64,000 bases of DNA from Phycisphaerae bacterium. Its GTDB lineage: Bacteria > Planctomycetota > Phycisphaerae > Phycisphaerales > UBA1924. A program made the position numbers and the translations under genes. The notes beneath the pieces are model-generated. The model was not told the origin of the DNA. It searched no databases and saw only the letters and a list, made by a program, of their open reading frames with translations. The stretch is taken from contig PAKY01000064.1 in the NCBI GenBank assembly GCA_002706885.1, positions 1 to 64,000 on the forward strand, in the 5' to 3' direction. Positions 1 to 64,000 of this stretch are shown in pieces (positions within the stretch are counted from its first letter, which is position 1; each line of letters starts with the position of its first letter).

Positions 1-21
1 CCGCGACGCAGCCAGCGAGGC

Positions 22-1566
22 GTGAACGTGACGCCTCCGCGACCGACACGCCCGGCCGCCCAGCATCCGCCGCGACGATCGGCCGGACAGGCCACCGCCC
101 CCACCACCGCTCCACGCGCGGAGGCGGGCGAGATGTCGCCGCGTCCGGCGGCCGAGGGCCGTCCGTTCCGGCTCTGGGCGTGCGGCGCGCTCGATCTTCA
201 CGATCGCCTGTGGGCCACGCGCGGCGTTCAGGTGATCCGTGCAACAGCGGCGACAACGCCCGCGAAGGACGCATCGCTCTATCTGCTTCTTGCCGTCGAT
301 CAACTCGTGCGGTTCTCGCTGCCCGACGCCATCGCGCGTCTCCACTGGCTCAGCCCGGAGATCCTCAAGCTCCGGATCATCTCGAGCCCGTCGGAGAATT
401 ACCGCGAGAGCGTCGTGACCTCGACCGACGACGCGTTTCTCGGCTTTCGTCGCCAGTACGGACGGCGGGGCGGCGCGACGGGGCGGGCGTGGCTCACGAG
501 TTCCGCTGCGATCGCGCGAGTTTGGGCCGACGCGAACTCACAGGCGGAGGCGACGCACGCCATCCGTTCGCTCGCGAAGAAGCGTGCCTCGGCGCCGCTC
601 GAAACGCGCGGGATGAGCGTCGACCACGCTTCTGAGCGGGAGTTCGAAGCGTGGCTGGCCGACGCGATCGGACCGGAAGACCGGGTGGACGCTGCCTTCG
701 CGGGGGTGTTCGAACACGCCGAGGGCGTGTGGGTGCACTACGACGCGGAGGTCGATCCGTCGGCGACGCTCGTCGCGCCGCTCTGGATCGGCGCAGGTGC
801 CCGGATCGGGGCGGATGACCTGCTCGTTGGACCAGCGGTCGTCGAGGACTCGGATGGGCTTGAGCTGCAGCAACCGCCCGTCGACTGGATCGACATGCGG
901 TCGTACCACTGGGGGCTGCCGCCGCTGCGCGCGGGCGATCGCGGTCGATTGCTCGCGAAGCGGTGCTTTGACATCGTGTTCGGCCTCGCGGCGCTGCTGC
1001 TCACCGCGCCGCTCTTTCCGCTCACGGCGCTCGCGATCCTCATCGAGGACGGCCGTCCTGTATTCTTCACGCACACGAGACAGACGAGGGGCGGCGCCGA
1101 GTTCCCCTGCATCAAGTTCCGAACCATGGTGAAGAACGCCGAGGACATCAAGGCGAATCTCCAGAAAGCCAACCAGGCCGACGGCCCGCAGTTCTTCATG
1201 GACGATGACCCGAGGCTGCTCCGCGTCGGCAAGCTGCTCCGCAAGCTGCAGATCGACGAGCTCCCGCAGTTCATCAACGTGCTTCTCGGGCACATGAGCG
1301 TGGTCGGACCGCGCCCGAGCCCCGAGAAGGAGAATCAGTACTGCCCCGCGTGGCGGGAAGCACGGCTTAGCGTGCGACCGGGCGTGACGGGGCTGTGGCA
1401 GGTCCGCCGAACGCGGGCCGCCGACACCGACTTCCAGGAATGGATCCGCTACGACCTTCAGTACGTCCGGCACCAGTCGATGTGGCGTGACATCGGCATC
1501 ATCGTCGAGACGGTCTGGCGGATCTTCGTGAAACCGGCCGCGACACGTCAGAAGGAACGATCGTGA
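22..1566 (+). CDS. Exopolysaccharide-initiating sugar transferase (polyprenyl-phosphate sugar-1-phosphate transferase) with atypical N-terminus
   Basis: Predicted to move a sugar-1-phosphate from a UDP-sugar to undecaprenyl phosphate, the first membrane step of exopolysaccharide synthesis. The C-terminal ~200 residues are a clear bacterial sugar transferase domain: a membrane helix at about 313-341 starting KRCFDIVFG, then KFRTM, the catalytic-type IDELPQ near residue 411, SVVGPRP and RPGVTGLWQV. The first ~300 residues are not the usual multi-helix WbaP/EpsB region. They look soluble, and near 240-270 carry a short hexapeptide-like stretch (DPSATLVAPLWIGAGARIG), which suggests a degenerate nucleotidyltransferase/left-handed-helix module. 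The GTG at 22 is the first start in the window, but the frame is open to the window edge, so the true start may lie upstream. The 3' end overlaps the next gene by 4 bases (GTGA). The transferase domain is secure; the sugar is unknown. Confidence 0.88.
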   Translation: MNVTPPRPTRPAAQHPPRRSAGQATAPTTAPRAEAGEMSPRPAAEGRPFRLWACGALDLHDRLWATRGVQVIRATAATTPAKDASLYLLLAVDQLVRFSLPDAIARLHWLSPEILKLRIISSPSENYRESVVTSTDDAFLGFRRQYGRRGGATGRAWLTSSAAIARVWADANSQAEATHAIRSLAKKRASAPLETRGMSVDHASEREFEAWLADAIGPEDRVDAAFAGVFEHAEGVWVHYDAEVDPSATLVAPLWIGAGARIGADDLLVGPAVVEDSDGLELQQPPVDWIDMRSYHWGLPPLRAGDRGRLLAKRCFDIVFGLAALLLTAPLFPLTALAILIEDGRPVFFTHTRQTRGGAEFPCIKFRTMVKNAEDIKANLQKANQADGPQFFMDDDPRLLRVGKLLRKLQIDELPQFINVLLGHMSVVGPRPSPEKENQYCPAWREARLSVRPGVTGLWQVRRTRAADTDFQEWIRYDLQYVRHQSMWRDIGIIVETVWRIFVKPAATRQKERS

Positions 1567-4500
1567 AGGCACGCGTCAAGAAGCGACTTCTCCTCCTCGT
1601 AGCCGCCCTCGCCGTCGGGGCGGTGGGCCTGGGCGCCGTCTACTACATCCGCGGGCAGCAGCGCGCGGCGCTCGTCGAGCAATCGCTCGCGGACGGCATG
1701 GAGGCGTACGAGGCGGGCGACTACGAGGCCGCGGTCGACGACCTCGGCTATTACGTTGCGCGGAACAAGCAGGACAAGGACGTGCTCCGCGCGTTCGCCG
1801 ATTCCTTGCTGCGCACGCCCGACCCCAACGGCAAGCGTCACGCGCTCGCGATCCAGGTCTACGAGCTGATCATCGATGGCGAGACCGAGGTCGGCGAAGA
1901 GCACATCAAACTGCTGGAGCTCCTCGCGGGTTCGGGGCTCGCGTCGGAGCTTCTCGATCGATCGGATCGGTTCCTGGGGATGGATCCGGGCAACCGGGAG
2001 GCGACGTTCTTCAAGGTGCAGGCCCTCGCGTCGCTTGGGCGCCACGGCGACGCGGTCACGACCTCCGCTGAGTTCGCCGCCGAGAATCCTGACGACCTCG
2101 AGGCGTGGGTAACGGCGTACAGCGCCCTCCGCGCCGCCGACCGCACCGACGACGAGATCATCGAGGCGGCGCGCGAGGCCGCGTCGCGAGAGGGAGCGGG
2201 CCAGCTCGTCAGGGTGGCCGCCGCGGGGGTGCTTGCTGACTACAACCAGATCGACGAGGCGAAGCAGATCCTCGAGAGCATCGTCGGCGACCCCGCGACC
2301 CTCGAGCCGCGGGTCATGACCGCGGCGATCGCGACGGCGAATGCGCTCGCGGCGAAGGACGAATCGATGCGTCCGCTTGCGCAGTCGCTGCTGCGCGCGG
2401 CGGCGGACGACGACGCCCCCGAGGAACTCCGCGCCTACGCCGCGGGCTGGGCGTGGCGACACGGTGAGCTCGGCGACGTGCTCCGGATCATCGGGTCGCT
2501 CGGCGCGGCGCCCGCCGAGGCCGACACGACGACGCTCGGCCTATTGCTCCTGACGGTCAGCGAGGTCGAACAACTCGGCGTCGGCGACGTTGCGGAAGGC
2601 ATCGAGGCGGGCCCGATCCGCGAGGCCCTCGCGTCGCGACGTGATGACGATGCCTCGGCGTGGCTCCAGACCATCGATGGCTTCGAGCGCCTCCGCGCCG
2701 ACGAGATCATCGAGGCCCGGGACGCCTTCACCAGCGCGACCGATCGGAGCAGCGGCCTCGCGGCAGAGATCGCGACGTTCTTCAACGCCCAGGTCTGGCT
2801 CCGAACGGGCGAGCGGGCCCTTGCCAAGCAGCGGCTCGCGCGTCTCGGACGCGATCCGGCGTGGCGACGGGCGCGGTATGTGCTCAGCGGAGCGTTCATA
2901 GCGGAAGGCGCCTACGAGCAGGGGATCGGGCTCCTCGCCCGCGAACCGTCGCTTTCGACGTGGCGCGAGGGCGTCGAGCGGCTGACACTCGCGACCGTGG
3001 AGGCCGCGAGCCAGCCCGGCGCGGAACAGGCCAGGAAGCAGTTCGCGCTCGAGCTCAGCCGCAACTATGCCGAGCAGGTCGGCGACGCCCCCTTTGCGAT
3101 GTCGCTACGAGCACGCGCCGCGCTGGCCGCGGGCGTCACCGCCGACGGTCTCGCGATCGCGCGGTCGCTCCTTGAATCCGGCGGCATCGAGCAGATCGGC
3201 AGCGAGGGGCAGCGCCTCGCGGACGCCGTCGCCGCGGTCGACGGCGAACTCGCGGCGTCCCTGCGTGAGGCCGCGATGCGGGGCGGCGGCGAGCCCCGCG
3301 GCATCGTCGCTGACGCCCTCACGGCGGCGACTGAGGGCGAACCCGAACGCGGTCTGACGCTCCTGGAGTCGATCCCCGAGGATCGACGCGGCGAGTCGTA
3401 CGCCATCGCCTACGCCACTCTGCTCGACGCCACGGGCGCCGAGAACGCCACCGACGAGCTCGCTCGCGTTGCCGAGACCTATCCGGAGAGCGTCGATGCG
3501 CAGATCGTCCTGCTCCAGTCGGCCGCGGGCTGGGAGGATCTCGACGCCGTGCGCTCCGCGATCGCGCGGCTGAAGCGGCTGTCCGGACCGCAGGGCGCCA
3601 GGTGGCGGATCGCCGAGAGCCGTCTCCAGCTCACCGAGAACGAGTCGGACGCCGCGGCGAGCGCCGTGCTGCTCCAGATTCAGCGGGTGCTCGAGATCGA
3701 CGCCCGCAACGTTGATGCGCTCGTCATCGCCTCCACCGCGGCGCGGCGGCTTGGCGACGACGCCGAAGCGATCGATTACCTGGACCGCGCTCGCATCGCC
3801 GAGCCGAATCGAGCCGGTCTCTATCCCGCGCTCATTACGATGCTCCGTGCTCAGGGCAGGAACCCGGCCGCGATCGCGCGGCTCCGCGAGTTCGCAGAAG
3901 TGCCGATCGCGCAGCCCCGTCTCATGCGTCGGCGCGCCGAGATGCTCGACGAGATCGGTCTCGCGGAGCTCGCGATCGCGGACCGCGAACGCCTCGCCGC
4001 CTCAGGCGACACGGATGACCGAGCCGCCCTGATCGGGACGCTCGCGGCCGCCGGTCGCGTGGACGACGCGATGAGCCGACTCGAAGCGCTCCAGCAGCGC
4101 GGGGAGACGCTCTCATCCTCGGCCACGATCTCGCTGGCGTATGCGCTCGGGCGCGCGGGGCGGATCGCGAGCGGTCTCGAGTTGCTCGGGTCGCTCCCTG
4201 CGGACTCGACGGATCGCGACCAGACCGTTCTCCGCGCCGACTACCTTCTGGGGTTCGGACGCGGTGACGAGGCGCTGGGCGAGTTACACAAGTCGGTCGA
4301 GGCCGACCCGGCCAACGCCGAGGCCTGGATCCGACTGATCCGGACGCACGCTCTCTCGGGCAACGCCGACGAAGCACGTGACGCGGCGCAGAACGCCGCG
4401 ACTTCGGCGCCGTCCGATCATCGCCTCCCCGTTCTCGCGAAGGCATTCGCGTCGGAGGGATCGGAGGCCCGTATCCGCCGGTTCGCGGCTCTGGTGTATG

Positions 4501-5756
4501 CCACGATGAGCCGATCAGCGGACGACGAGGGAGACGCGGCCGCTGGCGCCGTGCGTCGGTTCCTCGACGGCGGCATGACCCTTGAAACGCTCGCGCAACG
4601 CCTCGACGACCTGACGCTCGAACGCCCCGACCGCTACCCGATCTACGGGTTGCTCGCGGAGGTGCATCTTGCACTGGGTGAACCGGACGATGCGATCGAG
4701 GTCTACCGCCTCGCCGAGAGCGTGCTCCCCAACGATCCGCGTCCCGTTCAGGACGCGGCGCGGACGCTCGCTGATCTCGGGCGCCACGACGAAGCCGCGC
4801 GAGCGGCCCGCGCGTGGGCGGAACGTGATCCCGCAAACAGCTGGCGGGCCACGCTCGCCGAGGCGATTGGTCTCACCGGTATCGGAAGCTTTAACCGCGC
4901 CGCGACCCTCTTCGGAGGAGAACGGCAGCGCCTGACGAGCGAACCTCGTCAGTTCGCCCGCGAACTGGAGGCATACGCGGCGGTACTCGGCAAGCTCGGG
5001 CGGGCCGCGGAAGCCAGCCGCCTCGTGCAGGAGACCGCGGCCGCTCCGGAGGTTTCGGGGTCTGTGGCGGCCGAGGCGGCCACAACTCTTGCGCAATCCG
5101 ATGCTTCCGGCGCACGGAGCCTCGTCGAGGACGCGACGAGCGCCCTTGTCTCGCAAAGGATTGGGCGGGCTCGGCTCGTCTACGCGTGGTACCAAATCGG
5201 CCTTCAGACCAACAACAAGGCCGACCTGACACGAGCGATCCAGGTCACCGAGTTCGATCCGAGCCGCCCGGAATCAGAGGTTGCCGAGACTTGGGCGTTG
5301 CTGGGATCGATCCACCAGCTTCTGGGCAACACCGATCAGGCCGAGTCGCTGCTCCGTGCCGCCGTCGACGCCGACCCGGATCAGGCGGACGTCAACAACA
5401 ACCTCGCGTACCTGCTGGTTCTCAAGGAGAAAGATTTCTCCGAAGCGATCCGTCTCGCCGAGGCGGCCATCCGGATCGGTCGCGAGCGGAACATGGCAGC
5501 GTCGGTCGTCCGGGAGTACTACGACACGCTGGGTCTCGCCCATCTCGGAGCGGGCCAGGCCGCCGACGCGGCCAACGCGTTCCGCGAGGGACTGTCGCTC
5601 GACCCGAACGCCGTGCACCTTGCTATCGGACTCGCGGAGTCGCTCGTTGCCATGAACGATTTCGATGAGGCCCGGCGTGTTCTGGATGGGCTTCCGAACG
5701 CGTTGGACGACGAGAATCAGCAGCGCGCCGCCAATGTCCGATCAATGCTGCCATGA
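1563..5756 (+). CDS. Giant membrane-anchored TPR-repeat protein of the exopolysaccharide/exosortase locus
   Basis: A 1397-residue protein with one N-terminal membrane helix (about residues 8-28, preceded by KARVKKR), so probably anchored in the inner membrane with the rest in the periplasm. The remainder is tetratricopeptide-like helical repeats throughout, with typical signatures such as GDYEAAVDDL near residue 52, LGEPDDAIEVYRLAE near 1040 and LGNTDQAESLLRAAVDADP near 1257. Its GTG start overlaps the stop of the sugar transferase (GTGA), so the two are translationally coupled. Large TPR proteins accompany EPS/PEP-CTERM loci in other bacteria (PrsT-type), where they are thought to scaffold export or assembly. 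That role here is inference from position and architecture; no catalytic motif is visible. Confidence 0.85.
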   Translation: MKARVKKRLLLLVAALAVGAVGLGAVYYIRGQQRAALVEQSLADGMEAYEAGDYEAAVDDLGYYVARNKQDKDVLRAFADSLLRTPDPNGKRHALAIQVYELIIDGETEVGEEHIKLLELLAGSGLASELLDRSDRFLGMDPGNREATFFKVQALASLGRHGDAVTTSAEFAAENPDDLEAWVTAYSALRAADRTDDEIIEAAREAASREGAGQLVRVAAAGVLADYNQIDEAKQILESIVGDPATLEPRVMTAAIATANALAAKDESMRPLAQSLLRAAADDDAPEELRAYAAGWAWRHGELGDVLRIIGSLGAAPAEADTTTLGLLLLTVSEVEQLGVGDVAEGIEAGPIREALASRRDDDASAWLQTIDGFERLRADEIIEARDAFTSATDRSSGLAAEIATFFNAQVWLRTGERALAKQRLARLGRDPAWRRARYVLSGAFIAEGAYEQGIGLLAREPSLSTWREGVERLTLATVEAASQPGAEQARKQFALELSRNYAEQVGDAPFAMSLRARAALAAGVTADGLAIARSLLESGGIEQIGSEGQRLADAVAAVDGELAASLREAAMRGGGEPRGIVADALTAATEGEPERGLTLLESIPEDRRGESYAIAYATLLDATGAENATDELARVAETYPESVDAQIVLLQSAAGWEDLDAVRSAIARLKRLSGPQGARWRIAESRLQLTENESDAAASAVLLQIQRVLEIDARNVDALVIASTAARRLGDDAEAIDYLDRARIAEPNRAGLYPALITMLRAQGRNPAAIARLREFAEVPIAQPRLMRRRAEMLDEIGLAELAIADRERLAASGDTDDRAALIGTLAAAGRVDDAMSRLEALQQRGETLSSSATISLAYALGRAGRIASGLELLGSLPADSTDRDQTVLRADYLLGFGRGDEALGELHKSVEADPANAEAWIRLIRTHALSGNADEARDAAQNAATSAPSDHRLPVLAKAFASEGSEARIRRFAALVYATMSRSADDEGDAAAGAVRRFLDGGMTLETLAQRLDDLTLERPDRYPIYGLLAEVHLALGEPDDAIEVYRLAESVLPNDPRPVQDAARTLADLGRHDEAARAARAWAERDPANSWRATLAEAIGLTGIGSFNRAATLFGGERQRLTSEPRQFARELEAYAAVLGKLGRAAEASRLVQETAAAPEVSGSVAAEAATTLAQSDASGARSLVEDATSALVSQRIGRARLVYAWYQIGLQTNNKADLTRAIQVTEFDPSRPESEVAETWALLGSIHQLLGNTDQAESLLRAAVDADPDQADVNNNLAYLLVLKEKDFSEAIRLAEAAIRIGRERNMAASVVREYYDTLGLAHLGAGQAADAANAFREGLSLDPNAVHLAIGLAESLVAMNDFDEARRVLDGLPNALDDENQQRAANVRSMLP

Positions 5757-5897
5757 ACGGCCGTTATGATGCCGTTACCATCAACCAAATTCGTCGTAAT
5801 CTTTCAACAAAAAAGGAAGTTAACGTGATCCTCGCGTGCCGTTCGCGTATTCATACTGGGCAAGGCACTCGCTTTGCCAAGGGAAGAAAGTGTGAAG

Positions 5898-6431
5898 ATG
5901 CGAACCACGTGTACCGCGATCATGGCGCTGACCTCGAGCGCTGCTCTTGGAGCTCCCACGCTGACCGCAACGCCTGGAACGGGCGGGGCTGACGGCTGGA
6001 ACACGGCCGTTTGGCCGGCCATGACGTCCGGCGTGCGGTCGGACACCGTTCAGATCAGCTTCCTTGGCAGCAGTCCTGTCCTGACGATCACGAACGAAGA
6101 CTCGGGCGTGACCCGTGGTCAGGCGTTCGTTATCCCGATGAACCAGATCGATGGATGGCAAACGTTCACCGAAACGCTCGGTGGTTCGAACGCCACTCCG
6201 ACGGGCGAGACGACGAGTGAGCAGGGTGGCCAGATCTACGCCGGCAGCCCGTTGATGGGCGCGGGGCCGCAGTCGCCGCAGGGTCAGCTCCTGTCGGGGT
6301 CTCTCGCGATGCTTCCGCCAGCGGGGACGGCCGTCCCCTTGCCTTCGCCGGCAACGCTGGCGGCGATCGGAATCGGTGGACTGTTGTTCGGGTCCCGCCG
6401 GCGTATCTCCGCCAAATCGATCAACCCGTAA
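5898..6431 (+). CDS. Small exported protein with PLP-type (PEP-CTERM-like) C-terminal sorting tail
   Basis: A 177-residue secreted protein of unknown function. The ATG at 5898 gives a signal peptide (MRTTCTAIMALTSSAALGA) and is preceded by a purine-rich GGGAAGAAAG; a GTG two codons upstream is also possible. The C-terminus has VPLPSPATL, a hydrophobic stretch, then SRRR, which is the three-part layout (Pro motif, membrane helix, basic end) of exosortase/PEP-CTERM substrates. Unlike its three relatives in this window, it continues about eight residues beyond the basic cluster. The middle is Thr/Ser/Gly-rich with no recognised domain. It sits downstream of the TPR gene after 141 bases of comparatively AT-rich DNA, so it may have its own promoter. 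Confidence 0.72.
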   Translation: MRTTCTAIMALTSSAALGAPTLTATPGTGGADGWNTAVWPAMTSGVRSDTVQISFLGSSPVLTITNEDSGVTRGQAFVIPMNQIDGWQTFTETLGGSNATPTGETTSEQGGQIYAGSPLMGAGPQSPQGQLLSGSLAMLPPAGTAVPLPSPATLAAIGIGGLLFGSRRRISAKSINP

Positions 6432-6476
6432 GACTTGAAAAAAGTTGAAGATATCGCGCTTCACTTTGAAAATTGG

Positions 6477-6487
6477 TCAGGTAGACT
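6477..6487 (+). promoter_or_regulatory. Shared 11-base motif upstream of a sorted-protein gene (copy 1)
   Basis: TCAGGTAGACT lies 123 bases before the ATG at 6611, within the AT-richer 6432-6490 stretch that also has TTGAAA at 6466. A near-identical TCAGGTAGTCT precedes the other sorted-protein gene at 9182. It may be part of a promoter, but no convincing paired -35/-10 could be placed. Treat it as a motif to test. Confidence 0.22.
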
Positions 6488-6610
6488 AAAGTGGTCAATG
6501 TTCCGGCGTTGGTCTGCGCCGGATGAGTGAGAGTGAGTGAGAAGCTCAGGTCAGAGGATTAGGGTGTCCCTGGATGGACGCCCTCAAGTAGTGGAAGAGG
6601 AGTGTGTCCG

Positions 6611-7264
6611 ATGAAGAATCTCGCGCTTGCTGGCATCGTTGCCGCGGTCAGTGGAACGGCGATGGCCGCGTCCACTGAAGTCCAGTTCGACTTCCAGGGT
6701 ATGGATATCCAGGCCACCGACGGCATGGGCAACAACACCGCTTTCGGCGGCGTGTCCCACACCGGCGCCCTGCGTGTTGAGGGCAGCACCGCCCTCGGCG
6801 CTTCGCTCGACATCACCGAGGACCGCGGTGCGGTTCCCTCGGCCGAGGTCGGCATGGGCACGGCGACCGACTTCACCTTCGACATGACCGTCCTGCTCAG
6901 CAACGGCGCCGTCACCGGCGGTTCGCTGCTGATCTCGATCGGCGCCGACACCTACACCGCTGACATCGTCTCGGGCATCGGTTCGGTCCGCCAGTCGGCC
7001 GGCCAGACCCCCCGCTTCGAGGTTGACGGTCTGACCTTCGCTGGCGCGTTCAGCGGCACGACCTTCGCCGGCATCGACGTTTCCCGCTTCGTCGCCCCGC
7101 TCGGCGGCAGCTTCGTGAACTTCGAGTACCGCCCGAACGGCGCGGGCTTCGACGGCCAGGCCGACACCGAAGTCTTCGTCGTGATCCCGCTCCCGACGAC
7201 CGTCGGCCTCGCTGGCGCCGGCCTCCTCGGCGTCGCGGGCATCCGTCGTCGCCGCTCGGTCTGA
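6611..7264 (+). CDS. Exported protein with IPLP-type (PEP-CTERM-like) C-terminal sorting tail
   Basis: A 217-residue exported protein of unknown function. The ATG at 6611 has a good ribosome site (AGGAG at 6598-6602) and gives a clear signal peptide, MKNLALAGIVAAVSGTAMAA. The body is Gly/Thr/Asp-rich and probably all-beta (for example VQFDFQGMDIQ, TFDMTVLLSNG). The end is IPLPTTVGLAGAGLLGVAGIRRRRSV: a Pro motif, a small hydrophobic helix and a four-Arg cluster, as in exosortase substrates, where the tail would be cut and the protein transferred to the surface. Upstream starts at 6602 and 6604 are less likely because they overlap the ribosome site. A strong terminator follows at 7361. Confidence 0.78.
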   Translation: MKNLALAGIVAAVSGTAMAASTEVQFDFQGMDIQATDGMGNNTAFGGVSHTGALRVEGSTALGASLDITEDRGAVPSAEVGMGTATDFTFDMTVLLSNGAVTGGSLLISIGADTYTADIVSGIGSVRQSAGQTPRFEVDGLTFAGAFSGTTFAGIDVSRFVAPLGGSFVNFEYRPNGAGFDGQADTEVFVVIPLPTTVGLAGAGLLGVAGIRRRRSV

Positions 7265-7360
7265 GCTTTCGGCTCACGATCAGAGGTCGGGTAGATCCGG
7301 CTTCAAAACGGTGAAGGCGACGCTGTTCGCGCCACCCCACCTTCAAGCGATCTCAACGAG

Positions 7361-7388
7361 GGCCATCCCGATCAGGGATGGCCTTTTT
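7361..7388 (+). terminator. Rho-independent terminator after the sorted-protein gene
   Basis: Perfect 9-base stem GGCCATCCC / GGGATGGCC with a 5-base GATCA loop followed directly by TTTTT. It lies 97 bases after the stop of the 6611 gene and between two convergent genes. Only the plus-strand side has a T run, so it ends plus-strand transcription. Confidence 0.9.
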
Positions 7389-7403
7389 CGTTGGGTGATT
7401 CGG

Positions 7404-8609
7404 TTAGGGACAGCCCTGCGCGTAGCCCTGAAGGAACATCACCACGTCGGCGATGTCGAACACACCGTGCGGGCCCGCGTAGTCGACCCGAGCGTCGCTC
7501 GCGGCGAAGAAGGTCAGGAACGCGATCACATCGGCGAGATCAACTTGACCGAACGGGGCCGCAAGGTCCACCGGTGAACAGGGGACGGCGCCGAAGGTGT
7601 TGCCGCCCATGTCAGTGGTGGCGCCGGATCGATCGGCGGGCGCGTTGTTCGAGAATCGCGAGCCACCGAACACGACCTGGCCATCGCCGCCGCCGTGAAG
7701 GGCGCCGCTGTTCGCCGCGGCGTCGTTGCCGACGACGTCGGTATCGATGATGGCGATGACGGACCCGTCACCGGCGTAGGCCGCGGCGCCTTCGCTTGCG
7801 GTGTTGAATCGGAACTCGGTAGCGGTGACGTTCACGGTCGCGCCGTCCTCTGCGTAGAGGGCGCCGCCCATGCCCGAGACGTTGCCCGACATCGAGCCAC
7901 CCGTGAGCTCGAGGCCGCCGTTGACGACCGCGATCGCGCCCCCGACACCCGCGCTGTTGGTCGCGAAGGTTGAGTCGACGAGGGTGACGAGCGTCGGCTC
8001 GAAGCCCTCCGGCGCCACCATCAGGCCGCCGCCGAGATCGGCCAGGTTCGACTTGAACGTGCAGGACTGGAGCGTGGGGTGCGAGCCGCACGACGCAAAG
8101 GCGCCGCCGCCCGAATCCGCGACGTTGTCCTTGAACGTCACGCGACGGAGGGTCGGCTCGCCGATGAGGAACGCGCCGGCGCCGTTGGTGGCGTGGTTGT
8201 CGAGAATGATCGCATCCTCGAGCGTGACGCTGCCGCGGAGGAAGGCGCCGCCGCCGTTCTCACTCGAGCCGCCCCGGACGGTCAGACCGCGGATGACCGT
8301 CGCGGCCTCCTCGCTGTCCGACAGGACCAGCACGACGGGACCGGTCCCGCCGCCATCGACGACGGTGTTCGGAGCGCCGTCGACGCCGACCACCGTCAAT
8401 GCCTTGTTGCGAATCGCGAACCCGCCGTATGTGCCGGCGGACACACGGATCTCCCCCCCCGGCTCGGCCGCGTCAACGGCGGCCTGAATCGTTGCATAGT
8501 CCTGCGGGACGAGGTAGAGAGACTCCGCCTGTCCCGCGGTCGCGACAAGACTGGTCGCCGCGACGCTCGCCCAGCCGAGGCTGAGCCCGAAACGAGTAAG
8601 CTGTGACAT
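7404..8609 (-). CDS. Secreted Pmp-like parallel beta-helix protein with C-terminal GC-type dockerin
   Basis: A 401-residue exported protein. The chosen ATG (8609) begins MSQLTRFGLSLGWASVAAT..., a signal peptide ending near AGQAES, with a CGGGGG site upstream. Frames further upstream lack signal-like sequence. After YATIQAAVDAAEPGGEIRV, the standard entry of secreted right-handed beta-helix proteins, come repeated GGGAF / FxDN-type rungs like those of polymorphic membrane proteins. The last ~60 residues hold two contiguous dockerin-like halves bounded by Cys: PCSPVDLAAPFGQVDLADV and GVFDIADVVMFLQGYAQGCP. This dockerin type is characteristic of Phycisphaerae; its binding partner is not known to me. 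The protein may bind or modify polysaccharide, but no catalytic residues can be named. Confidence 0.82.
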   Translation of the reverse strand: MSQLTRFGLSLGWASVAATSLVATAGQAESLYLVPQDYATIQAAVDAAEPGGEIRVSAGTYGGFAIRNKALTVVGVDGAPNTVVDGGGTGPVVLVLSDSEEAATVIRGLTVRGGSSENGGGAFLRGSVTLEDAIILDNHATNGAGAFLIGEPTLRRVTFKDNVADSGGGAFASCGSHPTLQSCTFKSNLADLGGGLMVAPEGFEPTLVTLVDSTFATNSAGVGGAIAVVNGGLELTGGSMSGNVSGMGGALYAEDGATVNVTATEFRFNTASEGAAAYAGDGSVIAIIDTDVVGNDAAANSGALHGGGDGQVVFGGSRFSNNAPADRSGATTDMGGNTFGAVPCSPVDLAAPFGQVDLADVIAFLTFFAASDARVDYAGPHGVFDIADVVMFLQGYAQGCP

Positions 8610-9181
8610 GGAATGCCCCCGATGTGCCCTTAACTCCTGAAGTGGCGCGGTTACGGGGTGCTCTTTGGTTGTCGCGCCCGCCGTCGTGGCAGGCTGAAGC
8701 AGAGACATGGCTAGCCGTGAAAATTCACTCATTCTCCCGGCTGGATACACGCAAGCCCAGGATGTGGTCTCCACACTTCCCTCTCTCGTTCCAACTGATC
8801 CAGCGTTAACAATGCGAAACGATCCCCACGCTCGCCAGACGGATTTCGGCGTTCGATGCACCGAAAGTCCACCTGAAGCGGATGAGTCGCGCCTTCCGTC
8901 GACCCCCCCGCCCGCGAACGCCGCATTTCTCCGGACGTAGCGAACGCGCGAAGGCGTAGCCTAACGTGGACCCGCCTCGAAAGAAACCGGGCAAATCTCT
9001 CCATTTTCTCTGTCGTCCCCAGAGTGACGATCAATCTCGTCGGGCGTCCGTAAGCCACTCATTTGCATGAGATTGCGATAGGTGGATCTGGATCGATTCC
9101 CCGCCTTCAGGTAGTCTCCTCGGGGACGGCAATGGGTCTGTTTTCCCATAGCTCGACGCGGAAGAGAGTGGAGGGTTCGGG
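8610..9181. other. 572-base divergent intergenic region
   Basis: Lies between the beta-helix gene (minus) and a sorted-protein gene (plus), so it should hold both promoters. No strong -35/-10 pair stands out on either strand. The only item noted is TCAGGTAGTCT at 9107-9117, matching a motif at 6477 upstream of another sorted-protein gene. No credible small gene, RNA or terminator was seen. Confidence 0.4.
9107..9117 (+). promoter_or_regulatory. Shared 11-base motif upstream of a sorted-protein gene (copy 2)
   Basis: TCAGGTAGTCT, differing in one base from the copy at 6477. It sits 64 bases before the ATG at 9182, compared with 123 bases for the other copy. Significance is unproven because two copies of 11 bases could arise by chance in this much sequence. 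Confidence 0.22.
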
Positions 9182-9925
9182 ATGCGCCATCAGGTCAGCA
9201 TGGGAGCGATCGCGGGGACTCTGGCGATCGCGGGCGTCGCTCAGGGCGGCACGACCACGATCGAGTTCACGATCCAATCGGATACGCACGACAACTTCCG
9301 ATTCTCCGTCTTCCACCGCGCCAACCAGAGCCCGGGCAACTCGGACTCCAACGGCGACGGTTTCGACGACCACAACGGCGCCAACGCCCTTCAGGGCTTC
9401 ACCGGCTCGTTCATTGCGGTCTACGACGACATCGCGGAGACGCTCGAGTTCACCAGCTTCAGCGGGGATGTCGGCGGAACCGCCTTCGGTCTCGGCGCGG
9501 GCGAGAACACCCTCAATGTCGGCGCCGCCGATGGCCCTGAGGGGCGCGTCGTGAGCGGCGCTGGCGCCCAGGGCCCCCGAGCGGGCGAAGCCGCGACTGC
9601 CGGCCTTTCGCTCAGCCTTGGCGGCCAGGACGTGCAATTCTACTTCGACGACTTTGCTTGGAATTCGCTCGCCAACCAGTTCTTCAACGGCGACATCCCG
9701 GGCGGCGCGCCCGGCTCGGGCGACGCGTTCGGGCTCGGGCTCTGGGGGCTGGCGAGCAACGCGGGTGATCCGCTCGGATTCGGTGGCGCGTACCTTGGCA
9801 TCGATCTCTGGGCGACCGGCACGGTCATCTCGACCGGCTCGTCAGTGCCGCTTCCGAGCCCCGCTGCGCTCGGCGGCGCCGGCGTTTTTGGTGTCATTCT
9901 CTCGCGACGTCGTCGCGATCGCTAA
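9182..9925 (+). CDS. Exported protein with VPLP-type (PEP-CTERM-like) C-terminal sorting tail
   Basis: A 247-residue exported protein of unknown function. The ATG follows GGAGGG with suitable spacing, and the N-terminus is a signal peptide (MRHQVSMGAIAGTLAIAGVAQGG). The mature part looks all-beta and has an Asp/Asn-rich stretch, NSDSNGDGFDDHNG, at about residues 57-70 that resembles a calcium-binding loop. The tail VPLPSPAALGGAGVFGVILSRRRRDR has the Pro motif, hydrophobic helix and Arg cluster of exosortase substrates and is almost the same as those at 6431, 7264 and 10705. Surface display after tail processing is inferred from family knowledge. Confidence 0.78.
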   Translation: MRHQVSMGAIAGTLAIAGVAQGGTTTIEFTIQSDTHDNFRFSVFHRANQSPGNSDSNGDGFDDHNGANALQGFTGSFIAVYDDIAETLEFTSFSGDVGGTAFGLGAGENTLNVGAADGPEGRVVSGAGAQGPRAGEAATAGLSLSLGGQDVQFYFDDFAWNSLANQFFNGDIPGGAPGSGDAFGLGLWGLASNAGDPLGFGGAYLGIDLWATGTVISTGSSVPLPSPAALGGAGVFGVILSRRRRDR

Positions 9926-10087
9926 GCGTTGATGGAGCAATGACCTCGGCCCGCGGGCCGTCAGAGGACGACGCGTGGTAGCCGATAATTCGCGGAGATT
10001 CGCTTTGGAGGGGTAGCCCCCCTGTCGATAGCGTGAGCGATTCGATTTCGATACCGCCCGAATAAGGCGTAGGGAAGGAAAGAATAC

Positions 10088-10705
10088 ATGCGTGGAAACA
10101 TCCTTTGTGCGCGCGCCGTCTGCGCGGGCTCTGTGTGTGGCTCGGCGTTGTCGGCGGCCGCCGCGCCGACGCCGATCGCGATCACCTTCGAACCGTCGGA
10201 CGGGATCTTCCTCCCGCCCGCCACCGTCGTCGACAATCAGTACCTCGCGACACAGTTCATCGACTTCAACGCGTCGGCGAACATCGAGCTCGACGCGGAA
10301 TCCTCGACCGACTTCTTCGAGTCGCGGGCCGCGGGCTCGTTCCTCACGAGCGTGACGCTCGAGATGACCTCGGCGCCGGGCCGCGCGTTCGAGTACCTGT
10401 CGTTCGACCTCGGGATCCTCCAGCAGCAGACGATCCTCGTCCAGGCGTATGACGCCATGGGCGTCGTGGTGTTCTCGCAGTCGTACACCGACAACGTCCC
10501 GGGCGAGGCCGACTTCAACGTCGACATCAGCGGCGTCGGCGCATTCACCCGGGTGACACTCGCCGACAGCGGCAGCACCTTCGGCGTCGACAACATCTTC
10601 GGCTCGACCGAGATCCAGGGCGGAGCGATCCCGCTTCCGCACCCCGCCGCGCTCGCCTCGGCGGGCATCTGCGGACTGGTGTTCGTCCGTCGTCGGCGCG
10701 GCTGA
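10088..10705 (+). CDS. Exported protein with IPLP-type (PEP-CTERM-like) C-terminal sorting tail
   Basis: A 205-residue exported protein of unknown function. The ATG at 10088 follows a purine-rich AGGGAAGGAAAG, and residues 1-26 form a signal peptide ending near SAAAAP. The body (ITFEPSDGIF..., VTLEMTSAPGRAFEYLSFDLG) looks like a single beta-sandwich domain of the kind common in PEP-CTERM proteins. The tail IPLPHPAALASAGICGLVFVRRRRG closes the protein with the Pro motif, helix and four Arg. It is the fourth such gene in 5 kb and is followed by a clear terminator. Confidence 0.76.
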   Translation: MRGNILCARAVCAGSVCGSALSAAAAPTPIAITFEPSDGIFLPPATVVDNQYLATQFIDFNASANIELDAESSTDFFESRAAGSFLTSVTLEMTSAPGRAFEYLSFDLGILQQQTILVQAYDAMGVVVFSQSYTDNVPGEADFNVDISGVGAFTRVTLADSGSTFGVDNIFGSTEIQGGAIPLPHPAALASAGICGLVFVRRRRG

Positions 10706-10751
10706 TTCGCCGCCTTCGACGAACAACACCGTCAACCGAAACGATTCACAG

Positions 10752-10776
10752 AGGCGACCCCAGCGGTCGCCTTTTT
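10752..10776 (+). terminator. Rho-independent terminator after the 10088 gene
   Basis: Eight-base perfect stem AGGCGACC / GGTCGCCT with a 5-base CCAGC loop, running into TTTTT. It lies 47 bases after the stop codon and just before the 3' end of the convergent rfbC gene. Confidence 0.88.
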
Positions 10777-10833
10777 CGATTTGCCGAGTTGAGAAGACGC
10801 CCAGAGATCCGGATGGCCTGTCAGATCGGGCTG

Positions 10834-11391
10834 TCAGAACGGGCTGTCGAGATCGGCGAGCGTCGGCCACGAGGCGTCGCGGTCGTTCACGACAGGCGCG
10901 TCGTTCCCGCCGCCCCAGTCGATGCCGAGCGCCGGGTCGTTCCAGAGCAGTCCGCCCTCGTCGTCGCGGCTGTAGAAGCCGTCCACCTTGTAGAGCACGT
11001 GGCAGTCTGGGGTGAGAGTCTTGTACCCATGGGCGATCCCCTTGGGAACGAAGAGCTGACGGGCGTTGTCGCCCGAGAGCTCCACCGCGACATGGCGCCC
11101 GTAGCTCGGAGAACCGCGACGGATGTCCACGGCCACATCGAGAACGGATCCATGTGTCACCCGGAGGAGCTTCGACTGCGCCGAGGGCGGCGCCTGGAAA
11201 TGCAGCCCGCGCACGGTGTTCGGCTCAGCGGAGAAAGCGTGGTTGTCCTGCACGAACTCGACATCGATCCCAGCGGCCGCGAAGTCGCGCGAGCTGTAGG
11301 TCTCGCAGAACCAGCCCCGTTCGTCGCCGAATCGGCGTGGCTCGATGATGAACACACCCTCGATCTCGGTCGGCGTCACCTCGATCGGCAC
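10834..11391 (-). CDS. rfbC: dTDP-4-dehydrorhamnose 3,5-epimerase
   Basis: Third enzyme of dTDP-L-rhamnose synthesis, epimerising C3 and C5 of dTDP-4-keto-6-deoxyglucose. The 185-residue length fits the family. Family motifs are visible: GVFIIEPRRFGDERGWFCETY at the start (residues 12-32), QDNHAFS and VRGLHFQ with the catalytic-region His, SKLLRVTHGSVLDVAVDIR, and FVPKGIAHGYKTL. The start is a GTG, with one base between it and the rfbB stop, so it is the last gene of an rfbA-rfbD-rfbB-rfbC operon on the minus strand. Confidence 0.96.
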   Translation of the reverse strand: MPIEVTPTEIEGVFIIEPRRFGDERGWFCETYSSRDFAAAGIDVEFVQDNHAFSAEPNTVRGLHFQAPPSAQSKLLRVTHGSVLDVAVDIRRGSPSYGRHVAVELSGDNARQLFVPKGIAHGYKTLTPDCHVLYKVDGFYSRDDEGGLLWNDPALGIDWGGGNDAPVVNDRDASWPTLADLDSPF

Positions 11392-11392
11392 G

Positions 11393-12421
11393 TCAGCGTC
11401 CCCCGTACTGCTTGGCGTAGTAGTCGCGATAGGCGCCGCTCTTGACGCTCCGCCACCACGCCTCGTTGTCCTTGTACCACGCGACGGTGCTCTCCAACGC
11501 CCCAGGCCACGCGGACCACTGCGCCTTCCAACCGAGATCAGATGCCGCCTTCGACGAATCGATCGCGTATCGGCGGTCGTGGCCGAGGCGATCGGGCACG
11601 TACTTGATCATCTCCTCTCCGTGACCGAGGATCTCGAGGATCGCGTGCGTGAGCTCGAGGTTCGATCGCTCGTTGTCAGCGCCGAGGTTGTAGACCTCTC
11701 CCGGTCGGCCCTTCTCCAGCGTCGCGATGATGCCTTCCGCGTGATCGTCGACATGGATCCAATCGCGGACGTTCTTGCCGTCGCCATAGAGCGGAACCTT
11801 CTCGCCCTCGATCAGGTTGGTGACGAAGAGCGGGATTACCTTCTCAGGGAACTGGAACGGACCGAAGTTGTTCGAGCATCGCGTCGTCATCACGTTCAAG
11901 CCGAACGTGTGGTGGTAAGCCCGCGCGAACAGGTCGCCGCCGGCCTTGCTCGCCGAATAGGCGCTGTTCGGCTCGAGCGGTGAGCTCTCGGTGAACCGCT
12001 CGTCGGGGTTGTCGAGCGAGAGGCTTCCGTAGACCTCGTCGGTGCTGACGTACACGAGCGGCAGCCCGTCCGCTCCCGGCCCGCGCCGCCACGCCTCGAG
12101 CAGACGCTGCGTTCCGACGGTGTTCGATGCGACGAACGGAGCGGGGTCCATGATCGACCGATCGACGTGGCTCTCGGCCGCGAGGTGCAACACGCCGTCG
12201 CAGCCCTTGACGGCCTCCGTCACCGCCGCGTCGTCGCCCACGTCCGCGCGGATGAACGAGTACCGCGGATCGTCCTCGAACGGCGCGAGGTTCTCGAGGT
12301 TCGCCGAGTACGAGAGCGAATCGAGGACGACCACTTCGTAGTGATCGCGCTCCTTGAGCATCCGGGCCACGAGATTGGAGCCGATGAAACCCGCTCCGCC
12401 GGTTACCAGGACTCGTTTCAT
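11393..12421 (-). CDS. rfbB: dTDP-glucose 4,6-dehydratase
   Basis: NAD-dependent short-chain dehydrogenase-type enzyme that makes dTDP-4-keto-6-deoxyglucose from dTDP-glucose. The 342-residue protein shows GGAGFIGSN for cofactor binding at residues 8-16, HLAAESHVDRS, STDEVYG (the Asp-Glu catalytic pair), YSASKAGGD with the Tyr-Lys pair, and NNFGPFQFPEKVIPLF. It begins with ATG overlapping the rfbD stop by 4 bases (ATGA), so translation is coupled. Confidence 0.97.
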   Translation of the reverse strand: MKRVLVTGGAGFIGSNLVARMLKERDHYEVVVLDSLSYSANLENLAPFEDDPRYSFIRADVGDDAAVTEAVKGCDGVLHLAAESHVDRSIMDPAPFVASNTVGTQRLLEAWRRGPGADGLPLVYVSTDEVYGSLSLDNPDERFTESSPLEPNSAYSASKAGGDLFARAYHHTFGLNVMTTRCSNNFGPFQFPEKVIPLFVTNLIEGEKVPLYGDGKNVRDWIHVDDHAEGIIATLEKGRPGEVYNLGADNERSNLELTHAILEILGHGEEMIKYVPDRLGHDRRYAIDSSKAASDLGWKAQWSAWPGALESTVAWYKDNEAWWRSVKSGAYRDYYAKQYGGR

Positions 12422-13290
12422 GCCTGTCGATCCTCCGTCGCCTCCGTCGCGTCGCGGAGCGCCGCGCGGGTTTCTTCATGCCAGTGGGCCGGATCGCCCA
12501 GAGCCTCGTCGGTCGCCGATGTGTCGAGCACGCTGTAGGGCGGCCGCTTGGCGGGCCGCGGGAACGCGTCTGTTCCGCACGGCTCGACCCGGGCGTTTGA
12601 GCGCGTGACTCCGGCGATGAACTTCGCGAAGCCGTGCCAGGAACACTCGCCGCCGTCGGTCGAGTGGAACATGCCGCGTTCGCCCCTCGCGAGCAGCGCG
12701 AGCGACCGATCGGCGAGCTGACGCACCGAGCTCGGTCGACCGACCTGATCGCTCACGACCTTCAGCTCGTCGCGCTCGGCGAGCAGCCGCGCGATCGTCA
12801 GGACGAAGTTCTTGCCCCATGCGCCATAAAGCCAGCTCGTCCGGACGCAGATCCAATCCGCGTCGCTCTCCTCGAGCGCCCTTTCCCCCACCGCCTTTGA
12901 GCGTCCGTACGCGTTCAGGGGAGCCCGCGGGTGACCCGTCGTGTACGGCGTCGTCGACAGGCCGTCGAACACGTAGTCGGTGCTGAAGTGAACGAGCGTC
13001 GCGCCACCGACGGCGCAGGCCTTTGTCAACCGAGCGACGCCCTCGCCGTTGACGGCGGTCGCCTCGTCCTCGGCGGCTTCGGCGCCGTCGACGTCGGTCC
13101 AAGCGGCGCAGTTCACGACGGCCGCGGCGCCGAGGTCCGTGATCACTGTCTCCGGGATTCGCCCCGCGAGATCGATCGTGTCGCGACCGACGGCGAGGGT
13201 CCGGACGCCCTCCGATTCGAGGCGTCGGACCACGGCGCGGCCGAGCATGCCGCCTGCGCCGAGGACCGCGATCGGTTGCTCGAGTGCCAT
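12418..13290 (-). CDS. rfbD: dTDP-4-dehydrorhamnose reductase
   Basis: Final enzyme of dTDP-L-rhamnose synthesis (NAD(P)H-dependent reduction of the 4-keto group). The 290-residue length is normal. Motifs: GAGGMLGRAV near the N-terminus (nucleotide binding), VVNCAAWTDVDGAE, HFSTDYVFDG, YGRSKAVGE (Tyr-Lys catalytic pair) and RTSWLYG. It lies between rfbA (24 bases upstream) and rfbB (4-base overlap). Confidence 0.96.
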   Translation of the reverse strand: MALEQPIAVLGAGGMLGRAVVRRLESEGVRTLAVGRDTIDLAGRIPETVITDLGAAAVVNCAAWTDVDGAEAAEDEATAVNGEGVARLTKACAVGGATLVHFSTDYVFDGLSTTPYTTGHPRAPLNAYGRSKAVGERALEESDADWICVRTSWLYGAWGKNFVLTIARLLAERDELKVVSDQVGRPSSVRQLADRSLALLARGERGMFHSTDGGECSWHGFAKFIAGVTRSNARVEPCGTDAFPRPAKRPPYSVLDTSATDEALGDPAHWHEETRAALRDATEATEDRQA

Positions 13291-13314
13291 CCGCGCCCCC
13301 GCCGGTTCAGACGC

Positions 13315-14085
13315 TCAGGCGCCGATTTCAAACTTCACGGCGCCATCCACCCGATTCGCGCCCGCCTCGGCGACGAGATTCGAGGCGCGGTGCAGGCTTT
13401 CGATCGTGCCCGCGTCCGTCCACCAACCGTCGAGGAGGTTGTACCTGAGTTCGCCCCGCTCGAGGTAGGCGTTGTTGACGTCGGTGATCTCGAGCTCGCC
13501 CCGATCGCTCGGCTTCTGCTGCTTGGCGATCTCGAAGACGGTCTCGTCGAAGAAGTAGATCCCCGTCACCGCGTAGTTGCTCGGCGGATCGCTCGGCTTC
13601 TCGAGGATCCGCTTCACGGGCGAGTCGCCCGGCGCCCCCTCGAATTCGATCACGCCGAACCGCTGCGGATCGGGCACTTCCTTCAGGAGCACCCGCGCGC
13701 CGGACGGCTGGACGTAGAACTCGGCCGCGGCCTGGCGGATGTTCTTCTCGATGATGTTGTCACCGAGAACCACGCAGATCTTCTCACCGTCCGCGAAATC
13801 CTCGGCGAGCTTGAGGGCGTCGGCAATACCACCCTCCCCCTCCTGATAGGTGTATTCGAGGTGGCGGATGCCGAGGTGCTTGCCGTTCTTCAGCAGCTTG
13901 AGGAAGTCCCCCGCGTGCTCACCCCCGGTGACGATCAGGATCTCGTCGATCGCCGCGTTGAGCAGTGTCTGGATCGGGTAGTAGACCATGGGCCGGTCAT
14001 ACACCGGCAGAAGGTGCTTGTTCGTGACGAGGGTCATGGGCCGCAGACGCGAACCGAGACCACCCGCGAGAATGACGCCCTTCAT
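13315..14085 (-). CDS. rfbA: Glucose-1-phosphate thymidylyltransferase (short form)
   Basis: Makes dTDP-glucose from dTTP and glucose-1-phosphate and so feeds the three following genes. The ATG at 14085 gives MKGVILAGGLGSRLRPMT and has AAGGAG eight bases upstream; a start 27 bases further up would run through that ribosome site. Other motifs: NKHLLPVYDRPMVYYPI, VVLGDNI and EKPSDPPSNYAVTGIYFFD. At 256 residues it is shorter than the ~290-residue E. coli enzyme because it ends soon after the catalytic domain (WWTDAGTIESLHRA), as in short-form family members. First gene of the rhamnose operon. Confidence 0.95.
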   Translation of the reverse strand: MKGVILAGGLGSRLRPMTLVTNKHLLPVYDRPMVYYPIQTLLNAAIDEILIVTGGEHAGDFLKLLKNGKHLGIRHLEYTYQEGEGGIADALKLAEDFADGEKICVVLGDNIIEKNIRQAAAEFYVQPSGARVLLKEVPDPQRFGVIEFEGAPGDSPVKRILEKPSDPPSNYAVTGIYFFDETVFEIAKQQKPSDRGELEITDVNNAYLERGELRYNLLDGWWTDAGTIESLHRASNLVAEAGANRVDGAVKFEIGA

Positions 14086-14546
14086 CAGGTGTACTCCTTC
14101 CCCTTCTTCCACCTCGGACCGACCGGTTCGCCCGAAGCGTAGTTCAAATCAGTCGATCCCGTGGGCCGGCGCTCGACCGCCCGCCTTCGTTGGGGAACAT
14201 CGACACATCTGATCCGCGCCTCCCACGAGACAGGCGTGTTTCTCGATGACAGTGGCGTTTCCGTCGCGCCAAGGGGGGTCGGTCCCGGAGTTATCAGCCA
14301 GAGCGATTGGCGTCCTCGAGCGGGGCGATGGTCCGGGTCGGCGCGATGGCCCGAAAAGCCGCAAATACAGTCATTCTCGGATCTTCCCGGGGCCGATTGT
14401 TCCTCGTACATTGGTCGTGAGGGGGGGATGGCGACGTCATTCCGACCATGGGGGGCGGAGACCGCCGCGCGTTTCGCACCTTGTCTCTCCGGGTCACCGC
14501 CGGCCGTAGTTGCCCGGCGGTCAGTCGATGCCAAGGAGGTGTCCGC
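14086..14546. other. 461-base divergent intergenic region
   Basis: Separates the rhamnose operon (minus) from the malectin/beta-helix gene (plus) and should hold both promoters. A strong ribosome site AAGGAGGT at 14533-14540 belongs to the plus gene. Open frames exist through the region because of the high GC, but none has a plausible start, signal or domain. No convincing promoter hexamers or terminator could be assigned. Confidence 0.4.
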
Positions 14547-16907
14547 GTGAAGTCTTTTCTTAGGCGAGATTCCTGGCGATCGCTTCGAGCCGCGGCTTAT
14601 GCCGTAGCGTGTGCGGGTTCGGTGTCAGCCGTCCAATCGGCGTCGGCCGCCGAGCCGTACGTCCTGTACCGCGTCAACGCGGGCGGACCGGCCCTGCCGT
14701 CAAACGACGGTGGCGCCCTGTGGATGGCCGACAACACGAACGACGCGGACGGGACGACGTTCCACACGTCGGGCTCGGCGACGTTCTCGGGTTCGATCAA
14801 CAGCACGGACGACACCGTCCCGCCCGCGACGCAGTTGGGCATCTTCGGGACGCAGCGGTTCGACCGTATCGGCGGCAACGACCTGCAGTGGAACTTCCCG
14901 GTGCAGGAGGGCGTCGAGGTCGAGGTCCGTGTCTACTTCGCCGACATCTGGTCGGGCTCGGCCGCGCCGGGCTCACGCCGATTCACGGTGAAGGTCGATG
15001 GCCAGCCGCTGGTGTCGGATTTCGACATCTCCGCGACCGTTGGCCCGTCGATCGGCACCATGCGATCGCTGACGCTGGTCAGCGATGGCAACATCGATCT
15101 GGACTTCATTCACGGGATCGAGACGCCGCTGGTGAGCGGCGTCGAGATCATTGATACCCAGGGCGAGCTCACCCCCGAGGACGCCGGCGGTCCCGCCTCC
15201 TTCGGCGCCGCCCTCCCGTCACCGGACACAAAGTTCGTCTACGTGAGCAGTTCGATCGGCGACGACGCGAACGACGGCCGCTCGCCGCGAACTCCGAAGG
15301 CGACGCTTGAGGCCGCGACGGGCCTTCTCCGAGATGGCTCGCCGGACTGGCTTCTTCTGCGTCGTGGCGACACCTGGAACGAGGGCATCGGCTCCCTTCT
15401 TCCCAGTGGTGAGAGCGTCGCCGATCCGCTGATCGTCGCCCCCTTCGGCTCGGGCGACAACCCGCGCGTGGTGGCCTCGAACTCCGTCGGGGCCCTCCCT
15501 GCGGGCGACTTCGTGCGGATGCTCGACATCAACATCGCGGTCGAAGGCGAGGGGTTTGAGTGGGATCGTCCCGTGCCGTCCGCCGATTCGAGGGTGATCT
15601 TCGTCAGCAACTCCACCGGAAGCGACTCGAACGACGGCCTCTCGCCCGAGACCGCCGTTCGATCGATCGATCGTGGCTACGCCCTGCTCCGTGACGGCTA
15701 CCCCGACTGGTTGATGCTCCGCCGAGGCGACGTCTTCCAGAACGAGGGTCTCGGTGAGTTCCGCCCGAACGCCCCGATGGCGCTCTGGACCAAGGACGGG
15801 CGGAGCGAGGCCGAGCCGATGGTCGTCTCGACCTTCGGCGAGGGCCCCCGGCCCAAGCTCATCCCCCCGGGCGAGCACGGCGTCCAGATCGCCGGCGCCG
15901 ACCACCTCCGGATCCTGAGCGTCGAGTTCTCGCTCGGTGACCGTGCGCCGACCGACAAGGACTTCGCCGTCCGCTTCCTCGCGCCTGGCTCCGACGTGCA
16001 GTTCGTCGATATCCGCGCCCAGGGCTTCAGCAAGGCGTTCGTGATCCAGGCGAACGAGGGGCACGGCGGCATCAGCGACGTGCTCCTCTACCGCTGTGTG
16101 GTCCTCGATTCGCACGAGGGTCGCTCGTCCGGTGCGTTCATCTACCGCGTCGAGGACCTCAAGATCGTCGAGTGCGTCTTCGATCACAACGGCTGGCTCC
16201 CGGGCGAGACCCGCTCGATCTTCAACCACAACATCTACTCGAAGGAGTCGTTCCCCTTCCTGCTTCAGGGTAACATCCTCTCCCGCGGCGCCAGCTTCGG
16301 CGCCACCGTCAGCAACGACAGCGTGGAGACCCAGCTCCGCGACATCACGATCCGCGACAACCTGATGATCGGCAACGCGAACCAGTTCTCGGTCAGCAAG
16401 ACCGGGCCCGCGCCCGAGATCCTCAACCTCGCGATCAACGGCAACGCCGTGTTCGACGCGGGTGAGCGTTGGGTCGACGCGAACGGCAACGTCCGTGAGG
16501 GCTCGGCCTACGGCTTCGACGTCGCCGACGCCCGGGGACTCTCCGTCACCGACAACATCTTCCTCGACTCCCCCGAGTCGTTCAACGTCTTCAGCTTCGG
16601 CGTCCGCTACGGCAACAACAGCGAGAACGTCGTCGTCGCCAACAACACCGCCAGCTCCTTCGAGGACTGGGACCGCTACATCGATTTCGCCGACCCCGAG
16701 CTCCAGTACTCGGGCAACCGCATCTACGGCAGCCTCTCGGGCCTGCCCGGCGCCCCAACCATCGAGGCGTATGACGCTACCATCGGCGGCAACGGCTCCG
16801 TCGAGTCGTTCCTCGACGGCGCCCGCGCTCAGTCGATGAGCAACTGGAAGTACGAGTACACCGCGGCCGCGGTCATCAACTACCTGCGGTCGTCGTTGGG
16901 AAACTGA
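14547..16907 (+). CDS. Exported malectin-like plus duplicated-cap beta-helix protein
   Basis: A 786-residue exported protein. The GTG at 14547 is chosen because AAGGAGGT sits six bases before it and a signal peptide follows (MKSFLRRDSWRSLRAAAYAV... ending near SAASAAE). Residues ~40-205 resemble a malectin carbohydrate-binding domain (YRVNAGG, FNFPV-like QWNFPVQEG, VRVYFADIW, VDGQPLVSDFDI, DLDFIHG). Two copies of a beta-helix cap follow at ~229 and ~349: YVSSSIGDDANDGRSPRTP / FVSNSTGSDSNDGLSPETA, each ending LLRDGxPDWLxLRRGD. The second copy leads into a right-handed beta-helix to the C-terminus. The fold is used by polysaccharide lyases and C5-epimerases of EPS loci, so a role in trimming or modifying the exported polymer is likely but unproven; the catalytic residues cannot be named. 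Confidence 0.8.
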   Translation: MKSFLRRDSWRSLRAAAYAVACAGSVSAVQSASAAEPYVLYRVNAGGPALPSNDGGALWMADNTNDADGTTFHTSGSATFSGSINSTDDTVPPATQLGIFGTQRFDRIGGNDLQWNFPVQEGVEVEVRVYFADIWSGSAAPGSRRFTVKVDGQPLVSDFDISATVGPSIGTMRSLTLVSDGNIDLDFIHGIETPLVSGVEIIDTQGELTPEDAGGPASFGAALPSPDTKFVYVSSSIGDDANDGRSPRTPKATLEAATGLLRDGSPDWLLLRRGDTWNEGIGSLLPSGESVADPLIVAPFGSGDNPRVVASNSVGALPAGDFVRMLDINIAVEGEGFEWDRPVPSADSRVIFVSNSTGSDSNDGLSPETAVRSIDRGYALLRDGYPDWLMLRRGDVFQNEGLGEFRPNAPMALWTKDGRSEAEPMVVSTFGEGPRPKLIPPGEHGVQIAGADHLRILSVEFSLGDRAPTDKDFAVRFLAPGSDVQFVDIRAQGFSKAFVIQANEGHGGISDVLLYRCVVLDSHEGRSSGAFIYRVEDLKIVECVFDHNGWLPGETRSIFNHNIYSKESFPFLLQGNILSRGASFGATVSNDSVETQLRDITIRDNLMIGNANQFSVSKTGPAPEILNLAINGNAVFDAGERWVDANGNVREGSAYGFDVADARGLSVTDNIFLDSPESFNVFSFGVRYGNNSENVVVANNTASSFEDWDRYIDFADPELQYSGNRIYGSLSGLPGAPTIEAYDATIGGNGSVESFLDGARAQSMSNWKYEYTAAAVINYLRSSLGN

Positions 16908-16938
16908 GCATCGTGCGTCCCTCAACCGGGGACAACCC

Positions 16939-18162
16939 GTGAGACTCTGCGTTCTGATCCCGGAATTCCCGGGTCAGACGCATTCGTTCTTCCTCCGCGA
17001 GATCGATCTCCTCCGCGCGGCGGGGCACGAGGTCGTCACCGCGAGCACCCGACCGCCGCCACCGAACGAACGCGCCAGCGGCGCCGCGTTTGACGCGGAA
17101 GCGAGGCGTTGCGTCTATCTCGGCGAGCCAGCCCGCCTCGCGACGGGCGCCGCCACCGCGATCCTTGCCACGCTCGGCTCAGCCCCGAGACGCTCGATCG
17201 CGCGGCTGATCCGGGAAGCCGATTCGACGTCCGACACGATCGCGCTGCTCAAGATGCTCCCCGCAGGCGCCGCCCTCGCGAGCCTGGCCCGACGCCACGG
17301 GATCGATCACGTTCATGTTCACTCCTGCGCGAATGCCGCGACCGTCGCGACCGTCGCCCAGGCGCTCGGCGGCCCGCCCTACAGCCTCACCCTCCACACC
17401 CGGATCGACGCCTTTGGCGGCATGCAGCGTCTGAAATGGCGACACGCCTCCGCGGGGCTGCTCGTTGCCGACGCTCTGCGACAGGGGCTCATCGACGCCG
17501 TCGGCGACCCGAACGGCCTTCCGCCGCTCACCGTCGCGCCGATGGGCATCGACCCGGACGCCTTCCGTCTGACCGAAGAGGAACGAGCGACCCGCGCGAA
17601 CGGACGGTCCCTACGGGTCGTCACCTGCGGTCGCCTCCACCCGGGCAAGGGCCACGACGACCTGGTCCGAGCAACGGCCCGCCTGGCCGGTGAGGGTCGT
17701 GACGTCTCGCTCGCGATCATCGGCGAGGGCGCCGATCGGTCGAGGCTCGAGGCCCTGATCGGCGGGCTCGATCTCACGGGACGCGTCGAGCTGCTCGGCC
17801 AGAAGAGCCAGCCCGAGATCCGCGACATCCTCGCCCGATCCGATGTCTTTGCGCTCGCGAGCCACAACGAGGCGATCGGCGTCGCGACCATGGAGGCCAT
17901 GGCGATGGAGTTGCCCGTGGTCGTGACCGACGTCGGCGGTGTGCATGAGCTCGTGCAGGACGGCGAGACGGGCCTGATGGTCAAGCCCCACGAACCCGAC
18001 GCCATCGCGGACGCGATCCGCACGCTCGACGACGATCGGGATCTCGCCCGAACAATCGCGACGGCGGGCGCGCGGCGGGTCGCCGAGGGCTTCACATCTC
18101 GTGTCCGCGTCGAACGTCTCCTCACCGCGCTCGGCGATCAGGTATCGTCGCACGCGTCATGA
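16939..18162 (+). CDS. Glycosyltransferase family 4, EPS-type
   Basis: A 407-residue retaining GT-B glycosyltransferase predicted to add a sugar to a lipid-linked EPS intermediate at the cytoplasmic face. The N-terminal domain starts LIPEFPGQTHSFFLREIDLL. The C-terminal GT4 domain shows VTCGRLHPGKGHDDLVRA, IIGEGADRSRLEALI, and the nucleotide-sugar site ALASHNEAIGVATMEAMAMELPVV. The GTG start at 16939 follows the beta-helix gene after 31 bases, and the 3' end overlaps the next GT4 gene (ATGA). It is a paralogue of the GT4 at 22285 and of the second half of the fusion at 26128, all sharing the P-x(3)-T/S-F-x-RE opening. Donor and acceptor are unknown. Confidence 0.9.
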   Translation: MRLCVLIPEFPGQTHSFFLREIDLLRAAGHEVVTASTRPPPPNERASGAAFDAEARRCVYLGEPARLATGAATAILATLGSAPRRSIARLIREADSTSDTIALLKMLPAGAALASLARRHGIDHVHVHSCANAATVATVAQALGGPPYSLTLHTRIDAFGGMQRLKWRHASAGLLVADALRQGLIDAVGDPNGLPPLTVAPMGIDPDAFRLTEEERATRANGRSLRVVTCGRLHPGKGHDDLVRATARLAGEGRDVSLAIIGEGADRSRLEALIGGLDLTGRVELLGQKSQPEIRDILARSDVFALASHNEAIGVATMEAMAMELPVVVTDVGGVHELVQDGETGLMVKPHEPDAIADAIRTLDDDRDLARTIATAGARRVAEGFTSRVRVERLLTALGDQVSSHAS

Positions 18163-19496
18163 CCGAAACGACCAACGGGACCGACCAACAACGCCGCTGG
18201 CGCGTGCTTCTTCTGGCAGAGGCCGCCAATCCCGAGTGGCAGAGCGTGCCGCTCATTGGGTGGTCGTTCGCCGAGGCCCTTCGCCGCGTCTGCGACGTCC
18301 ATCTGGTGACGCAGGTTCGAAACAGCGAGGCGATCGAACGCCGCGGGCTGGCCCACGGAATCGACTTCACCGCGATCGACACCGAGGATGTTTCGGGCCC
18401 GCTTTACCGCGCGGGGCAGGTCCTCCGCATGGGTGGGAACCGCGGGTGGACCACCCTCATGGCGATGTCCCGTTTCTCCTACCCCACGTTCGAGAAACGC
18501 GCATGGCGAACATTCGAGACCGACCTCCGCGCAGGCGCCTTCGACGTCGTGCACCGGGTCACGCCGGTCAGCCCAACACTGCCCAGCCCGATCGCCAAGC
18601 GTTGCGCGGAGGCGGGCGTCCCCTTCGTGCTCGGCCCCCTCAACGGCGGCCTCCGATGGCCCCGTGAGTTCCGATCGATCCGGATCCGCGAACGCGAGTT
18701 TGCCTCCTACCTCCGCTTCACGCACACCTGGATGCCGGGCTACGCCGAAACACGCCGCCACGCGTCGGCGATCCTCTGCGGCTCGACCGATACGCTCGAT
18801 CAACTCCCGTCGTGGGCCAAGCCGAAGGCCGCCCTGCTGCCGGAGAACGCGATCGACCCCGCCCGCTTCACGGCGCAACGCGCGCCGTCGACCGACGGTC
18901 CCCTCCGCGTCCTTTTCGTCGGGCGGCTCGTTCCGTACAAGGGCGTGGACATGCTCATCGACGCCATCGCGCCGCTCCTCGCTTCGAACGAAGCCACGCT
19001 CACGATCGTCGGCGATGGTCCCGAGCGGGCAGCCCTCGAAGCACGACTCCGTTCCGCCGCGCCGACGCATGCGGACGGCGTCTTCCTCGGCCGCGTCCCG
19101 CACGAGCAGGTCGGTGAACGCATGGCGTCCTCCGACCTCTTCGTCTCGCCCGCCGTCCGCGAGTTCGGAGGCGGCGCCGTCCTCGAGGCCATGGCCGTCG
19201 GCTGCCCACCTGTTTACGTTGCCCATGGCGGGCCGATGGACATCTCGACCCCCGAGACCGGCTTCCCGCTGAGGCTCCAACGCCGCGAAGGCGTCGTCGC
19301 CGAACTACGCCAGCTCCTCGTACGCCTAACGGCCGACCGCGATTTGATCAACACGACCGGGGCCGCGGCACGAACGCGCGTGCAGAACCTGCTCACCTGG
19401 GACCGCAAGGCCGAGCAGGCCCAAGGCGTGTATGAGGCCGTCGCGTCGTCGTCACCGCTTCCGGCCTACTTCGAACGTCGCACGACCGGCGTCTGA
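18159..19496 (+). CDS. Glycosyltransferase family 4
   Basis: A 445-residue GT-B enzyme. The N-terminal acceptor domain (VLLLAEAANPEWQSVPLIGWSFAEAL) differs from that of the preceding GT4. The C-terminal donor domain has RVLFVGRLVPYKGVDMLIDAI, IVGDGPERAALEARL, and SPAVREFGGGAVLEAMAVGCPPVYV with the conserved Glu of the GT4 signature. It starts with an ATG overlapping the preceding stop by 4 bases, so the two GT4 genes are co-translated. It is convergent with the flippase gene; only 4 bases separate the stops. The specific sugar is not predictable. Confidence 0.9.
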   Translation: MTETTNGTDQQRRWRVLLLAEAANPEWQSVPLIGWSFAEALRRVCDVHLVTQVRNSEAIERRGLAHGIDFTAIDTEDVSGPLYRAGQVLRMGGNRGWTTLMAMSRFSYPTFEKRAWRTFETDLRAGAFDVVHRVTPVSPTLPSPIAKRCAEAGVPFVLGPLNGGLRWPREFRSIRIREREFASYLRFTHTWMPGYAETRRHASAILCGSTDTLDQLPSWAKPKAALLPENAIDPARFTAQRAPSTDGPLRVLFVGRLVPYKGVDMLIDAIAPLLASNEATLTIVGDGPERAALEARLRSAAPTHADGVFLGRVPHEQVGERMASSDLFVSPAVREFGGGAVLEAMAVGCPPVYVAHGGPMDISTPETGFPLRLQRREGVVAELRQLLVRLTADRDLINTTGAAARTRVQNLLTWDRKAEQAQGVYEAVASSSPLPAYFERRTTGV

Positions 19497-19500
19497 CGCC

Positions 19501-21036
19501 CTAGGACCGTCCGGGCAGGGCGCCGGCGACGCGCGCAAGCCCGAATCGCCCGAGGACCTTTCGGACGTGCGGCATCGCCCCGAGCGCGAGAACGAGCGTG
19601 TACCCGTGGACCGCGAGGACCACCGCGCCCAGCGCAATCGACAGCCCGATGTGCGCCGCGTTCGAGAGCGTCGGGATTTGGTTCACACCCTCGATTGCGA
19701 GGATGCCGACGATCGATGCCACGAGCGTCCAGCCCGAGAAGACGAAGTCGTTCCGAAGATCTGTCAAACCTGCCTTGACCAGGCCGAGCGTCACCACGCC
19801 CGTTCCGAGGAACGATCCGATGCTCAGCCCCACGATCAGCCCGGGCAATCCCGCGAACTTGTGCCCGAGGTACACCCCGAGCGCCGAGCCCACGAGTCGC
19901 ACCGCGTTCGACGCCGCGAGGTACCGACCGGCGCCGAGCGTGATCAACGCCCGGTCCTTCGTCCCGAACAGGATCATCGCCCACACTGGGATGCACAGCC
20001 ATCGGGACATCCACCCCGACGGCTCGTACCGCGGGTCGTAGAGCAGTTCGAAGAAGAGCGGACCAAAGATCGCCACGCCGACGACGATAAAGCTCGATGC
20101 GCCGAGCAGCACCGCTCGGCTCTTATGGAACGCTCCGCGGAAGTCGCCCCCGGACTTTCGCGCCTTCTCGGAGATCGCCGGGAACAGCACCGAGGTCGCA
20201 AACCGGAACGCGAGTTCCTTGGGCTGCGTCGAGAGCACGAACGCGATCGAGTAGAAGCCGATCATCTCGAGGCTCACCAAACGCCCGAGCATCACGCTGT
20301 CGATCTGATTCGCGCCGAACGTCAGCATGGTGCTCAGGAAGATCCACGTGCCGAGCCCCATCTGCTCGCGGACCGCGGCGCCCTCGAGCTCGAACCGATG
20401 CGTCACACCCTTGAGCAGCAGAAACTCGATTCCGACCCCGATCACCGCGTTCGCGAGGTTCCCCCACACAAGCGCGAGCACGCCCATCCCCGCCGCCGCG
20501 AGCCCCACCGTGATCACCAGACTCGCGATCGCGGTGAACGTGTGAATGATCGTCAGGCGCCCGATCTTCAGATCGCGGTTCGACGCGATGTGGTTCGCCG
20601 AGCGGAACCCGCCGATCGCCAGCACGAATGAGGCGAGCGGGAGCAATCCGGCGAGCTGCTGCGCCTTCGCCGGCCCGGCGATCGCGTACGCCAGCGGTTC
20701 CGCGAAGATCGCGCACAACGCCGTCAGAAGCAGCCCGCGGAGCACCTGGAGCGTCCAAGCCGTCCGCATGAACGCCTGGTCGGTCCGCTCCGAGCGGATC
20801 ACCGATGCGTTGATGCCCACGTCCGTGAGCATCTGCATGCCCTGCATCACGACCGCCACCAGCGCCATGAGGCCGAACGCCTCCGGGAACAGCAGGCGTG
20901 TGAGGACGATGTTCCGTCCGAGCTGGACGATCATCATCGCCGGTCGACGGATCGCGATCCAGCCGGACGCCGCCATCGCGCGTTTCCGGATGCTCTCCTC
21001 GGGGGGCGTCTCGTCGCTGAGTGTCGGGGTCTTCAT
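19501..21036 (-). CDS. Wzx-type polysaccharide flippase
   Basis: A 511-residue integral membrane protein with about 12-14 hydrophobic segments, of the oligosaccharide flippase (MOP superfamily) type. It would move the undecaprenyl-linked repeat unit across the inner membrane. Family features include the N-terminal AASGWIAIRRPAMMIVQLGRNIVLTRLLFPEAFGLMALVAVV, with a characteristic R-L-L-x-P-E-x-F/Y-G pattern, and LARLVSLEMIGFYSIAF-like segments further on. Its ATG overlaps the stop of the upstream GT4 gene by 4 bases (ATGA). Together with the Wzy-like protein at 23805 it argues for a Wzx/Wzy-dependent pathway. Confidence 0.9.
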   Translation of the reverse strand: MKTPTLSDETPPEESIRKRAMAASGWIAIRRPAMMIVQLGRNIVLTRLLFPEAFGLMALVAVVMQGMQMLTDVGINASVIRSERTDQAFMRTAWTLQVLRGLLLTALCAIFAEPLAYAIAGPAKAQQLAGLLPLASFVLAIGGFRSANHIASNRDLKIGRLTIIHTFTAIASLVITVGLAAAGMGVLALVWGNLANAVIGVGIEFLLLKGVTHRFELEGAAVREQMGLGTWIFLSTMLTFGANQIDSVMLGRLVSLEMIGFYSIAFVLSTQPKELAFRFATSVLFPAISEKARKSGGDFRGAFHKSRAVLLGASSFIVVGVAIFGPLFFELLYDPRYEPSGWMSRWLCIPVWAMILFGTKDRALITLGAGRYLAASNAVRLVGSALGVYLGHKFAGLPGLIVGLSIGSFLGTGVVTLGLVKAGLTDLRNDFVFSGWTLVASIVGILAIEGVNQIPTLSNAAHIGLSIALGAVVLAVHGYTLVLALGAMPHVRKVLGRFGLARVAGALPGRS

Positions 21037-22292
21037 GACGCGAACAGCTCCGGCGCACCACGTCGCGCCACCTCGCCAACACGATCACGAAAAACCAAGT
21101 AGCTGAAGTGCTCACGCACCGCGACCCGCCCCGCCTGGGCGAGTGACGTCCTCATCGCGTCATCCCGCAGCGCCTCAACGCACGCCGACGCGAGCCCCTC
21201 GTCCGACCCACCGACCAGAATTGACGACCGGTCCTCGAGGTGCGGCGCGTACCCGCGCTGCGCGAACGGCGTCACGATCGCCAGTCGCCCGTAGTAGAAG
21301 CTCTCGGCCACCTTGATGTTCGTCCCGCTCCCGTCGTGGATCGGCACCACCGACGCCGCCACGCCCGCGTACGCCTCCGCCATGTCCTCGACCAACCCGC
21401 GGAACTCGACCCCCGCCGGGCTGCCCGTCCGCCGGCGCACCGCCTCGATGTTGCCGCTTCCGACGATCACCAGTCTCGCGTCCGGGACCGCCTCACGGAC
21501 GAGCGGCCAGGAGCGAGCGATGAACCGCTCGAGCCCGTCAACGTTGGGGTTGTGACTCATGCTCCCGACGAACAGCAGCGACCGGTTCCCCGCCTCGCTC
21601 GGCGCTGGGTCGAGGTCGGGCCGCTCGTAGCTCGCGAACGGGACGTTCGGCAGCACCGTCGCGTCCTCGAGCCCCGGGAACTTCAGGTGCTCACTGTTCG
21701 CGACCCATCGGCCTGCGTATTGCCCGAAGCGGAGCGGCAGGCAACGCCGGAGCCGCGCGAGCCGGCGCTTCTGGAGCATGTGCGGAAGCCCGCTCGTCCG
21801 ATGGTTCTCGATCGATCGCTGGATCATCTCCGTCTGGAGGTCGTCGACATCCAACAGCGTCGGCGCGAGTTCGACCGCCCCCGTCTTCCCCAGCACGTTC
21901 GCGTACCGCCCCGCGACGAGGTCGATCCCCTCGCTCCGGATGATCTCCGCGAACCGCTTGCGAAGTCTCGGCTGGGCTCGATACTCCCGGTCGGGATCGC
22001 CGACGCCACGGGCGATGTACTCGACCCGCCGCGGCCCGAATCGGTGCACCAGCCCGAAGGCGCCCGTCTCACCCATCTCGAGCGGCTGCTCGATCGAAAT
22101 CAGGTTGTGGCTCTGCCGAAGCGCCTTCGTCGCCTCATCGCTCGGCGCCTTCCGCTGTTCAACCATCATCACCGTCGCGACGTCGCCGAGCGCGCACAGC
22201 GACGCGTACAGCAGGTGGTTCCGCTGCGCCGCCCCCTTGTAGGGCGGATATGGGAGGCCGTGGCTCACGAAAAGGATGCGAGGCTTAGCCAT
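21033..22292 (-). CDS. Glycosyltransferase family 4 (DVDD-type)
   Basis: A 419-residue GT-B glycosyltransferase. The ATG at 22292 gives MAKPRILFVSHGLPYPPYKGAAQR, the usual opening for this group; a GTG four codons upstream is possible. The acceptor half contains TLLDVDDLQTE and the donor half LLFVGSMSHNPNVDGLERFI, RLVIVGSG, and VVPIHDGSGTNIKVAESFYYGRLAIVT. The architecture is like that of exosortase-associated transferases (Stp1 type), but the match is by eye only. It is coupled to the flippase downstream and overlaps the GT4 gene upstream (stop at 22285). Confidence 0.87.
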   Translation of the reverse strand: MAKPRILFVSHGLPYPPYKGAAQRNHLLYASLCALGDVATVMMVEQRKAPSDEATKALRQSHNLISIEQPLEMGETGAFGLVHRFGPRRVEYIARGVGDPDREYRAQPRLRKRFAEIIRSEGIDLVAGRYANVLGKTGAVELAPTLLDVDDLQTEMIQRSIENHRTSGLPHMLQKRRLARLRRCLPLRFGQYAGRWVANSEHLKFPGLEDATVLPNVPFASYERPDLDPAPSEAGNRSLLFVGSMSHNPNVDGLERFIARSWPLVREAVPDARLVIVGSGNIEAVRRRTGSPAGVEFRGLVEDMAEAYAGVAASVVPIHDGSGTNIKVAESFYYGRLAIVTPFAQRGYAPHLEDRSSILVGGSDEGLASACVEALRDDAMRTSLAQAGRVAVREHFSYLVFRDRVGEVARRGAPELFAS

Positions 22293-23655
22293 CGCCCGAC
22301 CCACCGCGATCGACCGTCACCGCGCCGATCCTCGCGAGGCAAGACGCCACCACCTCCGCGCCGCGCGTCGCGTAGTAGTGGTTCACGCACCGATCCCGCC
22401 CCGCCGCGCTCATCCGACGCGCCAATGCCGCGTCTCGCGCCACACGCTCCACCGCGTCCGCCGCCTCGACGGGCGAACCTGGCGGGAGCAGGATCCCCTG
22501 CACGTCGGCCTCGACCGATTCCAGGATCCCCCCGACGCCCGACGCCACGATCGGTGTCCCCATCGCCATCGCCTCGAGCACCGCGTTCCCCAGCCCCTCC
22601 TCGAGCGCCAGGTGAAGGAACACGTGGGCCCGCTCGTGCTCCCGTCGAACCTCCGCGGGATCGATGATCCCGAGAAGTTCCACGCGATCACGCACGCCCA
22701 GTTCCTCGGCGAGGTCGAGCACGCACTTCACGTACCGCGTGTCGGTCGCGTCGCCCGCGATCCGCAGTTCGACGTCGATCCCGCGATCGCGCAGCGTCGC
22801 TAGACACCGCATGCCGTCGAGATGCCCCTTGGTCCCCGTCAACCGACTCGCCCCGAACAGCCGCAAACGCCCGACGCCGTCCCAGGGCTCGTACGGCGAC
22901 GTCCGCTTGAACTCCTCCGCGTCGACGCCGCGCGGCGCGATCTCGATGAAGGGCGGCATGTTGGCGTCGCCGATCAGCCCCCGCGCCTCGTCCACCAGGA
23001 ACTGCGAGATCGACGACGCGAACGCCGCGTTCCGCCACTTCGCGGGCTGATTCGGACCAGACCTGAACAGGTAGTGCCCGGGCGTGAAGCTGTACCGCAA
23101 TCCGCCGAGCCGAGAAGCGAGCAGCGCCACCTGCGAAGCGTTCTCAGAGAAACCCACATGAACGTGGGAGAACCCCCGATCCCGCGCAATGCCCACCAGC
23201 GCGGCCGCGTGCGCGAGCCACGCCACCGATTGCGCCCGATACTTCGGCGGCCCTTCCGACGTCAACGCCGCGAGAATTGCCTTCGGCAGGCCCTTCGAGC
23301 AAAACGTGCGCACGATCCGCCCCCACCGCTCCCGAACTTCCCGGTCCAGATAGACCGTTTCGGCAAAGGCATCCGCGCGCCAGCCACCCGCCGCCTCCGC
23401 GCCCTCCGGCGCCCGCGTCGAGATCGCGACGACATCGATCCCCAAACGCCTGAGCTGACAGACCTCGCGGTAGAAGAACGTGTGCGACGACTGCGGAAAA
23501 TGCCCGATCAGGTAGCCCACCGTCCCGCGGTAGCGCGGCGCGGACGATCGCTCCACCCCGCCCATCGGCGCGTGCTCTACGACGGGTTCGGCGCTCGTCT
23601 CTGGCATCACACTCCCAACCCTCGCTCGGGAAACCCCGAACCGCTCCGTACCCAT
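22285..23655 (-). CDS. Glycosyltransferase family 4, EPS-type
   Basis: A 456-residue paralogue of the GT4 at 16939: after a poorly conserved N-terminal ~45 residues it begins GYLIGHFPQSSHTFFYREVCQLRRLG. The donor domain has LRLFGASRLTGTKGHLDGM, LELLGIIDPAEVRREHERA-type sequence and VFLHLALEEGLGNAVLEAMAMGTPIVASGVGGI. The ATG at 23655 is the first start; an ATG at 23607 (MPETSAEP) is equally possible because the intervening residues are unconserved. It leads a three-gene minus-strand operon (GT4, GT4, flippase) divergent from the Wzy-like gene. Confidence 0.88.
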   Translation of the reverse strand: MGTERFGVSRARVGSVMPETSAEPVVEHAPMGGVERSSAPRYRGTVGYLIGHFPQSSHTFFYREVCQLRRLGIDVVAISTRAPEGAEAAGGWRADAFAETVYLDREVRERWGRIVRTFCSKGLPKAILAALTSEGPPKYRAQSVAWLAHAAALVGIARDRGFSHVHVGFSENASQVALLASRLGGLRYSFTPGHYLFRSGPNQPAKWRNAAFASSISQFLVDEARGLIGDANMPPFIEIAPRGVDAEEFKRTSPYEPWDGVGRLRLFGASRLTGTKGHLDGMRCLATLRDRGIDVELRIAGDATDTRYVKCVLDLAEELGVRDRVELLGIIDPAEVRREHERAHVFLHLALEEGLGNAVLEAMAMGTPIVASGVGGILESVEADVQGILLPPGSPVEAADAVERVARDAALARRMSAAGRDRCVNHYYATRGAEVVASCLARIGAVTVDRGGSGDG

Positions 23656-23804
23656 CGCCGATACAGGGAGGCAACTCTAGTGTCAGAGCGATTGGCCGGC
23701 CCGGAACCCCGACGCCGATGGAACGCTCTGGACGTTACTGGACGTCGGCCATTCTCGCTCATCGAAGCGGTCACGGGTCGAGATCGGAGCTCTCGCGTCG
23801 CGCC

Positions 23805-25166
23805 ATGAACCCCTTCGTGATGGTCATCCTGATCGCGTACACGCTCGGCGCCGCTGCCGCGCTCGTGTCCGCGCGCAAGCCGATGACCTTCTGCCTCATC
23901 GCGACCGCAGGCTGGCTCTTCCTCCCCCACGGCACGATCGATCTCCCGGGCCTCCCAGGCCTGAATCGCGCCACGGGACTGGGAATCGCGCTTCTGATCG
24001 GCGCCCTCTTCGGCCGCCGGCCCCGTTCGATGCGCGGATTCTGCTGGATCGACGCCGCCGCCGCGCTCCTTGCTCTCTCGCCCTTCGCCGCCAGCGTCAC
24101 CTCCGGACTCGGCGCCTACGACGGCGTCTCCGCCGTGCTCGTCCAGGCCCTCATCTGGCTCGCCCCGTACGTCGCGGGCCGAGTCGTCCTCTCCTCGCCC
24201 CGCGGCCTGCTCGCGCTGCTCTCTGCCATCGCGCTCGGCGCCGTCATCTACGCGCCGCTCTGCATCCTCGAACTGCTCATCAGCCCCCAGCTCCACCGCA
24301 TCCTCTACGGCTTCCACCAGCACAGCTTCGTCCAGACGATGCGGGGCAGCGGGTTCCGCCCGATGGTCTTCCTCCAGCACCCGCTCGCAACGGCGCTCTG
24401 GATGGCCTCGGGCGTCATCGCCCTCCTCGGCCTCCGCCGAGCGATCACCCGCCAGGCATCCCGATCGATGGTCACCCTCGCGGCGGTTGGCGTGTTCGTC
24501 GTCGCCATCGCCTGCAAGTCCGCCGGCTCAACCGTCCTCCTCATCGGCGGCGTCGGTGTGTTCTTCGCCGCCACCACGTTCGGCATGATCTGGCCGCTGC
24601 TCGCGATGGCCGCCGTCCTCCCCGCGTTCGCCACGCTCCGGCTGATGGGCGTCTCCATCGGTGACTACGTCGTCCAGCTCGCTTCGGGCATCGCCCCGGG
24701 CCGCGCCCTCTCGCTCCAGGCGAGGCTCGACAACGAGGCCAAGCTCCTTGAAAAGGCGACGCAACGCCTCCTGTTCGGGCACGGCAGCCAGTTCCACCTC
24801 ACCGACGTCTTTGGAGGCAAGCAGACCACGGCCGACAGCATGTGGATCATCACGCTCGGCCGGCAGGGCCTCCTCGGACTGTTATCCTTGTGCGGGCTCC
24901 TCGCAGGACCGGCCACCGCCTGCTACCGGGCCGCCGTTCGCCTGCGGAAGGCCCGGCTCAAGCGAGAGGCCGCCGTCCTCGTCGCGACGCTCATCATCGT
25001 CCTCCTGTTCGCCATCGACTGCGTCTTCAACGCCATGATCAACCCCATCTTCGTCATGGCCGCCGGCGCCTGTGTCTCCAACCGCCGCCTCGGCAAGACG
25101 CTCAAGGCGAGGCCCCGCCCCCGCCCCATCCAGCTCGCCGCCCCAACGACCCCCGCGAGCAGGTAA
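23805..25166 (+). CDS. Wzy/O-antigen-ligase-like polysaccharide polymerase
   Basis: A 453-residue membrane protein with roughly 10-12 hydrophobic segments. The ATG at 23805 starts directly in the first helix (MNPFVMVILIAYTLGAAAAL); an upstream start adds 29 basic residues with no membrane character. A large loop at about residues 285-345 contains LFGHGSQFHLTDVFGGKQTTADSMWIITLGRQGLLGLL, the position and style of the periplasmic loop in O-antigen ligase/polymerase proteins. Expected role: polymerising repeat units on the periplasmic side. It opens the 9.4-kb plus-strand EPS arm and is followed after 5 bases by a GT2 gene. Confidence 0.8.
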   Translation: MNPFVMVILIAYTLGAAAALVSARKPMTFCLIATAGWLFLPHGTIDLPGLPGLNRATGLGIALLIGALFGRRPRSMRGFCWIDAAAALLALSPFAASVTSGLGAYDGVSAVLVQALIWLAPYVAGRVVLSSPRGLLALLSAIALGAVIYAPLCILELLISPQLHRILYGFHQHSFVQTMRGSGFRPMVFLQHPLATALWMASGVIALLGLRRAITRQASRSMVTLAAVGVFVVAIACKSAGSTVLLIGGVGVFFAATTFGMIWPLLAMAAVLPAFATLRLMGVSIGDYVVQLASGIAPGRALSLQARLDNEAKLLEKATQRLLFGHGSQFHLTDVFGGKQTTADSMWIITLGRQGLLGLLSLCGLLAGPATACYRAAVRLRKARLKREAAVLVATLIIVLLFAIDCVFNAMINPIFVMAAGACVSNRRLGKTLKARPRPRPIQLAAPTTPASR

Positions 25167-25171
25167 GCCCG

Positions 25172-26131
25172 ATGCAGGTCGCCGTCGTCATCGTCAACTA
25201 CCGCGTCGCCACGCTCACGATCGAGGCCATCGACTCGCTCCTCGCCGATCCGAGCTTCGAGGGCGACATCGTCGTCGTCGACAACGTCTCGCCCGACGAC
25301 TCGGCCGCCGTCCTCTCGGCCGCGTTCGCCGACCCACGGCGCAACGAGCGATGCACGCTGGTTCCCTCGGACCGGAACGGCGGCTTCGCGTACGGCAACA
25401 ACGTCGGCATCCGCCACCTTCTCGAGCGTCCCAGCCCGCCCGACGCCTTCCACCTCCTCAACCCCGACACCATCGCCCACCCGCGAGCGACAAGCGCTCT
25501 CGCCGAGGCCGCGAGCGCCGATCCGCGCGTCGGCGTGGTCGGCAGCCATCTCGAGGGCGCCGACGGCGAGCGTCAGGCCGCGGCGTTCCGATTCCCCTCC
25601 TGCCCGGGTGAGTTCGAACGCGGCGCCATGACCGGCCCCATCTCGAAACTCCTCCGATCCCACGTCGTCTCGCTCGACGCGCTCGATCACGCCACCGATG
25701 TCGACTGGGTCTCGGGCGCCAGCTTCCTCGTGACGAGGAAGCTCATCGAGGATGTCGGACTGATGGACGACGGCTTCTTCCTCTACTACGAGGAGGTCGA
25801 GATGTGCTGGCGCGCCAAGCACGCCGGCTACCGCGTCCGCTACGAGCCCGCCTCCCGCGTCGTCCACCTCGAAGGCCAATCCACCACCGATCCGAACGCG
25901 TCCACGCAGCCCAAGCGGTCCCCGCACTGGTACAACTCCCGCCGCCGCTACTTCGAACGCACCGTCAACGAGGCGCACGCCGATCTCTGCGACGCGACGC
26001 TCCTCGCGGGCGCCGCAGTCCGCGCCGCCCGCGATGCTCGCCGCGGCGGCTTCGACGCGTGGCGCGAACTCCGCCGCTCCCTCGCCGCGGCGAAGAAGCA
26101 CACGGCCGAACGCCGGGAGCCGACGCCGTGA
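25172..26131 (+). CDS. Glycosyltransferase family 2, rhamnosyltransferase-like
   Basis: A 319-residue inverting GT-A enzyme. The ATG at 25172 gives the standard opening MQVAVVIVNYRVATLTIEAIDSLL. Motifs: VVDNVSPDDS, NGGFAYGNNVGI, LLNPDT (metal-binding region), GASFLVTRKLIEDVGLMDDGFFLYYEEVEMCWRAKHAGYRV. This pattern is typical of WbbL/RfbF-type rhamnosyltransferases, which fits the dTDP-L-rhamnose operon 11 kb away. Rhamnose specificity is inference. The stop overlaps the next start by 4 bases (GTGA). Confidence 0.88.
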   Translation: MQVAVVIVNYRVATLTIEAIDSLLADPSFEGDIVVVDNVSPDDSAAVLSAAFADPRRNERCTLVPSDRNGGFAYGNNVGIRHLLERPSPPDAFHLLNPDTIAHPRATSALAEAASADPRVGVVGSHLEGADGERQAAAFRFPSCPGEFERGAMTGPISKLLRSHVVSLDALDHATDVDWVSGASFLVTRKLIEDVGLMDDGFFLYYEEVEMCWRAKHAGYRVRYEPASRVVHLEGQSTTDPNASTQPKRSPHWYNSRRRYFERTVNEAHADLCDATLLAGAAVRAARDARRGGFDAWRELRRSLAAAKKHTAERREPTP

Positions 26132-28425
26132 CCGGCTCCGCCGATATCGGATTCGTCGTCATCGGACGCAACGAGGGCGAACGCCTCGTCCGCTGTCTCG
26201 ACGCCATCACCGAACTCGCGCCGGGCCTCCCGCTCGTCTACGTCGACTCCGGATCGACCGACGGCAGCACCGCCGCCGCGACCGAGCGCGGCGCGACCGT
26301 CGTCGAACTCGACACGTCCATCCCGCTCAGCGCCGCCCGGGCAAGGAACGAGGGCTTCGCCGCTCTCCGCGAATCACACCCCGACGCGGGCTTCGTGCAG
26401 TTCATGGACGGCGACTGCGAACTCGCCCCCGGCTGGATCGACCGCGCTCGCGAGGCGTTCGCAGCGAGCGACGATCTCGGCGTCGTCTGCGGCCTTCTCC
26501 GCGAACGTCATCCCGAGGCGTCGGTCTACAACCGTCTCTGCGACATCGAATGGAACGCCGCTCTCGGCGAGGTCCGCTCGGTGGGAGGAAACGCCGCCTA
26601 CCGCGTCGAGCCGTTCGGCGCTGTCGGCGGCTTCGACAGCGACGTCGTCGCGGGCGAGGAGCCCGAGCTCTGCTACCGCCTCCGCCACAAGGGCTGGCGT
26701 GTGCTTCGTCTCGACGCGCCGATGGCGACCCACGACGCCGCGATGACACGCTTCGGCCAGTGGTGGAAGCGATCGGAACGAGCCGGCCTCGCCGCCGCGC
26801 AGGGCGCCTGGCTCCACGGCCGCGGCCCCGAACGCTTCAACGTCCGCCGCGTCGCCTCGAACGTCGCCTGGGGGCTCATCCTCCCCTTCCTCGCGATCCT
26901 CCTCGCCGTCCCGACCCGCGGCCTCTCGATCGTCGCCGTGGCCGCGCTGTTCGCGCTCATGGCCGCGCGCGTCTGGATCGGGGCGCGCCGCTCGCACGGC
27001 GCGAAGCCAGGCCTCGCGCTCTACGGGCTCTTCACCGCCATCGGCAAGATCCCGCAAGCCCTCGGCGCCGTCCGATTCGCGTGGCGCAGGCTCATCGGCG
27101 CTGCGCCGCGCGTCGTCGAGTACAAGGACGCAGCCAACAGCGGCGCCCGATCCGTCGTCTACGTCGCGTCCTATCTCCCCCGCCGCTCCGAGACGTTCGT
27201 CTACCGTGAGATCCTCGGCCTCCGCGACGCCGGCTGGCGCATCACCCCCGTCAGCCTCCACGAACCCGACCGCGACCTCGGCGACCCGACCGTTGACGAA
27301 CTCGCCGATCAGGCCATGCCGATCTACGCCGCCGGCGCCGCGTCCCTCGCCCGCGCCGTCCTCGCCGAACTCGTGACACACCCGATCCGATCGCTTTCCA
27401 CGCTCTTCACCGCCGCCGCAGACGCTCTCGGCCCCGAGCCGCGAACGCCCACCGAGCGAGCCAAGATCTGCCTTCAGGGCGCCGCGTCGCTCCGCCTCGC
27501 CCGCGTCGCTCGAGAAGCCGGCGCGACCCACATCCACGCACACTTCGCCCACGTCCCCGCCACCTTCGCGATGTACGCCGCGCGCCAACTCCACATTCCC
27601 TTCAGCTTCACGGGTCACGCCAACGACCTCTTCGCCAACCGCTCCCTGCTCGTCGCCAAACTCCGACGCGCCGCGTTCGTCGCCTGCATCAGCGAGTGGC
27701 ACCGCGAGCACTACCGCTCCGTCCTCCCGACCATCTCGGACGACCGCCTCGTCGTCATCCGCTGCGGCGTCGACACCGACAAGTTCACCCCGCGCGACGA
27801 TGAAGCAAACAGCCTCCCCGCCCGCGTCGTCGCCGTCGCTCGATGCGTCCGAAAGAAGGGCCTCGACATCCTGATCGAGGCCGTCGCGAACCTCCGAGCC
27901 CACGACGCCAACGTCACCGCGGTCATCGTCGGCGACGGCCCGGAGCTCGAGAACCTCAGACGCCTGGCGGTCGAACGAGGCGTCGCCGACCACGTCCGCT
28001 TCACCGCCGCCCTCCCCAACCACATGGTCCGCGCCGAGCTCGCCGAGGCCGACGTCTTCTGCCTCCCCTGCCGCGTCGACGAAGCGGGCGACCGCGACGG
28101 CATCCCCGTCGTCCTCATGGAAGCGATGGCTTGCGGCGTCCCCGTCGTCGCGGGCGATCTACCCGCGATCCGCGAACTCGTCGAGGACACGGTCACGGGC
28201 CGACTGGTCCCCGCGGACGACCCCGCTACACTCGCCGAAGTGCTCGCATCGTTCCTCGAAGACCGCCCATCCGCGACCGCGCTCGGCCGCGCTGGCCGCC
28301 GTCGCGTCGTCGAGGAATTCGGGCTCCGACCCAACGTTGACCGCCTGATCGCCGCCTTCGAAAGCGCGAGCGGGGCCGCGATCAGCGGCACACCGCCGCG
28401 CAACACGACAGGGGAACGTGCGTGA
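26128..28425 (+). CDS. GT2-GT4 fusion glycosyltransferase
   Basis: A 765-residue protein with two different glycosyltransferase folds. The GTG at 26128 overlaps the preceding stop and gives IGFVVIGRNEGERLVRCLDAI. Residues ~5-235 are a GT2 domain (VYVDSGSTDGST, QFMDGDCELAPGWID, GGNAAYRVEPFGAVGGFD, EEPELCYRLRHKGW). Residues ~250-295 contain one or two hydrophobic helices. Residues ~340-750 are a GT4 domain (YVASYLPRRSETFVYREILGL, HIHAHFAH, FTGHANDLF, VAVARCVRKKGLDILIEAV, IVGDGPELENLRRL, DGIPVVLMEAMACGVPVVAG). The fusion implies two consecutive sugar additions by one membrane-associated polypeptide. No stop or frameshift interrupts the joint. Confidence 0.9.
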   Translation: MTGSADIGFVVIGRNEGERLVRCLDAITELAPGLPLVYVDSGSTDGSTAAATERGATVVELDTSIPLSAARARNEGFAALRESHPDAGFVQFMDGDCELAPGWIDRAREAFAASDDLGVVCGLLRERHPEASVYNRLCDIEWNAALGEVRSVGGNAAYRVEPFGAVGGFDSDVVAGEEPELCYRLRHKGWRVLRLDAPMATHDAAMTRFGQWWKRSERAGLAAAQGAWLHGRGPERFNVRRVASNVAWGLILPFLAILLAVPTRGLSIVAVAALFALMAARVWIGARRSHGAKPGLALYGLFTAIGKIPQALGAVRFAWRRLIGAAPRVVEYKDAANSGARSVVYVASYLPRRSETFVYREILGLRDAGWRITPVSLHEPDRDLGDPTVDELADQAMPIYAAGAASLARAVLAELVTHPIRSLSTLFTAAADALGPEPRTPTERAKICLQGAASLRLARVAREAGATHIHAHFAHVPATFAMYAARQLHIPFSFTGHANDLFANRSLLVAKLRRAAFVACISEWHREHYRSVLPTISDDRLVVIRCGVDTDKFTPRDDEANSLPARVVAVARCVRKKGLDILIEAVANLRAHDANVTAVIVGDGPELENLRRLAVERGVADHVRFTAALPNHMVRAELAEADVFCLPCRVDEAGDRDGIPVVLMEAMACGVPVVAGDLPAIRELVEDTVTGRLVPADDPATLAEVLASFLEDRPSATALGRAGRRRVVEEFGLRPNVDRLIAAFESASGAAISGTPPRNTTGERA

Positions 28426-29363
28426 CCGAAGCGCCCACCATCCTCCTCGTCTCCCCCTGCCGCGATGAGATCGACCACGTCGAAACCACCATCAAGAGCA
28501 TCCTCGCGCAGACCCTCCGGCCCACGAAGTGGATCATCGTCGACGATGGCTCCACCGACGGCACCCAGGACGTCCTCGCTCGGTACGCGAACGAGGTCGA
28601 CTTCATCGAAGTCGTCTCAAAGCCCGATACGGGCGAACGCCGCGTCGGCCCGGGCGTGATCGAGAGCTTCTACGTCGGCCTCGAGTCCGTCGACTGGCGA
28701 AGCTACGAGTTCATCTGCAAGCTCGACGTCGACCTCGATCTTCCCCCCACCTATCTCCAGGGCCTCGTCGACAAACTCCGCGCCGACCCCAGCCTCGGCA
28801 CATGCTCGGGCAAGCCGTGGTTCCGCAGACCAGGAACCGACGAGCGCCTCCCGGAGCCCTGCGGCGACGAGATGTCCGTCGGCATGACCAAGTTCTACCG
28901 CTCGACCTGCTTCGACCAGATCGGCGGCTTCGAACGCGCCGTCATGTGGGACGGCATCGACTGCCACCGCTGCCGCATGCTCGGCTGGCGTGCCCGCGCC
29001 TTCAACGACGCTGACCTCGCCTTTGAACACCTCCGCCCCATGGGCTCCAGCCACAAGAGCATCTGGACCGGTCGCCAACGCCACGGCCGCGGCCAGTGGT
29101 ACATGGGTACCAGCCCGTGGTACCTCTTCGCCAGCGCCGCCAGCCGCCTCTTCAAGTTCCCCGTTGTCATCGGCTCGGCCGCGATGGTCTACGGGTATCT
29201 CGCCGCCGCGTTCACGGGCAAGCCCCGCCTCGCCGACCCCGCGACCCGCAAGGCCATCCGTCGCTACCAGTGGCTCGCCCTGACCAAGGGCAAGCCCTGG
29301 CTCGCGGACTTCGCCGAGCCTCGATCGCCAAACGCGACCACCGCCGCGGGACCGACGACATGA
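28422..29363 (+). CDS. Glycosyltransferase family 2
   Basis: A 313-residue GT-A enzyme: ILLVSPCRDEIDHVETTIKSIL, WIIVDDGSTDGTQDVL, FICKLDVDLDLPPTYL (DxD-type metal site), FYRSTCFDQIGGF and WDGIDCHRCRMLGWRARAF. A weak hydrophobic segment near residues 240-262 may associate it with the membrane. The GTG start overlaps the fusion gene's stop (GTGA), and its own stop overlaps the sulfotransferase start (ATGA). Acts within the same EPS pathway; sugar unknown. Confidence 0.88.
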   Translation: MTEAPTILLVSPCRDEIDHVETTIKSILAQTLRPTKWIIVDDGSTDGTQDVLARYANEVDFIEVVSKPDTGERRVGPGVIESFYVGLESVDWRSYEFICKLDVDLDLPPTYLQGLVDKLRADPSLGTCSGKPWFRRPGTDERLPEPCGDEMSVGMTKFYRSTCFDQIGGFERAVMWDGIDCHRCRMLGWRARAFNDADLAFEHLRPMGSSHKSIWTGRQRHGRGQWYMGTSPWYLFASAASRLFKFPVVIGSAAMVYGYLAAAFTGKPRLADPATRKAIRRYQWLALTKGKPWLADFAEPRSPNATTAAGPTT

Positions 29364-30340
29364 CTGAGACCGCGACCGATCAGAGCTCCGCCTCGACCAT
29401 CGACGTCCACCGCCCGATCGTCGTCGTCGGCGCCCTCCGCTCCGGCACGACCATGTTCGGCCTGATGCTCGCGGGCCACGCCGACATCGCCTTCGTCGGT
29501 GAGTTCGAAGAGTCCGTCCGCTTCATCAACGACGGCCGCCTCCCCGACCCCGCCGACTTCGCCGAGCGACTCCGCAACGACCGCATGTCTCAGGACCGCG
29601 GAACCGAACCGCCCCCCACAGACCTCGGCGTGATCGGCATGATCCACGAACTCTCGAGGCGATACGCCGCTTCCGAACGCGGCTCGCGTGTCGGCTTCAC
29701 GATCCACTCCAAGCCCGACATGGTCCCCCTCGTCTGGCCCGACGCCAGGGTCATCCAGCTCATGCGCGACCCGCGCGACGTCGCCCGCTCCTGCATCCGG
29801 ATGGGATGGGTCGGCAACGCCTACCGCGGCTGCGAGGCCTGGCTCGATACCGAGCCCCGCTGCGCCCGCCTCATCGAAGCCCTCCCACATGAGAACTCGA
29901 CCACCGTCCGCTACGAAGACCTCGTCGCCCGTCCTGAAGAAGAACTCCGCCGCGTCTGCGAATTCCTCGGCCTCCCCTGGGACCCCGCCATCCTCGACTA
30001 CCCCTCCCGCTCCACCTACGGGCCCGTCGACGAGAAGCTCAGCTACCAGTGGAAGCGCAAGGCCGACCCGCGCGAGATCGAACTCGTCGAATCGCGCTGC
30101 GCCGAGCCGATGAAGAAGTACGGCTACGAGCTCTCCACGCCCGCGAAAGCTCCCGGCCCCATCCGCCGCGCCGCGCTCAACCTCGACAACCGCCTCCGCG
30201 TGCTCGACTTCAACCGCCGCCGCTTCGGGCTCGGCCTCCTTCTCGCCCGCGCCGCCACCCGCCGGCTCCCGCTCCCCGCCGCCACCAGACGCCGCGTCAC
30301 CGACCGCTGGCACGAAGTCCAGCGCGCCCACTACAAGTGA
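29360..30340 (+). CDS. PAPS-dependent sulfotransferase family protein
   Basis: A 326-residue protein predicted to transfer sulfate from PAPS to a hydroxyl, most likely on the polysaccharide made by its neighbours. The ATG at 29360 is used; upstream frame lacks homology. The 5'-phosphosulfate-binding loop is GALRSGTTMFGLML at about residues 23-36, and the 3'-phosphate site is VIQLMRDPRDVARSCIRMGW near 131-150. TTVRYEDLVARPEEELRRVCEFLGLPW is a family hallmark. The C-terminal ~50 residues are Arg-rich. ATGA overlap with the upstream GT2 gene supports a role in the same pathway. Confidence 0.86.
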   Translation: MTETATDQSSASTIDVHRPIVVVGALRSGTTMFGLMLAGHADIAFVGEFEESVRFINDGRLPDPADFAERLRNDRMSQDRGTEPPPTDLGVIGMIHELSRRYAASERGSRVGFTIHSKPDMVPLVWPDARVIQLMRDPRDVARSCIRMGWVGNAYRGCEAWLDTEPRCARLIEALPHENSTTVRYEDLVARPEEELRRVCEFLGLPWDPAILDYPSRSTYGPVDEKLSYQWKRKADPREIELVESRCAEPMKKYGYELSTPAKAPGPIRRAALNLDNRLRVLDFNRRRFGLGLLLARAATRRLPLPAATRRRVTDRWHEVQRAHYK

Positions 30341-30364
30341 ACCCACGCCCCGAGTGAACGCACA

Positions 30365-31240
30365 GTGACTGACGCCGACGCCACCAACCCTCGCCAGCGC
30401 ATCGAGCTCATGGGCATGAGCCTCGACGCGATCACCGAGACCGACGCTATCCGCCACGTCATCCGCGAGATCGCCGCGGGCCGGGGTGGCTTCATCGTCA
30501 CCGCCAACCTCGACCATCTTCGGCGCTACCAGATCGATCGCACCTACCGACGCCTCGCCGACGAGGCCGATCTCGTCGTCGCCGACGGCGCCCCGCTCAT
30601 CTGGGCCTCCCGCGTCGCCGGAACACCCCTCCCCGAACGCGTCGCCGGCTCCGATCTCATCTGGTCGCTCTCCGAAGCCGCCGCGATGGCCGAGCGCAGC
30701 GTCTACTTCATGGGCGGCAGCCCCGGCGCCGCCGAGCAGGCGAGCGAGGTCCTCTTGAACCGCTACCAGGGCTTCCGCGTCGCGGGCCACGAGTGCCCAC
30801 CGATGGGCTTCGAGCACGACGACGTCGCCATGACCGAGCTCCGCGCCCGTCTCACCGCCGCAAAGCCCGACATCATCTACGTCGCCCTCGGCTCGCCCAA
30901 GCAGGAACTCGTCATCGACGCCCTCCGCTCACATCTCCACGCCGAGCTGCCCGCGACCTGGTGGATCGGCGTCGGCATCAGCTTCAGCTTCGTCACGGGC
31001 GACGTGCAGCGCGCACCCGCTGTCTTCCAGAAGCTCGGCCTCGAGTGGGTCCACCGCCTCATGCAGGAGCCACGCCGCCTCGCCCGCCGCTACCTCGTCG
31101 ACGGCGTCCCCTTCGCCCTGCGCCTCCTCGCCCACGCGGCGCGCCAAAGACTGGCGAACCGCGCCGATTCGGCCGATCAGCCCGTACCAAACGACCCCGA
31201 TCCGCGCGGAGGACAACCGACCACCCGAAGGAACCCCTGA
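30365..31240 (+). CDS. WecG/TagA/CpsF family glycosyltransferase (GT26)
   Basis: A 291-residue enzyme of the family that adds N-acetylmannosamine(uronate) or related sugars to polyprenyl-diphosphate-linked GlcNAc. Signatures: VTANLDHLRRYQID, LVVADGAPLIWASRVAGTPLPERVAGSDLI, FMGGSPGAAEQA, YVALGSPKQE, and WWIGVGISFSFVTGDVQRAP. The GTG start follows the sulfotransferase after 24 bases. The C-terminal ~30 residues are hydrophilic and unconserved. It overlaps the next gene by one base (TGATG). In this locus it probably makes the second sugar linkage after the initiating transferase. Confidence 0.92.
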   Translation: MTDADATNPRQRIELMGMSLDAITETDAIRHVIREIAAGRGGFIVTANLDHLRRYQIDRTYRRLADEADLVVADGAPLIWASRVAGTPLPERVAGSDLIWSLSEAAAMAERSVYFMGGSPGAAEQASEVLLNRYQGFRVAGHECPPMGFEHDDVAMTELRARLTAAKPDIIYVALGSPKQELVIDALRSHLHAELPATWWIGVGISFSFVTGDVQRAPAVFQKLGLEWVHRLMQEPRRLARRYLVDGVPFALRLLAHAARQRLANRADSADQPVPNDPDPRGGQPTTRRNP

Positions 31241-32340
31241 TGTACGGCGGGAAGTACGAATCCACGAAGACACTCCTCCCCGCGCGCCTCAAGCGCCTCC
31301 CGATGGAGTGGTCGCTCCGAAGCCTCGTCGCCTGGTCGCCGATGCGCGACCCCGAGCCCGGCTACACCGTCATCATCGGAGGCCTCTGGCGGCTCCGTCA
31401 ACTCGCCGCCGCCAACCTCCGTTTCATCGCCCACCAGAACGCCCCGCGCATGAAGGAGGTGATCCTCGCCTTCGATGTCACGCGAGCCGACGCGTCACGC
31501 GAAGAGCTCGACAAGCTCCACGCCCTCGCGGGCGACACGCCTCTCCGCATCCTCACGTACTCGACCACGCAGCACAAGGTCGCGAAGTTCTTCGAGTGGG
31601 GCTGGATCTACGCCTGGATGAACTGGTCCAAGGGCATCTCCGCCTGCTCCACCCGCCACGTCCTCCTCCACGACCTCGACGCCATCCCCCTCGACCCCGC
31701 GTTCTTCGAACGCCGCTACGACATGGCCAACGAGAACGGCGCCGACTTCTTCGGCGTCTCCTGGTACGAGGGCAACGGCGTCGAGCCACGCGACCGCGTC
31801 ACACGCACCTACGAGATGGTCATGAACGCCGAGACCGTCCGCCGCGTCTTCCGCCCCATCGACGGCTTCAACAAGGTCGCCCGCTTCGGCCCCCGCACCT
31901 TTGACTTCGACACCTTCTGCTATATGCAGATGCTCCATCGCTCCTCCGATCACGCCCCGATGAACCCGGGCGAGGTCGTCCACCCCTCGCAGATGATCAC
32001 CAACACCGTCGACCTCCTCGCGGGCCGTCTTCGCGGCATCAACCCGCAGCGAACGAACCTCCCTCTCATCCCCATCTACACCCTCCTCGGCGGCGACCCC
32101 ACCGAGGCCACCAACGTCCTGAACACCGTCCCAGATGGCGGCCCCGCCCGCATCCCCCTGCTCGGCAAGCAACTCGACCTTTCGCGATACAGCCGTGAGC
32201 ACTGGGCCTGGCTCCGCGAGAGCGCCGAGCGCCTCGCCGCGCGCCTCCCGGACGACGAACGCGCCACCGCGATCGCCTACCTCGACCGCGTTGAGTCGAT
32301 TCTCCCAAACGGCGCCACCGCCGAACGGACCCCCGCGTGA
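31240..32340 (+). CDS. Putative GT-A-fold glycosyltransferase, family not recognised
   Basis: A 366-residue cytosolic protein. The ATG at 31240 shares its A with the preceding TGA stop; the frame upstream is unconserved. VILAFDVTRADASREELDKLHAL, KFFEWGWIYAWMNWSKGISA and especially HVLLHDLDAIPLDPAFF (a DLD triad at about residue 148) look like a GT-A nucleotide-sugar site. ADFFGVSWYEGNGVEPRDRV and GPRTFDFDTFCYMQM follow. I do not recognise the family. Position between a WecG-type enzyme and a sulfotransferase, with overlapping ends on both sides, supports a role in EPS synthesis. Confidence 0.6.
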   Translation: MYGGKYESTKTLLPARLKRLPMEWSLRSLVAWSPMRDPEPGYTVIIGGLWRLRQLAAANLRFIAHQNAPRMKEVILAFDVTRADASREELDKLHALAGDTPLRILTYSTTQHKVAKFFEWGWIYAWMNWSKGISACSTRHVLLHDLDAIPLDPAFFERRYDMANENGADFFGVSWYEGNGVEPRDRVTRTYEMVMNAETVRRVFRPIDGFNKVARFGPRTFDFDTFCYMQMLHRSSDHAPMNPGEVVHPSQMITNTVDLLAGRLRGINPQRTNLPLIPIYTLLGGDPTEATNVLNTVPDGGPARIPLLGKQLDLSRYSREHWAWLRESAERLAARLPDDERATAIAYLDRVESILPNGATAERTPA

Positions 32341-33194
32341 CCCTCCCCAACTTCCTCGTCATCGGCAGCCCGAAGTGCGCAACCACCGCGATCTGCTCGC
32401 ACCTCGACGCCCACCCGCAGATCTGCTTCTCCAAGCCCAAGGAGACGTTCTACTTCTGCTGGGAGAAGTTCCACGACCGCGGCCTCGACTGGTACCGCTC
32501 CTGCTTCGCGCATCACGCAAGCGAGCCCGCGATCGGCGAGGGAACCACGCTCTACTCGTGCATCGAGACCTTCCCGCTCATGCTCGGACGCATCACCGAG
32601 ACGCTCGACAACCCGAAGATCGTCTTCTGTGTCCGACAGCCCTTCGAGCGCATGCAGTCCTATTTCATCGAGATGCGCAGCCAGGGCCAGACCATGAAGA
32701 CCTTCGCCGAAGACCTCCACGCCAACACCGAATACGTCGACGGCTCGATGTACGGAAGGACCTACGACGCCTACGCCAGCGCCTTCGGCGCCGATCGTAT
32801 CCATTGCGTCTTCTACGACGACTTCAAGGCCGACGCCGCGGCGTCGATGTCACGCCTCTTCGCCTTCCTCGATGTCGACCCGGGCTTCGTCCCCGACGCC
32901 ATCGGCGGCCGCATCTACGGCAGCGCCGGCAAGCGCGAGGACCGCCCCCTCGTCAACCTCTTCCGCCGCTACCTCCCGGGCTTCGACGCAATCCGCAACG
33001 CCGCGCCCGGCTCACTCCGCTCCGCGGCCAAGAAGTACCTCAAGACCCCCATCGAAGGCCCGCCCGAGTGGGACGACGCCTCCTACGCCTGGGCCGCCGA
33101 GCAGGTCTCCGCCGACGTCCGCCGCTTCCTCGAACAACACAACCGCCACGACCTCATCACCCCGTGGCTCGAATCACCCTCAGCGTCAAACTGA
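32337..33194 (+). CDS. Sulfotransferase domain protein
   Basis: A 285-residue PAPS-dependent sulfotransferase of the heparan-sulfate/Stf0-like type rather than the type at 29360. The phosphosulfate loop FLVIGSPKCATTAICSHL is at residues 6-23 with Lys13 in the catalytic position; the 3'-phosphate motif is KIVFCVRQPFERMQSYFIEM near 97-116; VFYDDFKADAAASMSRLFAFLDVDP follows. GTG start in a 4-base overlap with the preceding gene. Last gene of the plus-strand EPS arm; the heptamer repeat array begins 33 bases later. Sulfation of the EPS is the simplest reading. Confidence 0.85.
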   Translation: MTLPNFLVIGSPKCATTAICSHLDAHPQICFSKPKETFYFCWEKFHDRGLDWYRSCFAHHASEPAIGEGTTLYSCIETFPLMLGRITETLDNPKIVFCVRQPFERMQSYFIEMRSQGQTMKTFAEDLHANTEYVDGSMYGRTYDAYASAFGADRIHCVFYDDFKADAAASMSRLFAFLDVDPGFVPDAIGGRIYGSAGKREDRPLVNLFRRYLPGFDAIRNAAPGSLRSAAKKYLKTPIEGPPEWDDASYAWAAEQVSADVRRFLEQHNRHDLITPWLESPSASN

Positions 33195-33226
33195 CGCCCC
33201 GGATCACCAAGCCCCAATTCCCGAGC

Positions 33227-33333
33227 GCCCGATACCCAGCGCCTGACGCCCGGTACCTGTTGCCTGATGCCGGTGCCCGGTGCCCGGTGCCTGATGCCGG
33301 TGCCTGTTGCCGGATGCCGGATGCCGGATGCCG
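33227..33333. repeat. Heptameric minisatellite (consensus GCC[CT]G[AG]T)
   Basis: About fifteen tandem units of 7 bases (two of 6) run from 33227 to 33333: variants include GCCCGAT, GCCTGAC, GCCCGGT, GCCTGAT, GCCTGTT and three identical GCCGGAT copies at 33309-33329. It fills nearly all of the 151 bases between two convergent genes. The copies vary in an ordered way, as in the short tandemly repeated sequences known from cyanobacteria and other bacteria. There is no spacer structure as in CRISPR, no open frame of merit and no stem-loop with a T run. Confidence 0.88.
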
Positions 33334-33345
33334 TTTCTCCCCCCC

Positions 33346-34413
33346 CTACTTCCTCCCCAGCACCCCCCGCTGATACTCCGGATACCACCGCCGCAACTCC
33401 TCCTCCGGCATCCGAAACACCCTGTCAATCAGCCGCCAAGCGTCCCACGCGGCCTTCGCCTCCGACATCTGCGGGTTCCCACGCCGTACGTCCTTGATCG
33501 CCGCGATCAGCAAACGCCGGAAGATCATCTTGCGGAACCGGGGGCGCGACCACGCAGGATCCACGCAGTGCAGCCGGTGCGCCACCGCGGCGCCGAGCAT
33601 CCCGAGGTGGAACCGTGAGTACAGCCCGAAACGACCCGCAGGCGAGACAAGGTGGCACACCCGCGCATCCAACGCCGTCGCCAGAGCGCCGTGACGCGTG
33701 TATCGGTGGCTCGCGTCCGAATCCTCCGGCCCGCGATCCATCAGGATCTCCTCAAACGGCTCCGCCAGCCCGACCTCGCGCCGAACCGTCATCGTGAACC
33801 CCGCCATCGTGTCGCGAAGCCCGACATTCGGAACGCCGAGATCTTCCGGCAGCTGAGGGAGTACGTACGCCGGGTCATACGGCACGAACGTCCGGCTCGC
33901 GCCGAGCAGGTTTCGAGCGAACCTCGACGCGCCCGACCGCTTCGCGTCCACCTGCCCGAACCCGCTCGCTGCGATCCGGTTCACGCCGTCGCCCTCAGCG
34001 TCGCCCCCAGTCTCGTCGGGCGGGTCGTTCGCCAGCACCGCCGCCACGCCCGCGATGCGCCCCGTCCGATCCGCGTCGTAGATGGCCATGATCCGCTCGG
34101 CGCAATCGGGGTACATCAATGAGTCGTCGTCGAAAAGGAACACCACGTCCCCCGACGCCGCCCGCAGACACTGGTTCCGCTGCGCCGCCGCCGACCGCTT
34201 CACGGCCTCGTCGTAGATCACGCGCAGCCCCGGCGCCGCTTCCGCAAGCTCCGCGAGCGCCTTCTCGCGTGTCTCCGCCCAGTCGTCGCTGCCGTCGACC
34301 ACGACGATCTCCACCGGCGGCCGTGTCTGCTTCGCAGCGAGCAGCAGGCACCGGCGCAGAACGTCCGCGCGGTTATAGGTAGCGATACCGAGCGTCCAGG
34401 TCAGGCCGGTCAA
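33346..34413 (-). CDS. Glycosyltransferase family 2
   Basis: A 355-residue GT-A enzyme: TLGIATYNRADVLRRCL, EIVVVDGSDDWAETREKAL, AAAQRNQCLRAASGDVVFLFDDDSLMYPDC (the DDD metal site) and ILMDRGPEDSDASHRYTRHG. The start is a TTG at 34413, supported by GGGAGG five to six bases upstream and by the absence of any ATG or GTG before the conserved opening. It is on the opposite strand to the EPS arm and convergent with it across the heptamer array, with no same-strand partner closely attached. Probably still part of EPS synthesis. Confidence 0.84.
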   Translation of the reverse strand: MTGLTWTLGIATYNRADVLRRCLLLAAKQTRPPVEIVVVDGSDDWAETREKALAELAEAAPGLRVIYDEAVKRSAAAQRNQCLRAASGDVVFLFDDDSLMYPDCAERIMAIYDADRTGRIAGVAAVLANDPPDETGGDAEGDGVNRIAASGFGQVDAKRSGASRFARNLLGASRTFVPYDPAYVLPQLPEDLGVPNVGLRDTMAGFTMTVRREVGLAEPFEEILMDRGPEDSDASHRYTRHGALATALDARVCHLVSPAGRFGLYSRFHLGMLGAAVAHRLHCVDPAWSRPRFRKMIFRRLLIAAIKDVRRGNPQMSEAKAAWDAWRLIDRVFRMPEEELRRWYPEYQRGVLGRK

Positions 34414-34517
34414 GGCGAGCCTCCCGACGGCCTGTCAAACACAAGGCCGGCTTCGAGTGTCGAGCGTGGCGGGCGGGTCAACGAACAGAACCCACCATCA
34501 TTGGCGTCCCACACCCG

Positions 34518-35576
34518 CTATCGGCCGTCCGCCGCCCGGGCATCATCCCCGGGCCCCGCCGCGTCCGACACGCACCGAAACCCCGCATGGCTCATCCCGG
34601 AGTCCGGCGTCGTCGCCATCCGAGCGCTCGGGCGGTAGCTCTCGCAGTAGGTCACATGGCAGAGAAACGACCCGCCCTTCTGCACCCGCGAGTCGGCCGA
34701 GTAGGGGTTCCGCGGATCCTTCGTGGTGACGGGCCCCGTCGGGTTCGAGCAACACCCGCCCGGCTCGATCTCATCGGCCCGCTCCACGTATGCGTCGTCG
34801 CGGTACAGGTCCGCCGTCCATTCCCAGACGTTCCCCGCCATGTCATACAGCCCCGCCGCGCTCGGCGGGAACGAACGAACCGGCGCCACGCCCGCGAAAC
34901 CGTCCGCCTCGGTGTTCTCCTGCGGGAACGTGCCCTGCCAGATGTTCGCCATGTGGCGCCCGTCCGGCTCGAGCTCATCACCCCACATGAACCGCTCGGA
35001 CCCAACGTCGATCTTCGCCGCACGCTCCCACTCCGCCTCCGTCGGCAAGCGCTTGCCCGCCCATTCCGCGTAGGCCTTCGCGTCGTGCCACGACACTTGC
35101 GTCACCGGGAGATCGTCTTGGCCTTCGATCGACGACCCGGGCCCCGTCGGCGCCCGCCAACTCGCCCCGTGCACCCACGACCACCAGAGCTGGTGCGCGT
35201 TCAGCGGCACGCCGTGATCGGGCGGCGTGAACACCATCGAGCCCGGCACGAGCATCTCGTCAGGCGGCCTCGGCGTCCCGGGCGGCAACTGCGTCTTCAG
35301 GACCTCCCAGTCCACGGGCCGCTCCGCCGTCGTGACGTATCCCGTGGCCTCGACGAACGCGCGGAACTGCGCGTTCGTCACCTCCGTCTCGTCCATCCAG
35401 AATCCGTCGACACGCACCGAGTGCGCAGGCCGCTCATCGGCGCGCCCGCCCTCCCCTTCCCAACCCATCGTGAACGTCCCGCCCTCGACCCAGACCATCC
35501 CATCGGGACCGCCAAAGCAGGCAATCGATGCAAACGACACCGCGAGCACGGCGACACATGTGCGAAGAGGAGCCAT
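34518..35576 (-). CDS. Exported formylglycine-generating enzyme (FGE/SUMF1 family) with both active-site cysteines
   Basis: FGE converts a cysteine in sulfatases to formylglycine. This 352-residue protein has an N-terminal signal-like segment (residues 1-20, ending SIAC, which is not a canonical lipobox). The FGE-sulfatase domain follows: GMVWVEGGTFTMGWEG, ETEVTNAQFRAFVEATGY, LPVTQVSWHDAKAYAEWAGKRLPTEAEWERAA, MAGNVWEWTADLY. Near the end GGSFLCHVTYCESYRPSAR carries the catalytic pair Cys306 and Cys311, spaced as in true FGEs; many family members that are not FGEs lack them. It lies 33 bases after the GH27-SGNH gene on the same strand, so it is probably in the glycan operon. No sulfatase gene is in the window. 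Confidence 0.85.
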   Translation of the reverse strand: MAPLRTCVAVLAVSFASIACFGGPDGMVWVEGGTFTMGWEGEGGRADERPAHSVRVDGFWMDETEVTNAQFRAFVEATGYVTTAERPVDWEVLKTQLPPGTPRPPDEMLVPGSMVFTPPDHGVPLNAHQLWWSWVHGASWRAPTGPGSSIEGQDDLPVTQVSWHDAKAYAEWAGKRLPTEAEWERAAKIDVGSERFMWGDELEPDGRHMANIWQGTFPQENTEADGFAGVAPVRSFPPSAAGLYDMAGNVWEWTADLYRDDAYVERADEIEPGGCCSNPTGPVTTKDPRNPYSADSRVQKGGSFLCHVTYCESYRPSARMATTPDSGMSHAGFRCVSDAAGPGDDARAADGR

Positions 35577-35609
35577 GACGGACGGTACGCCCCGAGTCAG
35601 TGGCCCGGC

Positions 35610-37874
35610 TCAACGGCCTGCGAGTGCCCGCGCGATCGCGTCCGATACCGCGTCGGCGATCACGCCGCTCCCCGCCGGGAGCATGTGAACGCCGTCCGAC
35701 GTCGTCACGCCCTTCTCGAGCCCGTCCGGATTGTGCTCCGCGAGATACGCGAAGAACGGCCCGCGCAGATCGCAGACCGTCACCCCGTAACGCTCCGCCA
35801 CGCGTCGACCGATCGCGGCGTACTTGTCGAGTTCACCATCCAACTCGTTCGCCCCGCGCGACTTCTCGCCGATCACGCTCGGCGACGCGAGCGCCACCCG
35901 CGTTCCGCTCTCGAGCAACGTCGAGATGAGCTCATCGAGCCCCGACTCGAACGCCTCGGGCGTCGTCCCGCTCGGCGTCGGCTTCTTCCAGTGCCACACG
36001 TCGTTAATCCCGACGTACACGACAACAAGCGTCGGATCGAGCTCGACCACGTCCTTCTGCACTCGACCGAGCAGGTCCGAGATCTTGTTCCCGCCGATGC
36101 CACGGTTGACAAGCTCGACCTCGAGCCCGGGCCGATCCGAGGCGAGGCGTTCGCGTATCAGATCGATGTACTGACCGCCCTGCGTGATCGAATCGCCGAA
36201 GAAGACGATCCGATCGCCATCCCGAAGCGGCGTCGTTGGGCGATAGAGGGCGTCCGGATCGGCCGTCAGCATCGTCGTGCTCCACTCCGCGTTCGCGTCC
36301 GCCGGCCAGATCCGAAGCAGTGACACACCGTGCGGTCGCACGCGCGAGCGTACCGCGCCCGACGCATCCGCCAGGTCTGACTGGCGCCACAAGTCACGGA
36401 CCCGCGCGGTCCCCGTGATGCCGAGCGTCGAGAAGTCCGCGACCACCTCGGCGCTCTCGTCCGAACGGTTGAACAGGCCGACCGCGATCGACCCGTCGCT
36501 CATCGGCTTCGCGATCACGCGCGTGTCACCCTCGCTCGCGACCGTCCGGGCCATCAGGCCGAGCGAATCCCGATTCACCGCGAGGACCTCGTCGTTGGTG
36601 AGCAGGCTCAGCGTAAAACGATCGATCCGCTCGACCGGGCATCCGATCAGCAGCGGCGATGACCAGAGGCACCACAGCGAGATGTGCGTGTACTGCTCGT
36701 CGGGCGTCAGCCCCGACGCCGCCGGCTCGCCCGACCAGCTCACGTCGCCGACGACCAGCATGTCCGCGTCCGGGAAGAACCCCGGGCGCGTGTACGGTCG
36801 CCAACGCTCGTGGCGGTCCCAGATCTCCACGAGCCCCCACGCCCAGTCCTCGTACGGCCAGTCCGCCGCCTTCGTCCAACGGTCGCGGATGTCGCCCGTT
36901 GTGCGCGCCACGTTGCTCAGCGCCGAGAGTTCCGAAGCGTGCTCGAAGGGCGCCGAGTTGGAGAGCGAAAGCGTGATGTCCCGCCCGGTGGCGTTCAACG
37001 CCTCGCGGATCCGCCTGGTCGTCGGCGGATCGTTGGGATGCCAGTCGTACTTGAGGTAGTCGAACCCCCAGTCCGCGAACTGCGCCGCGTCGTTCTCGAC
37101 AAAGCTGTACGCACCGATGCGCTTCTCGTCGCGCAGCGATTCGTCCCACGAGCCGTCCTCGCGGTCGCTCGAGCCACCGATGTACCGCGCGTAGGAGGAA
37201 ATCCACGGCGTCGAATAGATCCCCGCCTTCAGGCCCGCGTCGTGGACCTTCTCGACGAACCCCGCCATATCGGGGAACCGCTCGTTCGGCACGATCGCGT
37301 GGTGCTCACCGCCCCGCGCGTTGCCCTGCCACGTGTCGTCGATGTTGATGAACGTCCAGCCGTGGTCGATCAGCCCCGACCGCACGAACGCGTCTGCCGA
37401 CGCCTCGACGTTCGCCTGCGTGACCTTCCAGCTCCAGCAGTTCCACGAGTTCCACCCGAGCGGCGGCGTGAGCCCCGTCGTCTCGCCGATCCGAAACACG
37501 ATCTCCGCCTCAGCCGTCCCGAGATCGTTCGCGGCGCGGACCGTCACCGGATAGTCGCCGGCCTCGTCGATCGCGCCGAGGATCACGCCGCTGTCGGGAT
37601 CGATGCGCAGTCCCCTCGGCAGATCAGCTTCGTAGCGGATCGGCGCTGCGCCGCTCGCGGGGACCTTGAAACGCACGGGCGACCCGGGGCGGACGCCGAA
37701 GACGCGCGCGCCATTGATCCGCGGCTCGCGCGGCGGGCGCGGCGTGAGGATGTGCCGATCGTTCGCGTTCGACTCGACCCACTCGGGCCATGGCATGCGT
37801 TCCGGTTCCCGCGCATTTGCCGAGCCGCTCCCCATCACCACGAGACACATGAACACCATCGCGATCGTCTTCAT
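35610..37874 (-). CDS. Exported alpha-galactosidase (GH27) fused to an SGNH/GDSL esterase
   Basis: A 754-residue secreted two-enzyme protein. A signal peptide (MKTIAMVFMCLVVMGSGSANA) is followed by a putative Ig-like domain (~55-130, YEADLPRGLRIDPDSGVILG). A GH27 catalytic domain spans ~135-520: PPLGWNSWNCW, FINIDDTWQG, YLKYDW with nucleophile Asp277, and TTGDI with acid/base Asp328. The last ~210 residues are an SGNH hydrolase: FFGDSITQ with Ser562, NRGIGGNKISD, VYVGINDVWHW and SDGVHML with the Asp-His pair. Predicted to remove alpha-galactosyl side groups and an ester (for example acetyl) from a polysaccharide such as acetylated galactomannan. It sits between GH26 and FGE genes, with 33-base gaps on each side. 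Confidence 0.9.
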   Translation of the reverse strand: MKTIAMVFMCLVVMGSGSANAREPERMPWPEWVESNANDRHILTPRPPREPRINGARVFGVRPGSPVRFKVPASGAAPIRYEADLPRGLRIDPDSGVILGAIDEAGDYPVTVRAANDLGTAEAEIVFRIGETTGLTPPLGWNSWNCWSWKVTQANVEASADAFVRSGLIDHGWTFINIDDTWQGNARGGEHHAIVPNERFPDMAGFVEKVHDAGLKAGIYSTPWISSYARYIGGSSDREDGSWDESLRDEKRIGAYSFVENDAAQFADWGFDYLKYDWHPNDPPTTRRIREALNATGRDITLSLSNSAPFEHASELSALSNVARTTGDIRDRWTKAADWPYEDWAWGLVEIWDRHERWRPYTRPGFFPDADMLVVGDVSWSGEPAASGLTPDEQYTHISLWCLWSSPLLIGCPVERIDRFTLSLLTNDEVLAVNRDSLGLMARTVASEGDTRVIAKPMSDGSIAVGLFNRSDESAEVVADFSTLGITGTARVRDLWRQSDLADASGAVRSRVRPHGVSLLRIWPADANAEWSTTMLTADPDALYRPTTPLRDGDRIVFFGDSITQGGQYIDLIRERLASDRPGLEVELVNRGIGGNKISDLLGRVQKDVVELDPTLVVVYVGINDVWHWKKPTPSGTTPEAFESGLDELISTLLESGTRVALASPSVIGEKSRGANELDGELDKYAAIGRRVAERYGVTVCDLRGPFFAYLAEHNPDGLEKGVTTSDGVHMLPAGSGVIADAVSDAIARALAGR

Positions 37875-37907
37875 CGTGATTCGTTCTCCCTGGGAATGTC
37901 TGGGCGT

Positions 37908-39710
37908 TTACTGGCAGCCCGCGAGCAGTTCAGCCATGAACGCGTTGACGTCGTCGCCATCGAGCACGCCGATCGGCGCCGCGACATCCGCCGCGCCGCA
38001 CTGGGCGGGCTCGGTGAGCGGGCTGATCCGGAGCGTCGCGTTCTGAAACGCGTTCGCGCCGTAGAGCTGGACGCCCCACCCGCGGACATCGCTTGGGTGT
38101 GCGAGCGTCTGCGGATCGATCGAGAGTGCGTTCTCGACCGCGGTCGCAACCCCCGCGACGGGCCCCTCGTGCCAGACCCACCCGGGTCCAGTCTGGGCAA
38201 AGAGAACGCCGCTGCTGAATGACTGACTGACCGGCTCGACGAAGAGTCCGAGGGCCGCGAAGCCCGAGGCGCTCACAGCGCGGGTGGACTGGATCGCGAC
38301 GAACCCCTCGGACGAGGCGGTCACTGAGACGAGCACCGCGTCGTTGCCGTCGGGCGAGACGCTGTTCACCGACCCGAGCCACGCGGTCTGAAAGCCGAGT
38401 AGGTCGCTCTGATCGATCGGCGAGTCCGTGCCGCCGTCGCACCCGGCCCCGAACCGGCGGGCGTACTCGATGGCGTCGAACGCGTCGGCGACGCCTATCG
38501 GTTCGGCGATATCGGAGGACGAGCATCGCGCCACCGTCGCGTAGATGTCGCCGAACTCGGCGCGCATCTCGGCGAAGTGGTTGATCTCATCGGTCGCGAG
38601 GAAGGCGTTGAAGTCGGCTCGGGCCGCAGCGGGCGCGTTCGGGGGCGGGATGTAGAACTGGTCGGCGCCCCAGTTCGCCCACGTCAGGGCGTAGGCGACA
38701 TCGCTCGCCGAGGGCGCGAGCTCGGCGTAGACGCGACCGTGCCACCAGTCGTTGCCCGCGCCGCCCGCCTGCGCGAGGCCCTGGGCGCCCATCTCGGTGT
38801 AGGCGACGATCTTGCCGTCGGCCTGACCACGCGTTATCGCGTAGCTGAGGGGCGTCGAGAACTCGGGGTTCTGATCGAACGGGCTCCGGTACTGATCGCC
38901 GCCGCAGATGTCGACGTAGTCGGCCTGGTACCAGCGGTCGTAGTAGTTCTGGCTGCTTGGCCAGTTCGGGCTGTAAGCCCAAAGCAGGTTGTGGAGGTTC
39001 CTGGTATCGCGGAAATACTCGACGGTCATGCGCCAGAGCGCCATGTACTCCTCGGGCGATGACCAGTTCCACCAGAAGCCCGCGGTGGCCTGGCCGCTGC
39101 CGTTGACCTGGAGGAAGCCAGGCTCGTGGTACGGACGCATGATGATCGGGATGGGCGTGCCGTCAGCGTGGAGTTGCTCGAGCATGTCGGCGAAGGGGTC
39201 GAGGTAGTTGTCGACGTAATGGTCGTGCAGGTCGCCTCCGGGGAGGAGCCTCGGAACCGCGGGCTCGTCGTCGTGGCGGTCGTAGTTGTTGCCAGGCTGT
39301 CCTTCGAGCGCGGGGTTGGGAAGGTGCCAGCAGAAGCCGATGAACGCGCCCTCCTCGTACTGCTGGCGGATGCGGTTCACGGCGGCGAAGTTCGTCGTGT
39401 AGTTCCCTGCGGATCCGTTGAGGGCGACGATCCAGTCCCACTCATGAAACGCGGGGCGGGAGCCCGCGGTGGCTTCCCAGTCTGAGATGACGACCTGGCC
39501 CGTGTTCTGCACGGCGCTGGCCCAGTCGGCGAGGTGCTGGCCGAACTGGATGGTCGGCGCGGCGGTCATCGCCTGGAGCGCCGCGTGGAGCGAGCGGGTC
39601 TCGGCGGTGAGATCGGGGTCGATCGGCTCAGCGCTCGGCGTTGGCCCCGCGTACGCGTGTACGGCGGCGAGCGTGATGGCGAGGGCGGCGGCGTCGCGGA
39701 TGCGGTTCAT
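37908..39710 (-). CDS. Exported GH26 beta-mannanase with split GC-type dockerin modules
   Basis: A 600-residue secreted glycoside hydrolase predicted to cut beta-1,4-mannan internally. The ATG at 39710 gives a signal peptide (MNRIRDAAALAITLAAVHAYA) and follows GGGAG; upstream frame is unconserved. GH26 signatures: QFGQHLADW near 55, IIMRPYHEPGF with acid/base Glu196, GFWWNWSSPEEYMALWR, LLWAYSPNW, and IVAYTEMGAQG with nucleophile Glu306. Residues ~396-424 (RCSSSDIAEPIGVADAFDAI...GAGC) and ~571-600 (QCGAADVAAPIGVLDGDDV...AGCQ) are two dockerin-like halves flanking a beta-sandwich domain. First gene of a GH26, GH27-SGNH, FGE operon. Mannan is the commonest GH26 substrate, but others exist. Confidence 0.88.
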   Translation of the reverse strand: MNRIRDAAALAITLAAVHAYAGPTPSAEPIDPDLTAETRSLHAALQAMTAAPTIQFGQHLADWASAVQNTGQVVISDWEATAGSRPAFHEWDWIVALNGSAGNYTTNFAAVNRIRQQYEEGAFIGFCWHLPNPALEGQPGNNYDRHDDEPAVPRLLPGGDLHDHYVDNYLDPFADMLEQLHADGTPIPIIMRPYHEPGFLQVNGSGQATAGFWWNWSSPEEYMALWRMTVEYFRDTRNLHNLLWAYSPNWPSSQNYYDRWYQADYVDICGGDQYRSPFDQNPEFSTPLSYAITRGQADGKIVAYTEMGAQGLAQAGGAGNDWWHGRVYAELAPSASDVAYALTWANWGADQFYIPPPNAPAAARADFNAFLATDEINHFAEMRAEFGDIYATVARCSSSDIAEPIGVADAFDAIEYARRFGAGCDGGTDSPIDQSDLLGFQTAWLGSVNSVSPDGNDAVLVSVTASSEGFVAIQSTRAVSASGFAALGLFVEPVSQSFSSGVLFAQTGPGWVWHEGPVAGVATAVENALSIDPQTLAHPSDVRGWGVQLYGANAFQNATLRISPLTEPAQCGAADVAAPIGVLDGDDVNAFMAELLAGCQ

Positions 39711-39817
39711 GCGCAGCTTCTCCCGTGCTGATGATCGTTTGGCGATGACAAGGGGCCACCGCGAAGCCCGCTCCCACCCGGCGTCGATGGGAGCGAGGAT
39801 ACCATACATGAATACGT

Positions 39818-39839
39818 CGATGAAAATATTTTCTCATCG
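39818..39839. promoter_or_regulatory. AT-rich inverted repeat upstream of the GH26 operon
   Basis: CGATG at 39818-39822 and CATCG at 39835-39839 flank an AT-rich core containing AAAATATTTT, in the 176-base gap before the GH26 start. Locally low GC and dyad symmetry suggest an operator or promoter region. It does not match the LacI-type motif seen at 50928, and no good -35/-10 pair could be fixed. Confidence 0.35.
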
Positions 39840-39886
39840 GGGTTTCGGCCACTTCTGGGGTTCTGTATAGTCATTCGGTTCCCCGT

Positions 39887-41185
39887 TCAGGCGCCTGTTC
39901 CGTGGCGCGACGCTACGAGCGAGAGACAGCGGGTGGTGTGGTAGCACGATTTCCAGTTCGAGGCCTTCACGCCGCCATGCTTGCGAACCTCTCCAGACGC
40001 GTCGGTCGCCCACCACCAGCCGCCGCGCACGTAGTCAACGAGATGTCCATTTGCGAATCGCTGGACGCCTTCGAGGGCATTGGTGAGGCGTTTGCGGTCG
40101 GCATCGAGAAGCGGGTCAACGTCATCGGGTCGTGCACTGACAAGCAGATCGAGCGTGTTCATCGCTTCGGCCTGCGCCCACCAGATCTTGTCGCGGACGA
40201 GCGCGGGCCTGGACGCGGGGCCTTCGCTGAACAGACCGCCGTGTTCGGCGTCGAAACCGAAGGTCGTCGCGTGGCGCGCGATGCGGTCGGCCACGCGCCA
40301 CGACGCGCGTCGCTCATCGAGATCGCCGAGTGTCTCGGCGGCGTCGATGAGCAGGAACGCGAGTTCGAGGTCGTGGCCGTACGAGCTGAGCGAAGGCATG
40401 GGAGTCCAGTCCGGCGCGTAGATGGCGTGGACGGAGCCGTCGTGGCCGACGAGGCGATCCCTGAGCAGGTGGAGCAGCACACGGAGGCGATCGCGGACGC
40501 GGTCGGGTCCGCCGGCGCGGATGAGTTCGGCGCAGGCTTCGAGGGCGTGGAGATGGCCGTTGAGCGATCGCATGCCGAAGGGCGTCGAGATCGCGTCAAG
40601 GGCTCCGACGAAGGGCGGATTGGGGACGAGGCCATCGACATCAAGCGGTTCGGCGTAGCCATCGCTCTGCCACGCGACGGCTTCGAGCCAGTCGAAGCTC
40701 TCCACCGCCGCGGTGAGCCATCGATCGGCGTGCTCGAGGCCGGTCCTCGAGGCGTTGGCGAGGGAGAAGATCGCAAATGCCTGTCCGTAGAGGTGCTTGC
40801 CCTCGTTTTCGAGGCGGGCGCCGTCGGCGGTGACGAGCCAGTGGAAGCCGCCGCGGGCGGGGTCGCGGAAGACGTCGAGAAGGGCGGCGGCGGCGCGTTC
40901 GGCGTGGGCGGCGAGCCAGGCGGCGCGGTCGCCGCGTGTGCGCACGAGTTCAGAAGCGGCCCAGAGCATGCGGGCGTGGAAGACAAGGGACTTGTCGCCT
41001 CCGGGCGACGGGCGCCAGTCGGCGTCGAGGTCGGGGACGTAGCCGAAACGCTCGGTGTCGATCGCCGCATCGAAGAGCGGTTCGATCTCTGCCCACAGCA
41101 CGCGTTCGGTCCAATTGGGGTCCAAGGCTGCGGTCCTCCGTTCGCGGGCTGCCAACCGTGGGCGGCGGTTCGCGGGGTCGTTCAT
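39887..41185 (-). CDS. AGE-family epimerase (cellobiose/mannobiose 2-epimerase-like)
   Basis: A 432-residue cytosolic (alpha/alpha)6-barrel enzyme predicted to epimerise the C2 of a reducing-end glucose or mannose, either free or in a disaccharide. The ATG at 41185 gives MNDPANRRPRL; the frame is open far upstream but unconserved. Signature residues: RSLNGHLHALEACAEL, SSYGHDLELAFLLIDA with His271, DKIWWAQAEAMNTL, and NWKSCYHTTR with His416. The SxGHDxE motif is typical of cellobiose 2-epimerase relatives. It is divergent from the beta-mannosidase gene with only 45 bases between the starts, which supports handling of manno-oligosaccharides or mannose. Confidence 0.86.
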   Translation of the reverse strand: MNDPANRRPRLAARERRTAALDPNWTERVLWAEIEPLFDAAIDTERFGYVPDLDADWRPSPGGDKSLVFHARMLWAASELVRTRGDRAAWLAAHAERAAAALLDVFRDPARGGFHWLVTADGARLENEGKHLYGQAFAIFSLANASRTGLEHADRWLTAAVESFDWLEAVAWQSDGYAEPLDVDGLVPNPPFVGALDAISTPFGMRSLNGHLHALEACAELIRAGGPDRVRDRLRVLLHLLRDRLVGHDGSVHAIYAPDWTPMPSLSSYGHDLELAFLLIDAAETLGDLDERRASWRVADRIARHATTFGFDAEHGGLFSEGPASRPALVRDKIWWAQAEAMNTLDLLVSARPDDVDPLLDADRKRLTNALEGVQRFANGHLVDYVRGGWWWATDASGEVRKHGGVKASNWKSCYHTTRCLSLVASRHGTGA

Positions 41186-41230
41186 CGAAGGTAACGCGCC
41201 GTGTTCCCGGCGGATGCCCGTTGATTTGGC

Positions 41231-43831
41231 ATGTTCACGAGAAAGGCGCACAACGTGCGAGATGCAGTCGAAAAGTTTGCCGCGAGGGAGCGGCTGGACC
41301 TGTGCGGGGGGTGGAAGCTTCGCGCGGTCGATGTCGCCGAGGGGGCGCCGGCTTCGATCGGCGGGGCCGAGTTCGACGCGACCGTGCCGGGTTGCGCGCA
41401 CACCGACGTGCTCGCGGCGGGGGTGATCGAGGATCCGTTCGTTGACCGCAACGAGGGCGCCGCGGCTTGGGTTTCGGAGACGACGTGGTCGTATGTGCGC
41501 ACTTTCAACGTTGTACGCGCGTTTGACAGCGATCGGGTGGACCTCGTGTGCGACGGGCTCGACACGCTCGCGGTCATCCGCGTGAACGGGGTGGAGGTCG
41601 GGCGGTCTGAAAACATGCACGTCGCGTATCGGTTCGATGTCCGCGACGCGTTGCGCGCCGGCGAGAACGAGATCGAGATCGTGTTCGAGGCGGCGCTGCC
41701 CGCGGCGCGGCGGCTTGCGGCCGAACATGGCGATCTGCCGATCGGACCGCTCGGGACGAACCCGATGCAGCCTCACAACGCGATCCGGAAGATGGCGTGC
41801 TCGTACGGGTGGGACTGGGGGCCCGCGCTTCCGTCGGTGGGTGTGTGGCGTCCGATCGCGATCGAGGCGTGGTCGGGCGCACGGATCGCTTCGGTGCGTC
41901 CATTGGTGCGTGTGGCCGAGCCCGAGACGGCGCTGATCGAGGCGTTCGTGGATCTCGAGCGGTTCGGCGACGACGGTGTGGTCGTCGAGCTTGCGCTGCG
42001 GGACTCGGACGGCGCAGTTGCGGCGCGGGCGTCGGTCGACGCGGGAGTCGGGACGACGACTGTGTCGGCTGACCTGAGCATCTCGCGACCGAGGCTGTGG
42101 TGGCCCGCGGGGTACGGGGACCAGCACTTGTACACGCTGGACGCGACGGTTCGGCGGGGCAGCGAGACGCTCGACGCGTGGTCAAAGTCGGTGGGCGTGC
42201 GGACAGTCGATCTGGTCAATGAACCGGAGCCCAACGCGGAGGACCCGAAGAGCGAGTTGATGTATCTGCGGGTGAACGGGCGGCGGGTGTTCTGCAAGGG
42301 GGCGAACTGGATCCCGGACGACTGTTTCCCGACGCGGATCACTCCGGAGCGGTACCGCGAGCGTGTGCGTCAGGCGGCGGACGCGAACATGAACATGCTG
42401 CGCGTGTGGGGCGGTGGGATCTACGAGTCGGAGGTGTTCTACGACGCGTGTGATCGGGCGGGTGTGATGGTGTGGCAGGACTTCCTGTGCGCGTGCGCCG
42501 CGTACCACGAGAAGGAGCCGTACTGGTCGTGGTTCGAGGAGGAGGCGCGGCAGAACGTCGCGCGGCTGAGCCGCCACGCGAGTTTGGTGCTGTGGTGCGG
42601 GAACAACGAGTGCGTCGAAGCGGTCGAGGGGTGGGGCGAATTCGAATCGCTGCGCGAGGATCCGTCGATTCCTTGGGGGAAGCGGCTCTACAACGAGTTG
42701 TTCCCCACGGTCGTTCGCGAGGTTGATCCGTCGCGGCCGTACTGGCCCGGCAGCGGTCACTCGACGGCGGAGGGTGATCGGGCGGTGAACGAGCGGACGG
42801 GAGACGTACACATCTGGGATGTGTGGAACGGGGGGAAGAGCGGGTTCGGGTACCTGCGGCATCGCCCGAAGTTCGCGTCGGAGTTCGGGTTTCACGGGCC
42901 GCCGACGTGGGTCGCGATTGAGGAGGCGATCCCCGAGGGCCAGCGGCGGTTCGATTCGCCAGCGATGGTGCACCACAACCGACACGCGGGCGGGCAGGCG
43001 CTCGCGAACACGCGTATGGCAGACTTCTTCGACCCGCCCGCGGACTTTGACGACTGGCTGTACGCGGCGCAGGTCGTGCAGGCGCGGGCGCTCGAGATGG
43101 GGTGCGAGTGGTTCCGCGCCTTGTCGCCCGTGTGCTCGGGTTCGCTGTACTGGCAGCTCAACGACTGCTGGCCTGTCGCGAGTTGGGCGGCGATCGATGG
43201 GATGGGTCGGCCGAAGCCGCTGTGGTTCGCGACGCGCCGGTTCTATCGGCCGCGGCTCGCGACGATCCGCCCGACGCGACCGACCGAGCTCGGGGCGGCG
43301 TGCGACGAGCTGTCGCTCTACCTGCACAACGACTCGAATGGGGGTTGGGGCGGGGAGTTCTCCGTTGAAGCTCGCTCGGTGCTGGGCGATCAGAAGCGGG
43401 CGCTCGCGGAGGGCGTGTTCGAGGTTGAAGCGCGGGGAGGGCGTCGGTTCGACATGCCGCGGGTGGCGCTCGAGCGGGACGAGTTCCTTGTCGCTCGGGC
43501 GGGGCATGAGCGGGCGTACTGGTTCCCGCACCCGGATCGGGAGATGCCGTACACGGCGGCGGGGATCGAGTGGTCGCTCGCGAGGACGAAGCGCGGGCTG
43601 CGGCTGATCGGATCGTGCGAGACGCTGGTGCGCGATCTGTGCGTGTTCGCGGACCGGCTCGATCCGGAGGCGATGGTGAGCGATCAGCTCATCACGGCGC
43701 TCCCGGGGGACACGATCGAGGTCTCGATCCGGACGGATCGGGACCTGACGCTCGGGGACCTGACGTCGGCGCCCGTGTGTCAGTCGGCGGACCGGTTCGG
43801 CGCCGGGCAGGCGGCGAGGTCGGTACGTTAG
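41231..43831 (+). CDS. GH2 beta-mannosidase
   Basis: An 866-residue enzyme predicted to release mannose from the non-reducing ends of beta-manno-oligosaccharides. No signal peptide is evident, so it is probably cytosolic. The GH2 layout is complete: N-terminal sugar-binding-like domain (~20-200, including GTNPMQPHNAIRKMACSYGWDWGPAL, characteristic of beta-mannosidases), Ig-like domain, and TIM barrel with NWIPDDCFP, RVWGGGIYE, LVLWCGNNE (acid/base Glu460) and KFASEFGFHGPP (nucleophile Glu551). SGSLYWQLNDCWPVASWAAID is also a beta-mannosidase hallmark. The ROK kinase gene follows after 4 bases, so the two are co-transcribed. Confidence 0.93.
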   Translation: MFTRKAHNVRDAVEKFAARERLDLCGGWKLRAVDVAEGAPASIGGAEFDATVPGCAHTDVLAAGVIEDPFVDRNEGAAAWVSETTWSYVRTFNVVRAFDSDRVDLVCDGLDTLAVIRVNGVEVGRSENMHVAYRFDVRDALRAGENEIEIVFEAALPAARRLAAEHGDLPIGPLGTNPMQPHNAIRKMACSYGWDWGPALPSVGVWRPIAIEAWSGARIASVRPLVRVAEPETALIEAFVDLERFGDDGVVVELALRDSDGAVAARASVDAGVGTTTVSADLSISRPRLWWPAGYGDQHLYTLDATVRRGSETLDAWSKSVGVRTVDLVNEPEPNAEDPKSELMYLRVNGRRVFCKGANWIPDDCFPTRITPERYRERVRQAADANMNMLRVWGGGIYESEVFYDACDRAGVMVWQDFLCACAAYHEKEPYWSWFEEEARQNVARLSRHASLVLWCGNNECVEAVEGWGEFESLREDPSIPWGKRLYNELFPTVVREVDPSRPYWPGSGHSTAEGDRAVNERTGDVHIWDVWNGGKSGFGYLRHRPKFASEFGFHGPPTWVAIEEAIPEGQRRFDSPAMVHHNRHAGGQALANTRMADFFDPPADFDDWLYAAQVVQARALEMGCEWFRALSPVCSGSLYWQLNDCWPVASWAAIDGMGRPKPLWFATRRFYRPRLATIRPTRPTELGAACDELSLYLHNDSNGGWGGEFSVEARSVLGDQKRALAEGVFEVEARGGRRFDMPRVALERDEFLVARAGHERAYWFPHPDREMPYTAAGIEWSLARTKRGLRLIGSCETLVRDLCVFADRLDPEAMVSDQLITALPGDTIEVSIRTDRDLTLGDLTSAPVCQSADRFGAGQAARSVR

Positions 43832-43835
43832 AGCC

Positions 43836-44786
43836 ATGGCGATCGGCGGCATCGATATCGGTGGAACGAAGATCGGGGTTTGCCTCGGCGACACGGACGG
43901 TTCGGTGCTCGCGGGCGAGACGATCGCAACGGCGGACCATCCTGATCCAGCGGCGTTGCTCGGGGTGTGCCTCGAGCGGCTCGACGCGCTCCGGGGCAAG
44001 CACGATGTTTCGATCGAGAGCATCGGGGTGGCCGTTCCCGGGCCGTATGACCGGATGGAGCGGCGGTTCCTCGATCCGCCGAACATGCCTGCATGGCACG
44101 GGTTCGGGATCGGGGCTTGGCTCGACGAACGTGCGCCGGCGGCGTGTCGGGTGATGAACGACGCGAACGCGGCGGCGTACGCGGAGTGGCTGTGGGGTCA
44201 TGAGCGCGGGGCGCACACGCTCGTGTTCCTGACGATGTCGACGGGGCTCGGGGCGGGGATCGTGATCGAGGGGCGCGTGCTCGAGGGGGAGCGCGGGCTT
44301 GGGGGCGAGATCGGGCGTGTGCGGTTGAGCGAGGACGGGCCGGTCGGGTTCGGCGCGTACGGGACCGCGGAGGCGTGGGCGAGCGGGTCGGGGATTCGGC
44401 AGATGGCGGAGACCGAAGCGCTGCGCTGCATGCAGGCGGGCGAGGCGACGGCGTTGCACGATGTCGATGTGCTCGACGCCCGAGCGGTGTGCGAGGCGGC
44501 GTCTCGGGGCGATCGGGCGGCCCTTCGCGTTGTCGCACAGTCCGCGGTTCGGCTCGGGCAATTGATCGGGCTGTTGGCGAACGTGCTGGAGCCGCAGGCG
44601 GTGGTGCTCGGGACGATCGGGGTGGCGTTCCCGGACCTGTTCGTGGGGCCTGCGTTCGAGGAGGCGAAGCGTCACGCGGTGTCAGCGACGATGGAGCGGC
44701 TGCGGGTGTCGGCGAGTTCGCTCGAGCATCGGTGGGAGCGGCAAGCGTTGGCGGCGGGGTTGTACGGGCGGGAAGTCCGGGCTTGA
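43836..44786 (+). CDS. ROK-family sugar kinase lacking the zinc motif
   Basis: A 316-residue protein with the actin-like ATPase fold of ROK sugar kinases: GGIDIGGTKIGVCLGD at residues 3-18, VAVPGPYD, VMNDANAAAYAEW with the catalytic-type Asp, and STGLGAGIVIEGRVLEGERGLGGEIG. There is no winged-helix DNA-binding domain, so it is a kinase rather than a repressor. The usual ROK zinc site (His plus CxCGxxGCxE) is absent; the equivalent region reads GEIGRVRLSEDGPVGFGAYGTAEAWASG. It follows the beta-mannosidase by 4 bases and probably phosphorylates mannose or glucose released there. The substrate and the effect of the missing zinc site are unknown. Confidence 0.85.
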   Translation: MAIGGIDIGGTKIGVCLGDTDGSVLAGETIATADHPDPAALLGVCLERLDALRGKHDVSIESIGVAVPGPYDRMERRFLDPPNMPAWHGFGIGAWLDERAPAACRVMNDANAAAYAEWLWGHERGAHTLVFLTMSTGLGAGIVIEGRVLEGERGLGGEIGRVRLSEDGPVGFGAYGTAEAWASGSGIRQMAETEALRCMQAGEATALHDVDVLDARAVCEAASRGDRAALRVVAQSAVRLGQLIGLLANVLEPQAVVLGTIGVAFPDLFVGPAFEEAKRHAVSATMERLRVSASSLEHRWERQALAAGLYGREVRA

Positions 44787-44831
44787 GCGGGCGGCGCCGA
44801 TAACGCGTGATCGGACGATGCCCGAATTGCG

Positions 44832-44860
44832 TCGAACACGGCGTGCTCATCAGGTAAAAT
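44832..44860 (+). promoter_or_regulatory. Possible promoter of the LacI-family gene
   Basis: TAAAAT at 44855-44860 is a fair -10 element in otherwise GC-rich DNA, with a weak -35 candidate TCGAAC at 44832-44837 (17-base spacer). It is about 140 bases upstream of the GTG at 45001. Support rests mainly on the -10. Confidence 0.35.
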
Positions 44861-45000
44861 GTTTGCAGCGAGCGCCGGGTTCGGGCGCGCTGGAGGCACA
44901 CCGTTGCGGATCCGTTCGACGATCGCGGAGGGGGACGACCCCGGCTCGGCGCGTGTGACGCGTTGGTCGGCCCCGGCTTCGCGCGGAGAGGACGGCTTCC

Positions 45001-46032
45001 GTGGGTGAACAGCCGTCGCTGAAGCGTGTCGCGCAGTTGTCAGGGGTGAGCGTCTCGACGGTGAGCCGGGTGCTCAACGACCCGGAAGCGCGGCTGCCCG
45101 TGAAGGCGGAGACGCGGAAGCGGGTGCTCGAGGTCGCGGACAGCCTGGACTACCGCCCGAACCCGATGGTGCGGACGATCCGGGCGAAGCTGACGAACCT
45201 GATCGCGATCGTGGGGTTCCGCGACTTCGGCGCCGCGTTTCGTGGGCCGAGCGAGGAGGCGATCAACTCGTTTACGGAGTTCGCGTACGAGCACGGCTAC
45301 GAGTTGTGCACGAACCTGCTGAGCCCCTCTACGGATCCGTACGAGCTGCCTCGGTGGCGTGTGGACGGAGCGGTGGTCGTGGACTGTCCGGACGCGGCGT
45401 TGCTGTCGAGCATCGAGAACTCGGGGACGCCGTACGTCTCGATCAACGGGGTCGCGGGGAAGACGGGATCTTCGGTCCGCGTGGACGATCGTCACGGGGC
45501 GGCGGACCTGACGGCGCACCTGCTGCGGCTCGGGCATGAGCGGATCGCGTATGTGGCGCAGGACCCGGCGTGTCGGGCGAAGTCGCTCGAGAAGCAGCCG
45601 CATCACACGAGCTTCTTCAACCGTCACTCGGGGTATCTCGAAACGCTTCAGGCGGCGGGGGTCGAGCCGTTGACGCCCGAGCCGCCTGAACCGACGTCGG
45701 CGCGTGAGGCGGTCGAGGCGTGCGTGCGGCGTCGGGGCGCGACCGCGCTGATCGTGTACGACCACATGACGGCGGTGAAGGCGCTCAACGCCATCGCGGG
45801 GCTCGGGCTTCGCGTGCCGGAGGACGTAAGCGTCGGATGCTTCAACGACCTGTTCCCGCTGTCGGACCTGACGCCGAGCGTGACCGCGGTCGGGCTGCCT
45901 GCGGAGGAGATGGGGCGGCTCGCGGCGGAGATGCTGATCGCGAAGATGCGGAGCAGCGACGACAAGCCGCAGACGGTCGTGTGCCCGGAGGAACTGGTGA
46001 TCCGGAACTCGACGGCGGCGCCGCGGAGTTGA
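45001..46032 (+). CDS. LacI-family transcriptional regulator
   Basis: A 343-residue repressor-type regulator. The N-terminal helix-turn-helix is SLKRVAQLSGVSVSTVSRVLNDPEARL at residues 5-31, and the hinge and ligand-binding (periplasmic-binding-protein-like) domain follow (YRPNPMVRTIRAKLTNLIAIVG, DGAVVVDCPDAALLS, DDRHGAADLTAHLLRLGHERIAYV, SVGCFNDLFPLSDLTPSVTAV). The GTG at 45001 is the first start before the HTH. It lies downstream of the beta-mannosidase and ROK genes, and so probably controls the glycan genes. A LacI-type operator occurs at 50928 over the promoter of the pilin-like gene, but binding by this protein is inference. Confidence 0.92.
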   Translation: MGEQPSLKRVAQLSGVSVSTVSRVLNDPEARLPVKAETRKRVLEVADSLDYRPNPMVRTIRAKLTNLIAIVGFRDFGAAFRGPSEEAINSFTEFAYEHGYELCTNLLSPSTDPYELPRWRVDGAVVVDCPDAALLSSIENSGTPYVSINGVAGKTGSSVRVDDRHGAADLTAHLLRLGHERIAYVAQDPACRAKSLEKQPHHTSFFNRHSGYLETLQAAGVEPLTPEPPEPTSAREAVEACVRRRGATALIVYDHMTAVKALNAIAGLGLRVPEDVSVGCFNDLFPLSDLTPSVTAVGLPAEEMGRLAAEMLIAKMRSSDDKPQTVVCPEELVIRNSTAAPRS

Positions 46033-46035
46033 CGG

Positions 46036-48390
46036 CTAGCGGACGCGGGTGATCTTCGCGGCGAGCGAGGCCTCGAGCGTTGGCATGGCGAAGACGAGTT
46101 CGCCCTCGTCGCGGCGTGCCGGCGCCCGATCGATGACGGCGCCGGTCTGGGTGTCGATCCACTCGACCTCGTAATCGCCACGATCAAATCCGGGAAGCGT
46201 CAGCGTGACGCCCGAGATCGGACCGGGATCGATGCCGGCCCGCTTGGCGCCCCAATGGAAGTCGCGGTGGCGTGCCCAGACGAGGGCGGCGGTGGTTCCC
46301 TTTGGAGCGTCGGCGTCGCCGATGGCGGTGAGCCAGACGGGGGTCATGCCCGGACCGATGACGCCTTCGAAGCGGTAGGACGTGTACGCCCAGTCCTTGC
46401 CCGTGTCGATGATCTCGATGGAGCGGGCGCCGGCGGGGATGGTCGCGGTGTAGTCGCCGTTGAATTGGGACATCTCGGACTTGTCGGCCTCGTCGTCGTC
46501 GTCGAACGACCACGAGGTAAGCGGTTCGTCGTCGACGCGGACCTCGATGCGCGAGCCGCCCCACCCCGAGACGCCGCGGACGGAGACGACGAGGGCGCCG
46601 GGGTGCGTGGGCTCGTCGAACTCGAAACGGATGGGGTTGCCGCGGTCGAGGGCCGTGGGATGGATCAGGCCCGGGACGCGCTCGGGGTGATCGAGTTGGC
46701 CGAAGCGATCGACGCGGACGGTGTTGGGCTGGTTCCAGGGGGCGGGGCGCCAGGAGTTGGCGGCGCCGGGGATGCGGAGGGCGTCGGATTCTGAGGCCGC
46801 TCCTCCCCGCGACGCGACACGGCAATCGATCGGCGAGAGTTCGAGCTTGTTGAGCGGAACATCGGCGACGAGGTCGGCGAGGGGCGTGAAGTAGCGGTTC
46901 CAGTGATCGCGTTCGCCGTGGGACCAGTACCAGTAGAGGGCGCCGCCCGCGGAACCGCTCGTGAGGCCGGCCCAGAGCGCGTTGTGCACGGCGATGCGTT
47001 CGGGGCCGTAGGCGGCGTCGGCGTTGGAGCTGTCGAACTCCTGGTTGCCGAACTCGCCGACGAGGTGAGGCTTGCGGTGGCGGTCCCACTTGTCGCGCGC
47101 GGCGGCGTAGTGGGCGAGGCTGTGGTCCATTGCGTTGTATTCGTGCGTGAACGTGAAGTCGAGTTCGTCGAGACCGTCGAGCGTTCGGTCGCCCTCGGTC
47201 CACCAGGTGCTGGTGGCGACGAGATGCTCATGCGGGTCGATGGACTTGAGATAGCCCGCCATCTCGGCGTGCCAGGCGGCGCAGGCCCCGGAGTCGTAGT
47301 CGTCGACGCCGCTGACCTCGTTCCAGAGTTCCCAGCACATGACGGCGGGGCTCGCCCCCCAGCGGGCGACGATGTACCGCAAGCGGCGCTTGTTGAGTTC
47401 GCGAACGAAGGGATCGGTGAAGACGTCGCCCGCGTTCTCGATCGGGCCGCCGTTGACGGCGTTGTAGGGCGACTCGTGCCAGTTGCGGGGGAAGGCGACA
47501 CCTCGCCAGCCGCTGAAGCTGAAGGCGACGGGGATGACCTTCACGCCGAGGACCTCGGCGGTTTCGACGATGCGGTCGACGCGCGCGGCGGCGGACTGGT
47601 TCATCCACCCGAGGCCGCCGGCGTGGCCGAACTCGTCGAACTTCTCGGAGGTCTCGAGGCTGAGGTGGTGGAAGCACGGGCCGAGCCAGAATCGGAGGGT
47701 GTTTCCGTCGTTGGCGGCGAGGTTGATGAGGGTGCGGTCGACGTTAAAAACGCCGAGGTCGCTGCCTGGCCATGCGTGGTTGAGGCCGATTGGGAAGAAG
47801 AGCGAGCCGTCGTCGTGCTCGAAGTAGCGCGAGTTGTTCTCACTGACGCGGACGAAGCCGGGAGCGGGCGTCGCGGGCGTGACGCAGTCGATTGTGACCC
47901 AGTCGGAATTCACGCGGCGGTCGTCGTCGGTGACGACGATGCGGACGCGGTGGGCGCCGGGCTCGGTGAGCGTGAGGCGAAGGCGCCAGCCTCGTTCGCC
48001 GGTCGGCGTCAGGGCCTCGGCGTCGTTGACGACGGCGGCATGGTGGTCAACCGCGTAGAAGGCGGGCATGGAGTGTGTACGGCCGCTGGGGGTCCTGATC
48101 TCGGCGTCGACGGCGATGTCGGTCGGGTCGAAGGGGTTGGACCACGTTCCGCTGACGTCGATGGGGAGTTCGAATCGCTCGTAGAGCTCCGCTACCCGGA
48201 TGCGTGAGGCATCGATGCTGGCGGCGGGATCGCCCTTGCTCGCAAACGCGGCGCGCTGATCGTTGGTGGCGGCCCAGTGAGCGTCGCGGTCGCGGAGGGC
48301 GCTTCGCGTGCCGACGGATGGCGCGGCGTGAGCGATCGAGGTGAGCGTGATGGCGGCGAGGGGAGCAATAGCTCGGAGGAGGATGAGCAT
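46036..48390 (-). CDS. Exported GH5-like (clan GH-A) glycoside hydrolase with N-terminal Ig-like domain
   Basis: A 784-residue secreted protein. A signal peptide (MLILLRAIAPLAAITLTSIAHAA) precedes an Ig-like/DUF5060-type domain (~65-170, VAELYERFELPIDVSGTWSNPFDP). The central TIM barrel has FFPIGLNHAW near 203, NTLRFWLGP, MCWELWNEVSG (acid/base Glu358) and PHLVGEFGNQ (nucleophile Glu446), plus ALYWYWSHGERDHWNRYFTPL. The C-terminal ~230 residues are beta-rich (SVRGVSGWGGSRIEVRVDDEPL), perhaps carbohydrate binding. Substrate cannot be read from sequence; the neighbouring mannan genes make a beta-mannan or glucomannan plausible. It is convergent with the LacI gene, with stops 3 bases apart. Confidence 0.82.
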   Translation of the reverse strand: MLILLRAIAPLAAITLTSIAHAAPSVGTRSALRDRDAHWAATNDQRAAFASKGDPAASIDASRIRVAELYERFELPIDVSGTWSNPFDPTDIAVDAEIRTPSGRTHSMPAFYAVDHHAAVVNDAEALTPTGERGWRLRLTLTEPGAHRVRIVVTDDDRRVNSDWVTIDCVTPATPAPGFVRVSENNSRYFEHDDGSLFFPIGLNHAWPGSDLGVFNVDRTLINLAANDGNTLRFWLGPCFHHLSLETSEKFDEFGHAGGLGWMNQSAAARVDRIVETAEVLGVKVIPVAFSFSGWRGVAFPRNWHESPYNAVNGGPIENAGDVFTDPFVRELNKRRLRYIVARWGASPAVMCWELWNEVSGVDDYDSGACAAWHAEMAGYLKSIDPHEHLVATSTWWTEGDRTLDGLDELDFTFTHEYNAMDHSLAHYAAARDKWDRHRKPHLVGEFGNQEFDSSNADAAYGPERIAVHNALWAGLTSGSAGGALYWYWSHGERDHWNRYFTPLADLVADVPLNKLELSPIDCRVASRGGAASESDALRIPGAANSWRPAPWNQPNTVRVDRFGQLDHPERVPGLIHPTALDRGNPIRFEFDEPTHPGALVVSVRGVSGWGGSRIEVRVDDEPLTSWSFDDDDEADKSEMSQFNGDYTATIPAGARSIEIIDTGKDWAYTSYRFEGVIGPGMTPVWLTAIGDADAPKGTTAALVWARHRDFHWGAKRAGIDPGPISGVTLTLPGFDRGDYEVEWIDTQTGAVIDRAPARRDEGELVFAMPTLEASLAAKITRVR

Positions 48391-48428
48391 GTGAAGGGGT
48401 GTCCTCGGTGGCGGTGCGATCGGGCTGG

Positions 48429-48462
48429 AAAAACGCCCCCGTCGTTTCCGGCGGGGGCGTTT
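48429..48462 (-). terminator. Rho-independent terminator after the 48518 gene
   Basis: An 11-base stem (AAACGCCCCCG at 48431-48441 with CGGGGGCGTTT at 48452-48462) and a 10-base loop. Read on the minus strand it ends in TTTTT (48433-48429), so it terminates the dockerin-protein transcript before the GH5-like gene, which therefore needs its own start site. Confidence 0.85.
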
Positions 48463-48517
48463 GGTTGAAGAGGTTCGTTACCGCGTCACACGTGTCGCGG
48501 GCCGAGGTGATTGAGGA

Positions 48518-49711
48518 TTAGGGGCAGCCGGCGTTGAACGCGCGGACGTGCTCGAGGATGTCGAAGGCGTCGTACACGCCGATGGGCTCGACGAGATCGG
48601 TCGGGCCGCACGGGAGGCCCTCGCCGACGGGGCGGACGCGGAGCTCGAAGTTGGTCGAGCTGAGCTCGGAGCCGTCCGGACCGAAGACCTGGATGTCGAT
48701 CTCGCGGATGTCTTCGGGCGTGGCCAGGACGGAGGTGTCGAGGAAGATGGTCATCGGCTCGCCCGAGGTGAGGTCGACGCTGTCGCCCGCGACGAAGAAG
48801 AAGGTCGGGCCTTCCTTGACGACGAGACGAGCCTGACTCGCTTCGCCGCTCAGGAGTTGGACCTCGAGCTCGATGGTGTCGTTGGCGGAGGCGTCCACGA
48901 CGGGATTGGTGGTGAGGAAGCCGAAGGTATTCTCGCTGAAGCCGTCGTTGTCGAGCAGTTCCGCGTCGACGACGACGCCGTTGCCGGAGGCTGCGACGCC
49001 GTTGAAATCGCCGGTGATCTCGCTGAAGCCGAGGAGCGCGTCCTGGAAGAAGGTCAGCGGGTTCATGCCGATCACGTTCGCGGGCTCGCACGGCATGGTG
49101 GACTCGGCGAGCGCGGCCATGGTGTCGGCGGCGTCGAGGACGCCGAAGGGTTCGGCGACGTCGGCCGCGTTGCAGGGCGGGGGCGTGGAGGGCTCGACGC
49201 GGAAGACGATCGGCGTCTCACTCGGGAACAGGGCGCCCGGCCCGAAGGCCTGGAAGCCGACGCGGGCGACCTGGTCGGCGCCGACGATACCTGTGAGGGG
49301 AACGGTGAGTTCGACGGGCTCGAGGAGGGTCCACTCGGCAGAGACCGACCCCTCGATGAATGTAAAGCCACCCATGCCGTCGGCGGTCTGGATGAACATC
49401 ACGGCGTTCAGGAACGGCGTGTTGACCTCGATGGGATCGATGGTGAGGGTGAAGACATCGGCGCCGGAGGCGTCGATCGGCGCGCCGAAGAAATCCCATG
49501 AGATGACGATTCGGGAGAAGTCGTCCTTGTCGCCCAGGTCGCCGTCGATCAGCACACCGAACTCATCGGGCGTGAACGAGTCAACCGTGCCGGCGCCGAA
49601 GGGGACGATCGGGTTCGCGAGCTGCGCGGGCGTGAGCGTGATCTCCTGGGCCGACGCGGCGCCGATGAGGAGGGTGAGAGCCATGGCTTGAGTCAGAACG
49701 TTGGTCCGCAT
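48518..49711 (-). CDS. Exported two-module beta-sandwich protein with two GC-type dockerin halves
   Basis: A 397-residue secreted protein. A signal peptide (MRTNVLTQAMALTLLIGAASA) follows a GGGGAG ribosome site. The order is: beta-sandwich (~22-175), dockerin-like half PCNAADVAEPFGVLDAADT (~180-205), second beta-sandwich (~215-365), and terminal half PCGPTDLVEPIGVYDAFDI...FNAGCP. The second sandwich resembles the domain between the dockerin halves of the GH26 enzyme (matching GPTFFFVAGDS and ATPEDIREIDIQVFG to GPGWVWHEGPV and AHPSDVRGWGVQLYG). No catalytic motif is visible; it may be a non-catalytic carbohydrate-binding or scaffold partner. It is preceded by the pilin-like gene on the same strand, 111 bases away. 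Confidence 0.78.
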   Translation of the reverse strand: MRTNVLTQAMALTLLIGAASAQEITLTPAQLANPIVPFGAGTVDSFTPDEFGVLIDGDLGDKDDFSRIVISWDFFGAPIDASGADVFTLTIDPIEVNTPFLNAVMFIQTADGMGGFTFIEGSVSAEWTLLEPVELTVPLTGIVGADQVARVGFQAFGPGALFPSETPIVFRVEPSTPPPCNAADVAEPFGVLDAADTMAALAESTMPCEPANVIGMNPLTFFQDALLGFSEITGDFNGVAASGNGVVVDAELLDNDGFSENTFGFLTTNPVVDASANDTIELEVQLLSGEASQARLVVKEGPTFFFVAGDSVDLTSGEPMTIFLDTSVLATPEDIREIDIQVFGPDGSELSSTNFELRVRPVGEGLPCGPTDLVEPIGVYDAFDILEHVRAFNAGCP

Positions 49712-49822
49712 CGTCGATCTCCCCTTCGCACGCGAGCGTGCTTCGTGTATCTCTCGTGAACTGTCGCCGACGCCCGCGTCGTCGCGAGAACGCCGATCGG
49801 TTGTCTCTCTCCGTGTCGGACT

Positions 49823-50764
49823 TCAGTACGCGGTCTTCCAACGCCTGAAGAACGGGTTGCCCAGGTCCCAGAGCCAGGGTCCGATCTCGTCGTCCCGGAA
49901 GGTGAGTTCTTCCTGGTCGAAGACCTGGACGTGACCGTCGGCCATCACCATGTTGGCCTCGGACCAGAGCTCGGTGGCGAGTTCGATGTTGTCGCGGTCG
50001 CCGCGCGCCCAGGTGTACGGGACGACGCCCGTCGGCAGCATGTTGTTCGAGTCCTTCGCGCCGTGGCGGAAGCCCGGGAGCATGACGGCGAAGTTCTGGT
50101 CGCTGGTGTGATCGACGGCGACCATCGTCTGGAGGTGACGCTCGGTGGATTCACCGATCACGATGCAGTTGGACGGGACGGGCGGGGCGGTCCTCGCGTA
50201 GTCCCACTTGCCGCCGAACGGGCGGCCGTAGGTCTGCCCGTTGATATCGTCGGGGATCGTCATGTAGTGGTTGAGGGCGTAGCTGTAGACGTCGCCCGCC
50301 CAGTACTGGTCATCGACGCCGACGCCCGAGCCGCGGTTCTGAAGGGTGAGGTTGTCGGAGTTGTCGCTGCGTGACGGGCAGTTGAGAACCCAGCCCTTCT
50401 TGAAAGCGAGAACGCCGACTTGCGGTCCGTCCTGGCGTGCTTCCTGCGGGGCATCGAGGTAACTGATGATGTTGCCCTGCCAGATCTCATCCCAGCCGTA
50501 CCACGGGTCGGGGTCGCCGAGCTGCTGACGCTCAAGCGCTGCGTAGCGATCGCGGTTCTCGTTGGCGTACATCTCGTTGGCGATGCCGACGGTGCGGAGG
50601 TTGCTCTGGCAGACGACGGCCTTGCCCGAGCGTCTTGCCTGCCCAAGCGCTGGCAGGAGGATGCCGATCAGCAGCGCGATGATGGCGATGACGACGAGGA
50701 GCTCGATGAGCGTGAACCCGTTGCGTCGTCGTGCCGCGTTATGGGAACCGTTCTTCAGCGTCAT
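49823..50764 (-). CDS. Type II secretion/pilin-like protein (prepilin N-terminus, H-X9-DG type)
   Basis: A 313-residue protein. The ATG at 50764 has GGAGG upstream and places the class III prepilin signal where expected: [34 protein letters not shown], with cleavage before Phe17 and Glu at +5. The remainder is soluble, with [27 protein letters not shown] after the helix and a C-terminal region ([11 protein letters not shown] ... [13 protein letters not shown]) of the H-X9-DG type that is greatly expanded in planctomycetes. Function in those bacteria is uncertain: a pseudopilus or a surface glycan-handling role has been considered. It has its own promoter with a LacI-type operator and precedes the dockerin-protein gene, suggesting co-regulation with glycan use. 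Confidence 0.86.
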
Positions 50765-50904
50765 GGGATCCTGGCCTCCGTTCCGATCGCCGATTCGAGG
50801 TGAGAACCACCGCTCCGACGCCCGGCGCGAGCGGCGCGCCGGACCACCGCGAAAAGGGTTCGCACGGGGCAGATGGCCCCAAAACGCCTTCCGCAATTAA
50901 TTTC

Positions 50905-50932
50905 ATTGTATCGGAAAGCGCCTCTATTGCAA
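50905..50932 (-). promoter_or_regulatory. Sigma-70-type promoter of the pilin-like gene
   Basis: Read on the minus strand: TTGCAA (50932-50927) as -35, a 16-base spacer, and TACAAT (50910-50905) as -10. Both hexamers are close to consensus in an AT-richer island. A transcript would start near 50898 and run into the ATG at 50764. The -35 is overlapped by a LacI-type operator. Confidence 0.6.
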
Positions 50933-50941
50933 CCGCTTTCG
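50914..50941. promoter_or_regulatory. LacI-family operator over the promoter
   Basis: TGCAACCGCTTTCG at 50928-50941 fits the LacI-family pattern TGNAANCGNTTNCA at all but the last fixed base. GAAAGCG at 50914-50920 is the exact inverse of CGCTTTC at 50934-50940, so the 28-base stretch may hold two overlapping sites. It covers the -35 and spacer of the promoter, the arrangement of a repressor site. The LacI gene at 45001 is the obvious candidate regulator. Confidence 0.55.
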
Positions 50942-51090
50942 TCGCCGTTCCTGGCATGTAACGACTGAAACTGGTCGCCCGATACCGCTCAAAACGCAAA
51001 CATGCATCGCCCCACTTGAGGAGGGCGGTTGTTCTCGAGGTGATTGGGTGACGAATCGCTGATCGAGCCACTCGCCAGACCGGCTGTGGG

Positions 51091-51750
51091 TCAGGTCGAA
51101 CGCTCGGTCCAGATGGTCGCGAAACGGGCGAGTTCGCTGGCCGAGTTGAGTTCGAGCTTGCGCTTGATGTTCTCGCGGTGGGTCTCGACGGTCTTGACGC
51201 TGATGCCGAGTTCAGCGCCGACGGACTTGAGCGATCGGCCGCGACCGATGTGCTCGAAGATCTCGAGCTCTCGATCGGAGAGGGATTCGACCGCGTCCTC
51301 ACCGCCGCCTCTGCCGAGGGCGCGCTGAACGAGACGGTCGTTGAGCTGTTCGCTGATGGCGGTCTTGCCGTCCGCGACGTCGCGGAGCGCTGCGAGGAGG
51401 TCATCGGCGCTCGCGGACTTGTTGAGGAAACCGCTGGCGCCCGAACGGACGGCGCGTTCGGCGTAGAGGGCCTCGTCATGCATCGTGAACACGAGCATTC
51501 GAACGGCCGGCAATTGTGCATGAAGGAGCTTGATGACACCGAGACCGCTGCCCCGGCTGAGGGCCATGTCCACGATCGCGAGATCGGGTTTGGACTCGGC
51601 CGCCACGCGGACGGCCTCGGATTCGGTCGCCACGGCTCCGACCACCTCGAACTCGGTTGAACCCGCGAGGGCGTCGCGGAGCCCTGTCACGACGAGCGGA
51701 TGGTCGTCCACGATCAGGACACGGTGAAGACGTCGCGTGGCGCTGGTCAC
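51091..51750 (-). CDS. NarL/LuxR-family response regulator
   Basis: A 219-residue two-domain regulator. The receiver domain has RVLIVDDHPLV with Asp15/Asp16, the phospho-acceptor in LAIVDMALS (Asp61) and the later Thr and Lys regions. The C-terminal LuxR-type helix-turn-helix is LSDRELEIFEHIGRGRSLKSVGAELGISVKTVETHRENIKRKL. The GTG start overlaps the upstream kinase stop by 4 bases, so the two form a coupled two-component system. Target genes are unknown; the nearest downstream gene on the strand is the pilin-like gene, which has its own promoter. Confidence 0.94.
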   Translation of the reverse strand: MTSATRRLHRVLIVDDHPLVVTGLRDALAGSTEFEVVGAVATESEAVRVAAESKPDLAIVDMALSRGSGLGVIKLLHAQLPAVRMLVFTMHDEALYAERAVRSGASGFLNKSASADDLLAALRDVADGKTAISEQLNDRLVQRALGRGGGEDAVESLSDRELEIFEHIGRGRSLKSVGAELGISVKTVETHRENIKRKLELNSASELARFATIWTERST

Positions 51751-52943
51751 AGCGTGGCCTCTTCGTCGTCGTCGGATGGTTCGGGTTCATCGGCCTGCAG
51801 CGGGATGGAGCAGCGGACGGTCGTCCCGCCGCCCTCGCGATGGCTGACCTCGAGCGAGCCGTCGATGACGCTCGCGCGGTGCCGCATGATGGAGAGGCCG
51901 CGGCCGAGTTGGTACCCCGGTCCGTCCGGGACGCCGTTGCCGTCGTCGTTGATCTCGAGCGTCAGGAAACGCTCGCCGCCTCGCTCGGATGGGATCCAAC
52001 GGATCTCGACAAAGGACCCCTCGGCGTGCGCGACGGCGTTGCGCACCGCCTCGTTGGTGATCAGGAAGAGCTCGCGAGCGATGGTGGACGGCACGCGGGG
52101 CGTGTTGCCGCGCACCCAGATCCGGATTTCGGACTGCTCGTTGACGGCCTTGGCCATGCGCGCGATGGCGTACGCGAGGCCGCCCTGATCGAGATTGATC
52201 GGGAGGAGCCCCTCGTTGATCTGGCGGATCGACCCGAGGGCGTGGCGGATGTTCGCCGACATCTGACGCACGCCTTCGGCCTCCGCCGACCCGGCGGCGA
52301 TAAGGCGTTTGGCGATCGAGTCCCCGACGAGCGCGACGCCCGTGAGTTCCTGACTCACCGAATCGTGGAGGTCGCGGCCGAGGCGTTGCTGTTCCTCCCC
52401 GATCGCTTCGGCGAGGGCGCGGTCGAGCGTGCGACGTTCGATGACGCCGGCAAAGTGCGTCGCCACCGTCTCAACGGCCCATCGGACCTCATCGCGCGGG
52501 GGTGGGCGCGATTCCGAGAGCAGCGTGAGGGCGCCGAGGACCGTTCCGTTGGTGCGAACGGGCGCACAAACCGCGGTGACGGCCCCGCCGCCGCGCTCGG
52601 GGAACGCGGTTCGCTGCCAGATCGTCTCGCCCGAGGTCGCGACCTCGTCGAGCAGCGCAGCCTCGATCTCGTTGAGTGAAGTTGCGGCGCCCGGAGGAGC
52701 GTCGTTCGTCGTCTCCGCGGCTTCAACGCGAAGAACGCCTAGGTCGTCGACGACGTGGAGCCTGCCGGCAAACCAACCATTGAACGCGCAGACGCGTTTG
52801 AGCGTCGAACGCCCGATTGAGGGCAGTCCAGCGGGCTCGTTGCAGATCCGCGCTACGTCGCAAAGCATCCGCAACGCGGCGAGGGAATGCTCTTTGACGC
52901 TCTCGGCGCTGTTGGATTGCTCGGCCTCTGTCATCACAAACAT
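51747..52943 (-). CDS. Cytosolic GAF-domain sensor histidine kinase (NarX-type)
   Basis: A 398-residue kinase with no membrane helix. Residues ~25-165 are a GAF-like sensor (VCAFNGWFAGRLHVVDDLGVLRV ... AVCAPVRTNGTVLGALTLLSE). The dimerisation/phospho-acceptor domain contains GRDLHDSVSQELTG with His193, and the ATPase domain has the N-box LITNEAVRNAVAHAEGS and G-box DDGNGVPDGPGYQLGRGLSIM. The start is uncertain: ATG at 52943 (MFVMTEAEQ), ATG at 52934 and a TTG at 52973 are all possible, and none has a good ribosome site. Coupled to the response regulator; the ligand sensed is not predictable. Confidence 0.9.
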   Translation of the reverse strand: MFVMTEAEQSNSAESVKEHSLAALRMLCDVARICNEPAGLPSIGRSTLKRVCAFNGWFAGRLHVVDDLGVLRVEAAETTNDAPPGAATSLNEIEAALLDEVATSGETIWQRTAFPERGGGAVTAVCAPVRTNGTVLGALTLLSESRPPPRDEVRWAVETVATHFAGVIERRTLDRALAEAIGEEQQRLGRDLHDSVSQELTGVALVGDSIAKRLIAAGSAEAEGVRQMSANIRHALGSIRQINEGLLPINLDQGGLAYAIARMAKAVNEQSEIRIWVRGNTPRVPSTIARELFLITNEAVRNAVAHAEGSFVEIRWIPSERGGERFLTLEINDDGNGVPDGPGYQLGRGLSIMRHRASVIDGSLEVSHREGGGTTVRCSIPLQADEPEPSDDDEEATL

Positions 52944-53128
52944 GGTACGAGGGTTGAGACAACCGCCCAACAACGATCTCGTAGGTGAATCCCCTAATTG
53001 CGGATCAGCTTTCGGCCGTGAACACCTTTGGCGCGGCTGACGGAAGGGCGAAACAAGGGCTGCGGCAGATAGTTGTCCTATTGGGATGGCCCGATTCCGG
53101 GCGACACATGACGCGGAAGGAACTGGAC

Positions 53129-53458
53129 ATGAAGACCATCAGCGCAATCGAACTGAAGAACCGCCTGAGCGATGACGGCACGCTCGTTCTCGACGTGCTC
53201 CCGCCCGACCACTTCGCCTCGGAGCACATCCCGGGCGCGAAGAACGTTCCGCTGAGCCTCGAAAGCTTCATCGGATCGGTCGAGGTCGTCGCTTCCGACA
53301 AGGAGCAGCCGATCATCGTGTACTGCGCGAACGCGGACTGCGACCTGTCGCCGAAGGCCGTGCAGCAGCTCGAGCGGGCGGGGTTCAAGAACGTTGCCGA
53401 CTTCGAGGGCGGCATCGAGGCGTGGAAGGAAGCGGGCTTCAAGCTCGCGCGGGACTGA
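53129..53458 (+). CDS. Single-domain rhodanese (sulfurtransferase)
   Basis: A 109-residue protein. The ATG at 53129 gives MKTISAIELKNRL and is preceded by GGAAGGAA; upstream ATG at 53108 is possible but less well placed. Rhodanese motifs: LVLDVLPPDHFASEHIPGAKNVPL (the D-V-R/L-x-x-x-E/H-x-x-x-G-H-I-P-G-A region) and the active-site loop VYCANADCDLSPKA with Cys66, plus a second Cys at 71. FEGGIEAWKEAGF is the usual C-terminal end. Predicted to carry persulfide sulfur in the cytosol. It is divergent from the kinase gene and convergent with the lipoprotein gene, so has no operon partner. Confidence 0.9.
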   Translation: MKTISAIELKNRLSDDGTLVLDVLPPDHFASEHIPGAKNVPLSLESFIGSVEVVASDKEQPIIVYCANADCDLSPKAVQQLERAGFKNVADFEGGIEAWKEAGFKLARD

Positions 53459-53460
53459 AG

Positions 53461-54012
53461 TCAGCCGCCGACGCGGTAGACGCCGGTCGCTCGGATGGTC
53501 AGAACGTCCGCCGTCGGACGTGGCCCGACGGCGCCGACGATGATGACCTCGTCGAGCGGATGGACGCCCCCGGCCATCGGGCTGGTCGTCGAGGCCGTTC
53601 CGTCTGCGTTGACGACCTGCACGGTCGCGGCGTTTGCCTTGATCGATTCGGGCGTCTCGCAGCAGTAGTCCCACGGCGTGGCGCAGTGATCCTCTTCCAT
53701 GTCGGCGCAGCTCGGGACGGCGAGGTCCATAACGGTGAAGACCGGACTTCCCTCGCTCATGGGCTCCGCGCGTCCGCCGACGCGAGCGCGGATGATCACG
53801 ACGTCGCCTTCCTTCGCTGAGGCCTTGGCCTCGGTGACGCTCTGTGCCTCGTCTGCAGGCTCGGCGGTGAGCAGCCACGGGACCTCGGTCGGCGAGGTTG
53901 CGGCCGACACGGACGACGCGGGGACGCCGGAATCGGACTCGCCGCATGACGCCATCAGCGACGCGGCGATGAGCACGGCGGGGATCGTGAACAGGCTTGA
54001 GATCAGACGCAT
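53461..54012 (-). CDS. Lipoprotein with PWDYCC motif, last gene of the ABC efflux operon
   Basis: A 183-residue predicted lipoprotein. The ATG at 54012 has AAGGAG upstream and gives a signal ending LMASCGES, so Cys23 would be lipidated. The mature part contains DVVIIRARVGGRAEPM, FTVMDLAVPSCADMEEDHCATPWDYCCETPESIKANAATVQVV and LTIRATGVYRV, with four further cysteines. It looks like a small OB-like beta-barrel; I recall similar proteins with CxTPWDYCC in other planctomycetes, but no function. The Cys cluster could bind metal. It lies 29 bases downstream of the second permease, so probably serves the same exporter. Confidence 0.75.
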   Translation of the reverse strand: MRLISSLFTIPAVLIAASLMASCGESDSGVPASSVSAATSPTEVPWLLTAEPADEAQSVTEAKASAKEGDVVIIRARVGGRAEPMSEGSPVFTVMDLAVPSCADMEEDHCATPWDYCCETPESIKANAATVQVVNADGTASTTSPMAGGVHPLDEVIIVGAVGPRPTADVLTIRATGVYRVGG

Positions 54013-54041
54013 GTGATACTCCTTCGTTATCAAAGCACACT

Positions 54042-55220
54042 TCAGTGAGACTTCAGGGCCTCGGTGATGGGAAGACGGAGGCAGCGGACCGCGGGCGGGA
54101 TCGCGCCGATGAAGCCGACGACGAGACCGCCGAGGATGCCCGCGAGGAGCACCGGCGCGTCGATGGCGAGCGCGAACGCGCCCATTGAGAATCGAACCGC
54201 GACGCCGTCGAGCAGCACGAGACCGAGCGTCGCGCCGATCAACGCCCCGCACGCGGCGGCGAAGACCGACTCTTCGGTGAGGTTCATGACGATCGCGAGA
54301 CGGGTGAAGCCGAGGGCCTGGAGCATGCCGACCTCGCGGACGCGCGCGGCGAACGCCGCGTACATGGTGTTGAGACCGCCGAGCACACCGCCCGAGGCGA
54401 TGAGCACCGCGGTGACGATGATCATGATCCGGATGGGGCCGTAGAACGCGGCGATCGAGGCGTAATAGTCACTCTCGCGGATCGCGGTGAGCTCGAGATC
54501 GAGGCGGCTCTTCGCGAACAGGTCGGCGTCGGCGAACGTCGCTCGGTCGAGCGTCACGATGACGCACGAGAGCGAGGCCTCGCGGTTGGTCGCGATCTGG
54601 AGGTCGGTCAGCGGGAGCCAGATCTCGGCGTTCATGACCGTGTTGGGCGCGCTGAATCGCCCGACGATCGTCCAGTCGCGGTCGTCGAAGTAGAGCGTCT
54701 GGCCGATCGCGACGCGGTCCTCGGGGAGCCCGAGACGTGTCGCGGCGAGCTCACCGAGCATCAGCTCGTCTCGCCCCGCGCGGGGGAGATGTCCTTCGAC
54801 GATCTCCACCTCGGGGTGAACGAGCAGGGCCACCTCGCGAACGCCGCGCATGACCGACGACAGATCCTCGTCGCTCTCCGCGCTCTCGCGGACCGGCAGC
54901 GCTGCGTGGATCTCGGGCGAAGCGTAGATCACGCCCGCCCGCTCCTTGAGACCCGGGATGCTCGCGGCGGCGATGCCGTCGACCGAGGCGTCGATCTGCG
55001 AGCGTTCGACGCCCTCCTCGCTCCCCGCGCCGAGGATCATGACGTTGTCCTGCATGCCCGCGTCCTGCGTGAGGGTGAGCTGCATGCCGCGGACGAAGCC
55101 GCCCGAGGCGAGGATGAGCAGCACGACGAGCGACGAGCCGACGAGCGACGCGGCGAGTCGGACGCCGCTGCGGCCGAGGTTGCGGAAGGCGTAGTTGAAC
55201 GGCAGTTGTCGTACTCGCAT
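54042..55220 (-). CDS. ABC transporter permease, FtsX/MacB type (second of two)
   Basis: A 392-residue inner-membrane protein with the FtsX/LolC layout: one helix near residues 22-43 (LVGSSLVVLLILASGGFV), a large periplasmic domain (MLGELAATRLGLPEDRVAIGQTLYFDDRDWTIVGRF), then three C-terminal helices including REVGMLQALGFTRLAIVMNLTEESVFAAACGALIG, the ATPase-coupling segment. It lies three bases after the other permease, and together they probably form the heterodimeric channel. Mechanically the system resembles MacB, which pumps substrates from the periplasm rather than across the inner membrane. Confidence 0.9.
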   Translation of the reverse strand: MRVRQLPFNYAFRNLGRSGVRLAASLVGSSLVVLLILASGGFVRGMQLTLTQDAGMQDNVMILGAGSEEGVERSQIDASVDGIAAASIPGLKERAGVIYASPEIHAALPVRESAESDEDLSSVMRGVREVALLVHPEVEIVEGHLPRAGRDELMLGELAATRLGLPEDRVAIGQTLYFDDRDWTIVGRFSAPNTVMNAEIWLPLTDLQIATNREASLSCVIVTLDRATFADADLFAKSRLDLELTAIRESDYYASIAAFYGPIRIMIIVTAVLIASGGVLGGLNTMYAAFAARVREVGMLQALGFTRLAIVMNLTEESVFAAACGALIGATLGLVLLDGVAVRFSMGAFALAIDAPVLLAGILGGLVVGFIGAIPPAVRCLRLPITEALKSH

Positions 55221-55223
55221 GGG

Positions 55224-56375
55224 TCACGCCATCCTGAAACAGGCCGCGATCTCGCGGCGAGACGCCTGCCACGCGGGCACGAGCCCCGCGAGCACGCCGA
55301 TCAGCCCGCAGACGAGAAGTCCGGATACGAGCAGCCCACCGTCCGCGACGATCGGGATCGATGTGCCCTCGACGGACATGGCGAACGAGCCCCACCGTGC
55401 GACGGCGAGGGCCGCGGCGCCGCCGACGAGTCCGCCGATCACCGACAGGATCACGCCCTCGGCAACGATCAGCCCCGCGACGAGGCGCCCGGAGAACCCG
55501 AGTGTCTGGAGGACGGCGTGCTCCGACACCCGGCTCTGCACGCCCAGGACGATCGAGTTCGCCACGAGCGCAAGCACCGCGGCGAGGCAGCCGAGCCCGA
55601 GCCACCGAGCGAAACCGACGAGCTCGATGATGTCGTCCGCGACGCGGCCGATGAACGCCTTCTCGCTGAACGTCGCGGTCGGCTCCTGTGCCGTCCGGAA
55701 GACCTCGTCGATGTCCTTCGAGACGCGATCCAGCATCGAGGCGTCGGCGACACGGACGTTGAACTGCGTCACGATGCCGAGTTGGTCTCGACCCGCGAGT
55801 TGCACGAACTCGAGAGCGGTGTACGCGACGTTCTGGTCCTGGGCATCGTCCGACCGAACGATGCCCGCGACGTACGCTGTGATGCCCGCGGCGTCGAATC
55901 GCTGACCCGGTCGGAGGCCCCGCCGGTTCGCGAGCGTTTCACCGAGGAGCGCCGCGTCGGTCCGCGACATCCATTCCTCGATCGAGCCGTCCAACAGCGC
56001 GAGGTCGCTCCCGAGGCCGTCGATGAATTCCGCCTTGGGAACGCCCCTGAACGTCACGACATCGAGGCTGGTCCGGCAGTTCGAGACGACCACCTTCATC
56101 GGCGTCACACTGACGACGCCCTCGACGTCCTCGATGCGACGCTGGTAGTCCTGCGGCAGGAGGCTCGTCGCGGGGCAGTAGCGATCCTCGCGATAGACCA
56201 CGAGCGTCGTGTCGTTCGCGGTCTCCGTCGTCGCGACCGTGACGCCGTGATTCATCGCCTGAACGGCGGTGAAGAGGAACATCGCGATCGCGATGCCGAG
56301 GACGGTGAGCAGCGAACGCACGCGGTGGCGCGTGACCTGCTTGATGACGTACGGGATGCAGCGGAGAGGATTCAT
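55224..56375 (-). CDS. ABC transporter permease, FtsX/MacB type (first of two)
   Basis: A 383-residue paralogue of the adjacent permease: N-terminal helix at residues ~19-40 (RSLLTVLGIAIAMFLFTAVQA), periplasmic domain (LLGETLANRRGLRPGQRFDAAGITAYVAGIVRSDD) and three C-terminal helices with SEHAVLQTLGFSGRLVAGLIVAEGVILSVIGGLVGG. Its ATG overlaps the ATPase stop by 4 bases (ATGA). The two permeases are clearly diverged in the periplasmic part, implying distinct contacts with the fusion protein or substrate. Confidence 0.9.
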   Translation of the reverse strand: MNPLRCIPYVIKQVTRHRVRSLLTVLGIAIAMFLFTAVQAMNHGVTVATTETANDTTLVVYREDRYCPATSLLPQDYQRRIEDVEGVVSVTPMKVVVSNCRTSLDVVTFRGVPKAEFIDGLGSDLALLDGSIEEWMSRTDAALLGETLANRRGLRPGQRFDAAGITAYVAGIVRSDDAQDQNVAYTALEFVQLAGRDQLGIVTQFNVRVADASMLDRVSKDIDEVFRTAQEPTATFSEKAFIGRVADDIIELVGFARWLGLGCLAAVLALVANSIVLGVQSRVSEHAVLQTLGFSGRLVAGLIVAEGVILSVIGGLVGGAAALAVARWGSFAMSVEGTSIPIVADGGLLVSGLLVCGLIGVLAGLVPAWQASRREIAACFRMA

Positions 56376-57082
56376 GCGAGAGCCTCCTGTTCATGCGTAA
56401 GCGACGCGCCGGTCTCGGCGAGTCGCCCCTTGTCGAGGTGGAGCGTGCGGGTCGCCCAGTCGGTCGTCTTCGGATCGTGGGTCACCATGATGATCGTCTT
56501 GCCAAGCTCCTCGTTGAGCTCCTTGAGCAGCGACATCACCGCGTGGGCCGACGGCTTGTCGAGGTCGCCCGTCGGCTCGTCGGCCACGAGGATCGCGGGA
56601 TCGGTCACGATCGCCCTCGCGATCGCGACGCGCTGCTCCTGACCGCCCGAGAGCTGCCTCGGAAAGTGGTCGGACCGATCGGAGATACCGACGCGTTCCA
56701 GCGCGGTCCTCACGCGCTCGTGCCGCTGGCGGCGGTCGAGCGGGTGCAGGAGCAGTGGCAGCTCGACGTTCTCGTAGGCGGTGAGCACCGGGACGAGGTT
56801 GTAGAGCTGGAACACGTAGCCCACGTTCTCGGAACGCCACGCCGCGAGCTTGTTGCGGCTGAGGTTCGCGAGGTTCGTGCCGTCGATCACAAGCGACCCA
56901 CGGGTCGGCGAGTCGATGCCCGCGATCAGGTTGAGCAGCGTCGTCTTGCCGCTGCCACTCGGTCCCATCAGCGCGAGGAAGTCACCCCGCGGCACGTCGA
57001 GATCGAGGTCATCGAGAGGGCGGATGATGTTGTCGCCCTTGCGGTACTCGCGCGTCAGGCCTCGGCATTCGATGAGTGTCAC
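56372..57082 (-). CDS. ABC transporter ATP-binding protein, MacB/LolD type
   Basis: A 236-residue ATPase. The GTG at 57082 overlaps the fusion-protein stop and opens VTLIECRGLTREYRKGD. Walker A is GPSGSGKTTLLN, the signature LSGGQEQRVAIARAI, Walker B ILVADEPTGDLD, and the H-loop VTHDP. The sequence YVFQLYNLVPVLTAYENVELPLL is typical of the MacB/LolD/FtsE group that couples to FtsX-type permeases. The central position and overlapping ends show it is co-produced with the adaptor and permeases. Confidence 0.95.
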   Translation of the reverse strand: MTLIECRGLTREYRKGDNIIRPLDDLDLDVPRGDFLALMGPSGSGKTTLLNLIAGIDSPTRGSLVIDGTNLANLSRNKLAAWRSENVGYVFQLYNLVPVLTAYENVELPLLLHPLDRRQRHERVRTALERVGISDRSDHFPRQLSGGQEQRVAIARAIVTDPAILVADEPTGDLDKPSAHAVMSLLKELNEELGKTIIMVTHDPKTTDWATRTLHLDKGRLAETGASLTHEQEALA

Positions 57083-58647
57083 GATCCACCTCCCGTCTCG
57101 GCGCGCCGGATCGATACCCGCTCGCCGTCCCGGACGCCCTCGGCGCCGATCGCGACCAGCGCCCCGGGCTGCACCTCGCCCTCGATCGTCACCCAGCCGT
57201 CCGATCGCTCGATCGCCTCGACAGCACGGGCGCGAATCACGCCCTTCCCGCTGCGCCGATCGGTCACCGTCCAAACGCGGGACCGCCCGCTCGACTCGTC
57301 GATCGCTGACTCGGGAAGCAACACGCGCGAGCGGAGAACGGCATCGCGGCTCGACCCCACCTCGGTCGCTCGCCCAGGCGGGAGGAACTTCACGCGCGTA
57401 AGCATCTCGGGCCTCAGGATCGGCGCTGGGTCGATCACCTTGACCTTGATCTCGAGCGTGTTCTTCTGAAGATCCGCCAGGTGGGTCGTCCGCAGAACCT
57501 CCCCCGCGAACACACGATCGGGCAGGACCTCCACCACGACCTCGCACCGCTGCCCGACGTACACGTGCGCCGCGTCGGCGAGCGGAACGTCGACGCGGAC
57601 CTGGAGCCGCTCCGGGTCATACAGATGGACGAGGTGCGCCGAGTGCTGCGAGTCCATCATCCGGACCACCTTGTCGCCCGGGAGCTTGAGCCGCGCCTGC
57701 ACGTAGCCGCCGATCGGCGCTCGGATCACCATGCGTTCGAGTTCGAGCGCGGCCTCGTCTCGACGCGCCTCGGCCCGAGCGACCGCCGCGTCGGCGCTCG
57801 CGACCGCCGCGCGCGTCGCGTCGACACGACGACGGTCTTCGATCCGAAGGTCCAGGTCACGCTCGGCAGCGCGGAGCTCAGCCCGAAGCCGCTCGACACG
57901 CGACGCCAGGAGCGGCTCGCGGGCCTCGATCGCGGTGACGTCCGCGCGTTGCGCAGCGACGCGTTGCTTCGCGATGATGACCGCGAGCTCCGTCGCCGCG
58001 CCGCTGCTACGCGATTCCTCAGCCCGCGACAGCTCCTCATCGAGCCTCACAAGCGTCGCGCGAGCAGACTCGATGAGCGACGGGAGCTGCGCATGCTCCG
58101 CTTCGGCTTCCGCGACCGCGGCCCGACCGGCCTCGACGGCCCGCTCGAGCTCGACGGGATCGTCCCAGGCTCGCTCCGCGGCCTCGAGTTCAGCCTGCAT
58201 GCGTGATCGCTCGGCGCGGGCGTTCGCGAGATCGGCCTCGGCGACCCGAAGCCTGATCTCGGAGTCCTCCGCGACCAGGCGGGCGACGACCTGGCCTTTC
58301 TCGACCCGATCACCCTCGAGCACGTCCATGCTCTCGACGACGCCGTCGGCGAGAGCGGCCGCGGCGACATAGAACGGCTCGGCCTCGAGCCAGCCGGCGG
58401 CCTGAACGGTCGGGATCTCCCGCTTGTCCGAGTCTGTATGTTCGATCTGATCGGGCGCCGCCGCGGCACGGTCGAACACCGCCTGGGTCACCTCGACCTC
58501 GCGAGCGGGGCGAACCACCGGCCACGCGCTCCAGGCGAGCAGACCGAGCGTGGCGAGAGCCACCGCCGAGGGCACGATCAGCGCGAGCCGACCGTGTCTC
58601 GGGGCGGACGGCGCGCGGGCCGCCACCGTTGATTCATGATGTCGCAT
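57079..58647 (-). CDS. HlyD/MacA-type membrane-fusion (periplasmic adaptor) protein
   Basis: A 522-residue adaptor. The ATG at 58647 has GGAGGT seven bases upstream; a GTG seven codons earlier is less likely. After a cytoplasmic N-terminus, one helix spans ~20-42 (LALIVPSAVALATLGLLAWSAWPVV). Half of a lipoyl domain is at ~90-125 (GVVESMDVLEGDRVEKGQVVARL), followed by a very long Ala/Glu/Arg-rich coiled-coil hairpin (~125-320), the second lipoyl half (IRAPIGGYVQARLKLPGDKV), and beta-barrel regions. It would bridge the ABC complex to an outer-membrane channel; no TolC-like gene is in the window. Confidence 0.92.
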   Translation of the reverse strand: MRHHESTVAARAPSAPRHGRLALIVPSAVALATLGLLAWSAWPVVRPAREVEVTQAVFDRAAAAPDQIEHTDSDKREIPTVQAAGWLEAEPFYVAAAALADGVVESMDVLEGDRVEKGQVVARLVAEDSEIRLRVAEADLANARAERSRMQAELEAAERAWDDPVELERAVEAGRAAVAEAEAEHAQLPSLIESARATLVRLDEELSRAEESRSSGAATELAVIIAKQRVAAQRADVTAIEAREPLLASRVERLRAELRAAERDLDLRIEDRRRVDATRAAVASADAAVARAEARRDEAALELERMVIRAPIGGYVQARLKLPGDKVVRMMDSQHSAHLVHLYDPERLQVRVDVPLADAAHVYVGQRCEVVVEVLPDRVFAGEVLRTTHLADLQKNTLEIKVKVIDPAPILRPEMLTRVKFLPPGRATEVGSSRDAVLRSRVLLPESAIDESSGRSRVWTVTDRRSGKGVIRARAVEAIERSDGWVTIEGEVQPGALVAIGAEGVRDGERVSIRRAETGGGS

Positions 58648-58705
58648 CGAAACCACCTCCGAAGACACTTCCTTGACCGAGCGCGCTGAGCGCGCACCGT
58701 GGGCG

Positions 58706-59119
58706 CTACGCCGTGGTCAGGTGTCTCGGAGGTCGGGTCAGGCTCATCAGGTGAGGGGGGCTGGCGTCGCCCACGCCGCCGGTGGCGATACGCGAGCGGA
58801 ACGTCGCTGAAGGCATCGGCGGCTGCTGGCTGAGCGTCGCGGTCGGCGCCTTGGTCGCGCCGAAGCAGCAACGGAACTGGCAGTCGCAATCGCCGCCGCG
58901 ACAGGGGCGGTGGTCGTTCTCGGGCGCTGGCTCGGGTTCAGCCTTTTCGCTGCAACAGGAATGAGCGTTCTCATCCGTCGCCACCGCGTCCCGATCGGTC
59001 TGCCGATCGGCGCCGTCGACCATCGCAAACCGGTCAGCGCAGCAGCACGCGCCACCCGCGAAGAGCCCCGCGGGCGCCGCGACGGCCACGGCGATCAGGA
59101 TGGCGAGAAGACGCCCCAT
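58706..59119 (-). CDS. Small exported cysteine-rich protein heading the ABC efflux operon
   Basis: A 137-residue protein, not recognised. The ATG at 59119 begins a signal peptide (MGRLLAILIAVAVAAPAGLFAGG). Ten cysteines follow in three clusters: ACCCADRF near residue 25, HSCCSEK near 53 and PCRGGDCDCQFRCCF near 71-85. The last ~45 residues are low in structure and basic. The clusters suggest metal binding, as in small periplasmic copper/mercury-related proteins, but this is inference. Its stop is 58 bases before the adaptor start on the same strand, so it probably leads the operon and hints that the exporter deals with metal or thiol stress. Confidence 0.65.
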   Translation of the reverse strand: MGRLLAILIAVAVAAPAGLFAGGACCCADRFAMVDGADRQTDRDAVATDENAHSCCSEKAEPEPAPENDHRPCRGGDCDCQFRCCFGATKAPTATLSQQPPMPSATFRSRIATGGVGDASPPHLMSLTRPPRHLTTA

Positions 59120-59189
59120 CAATGAAGTGTACCTGCCGCCCCGCGGGATTGTTCCGGCGGATCGACCAATTCGCCGCGATCCAGACCGC

Positions 59190-63746
<4,557 letters not shown>

Positions 63747-63819
63747 CGTCGTTCTTTCCAAGAAGGCCGAGACCGAGCCCGACGAAGAGTCGTCACAATG
63801 CGAGCAAACCCGCGCCGCG

Positions 63820-64000
63820 TCAGTCCAGCGACCGCGCCGGCTCGGAAACCGACGCCTCCGACTGGAAGCCGTAGATCGAGCCCAGATCAAGCAGCCGCGA
63901 GAGCTCATCGAGCGCCGTCCGCGATTCATCGAGCAACGCCGGGTCGGCGAGATCCGCGAACGAGAGCTCGTCGCGGTAATGCCGCTCCACCCAGCCGACC
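63820..64000 (-). CDS. 3' end of an unrecognised gene cut by the window edge
   Basis: The minus strand is open from the window end to a TGA at 63822-63820, encoding the last 59 residues of a protein that starts outside the window. The peptide is acidic and helical-looking, with [37 protein letters not shown] and ending EPARSLD. The ordered amphipathic pattern and the absence of a better frame on either strand support coding. It is not recognisable from this fragment. About 73 bases separate it from the gltB start; co-transcription is possible. Confidence 0.6.

Follow-up and report, generated by a model that had tools for sequence, protein, structure and literature searches.

Four PLP-tailed proteins of a Phycisphaerae bacterium are probable substrates of an exosortase that very probably lies across a contig break

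Four genes for small predicted exported proteins in a Phycisphaerae bacterium end in the motif [IV]PLP, a short helix and an arginine run, beside genes for exopolysaccharide (EPS) production, and a search of the genome with PF09721 placed no exosortase in the 64,000-nucleotide stretch of DNA analysed here (the window). Which enzyme, if any, acts on these tails, and do they belong to a named sorting system? To our knowledge, assignments of exosortases to tails have mostly been inferred from family models. The features of the window that bear on these questions are as follows; A2 is a model of six tails from this genome, four of them from the window, and the left-out model draws on seven further tails of this genome and excludes the four window tails.

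2..25, plus strand: open reading frame cut by the contig start, final seven codons and stop (frame, and a 4-base GTGA overlap with the transferase)
22..1566, plus strand: EPS-initiating polyprenyl glycosylphosphotransferase, 514 residues (PF02397, 205.2 bits)
1563..5756, plus strand: giant TPR protein, PrsT-like, 1397 residues (TPR_19, 108.4 bits)
5898..6431, plus strand: small predicted exported protein 1, PLP tail (reading frame and tail alignment)
6330..6407, plus strand: PLP tail of protein 1 (A2 50.5 bits, tail in model; left-out model E 1.2e-4)
6602..7264, plus strand: small predicted exported protein 2, PLP tail (reading frame and tail alignment)
7181..7258, plus strand: PLP tail of protein 2 (A2 46 bits, tail in model; left-out model E 3.8e-8)
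7404..8690, minus strand: parallel beta-helix protein with C-terminal GC-type dockerin, without PLP tail (NF041540, 43.2 bits, cut-off 29; PF13229, 30.7 bits)
9182..9925, plus strand: small predicted exported protein 3, PLP tail (reading frame and tail alignment)
9842..9922, plus strand: PLP tail of protein 3 (A2 53.3 bits, tail in model; left-out model E 8.4e-10)
10088..10705, plus strand: small predicted exported protein 4, PLP tail (reading frame and tail alignment)
10625..10702, plus strand: PLP tail of protein 4 (A2 56.6 bits, tail in model; left-out model E 1.6e-10)
10834..14112, minus strand: genes that we take, from reading their sequences without a family search, to be the dTDP-rhamnose genes rfbC, rfbB, rfbD and rfbA (reading frames; far border of the locus, as in relative G014)

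The four reading frames end in VPLPSPATLAAIGIGGLLFGSRRRISAKSINP (6431), IPLPTTVGLAGAGLLGVAGIRRRRSV (7264), VPLPSPAALGGAGVFGVILSRRRRDR (9925) and IPLPHPAALASAGICGLVFVRRRRG (10705). Each tail consists of [IV]PLP, a helix of 16-17 small and hydrophobic residues, and RRR(R); all four agree at P-L-P and at a further Leu, two Gly and three Arg columns, and in gene 1 the three Arg are followed by eight further residues. The left-out model ranks these four tails first among the 966 stop-to-stop reading frames of the window (next-best E 0.016), a result beyond chance that confirms the gene ends as a preliminary description of this DNA had read them. The N-termini, judged by eye and not with a signal predictor, show a basic start, a hydrophobic stretch and an Ala-rich site. 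The same description had named an EPS-initiating transferase and a giant TPR protein as neighbours, and both identifications hold. The transferase, sole match of its kind in the assembly (E 1e-5), scores 250.3 bits with TIGR03025, under the cut-off of 295.55, and the best named model for the TPR protein is TIGR02917 (PrsT) at 96.5 bits, under 312.2. The beta-helix/dockerin gene is unrelated to the four tail genes yet placed among them, and a homologue of its product adjoins the PLP tails of relative G139 (188 bits).

No NCBIfam tail model reaches its cut-off in the four whole proteins. The PEP-CTERM model TIGR02595 gives 15.4 bits for protein 1 against a cut-off of 16 and does not list proteins 2-4; protein 1 is borderline, as its isolated tail passes at 19.3 bits and scores 17.2 in a six-frame search. 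PF07589 gives at most 18.9 bits against 20.7, and the VPLPA-CTERM model TIGR03370 finds only protein 2, at 11 bits against 25.35. Several elements by which PEP-CTERM proteins are recognized are present: a Pro motif, a transmembrane-like helix and a basic cluster at the extreme C-terminus, with an exosortase in the genome and an EPS neighbourhood.

The tail is not confined to these four genes, since profile searches found others in the genome, which carries two classes: 12 PLP-type tails and about 42 VPAP-type tails. Pooled searches with TIGR02595, A2 and a further alignment, A3, gave 49 distinct matches with a locus, and 47 of these end 21-27 codons after the match start. The exceptions are an internal TIGR02595 match (L026, 17.2 bits against a cut-off of 16, E 0.057) and an A2 match (L066, 16.3 bits). 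Frequent internal occurrence, which the preliminary description had named as evidence against its reading, can be rejected on this count. The many C-terminal matches, together with exosortases elsewhere in the genome that carry an invariant Cys, Arg and His, support its view that the tails follow the design of exosortase substrates with PLP in place of PEP. The PLP motif is conserved among proteins that otherwise differ, and VPAP tails occur in all 37 of the family genomes examined, whether or not the first of the two enzymes described next is present.

Both PF09721 matches in the genome lie outside the window, as had been supposed, on contigs C82 and C120. The C82 enzyme, designated type I, is a single-domain exosortase with a separate putative EpsI gene behind it (PF11984, 48.1 bits against 26.1; TIGR02914, 30.6 against 42.8), while the C120 enzyme, type II, is fused to EpsI and lies in another EPS locus. 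Type I scores 168.5-168.6 bits with PF09721 (cut-off 25.7) and 116.9 with TIGR02602 (cut-off 105.55); type II scores 143.9-147.5, also above the cut-off, and 102.2, just under it. Neither enzyme reaches the cut-off of a named exosortase class: XrtD (TIGR04152, cut-off 400) gives 105.9 bits for type I and 168.2 for type II, for which it is the best named model, and type I has 117.8 bits with XrtA (TIGR03109, cut-off 208) and 39.8 with XrtC (TIGR04151, cut-off 300). A search for a solved-structure relative of the exosortase returned none. A comparison of 32 type I with 59 type II sequences, from which 7 of the 98 rows of the tree (most of them long branches) were dropped, shows the Cys, Arg (VNxxR) and His (FHxxSGW) columns 100% conserved; the residue after the catalytic Cys is Asn in all 32 type I sequences and Ser in 93% of the 59 type II sequences. 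The exosortase tree, in which some rows are labelled by the PLP tails of their genome and not by their own locus, has two well-separated clades, with support of 99/98 for 60 type II rows and 100/100 for 36 type I core rows. Absent from it are the second exosortases of G040 and G038, the third of G060 and both of G048, as well as three that match neither enzyme of this genome (L120 of G041, L261 of G046 and the weakest of G045). Type II occurs in 59 of 61 genomes, the other two being left unassigned, and type I has a patchy distribution.

The gene order of the type I locus in relatives is exosortase, EpsI, kinase, EPS transferase, giant TPR protein and tail proteins, often with rfb genes; homologues of rfbA, rfbB and rfbD are present in several such loci. 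Of 61 loci, 54 have the transferase and then the TPR gene on the downstream side of the exosortase. In G014 the complete order is uninterrupted and includes four PLP genes and inverted rfbB, rfbD and rfbA, and the contiguous type I locus of G065 encodes homologues of protein 2 (up to 137 bits, 42% identity). At the right end of contig C82 lie the exosortase, EpsI and then a chain-length/tyrosine kinase gene truncated by the contig boundary, its product stopping 36-61 residues short of the end of 14 of 15 relatives and 86 short of the other. Several relatives (for example L199 and L212-L215) have a 4-base overlap between kinase and transferase. C82 and the window contig, C64, have no joining sequence overlap. 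The partial reading frame at 2..25 would be the end of the kinase gene begun on C82, the two contigs would be neighbours, and, because of the gene order in relatives, the seemingly missing type I exosortase very probably adjoins the window directly upstream, behind the contig break. The preliminary description had proposed a class-specific variant with its own enzyme elsewhere in the genome; the first part is favoured by this synteny and by the co-occurrence below, while the gene order places the enzyme immediately upstream instead.

Among 120 family genomes, A2, with alignments accepted from model position 1-2, finds PLP tails in at least 29 of 53 with type I and in 0 of 67 others (p 1.4e-13), and a wider model in at least 33 of 53 and 1 of 67 (p 1.5e-14); these counts rest on the best 70 or fewer candidates per genome, so that PLP tails may be missed. 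Among the matches listed, 33 of the 34 genomes positive with the wider model have type I, and by genus PLP tails occur in 23 of 34 with type I and 1 of 40 without (p 6.6e-10). Alignment A5 takes in tails that neighbour type I exosortases and is partly circular, and A2 served as the check. Alignment A4 was discarded as too permissive: it also picks up VPAP tails, from model position 5. The A2 count drops eight genomes matched only from that position (G005, G027, G089, G090, G102, G123, G138, G143); with these retained it becomes 31 of 53 against 6 of 67, and the tails read in G005, G089, G123 and G143 are PAP, PSP or PTP forms. A tree built on 37 type II proteins from 37 genomes, whose bootstrap had not fully settled, requires 14 gains or losses of type I, at least 8 of them on well-supported branches, and these repeated changes argue that the association goes beyond shared ancestry. 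Linkage points the same way as distribution: of 35 type I regions in relatives, some of which end (at a contig or slice end) before the tail genes, 18 contain PLP tails, versus 0 of 41 type II regions, the one of this genome included.

In the assemblies of two genomes with a PLP tail, type II is the one exosortase that scores, at E 1e-5 as well. G063, of the same family, is 69% complete; G059, of another family of the order, is 94% complete with 5% contamination, its PLP tail is 1.3 kb away from the end of a contig, and type I is present in four further genomes of the same genus. Conversely, among the best 70 or fewer candidates per genome, the PLP model has no match at cut-off in 20 of the 53 type I genomes. 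In the downstream sequence, read in all of these but G122 and G140, nine carry VPLP or IPLP tails, most with a longer helix (G012, G017, G082, G085, G102, G104, G129, G131, G139), and three carry PTP or PAP tails (G065, G079, G118). Six show no tail there (G028, G092, G096, G142 and the short slices G067 and G077). PLP is thus not a strict rule for type I loci. Tails resembling the other class lie within or beside type I loci in this genome (C82:25109) and in G009, G010, G022, G065 and G118; APAP, APVP, APEP and VPEP tails lie upstream of four loci in the gene-order survey. VPAP tails are only loosely linked to type II loci, few falling inside the 41 regions.

These exceptions give some substance to the idea that PLP is a mere flavour of the ordinary PEP-CTERM tail and that the universal type II enzyme processes PLP and VPAP tails alike. 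Type II occurs wherever PLP tails were read in the 61-genome set, except in G038, where the type is unsettled; G059 and G063 have it as the only exosortase in their assemblies; and VPAP-like tails adjoin some type I loci, those of G065 and G118 including PAP forms. We nevertheless consider it unlikely, since among the matches listed every one of the 29 family genomes whose PLP tails passed the register check has type I and none of the 67 lacking it has a match, the association holds across at least 8 changes in type I, and no type II region contains a PLP tail. Far less credible is that the four proteins are VPLPA-CTERM proteins served by the XrtD-like type II enzyme. The tail motif does begin VPLP, and no named model fits type II better than XrtD; however, 168 bits against a cut-off of 400, 11 bits for one protein against 25.35 with the other three unlisted, and a tail distribution and linkage that favour type I led us to reject membership. 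The resemblance to VPLPA-CTERM noted in the preliminary description thus extends to the motif and stops short of the model and the enzyme. It is likewise very improbable that the tails are plain membrane anchors on which no exosortase acts: such a tail would by itself make a plausible anchor, and processing is here a prediction, but proteins that otherwise differ share the motif, which is almost always C-terminal and tracks an exosortase gene across genomes.

We therefore hold it highly probable that the type I exosortase acts on the products of the four genes, that C82 and the window form one locus, and that the second enzyme and its tails are a separate pair. The tail system is, by these comparisons, best described as an unnamed variant of PEP-CTERM/exosortase distinct from VPLPA-CTERM/XrtD, and we infer the pairing of PLP tails with type I from distribution and gene order. 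Each protein would be made with an N-terminal export signal and cross the inner membrane, in which its C-terminal tail would hold it. The dedicated type I exosortase, through its catalytic Cys, Arg and His, may then recognize the PLP motif and cut the tail, and the processed protein may pass to the cell surface or to the polysaccharide made by the same locus. One half of that locus, on C82, would supply exosortase, EpsI and kinase; the other, in the window, would supply the sugar transferase, the giant TPR protein, four substrates and the rhamnose genes. Type II, a second independent exosortase, is the most likely enzyme for the VPAP-type tails, about 42 in number. More tentatively, these planctomycetes may run two insulated sorting channels, each with its own exosortase, EpsI, chain-length/kinase protein, giant TPR protein, tagged proteins and polysaccharide, in which the tag (PLP or PAP, together with the length of the helix) would co-evolve with residues of the enzyme, among them the Asn or Ser after the catalytic Cys; we regard this as possible, if somewhat doubtful.

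We found no earlier report of a PLP/type I pairing in Phycisphaerales in the open-licence literature; in passages from PMC12078418 and PMC12288469, exosortase occurs only in the reference lists. A candidate partner can now be proposed for a tail class that NCBIfam models do not recognize at cut-off in these four whole proteins. The repeated keeping or loss of one of two enzymes, with the tail class following, offers well-replicated comparative data on exosortase recognition, and if the two channels are real, the enzymes with their tags form a natural experiment on what makes an exosortase specific.

Among known systems, VPDSG-CTERM pairs with XrtC and VPLPA-CTERM with XrtD, as the model names indicate. 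The present system resembles the former in having a motif particular to its lineage and matched to an exosortase class of its own, and differs in the motif and in the TIGR04151 score of type I (39.8 against 300). With VPLPA-CTERM/XrtD it shares the V-P-L-P motif and the presence of a further tail class that has a separate enzyme; unlike that system, its tails fall below TIGR03370, and the putative PLP partner is single-domain with a separate EpsI, whereas the XrtD-like fused enzyme of the genome is type II. Transfer of the VPLPA/XrtD names by motif would, this suggests, have chosen the wrong enzyme. The system is also like PEP-CTERM/EpsH, of the XrtA type, in its predicted exported proteins with a Pro motif, helix and basic end, in its Cys/Arg/His exosortase, and in an EPS locus where the neighbours are a putative EpsI, a chain-length/kinase gene, a sugar transferase and a giant TPR protein; it is unlike that type in the [IV]PLP, in place of PEP, 16-17 residues ahead of the Arg run, and in a type I enzyme at 117.8 bits against the XrtA cut-off of 208.

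The four small exported proteins ending at positions 6431, 7264, 9925 and 10705 of the window were described in the preliminary description as closing with a PLP motif, a helix and an Arg cluster, and this is borne out. Alignment shows P-L-P, two helix Gly residues and the Arg run to be common to all four tails. A profile built from seven other tails of the same genome, with the window's four excluded, placed these ORFs at ranks 1 to 4 among the 966 of the window; their resemblance is therefore not due to chance. NCBIfam and Pfam models applied to the four whole proteins gave weak PEP-CTERM-like matches, every one below cut-off. The tail is C-terminal rather than internal in 47 of the 49 distinct own-genome matches with loci.

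The assembly (3.57 Mb, 127 contigs, 91% complete), whose 67,302-base contig C64 contributes its left 64 kb as the window, encodes two exosortases. Type I, of 290 aa, is on contig C82 with an EpsI-like gene after it; type II, of 659 aa and carrying a DUF3485/EpsI domain, is on contig C120. Both score below the cut-off of every named exosortase class. There are likewise two tail classes. One, PxP and mostly VPAP, has 42-43 members at E 1e-5, the motif lying mostly 14 residues ahead of RRRR; the type I exosortase has a VPAP gene 2.6 kb away. The other, [IV]PLP, mostly 15-17 residues ahead of the Arg run, has 12 matches when only alignments that begin at the first model position are counted, two of them reading PTP. 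Besides the window's four, three PLP-tailed genes, two with near-identical ends, cluster on another contig (C55, 2912-5301).

Exosortases occur in all 61 genomes examined (own, family and order). By comparison of the fetched enzymes with both own enzymes, type II was found in 59, all but G038 and G048. In a tree of 98 sequences, one branch (support 99/98) separates off 60 type II rows and another (100/100) the core of type I, 36 rows; a few long branches are unsure. The active-site neighbourhood differs at well-conserved positions: Asn (type I) versus Ser (type II) after the catalytic Cys, Leu versus Phe and Leu versus Ala in the segment that follows, and Thr versus Leu four residues past the conserved Arg. 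Any of these residues could bear on specificity, but they are no more than candidates. In one genus a further type I exosortase, strongly diverged, scores 209-212 bits (G022 C4:676949, G106 C2:423456, G132 C1:314923); in G022 it has its own EPS transferase.

Type I is found in 53 of 120 family genomes, one of them (G083) by a fragment at a contig end. PLP tails occur in 34 of the 120, and 33 of these carry type I; with a model of own tails only, all 29 genomes with register-checked matches have it. The sole exception in the family is G063, an assembly 69% complete, in which the PLP gene was confirmed by reading and no gene of the type I locus was seen around it. G059, outside the family, has a PLP tail yet only type II was found, the contig ending 1.3 kb past the tail. 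When descent is approximated by a tree of 37 type II proteins, type I does not cluster on it and needs 14 changes, of which supported branches compel eight; shared lineage alone would therefore be hard put to explain the co-occurrence. VPAP tails occur in 37 of 37 family genomes examined; few tails of either class lie close to type II, so that the probable type II-VPAP link is drawn from this distribution.

Gene profiles give the main order in relatives as exosortase I, EpsI, chain-length/tyrosine kinase, sugar transferase, giant TPR protein and tail proteins, often with rfb genes. Among 80 contig loci (labelled mostly Phycisphaer- or Planctomycet-, a few just bacterium, one Vicinamibacteraceae; partly overlapping the genome set and so not an independent sample), the strict EpsI-kinase-transferase order 3' of the exosortase holds in 52 of the 64 that leave 6 kb or more of sequence, and of the 61 that leave 8.5 kb or more, 54 have TPR next after the transferase. 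The first tail past TPR, counted by eye in 29 loci, is PLP in 23, PTP in three, PVP in two and PEP in one. PLP is not absolute in type I loci, some having VPLP with a longer helix and others PTP or PAP, and the variants agree only roughly with the exosortase tree. Such variant loci include L307, L311 and L310, with VPLPPAAW and a longer helix (G012) or [VI]PTP (G079, G065). Amid the window's tail genes, the opposite strand (7404-8690, minus) encodes a beta-helix protein whose dockerin is of the GC type (NF041540, 43.2 bits); a homologue adjoins PLP tails in the G139 type I locus.

Type II regions have a different order, mostly Wza, exosortase II, another TPR protein and kinase, and a PLP tail occurs in none of 41, taken as somewhat shorter slices (mostly 16 kb versus 20 kb for type I). 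The own type II locus (L035, C120) holds a Wza-like gene, the exosortase-EpsI fusion, a 1588-aa TPR protein and a tyrosine kinase; its Wza-exosortase II-TPR order recurs in most of the 41. The EpsI part is a separate ORF in many relatives, so the fusion characterises only some genomes, this one among them.

The own type I genes stand at the right end of C82:

C82 27697-28584, reading towards the right contig end: type I exosortase
C82 28616-29317, reading towards the right contig end: EpsI
C82 29314 to contig end, reading towards the right contig end: kinase

Measured against 15 relatives, the kinase breaks off 36-61 residues short in 14 cases and 86 short in the remaining one. At the window start, seven codons and a stop overlap the transferase start by 4 bases, and several relatives have the identical overlap between kinase and transferase. 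The window's sugar transferase is the single match in the assembly. No sequence overlap was found between the ends of C82 and C64. On the simplest reading, the right end of C82 and the window start would adjoin each other across a gap of some 90-160 bp. G014 has the full order in place, with four PLP genes and rfbB, rfbD and rfbA inverted as in the window, and in the contiguous type I locus of G065 homologues of window protein 2 come next after TPR.

From co-occurrence and linkage we infer that the type I exosortase processes PLP tails. The suggestion that these tails have their own enzyme would then stand, while its placement elsewhere probably does not, the simplest reading making it a neighbour across a contig break. 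The whole account is drawn from sequence, and the mechanism proposed for the window proteins is by analogy. In PEP-CTERM/exosortase systems (PMC1569441, PMC12188702), proteins are exported, held by their tail and processed by exosortase so as to be released or attached in association with EPS; PLP-tailed proteins would be handled in the same way.

Follow-up and report, generated by a model that had tools for sequence, protein, structure and literature searches.

Dockerin repeats separated by a carbohydrate-binding-like sandwich domain in two secreted proteins of a Phycisphaerae mannan-type locus

The mannan-type locus and its two dockerin-bearing proteins

The window, i.e. the whole 64,000-nucleotide stretch analysed, corresponds to positions 1-64,000 (forward strand) of contig PAKY01000064.1 of a Phycisphaerae bacterium (UBA1924; GCA_002706885.1), whose draft genome comprises 127 contigs and is 91% complete. 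Pfam and NCBIfam scans delimited a gene neighbourhood at 35610-48390, on both strands, which includes a GH27-like alpha-galactosidase with a GDSL esterase (35610-37874, minus strand), an AGE-family epimerase (39887-41119, minus), a GH2 protein (41231-43831, plus), a ROK kinase (43836-44786, plus), a LacI regulator (45001-46032, plus) and a DUF5060/GH5-like protein (46036-48390, minus). The names of these families suggest mannan-type utilisation as the pathway encoded around the two proteins described below.

Both proteins, encoded on the minus strand at 37908-39809 (GH26 protein) and 48518-49711 (48518 protein), are specified by uninterrupted ORFs and have signal-peptide-like N termini. The catalytic domain of the former (38514-39623, minus; residues 63-432 in the PDB alignment) is a GH26 beta-mannanase: PF02156 was matched with E=6.9e-24 and 85.2 bits (cut-off 20.2), and the best PDB match was 2bvt, a beta-1,4-mannanase (E=4.8e-32). 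It is followed by a dockerin half, a beta-sandwich and a second dockerin half, so that the protein can be written as [GH26-half][sandwich-half]. The 48518 protein is composed of a signal peptide and two consecutive [sandwich-half] blocks.

In the GH26 protein, the first half (38439-38525, minus; residues 429-457; CSSSDIAEPIGVADAFDAIEYARRFGAGC) is of type A (DAFD), and the second (37914-38000, minus; residues 604-632; CGAADVAAPIGVLDGDDVNAFMAELLAGC) is non-DAFD. The order is reversed in the 48518 protein, where the first half (49088-49174, minus; residues 180-208; CNAADVAEPFGVLDAADTMAALAESTMPC) is non-DAFD and the second (48524-48610, minus; residues 368-396; CGPTDLVEPIGVYDAFDILEHVRAFNAGC) is of type A. 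All four matched half-repeat profiles made from the two-repeat domains of the same genome, and the second half of the GH26 protein also gave a partial match to the NCBI family NF041540. They have in common the motif C-x3-D-x3-P-x-G-x2-D-x2-D-x11-C, with the key Cys, Asp, Pro and Gly positions intact in each, and a 13-residue DxxxPxGxxDxxD loop instead of the canonical 12-residue calcium loop DxNxDGxxDxxD. The last half of either protein ends one residue ahead of the stop codon.

The sandwich between the halves lies at 38001-38438 (minus; residues 458-603) in the GH26 protein and at 48611-49087 (minus; residues 209-367) in the 48518 protein. The two are homologous, as the sequence-only reading had held: their alignment gave z of about 15 against shuffled sequences at 30% identity, and they have a PF21253 signal in common, the profile of a galactose-binding-like mannanase domain (Mann_GBD_bact), which passes the cut-off of 27 in the 48518 protein (E=9.3e-9, 36.1 bits) and stays below it in the GH26 protein (E=1.7e-4, 22.3 bits). 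A Foldseek search with the model of the GH26 protein tail placed 1WKY, a mannanase carbohydrate-binding module (CBM), first with E=2e-5, and the same entry ranked first, as a weak match (E=0.011), in a PDB fold search with the 48518 tail. By these profile and fold matches, the domain between the halves is a jelly-roll related to the carbohydrate-binding domains of mannanases. The earlier description has to be extended in one respect, since a further sandwich precedes the first half of the 48518 protein (49175-49648, minus; residues 22-179). It is related to the other two sandwiches of the window (z of about 8-9, with none of 1000 shuffles scoring equally; profile match of 20 bits). In other Phycisphaerae, relatives of these sandwiches occur in secreted two-sandwich proteins, which bear ordinary dockerin-like repeats and PEP-CTERM-like tails at their ends.

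We also considered whether the first half of the GH26 protein belongs to a full two-repeat dockerin, with DGGTDSPIDQSDLLGFQTAWLG, an EF-hand-loop-like stretch that follows this half, as the second repeat. No repeat profile matched there, and by eye the stretch aligns with the SPxQxEL start of the related sandwiches; this rejection rests on inspection and is not decisive.

Structure models of the two tails (pLDDT 58.2 and 60.3, pTM 0.43 and 0.48) are too weak to show or exclude contact between the halves. Alignments that mixed sandwiches with dockerin units were mis-registered and were left out of the folding. Each half was modelled as a loop plus one helix, i.e. half of a two-helix dockerin core, with a strand-rich domain between the halves. 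The models thus did not show Cys-bounded segments devoid of an EF-hand-like fold, an outcome that would have refuted the earlier reading; their confidence is moderate in the C-terminal half of either tail only (pLDDT about 57-80, depending on the block).

Separation of the repeats compared with intact dockerins

The halves, earlier described simply as dockerin-like, belong to a named family, the GC-type dockerin NF041540 ('GC-type dockerin domain-anchored protein'). This family had 138 matches in the genome, most of them above the cut-off and nearly all ordinary C-terminal two-repeat tags, and it was matched in 160 of the 163 genomes of this Phycisphaerales family. Within the window, the beta-helix protein at 7404 carries such a tag (7410-7580, minus; 42.9 bits, cut-off 29), whose repeats are indeed adjacent and span 57 residues from Cys to Cys. 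Among 89 intact two-repeat domains found with a strict expression, the Cys-to-Cys distance was 57 residues in 69 and the repeat period 28 in 86, and all 89 stop 1-4 residues short of the stop codon. The GH26 and 48518 proteins scored 21 and 14.2 bits, respectively, below the curated cut-off of 29, which is expected if the model requires both repeats side by side.

In the two window proteins the halves start 175 and 188 residues apart, respectively, and one half of each pair is internal. How sharply this departs from the usual form is seen from 170 C-terminal two-half domains collected in 1.45 Mb of loci, mostly chosen for containing tags: the half starts are 30-33 residues apart in 166 domains and 179, 192, 226 and 230 residues apart in the remaining four, with none between. 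The four split cases are separate genes on three contigs of this one draft genome. A search with query P0002 among 163 genomes of the family, and another with the GH26 tail among 301 genomes of the order, did not find the window layout in a second genome, and query P0002 gave no match to plasmids.

The layout of half, sandwich and half, for which the sequence-only reading had proposed a genome search, recurs in two proteins outside the window. One, encoded on contig C104 (L044), has a seemingly single DAFD tail with another half upstream of it, in the order sandwich, CSEADLAEPFGLLDAADLMQFVG..., sandwich, ...ADINEDETTDAFDVIEFLGLYNMGC. Only two cysteines, 203 and 456, are present in the mature chain; they lie on different halves and correspond to the outermost cysteines of an uninterrupted tag. 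The other, found by a search with the C104 case, forms the tail of a PF10091 enzyme on contig C19 (L316), and both of its halves (DLNGDCVGDAGD and DYNRDGVIDAFD) have canonical 12-residue EF-hand loops. The sandwiches between the halves of these two proteins match each other (z 30) and are unrelated by sequence to those of the window (z of about 0, one pair 3.7), so that the split recurs with two families of inserted domain. Within the 48518 protein, and likewise within the C104 protein, the sandwiches are duplicated. Every one of the four split proteins has the outer cysteines, at the N-terminal side of the first half and at the C-terminal side of the second, at the end of the protein. The window halves each possess both cysteines, and neither window tail is therefore a simple cut of a Cys1...Cys2 domain.

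The half types are distributed unevenly as well. Each of the four split domains has exactly one DAFD half, a composition shared by 5 of 94 adjacent domains (hypergeometric 3.5e-5, or 7e-4 if a looser list of 16, compiled by hand, is used); the types themselves were drawn up after the window halves had been seen. About 16 hand-collected asymmetric tags of the genome similarly combine a DAFD-like half with another half. The likeness between the window proteins is crosswise: either opening half is most like the closing half of the other protein (17 and 16 identical residues out of 29), while other pairings share 10-12. The non-DAFD class is loose: for the first half of the 48518 protein, the score is 4.2 as non-DAFD and 7.7 as type A.

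One interrupted dockerin or independent halves

Based on these observations, we suggest, as a moderately probable explanation, that a single asymmetric GC-type dockerin has been interrupted between its loop-helix repeats by a carbohydrate-binding jelly-roll, with the halves rejoining, in a small set of secreted proteins. The two halves would reassemble beside the sandwich into one docking surface, with the conserved outer cysteines keeping them together. The window proteins also have inner cysteines (C457 and C604; C208 and C368), which lie where a linker would be expected and could either staple one half to the other or bond within a half. Tag and mannan-binding domain would thereby be placed rigidly side by side, both in the mannanase and in the non-catalytic binding protein encoded at this locus, which would co-position enzyme, substrate and receptor. 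As to origin, the sandwich may have been inserted into the linker in the C19 and GH26 proteins; in the 48518 and C104 proteins, whose sandwiches are duplicated, a [sandwich + tag] block may instead have been duplicated, the two copies then losing complementary repeats.

The sequence-only reading had offered two alternatives: a new dockerin arrangement formed by pairing, or halves that each bind alone and could cross-link two partners. Pairing gains support from the spacing of 166 domains to 4, the second sandwich family, the C104 outer cysteines and the rule of one DAFD half; among the points against it are the cysteine pair in each window half, with which the half could close on itself, the stand-alone units described below and the confinement of all four cases to one draft genome.

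The second alternative, in which either half would be a complete mini-dockerin of one repeat with its own disulfide and would bind alone, making the proteins bivalent or tandem [domain + tag] fusions, is in our opinion rather unlikely, but several observations speak for it. The closed unit of 29 residues equals exactly the usual Cys-to-Cys distance of 57 minus the usual period of 28, and the 48518 protein is literally a repeated [sandwich-half]. Moreover, about 30 other proteins, from seven genera of the Phycisphaerales family with this one included, terminate in a single closed 29-residue unit that leaves 0 or 1 residue before the stop codon, and contig C36 encodes four more units, of 27-28 residues, in a row of genes. 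Single-repeat dockerins are known elsewhere too, as group 2 dockerins of Ruminococcus flavefaciens FD-1 have one C-terminal repeat (PMC2930009) and nonduplicated half-dockerins of this species are cited as functional (PMC8063739). On the other hand, the stand-alone 29-residue units found elsewhere are non-DAFD and never occur twice in an ORF; among proteins with such units, only the two window proteins contain an internal copy. In 84,980 species the unit pattern revealed only single C-terminal units, in Phycisphaerales/Planctomycetota besides chance matches and one record that is probably mis-titled. Furthermore, the C104 and C19 proteins contain halves without a closing cysteine pair of their own, and complementary half types in four of four proteins would not be expected if each half acted alone.

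It is quite improbable that the layout is a relic, in which a block of a sandwich and a two-repeat dockerin was duplicated, one repeat was lost from each copy and the internal half has no docking function. The duplicated sandwiches of the 48518 and C104 proteins would fit such a history, and so would the window loops, which are without some of the usual Asp ligands, together with the NF041540 scores of 21 and 14 bits against 29. However, no key position has decayed in any window half, the C19 loops are textbook examples, and the same loop variant is standard among the high-scoring tags of the genome. Finally, an artefact of assembly or of over-read degenerate motifs, for which the fragmented draft and the weak family scores might speak, is very unlikely given the continuous ORFs, the related sandwiches, the four genes on three contigs, the bimodal spacing and the chance check, in which the DNA pattern for the 29-residue unit had 37 matches in 13 of 400 genomes of the order and its reversed control none among the genomes listed.

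It is conceivable, at slightly less than even chance, that recurrent split dockerins constitute an asymmetric GC-type subclass which tolerates insertions of unrelated CBMs, with the halves reassembled round a disulfide and the CBM forming part of a docking head for a non-cohesin receptor.

The partner and comparison with known systems

The search for co-occurring cohesin-like domains, suggested along with the earlier reading, came out negative: no Pfam cohesin was found above the cut-off in this 91%-complete genome, the best match reaching 13.2 bits. The protein with that match (L042) was rejected as a partner, being PEP-CTERM-like, and a homologue of the cohesin-HYR protein present in some relatives is absent from this genome. 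The receptor is not a recognisable cohesin. Across the family, cohesin matches with E<=0.01 occurred in 15 of 163 genomes, in 9 of them above the cut-off. As a separate observation, 5 of the 7 genera with single closed units also have cohesin matches (hypergeometric 5e-4), an association confounded by relatedness and useful as a lead only.

Dockerins are regarded as compact, contiguous modules, and annotation seeks them in that form. Split dockerins, scoring below the family cut-off, are consequently missed. If the halves do rejoin, they would provide a natural domain-inserted dockerin, which could be used as a ready-made template for joining sugar-binding domains to docking sites. The presence of GC-type dockerins in almost every genome of the family, where a recognisable cohesin is usually absent, sharpens the question of their partner.

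The split layout was seen neither among the 166 intact tags compared nor in the literature searched, which covered few subscription journals: half-dockerins are mentioned there once in passing, a dockerin interrupted by another domain nowhere. On the best reading, the window proteins show a variant of a known dockerin family that is split by a domain and borne by proteins of a mannan locus. With the NF041540 domain the splits share the repeat motif, the N-terminal Cys, the C-terminal GC(P) before the stop codon and secreted hosts; they differ in that the NF041540 repeats are adjacent within about 57 residues, whereas the half starts of the window proteins are separated by 175-188 residues with a carbohydrate-binding sandwich between.

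A 'Planctosome', i.e. a cohesin-dockerin complex with a cohesin/HYR adaptor, has been proposed for freshwater Planctomycetes (PMC6461901). That proposal and our case both concern dockerins of Planctomycetes outside cellulosomes, but the Planctosome has cohesins, while this genome has none above the cut-off. The window halves resemble the group 2 dockerins of R. flavefaciens in having one repeat per module and a C-terminal position. However, group 2 proteins carry one half each, and the excerpts of the source that describe them mention no cysteine closure, whereas each window protein has a domain with complementary halves on either side. Extra sequence between the repeats is also a feature of the group 1b dockerins of R. 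flavefaciens, which have long linker insertions (PMC2930009, PMC5429695); these are linkers of 37-45 residues, in contrast to the folded domain of about 145-200 residues found here. Similarly, the window sandwiches are like PF21253 and 1WKY, the CBM of the Bacillus JAMB-602 mannanase, in sequence profile and top fold match, but 1WKY combines a catalytic domain with a CBM, whereas in the window proteins the CBM-like domain is flanked by dockerin halves.

Split dockerins elsewhere in the genome

Besides the pair in the window, the same genome encodes two more split GC dockerins, in L044 (contig C104, 14710-16233, minus strand) and in L316 (a 1134-aa ORF on the minus strand of contig C19), in both of which the halves enclose a sandwich of a second family. 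The split dockerin of L316 forms the end of a PF10091 glycoamylase-family enzyme, which also gave a weak match to DUF3466.

In the window, the 48518-49711 gene is directly adjoined on its upstream side by a gene on the same (minus) strand (49823-50896) whose product carries an N-methylation motif (PF07963) resembling that of type IV pilins.

Single-repeat tails and terminal units

On contig C36 of this genome (1-5878, L043), the products of four consecutive genes all terminate in a GC tail of one repeat (27-28 residues), with calcium loops of canonical length in three of them, and the next gene carries an ordinary two-repeat tag. Single Cys-closed 29-residue GC units also constitute the final residues of unrelated secreted proteins of several genera (loci L153-L186; genomes G006, G021, G022, G081-G083, G134, G146-G148, G159 and G160), some immediately preceded by a CBM-like sandwich. 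As one unit contains an in-frame stop (G083:C40:533652-533738, minus strand), its gene looks truncated or mis-assembled. The unit of L241 (RHKP01000001.1, titled Cyanobacteria) is identical to one in G021, a genome of this Phycisphaerales family; the title is probably wrong.

Overlap with cohesins

Matches to cohesin occurred in five of the seven genera with single closed units (p about 5e-4, family-wide and uncorrected for relatedness), mostly to one cohesin-HYR protein family. This overlap by genus offers a possible lead to the receptor.
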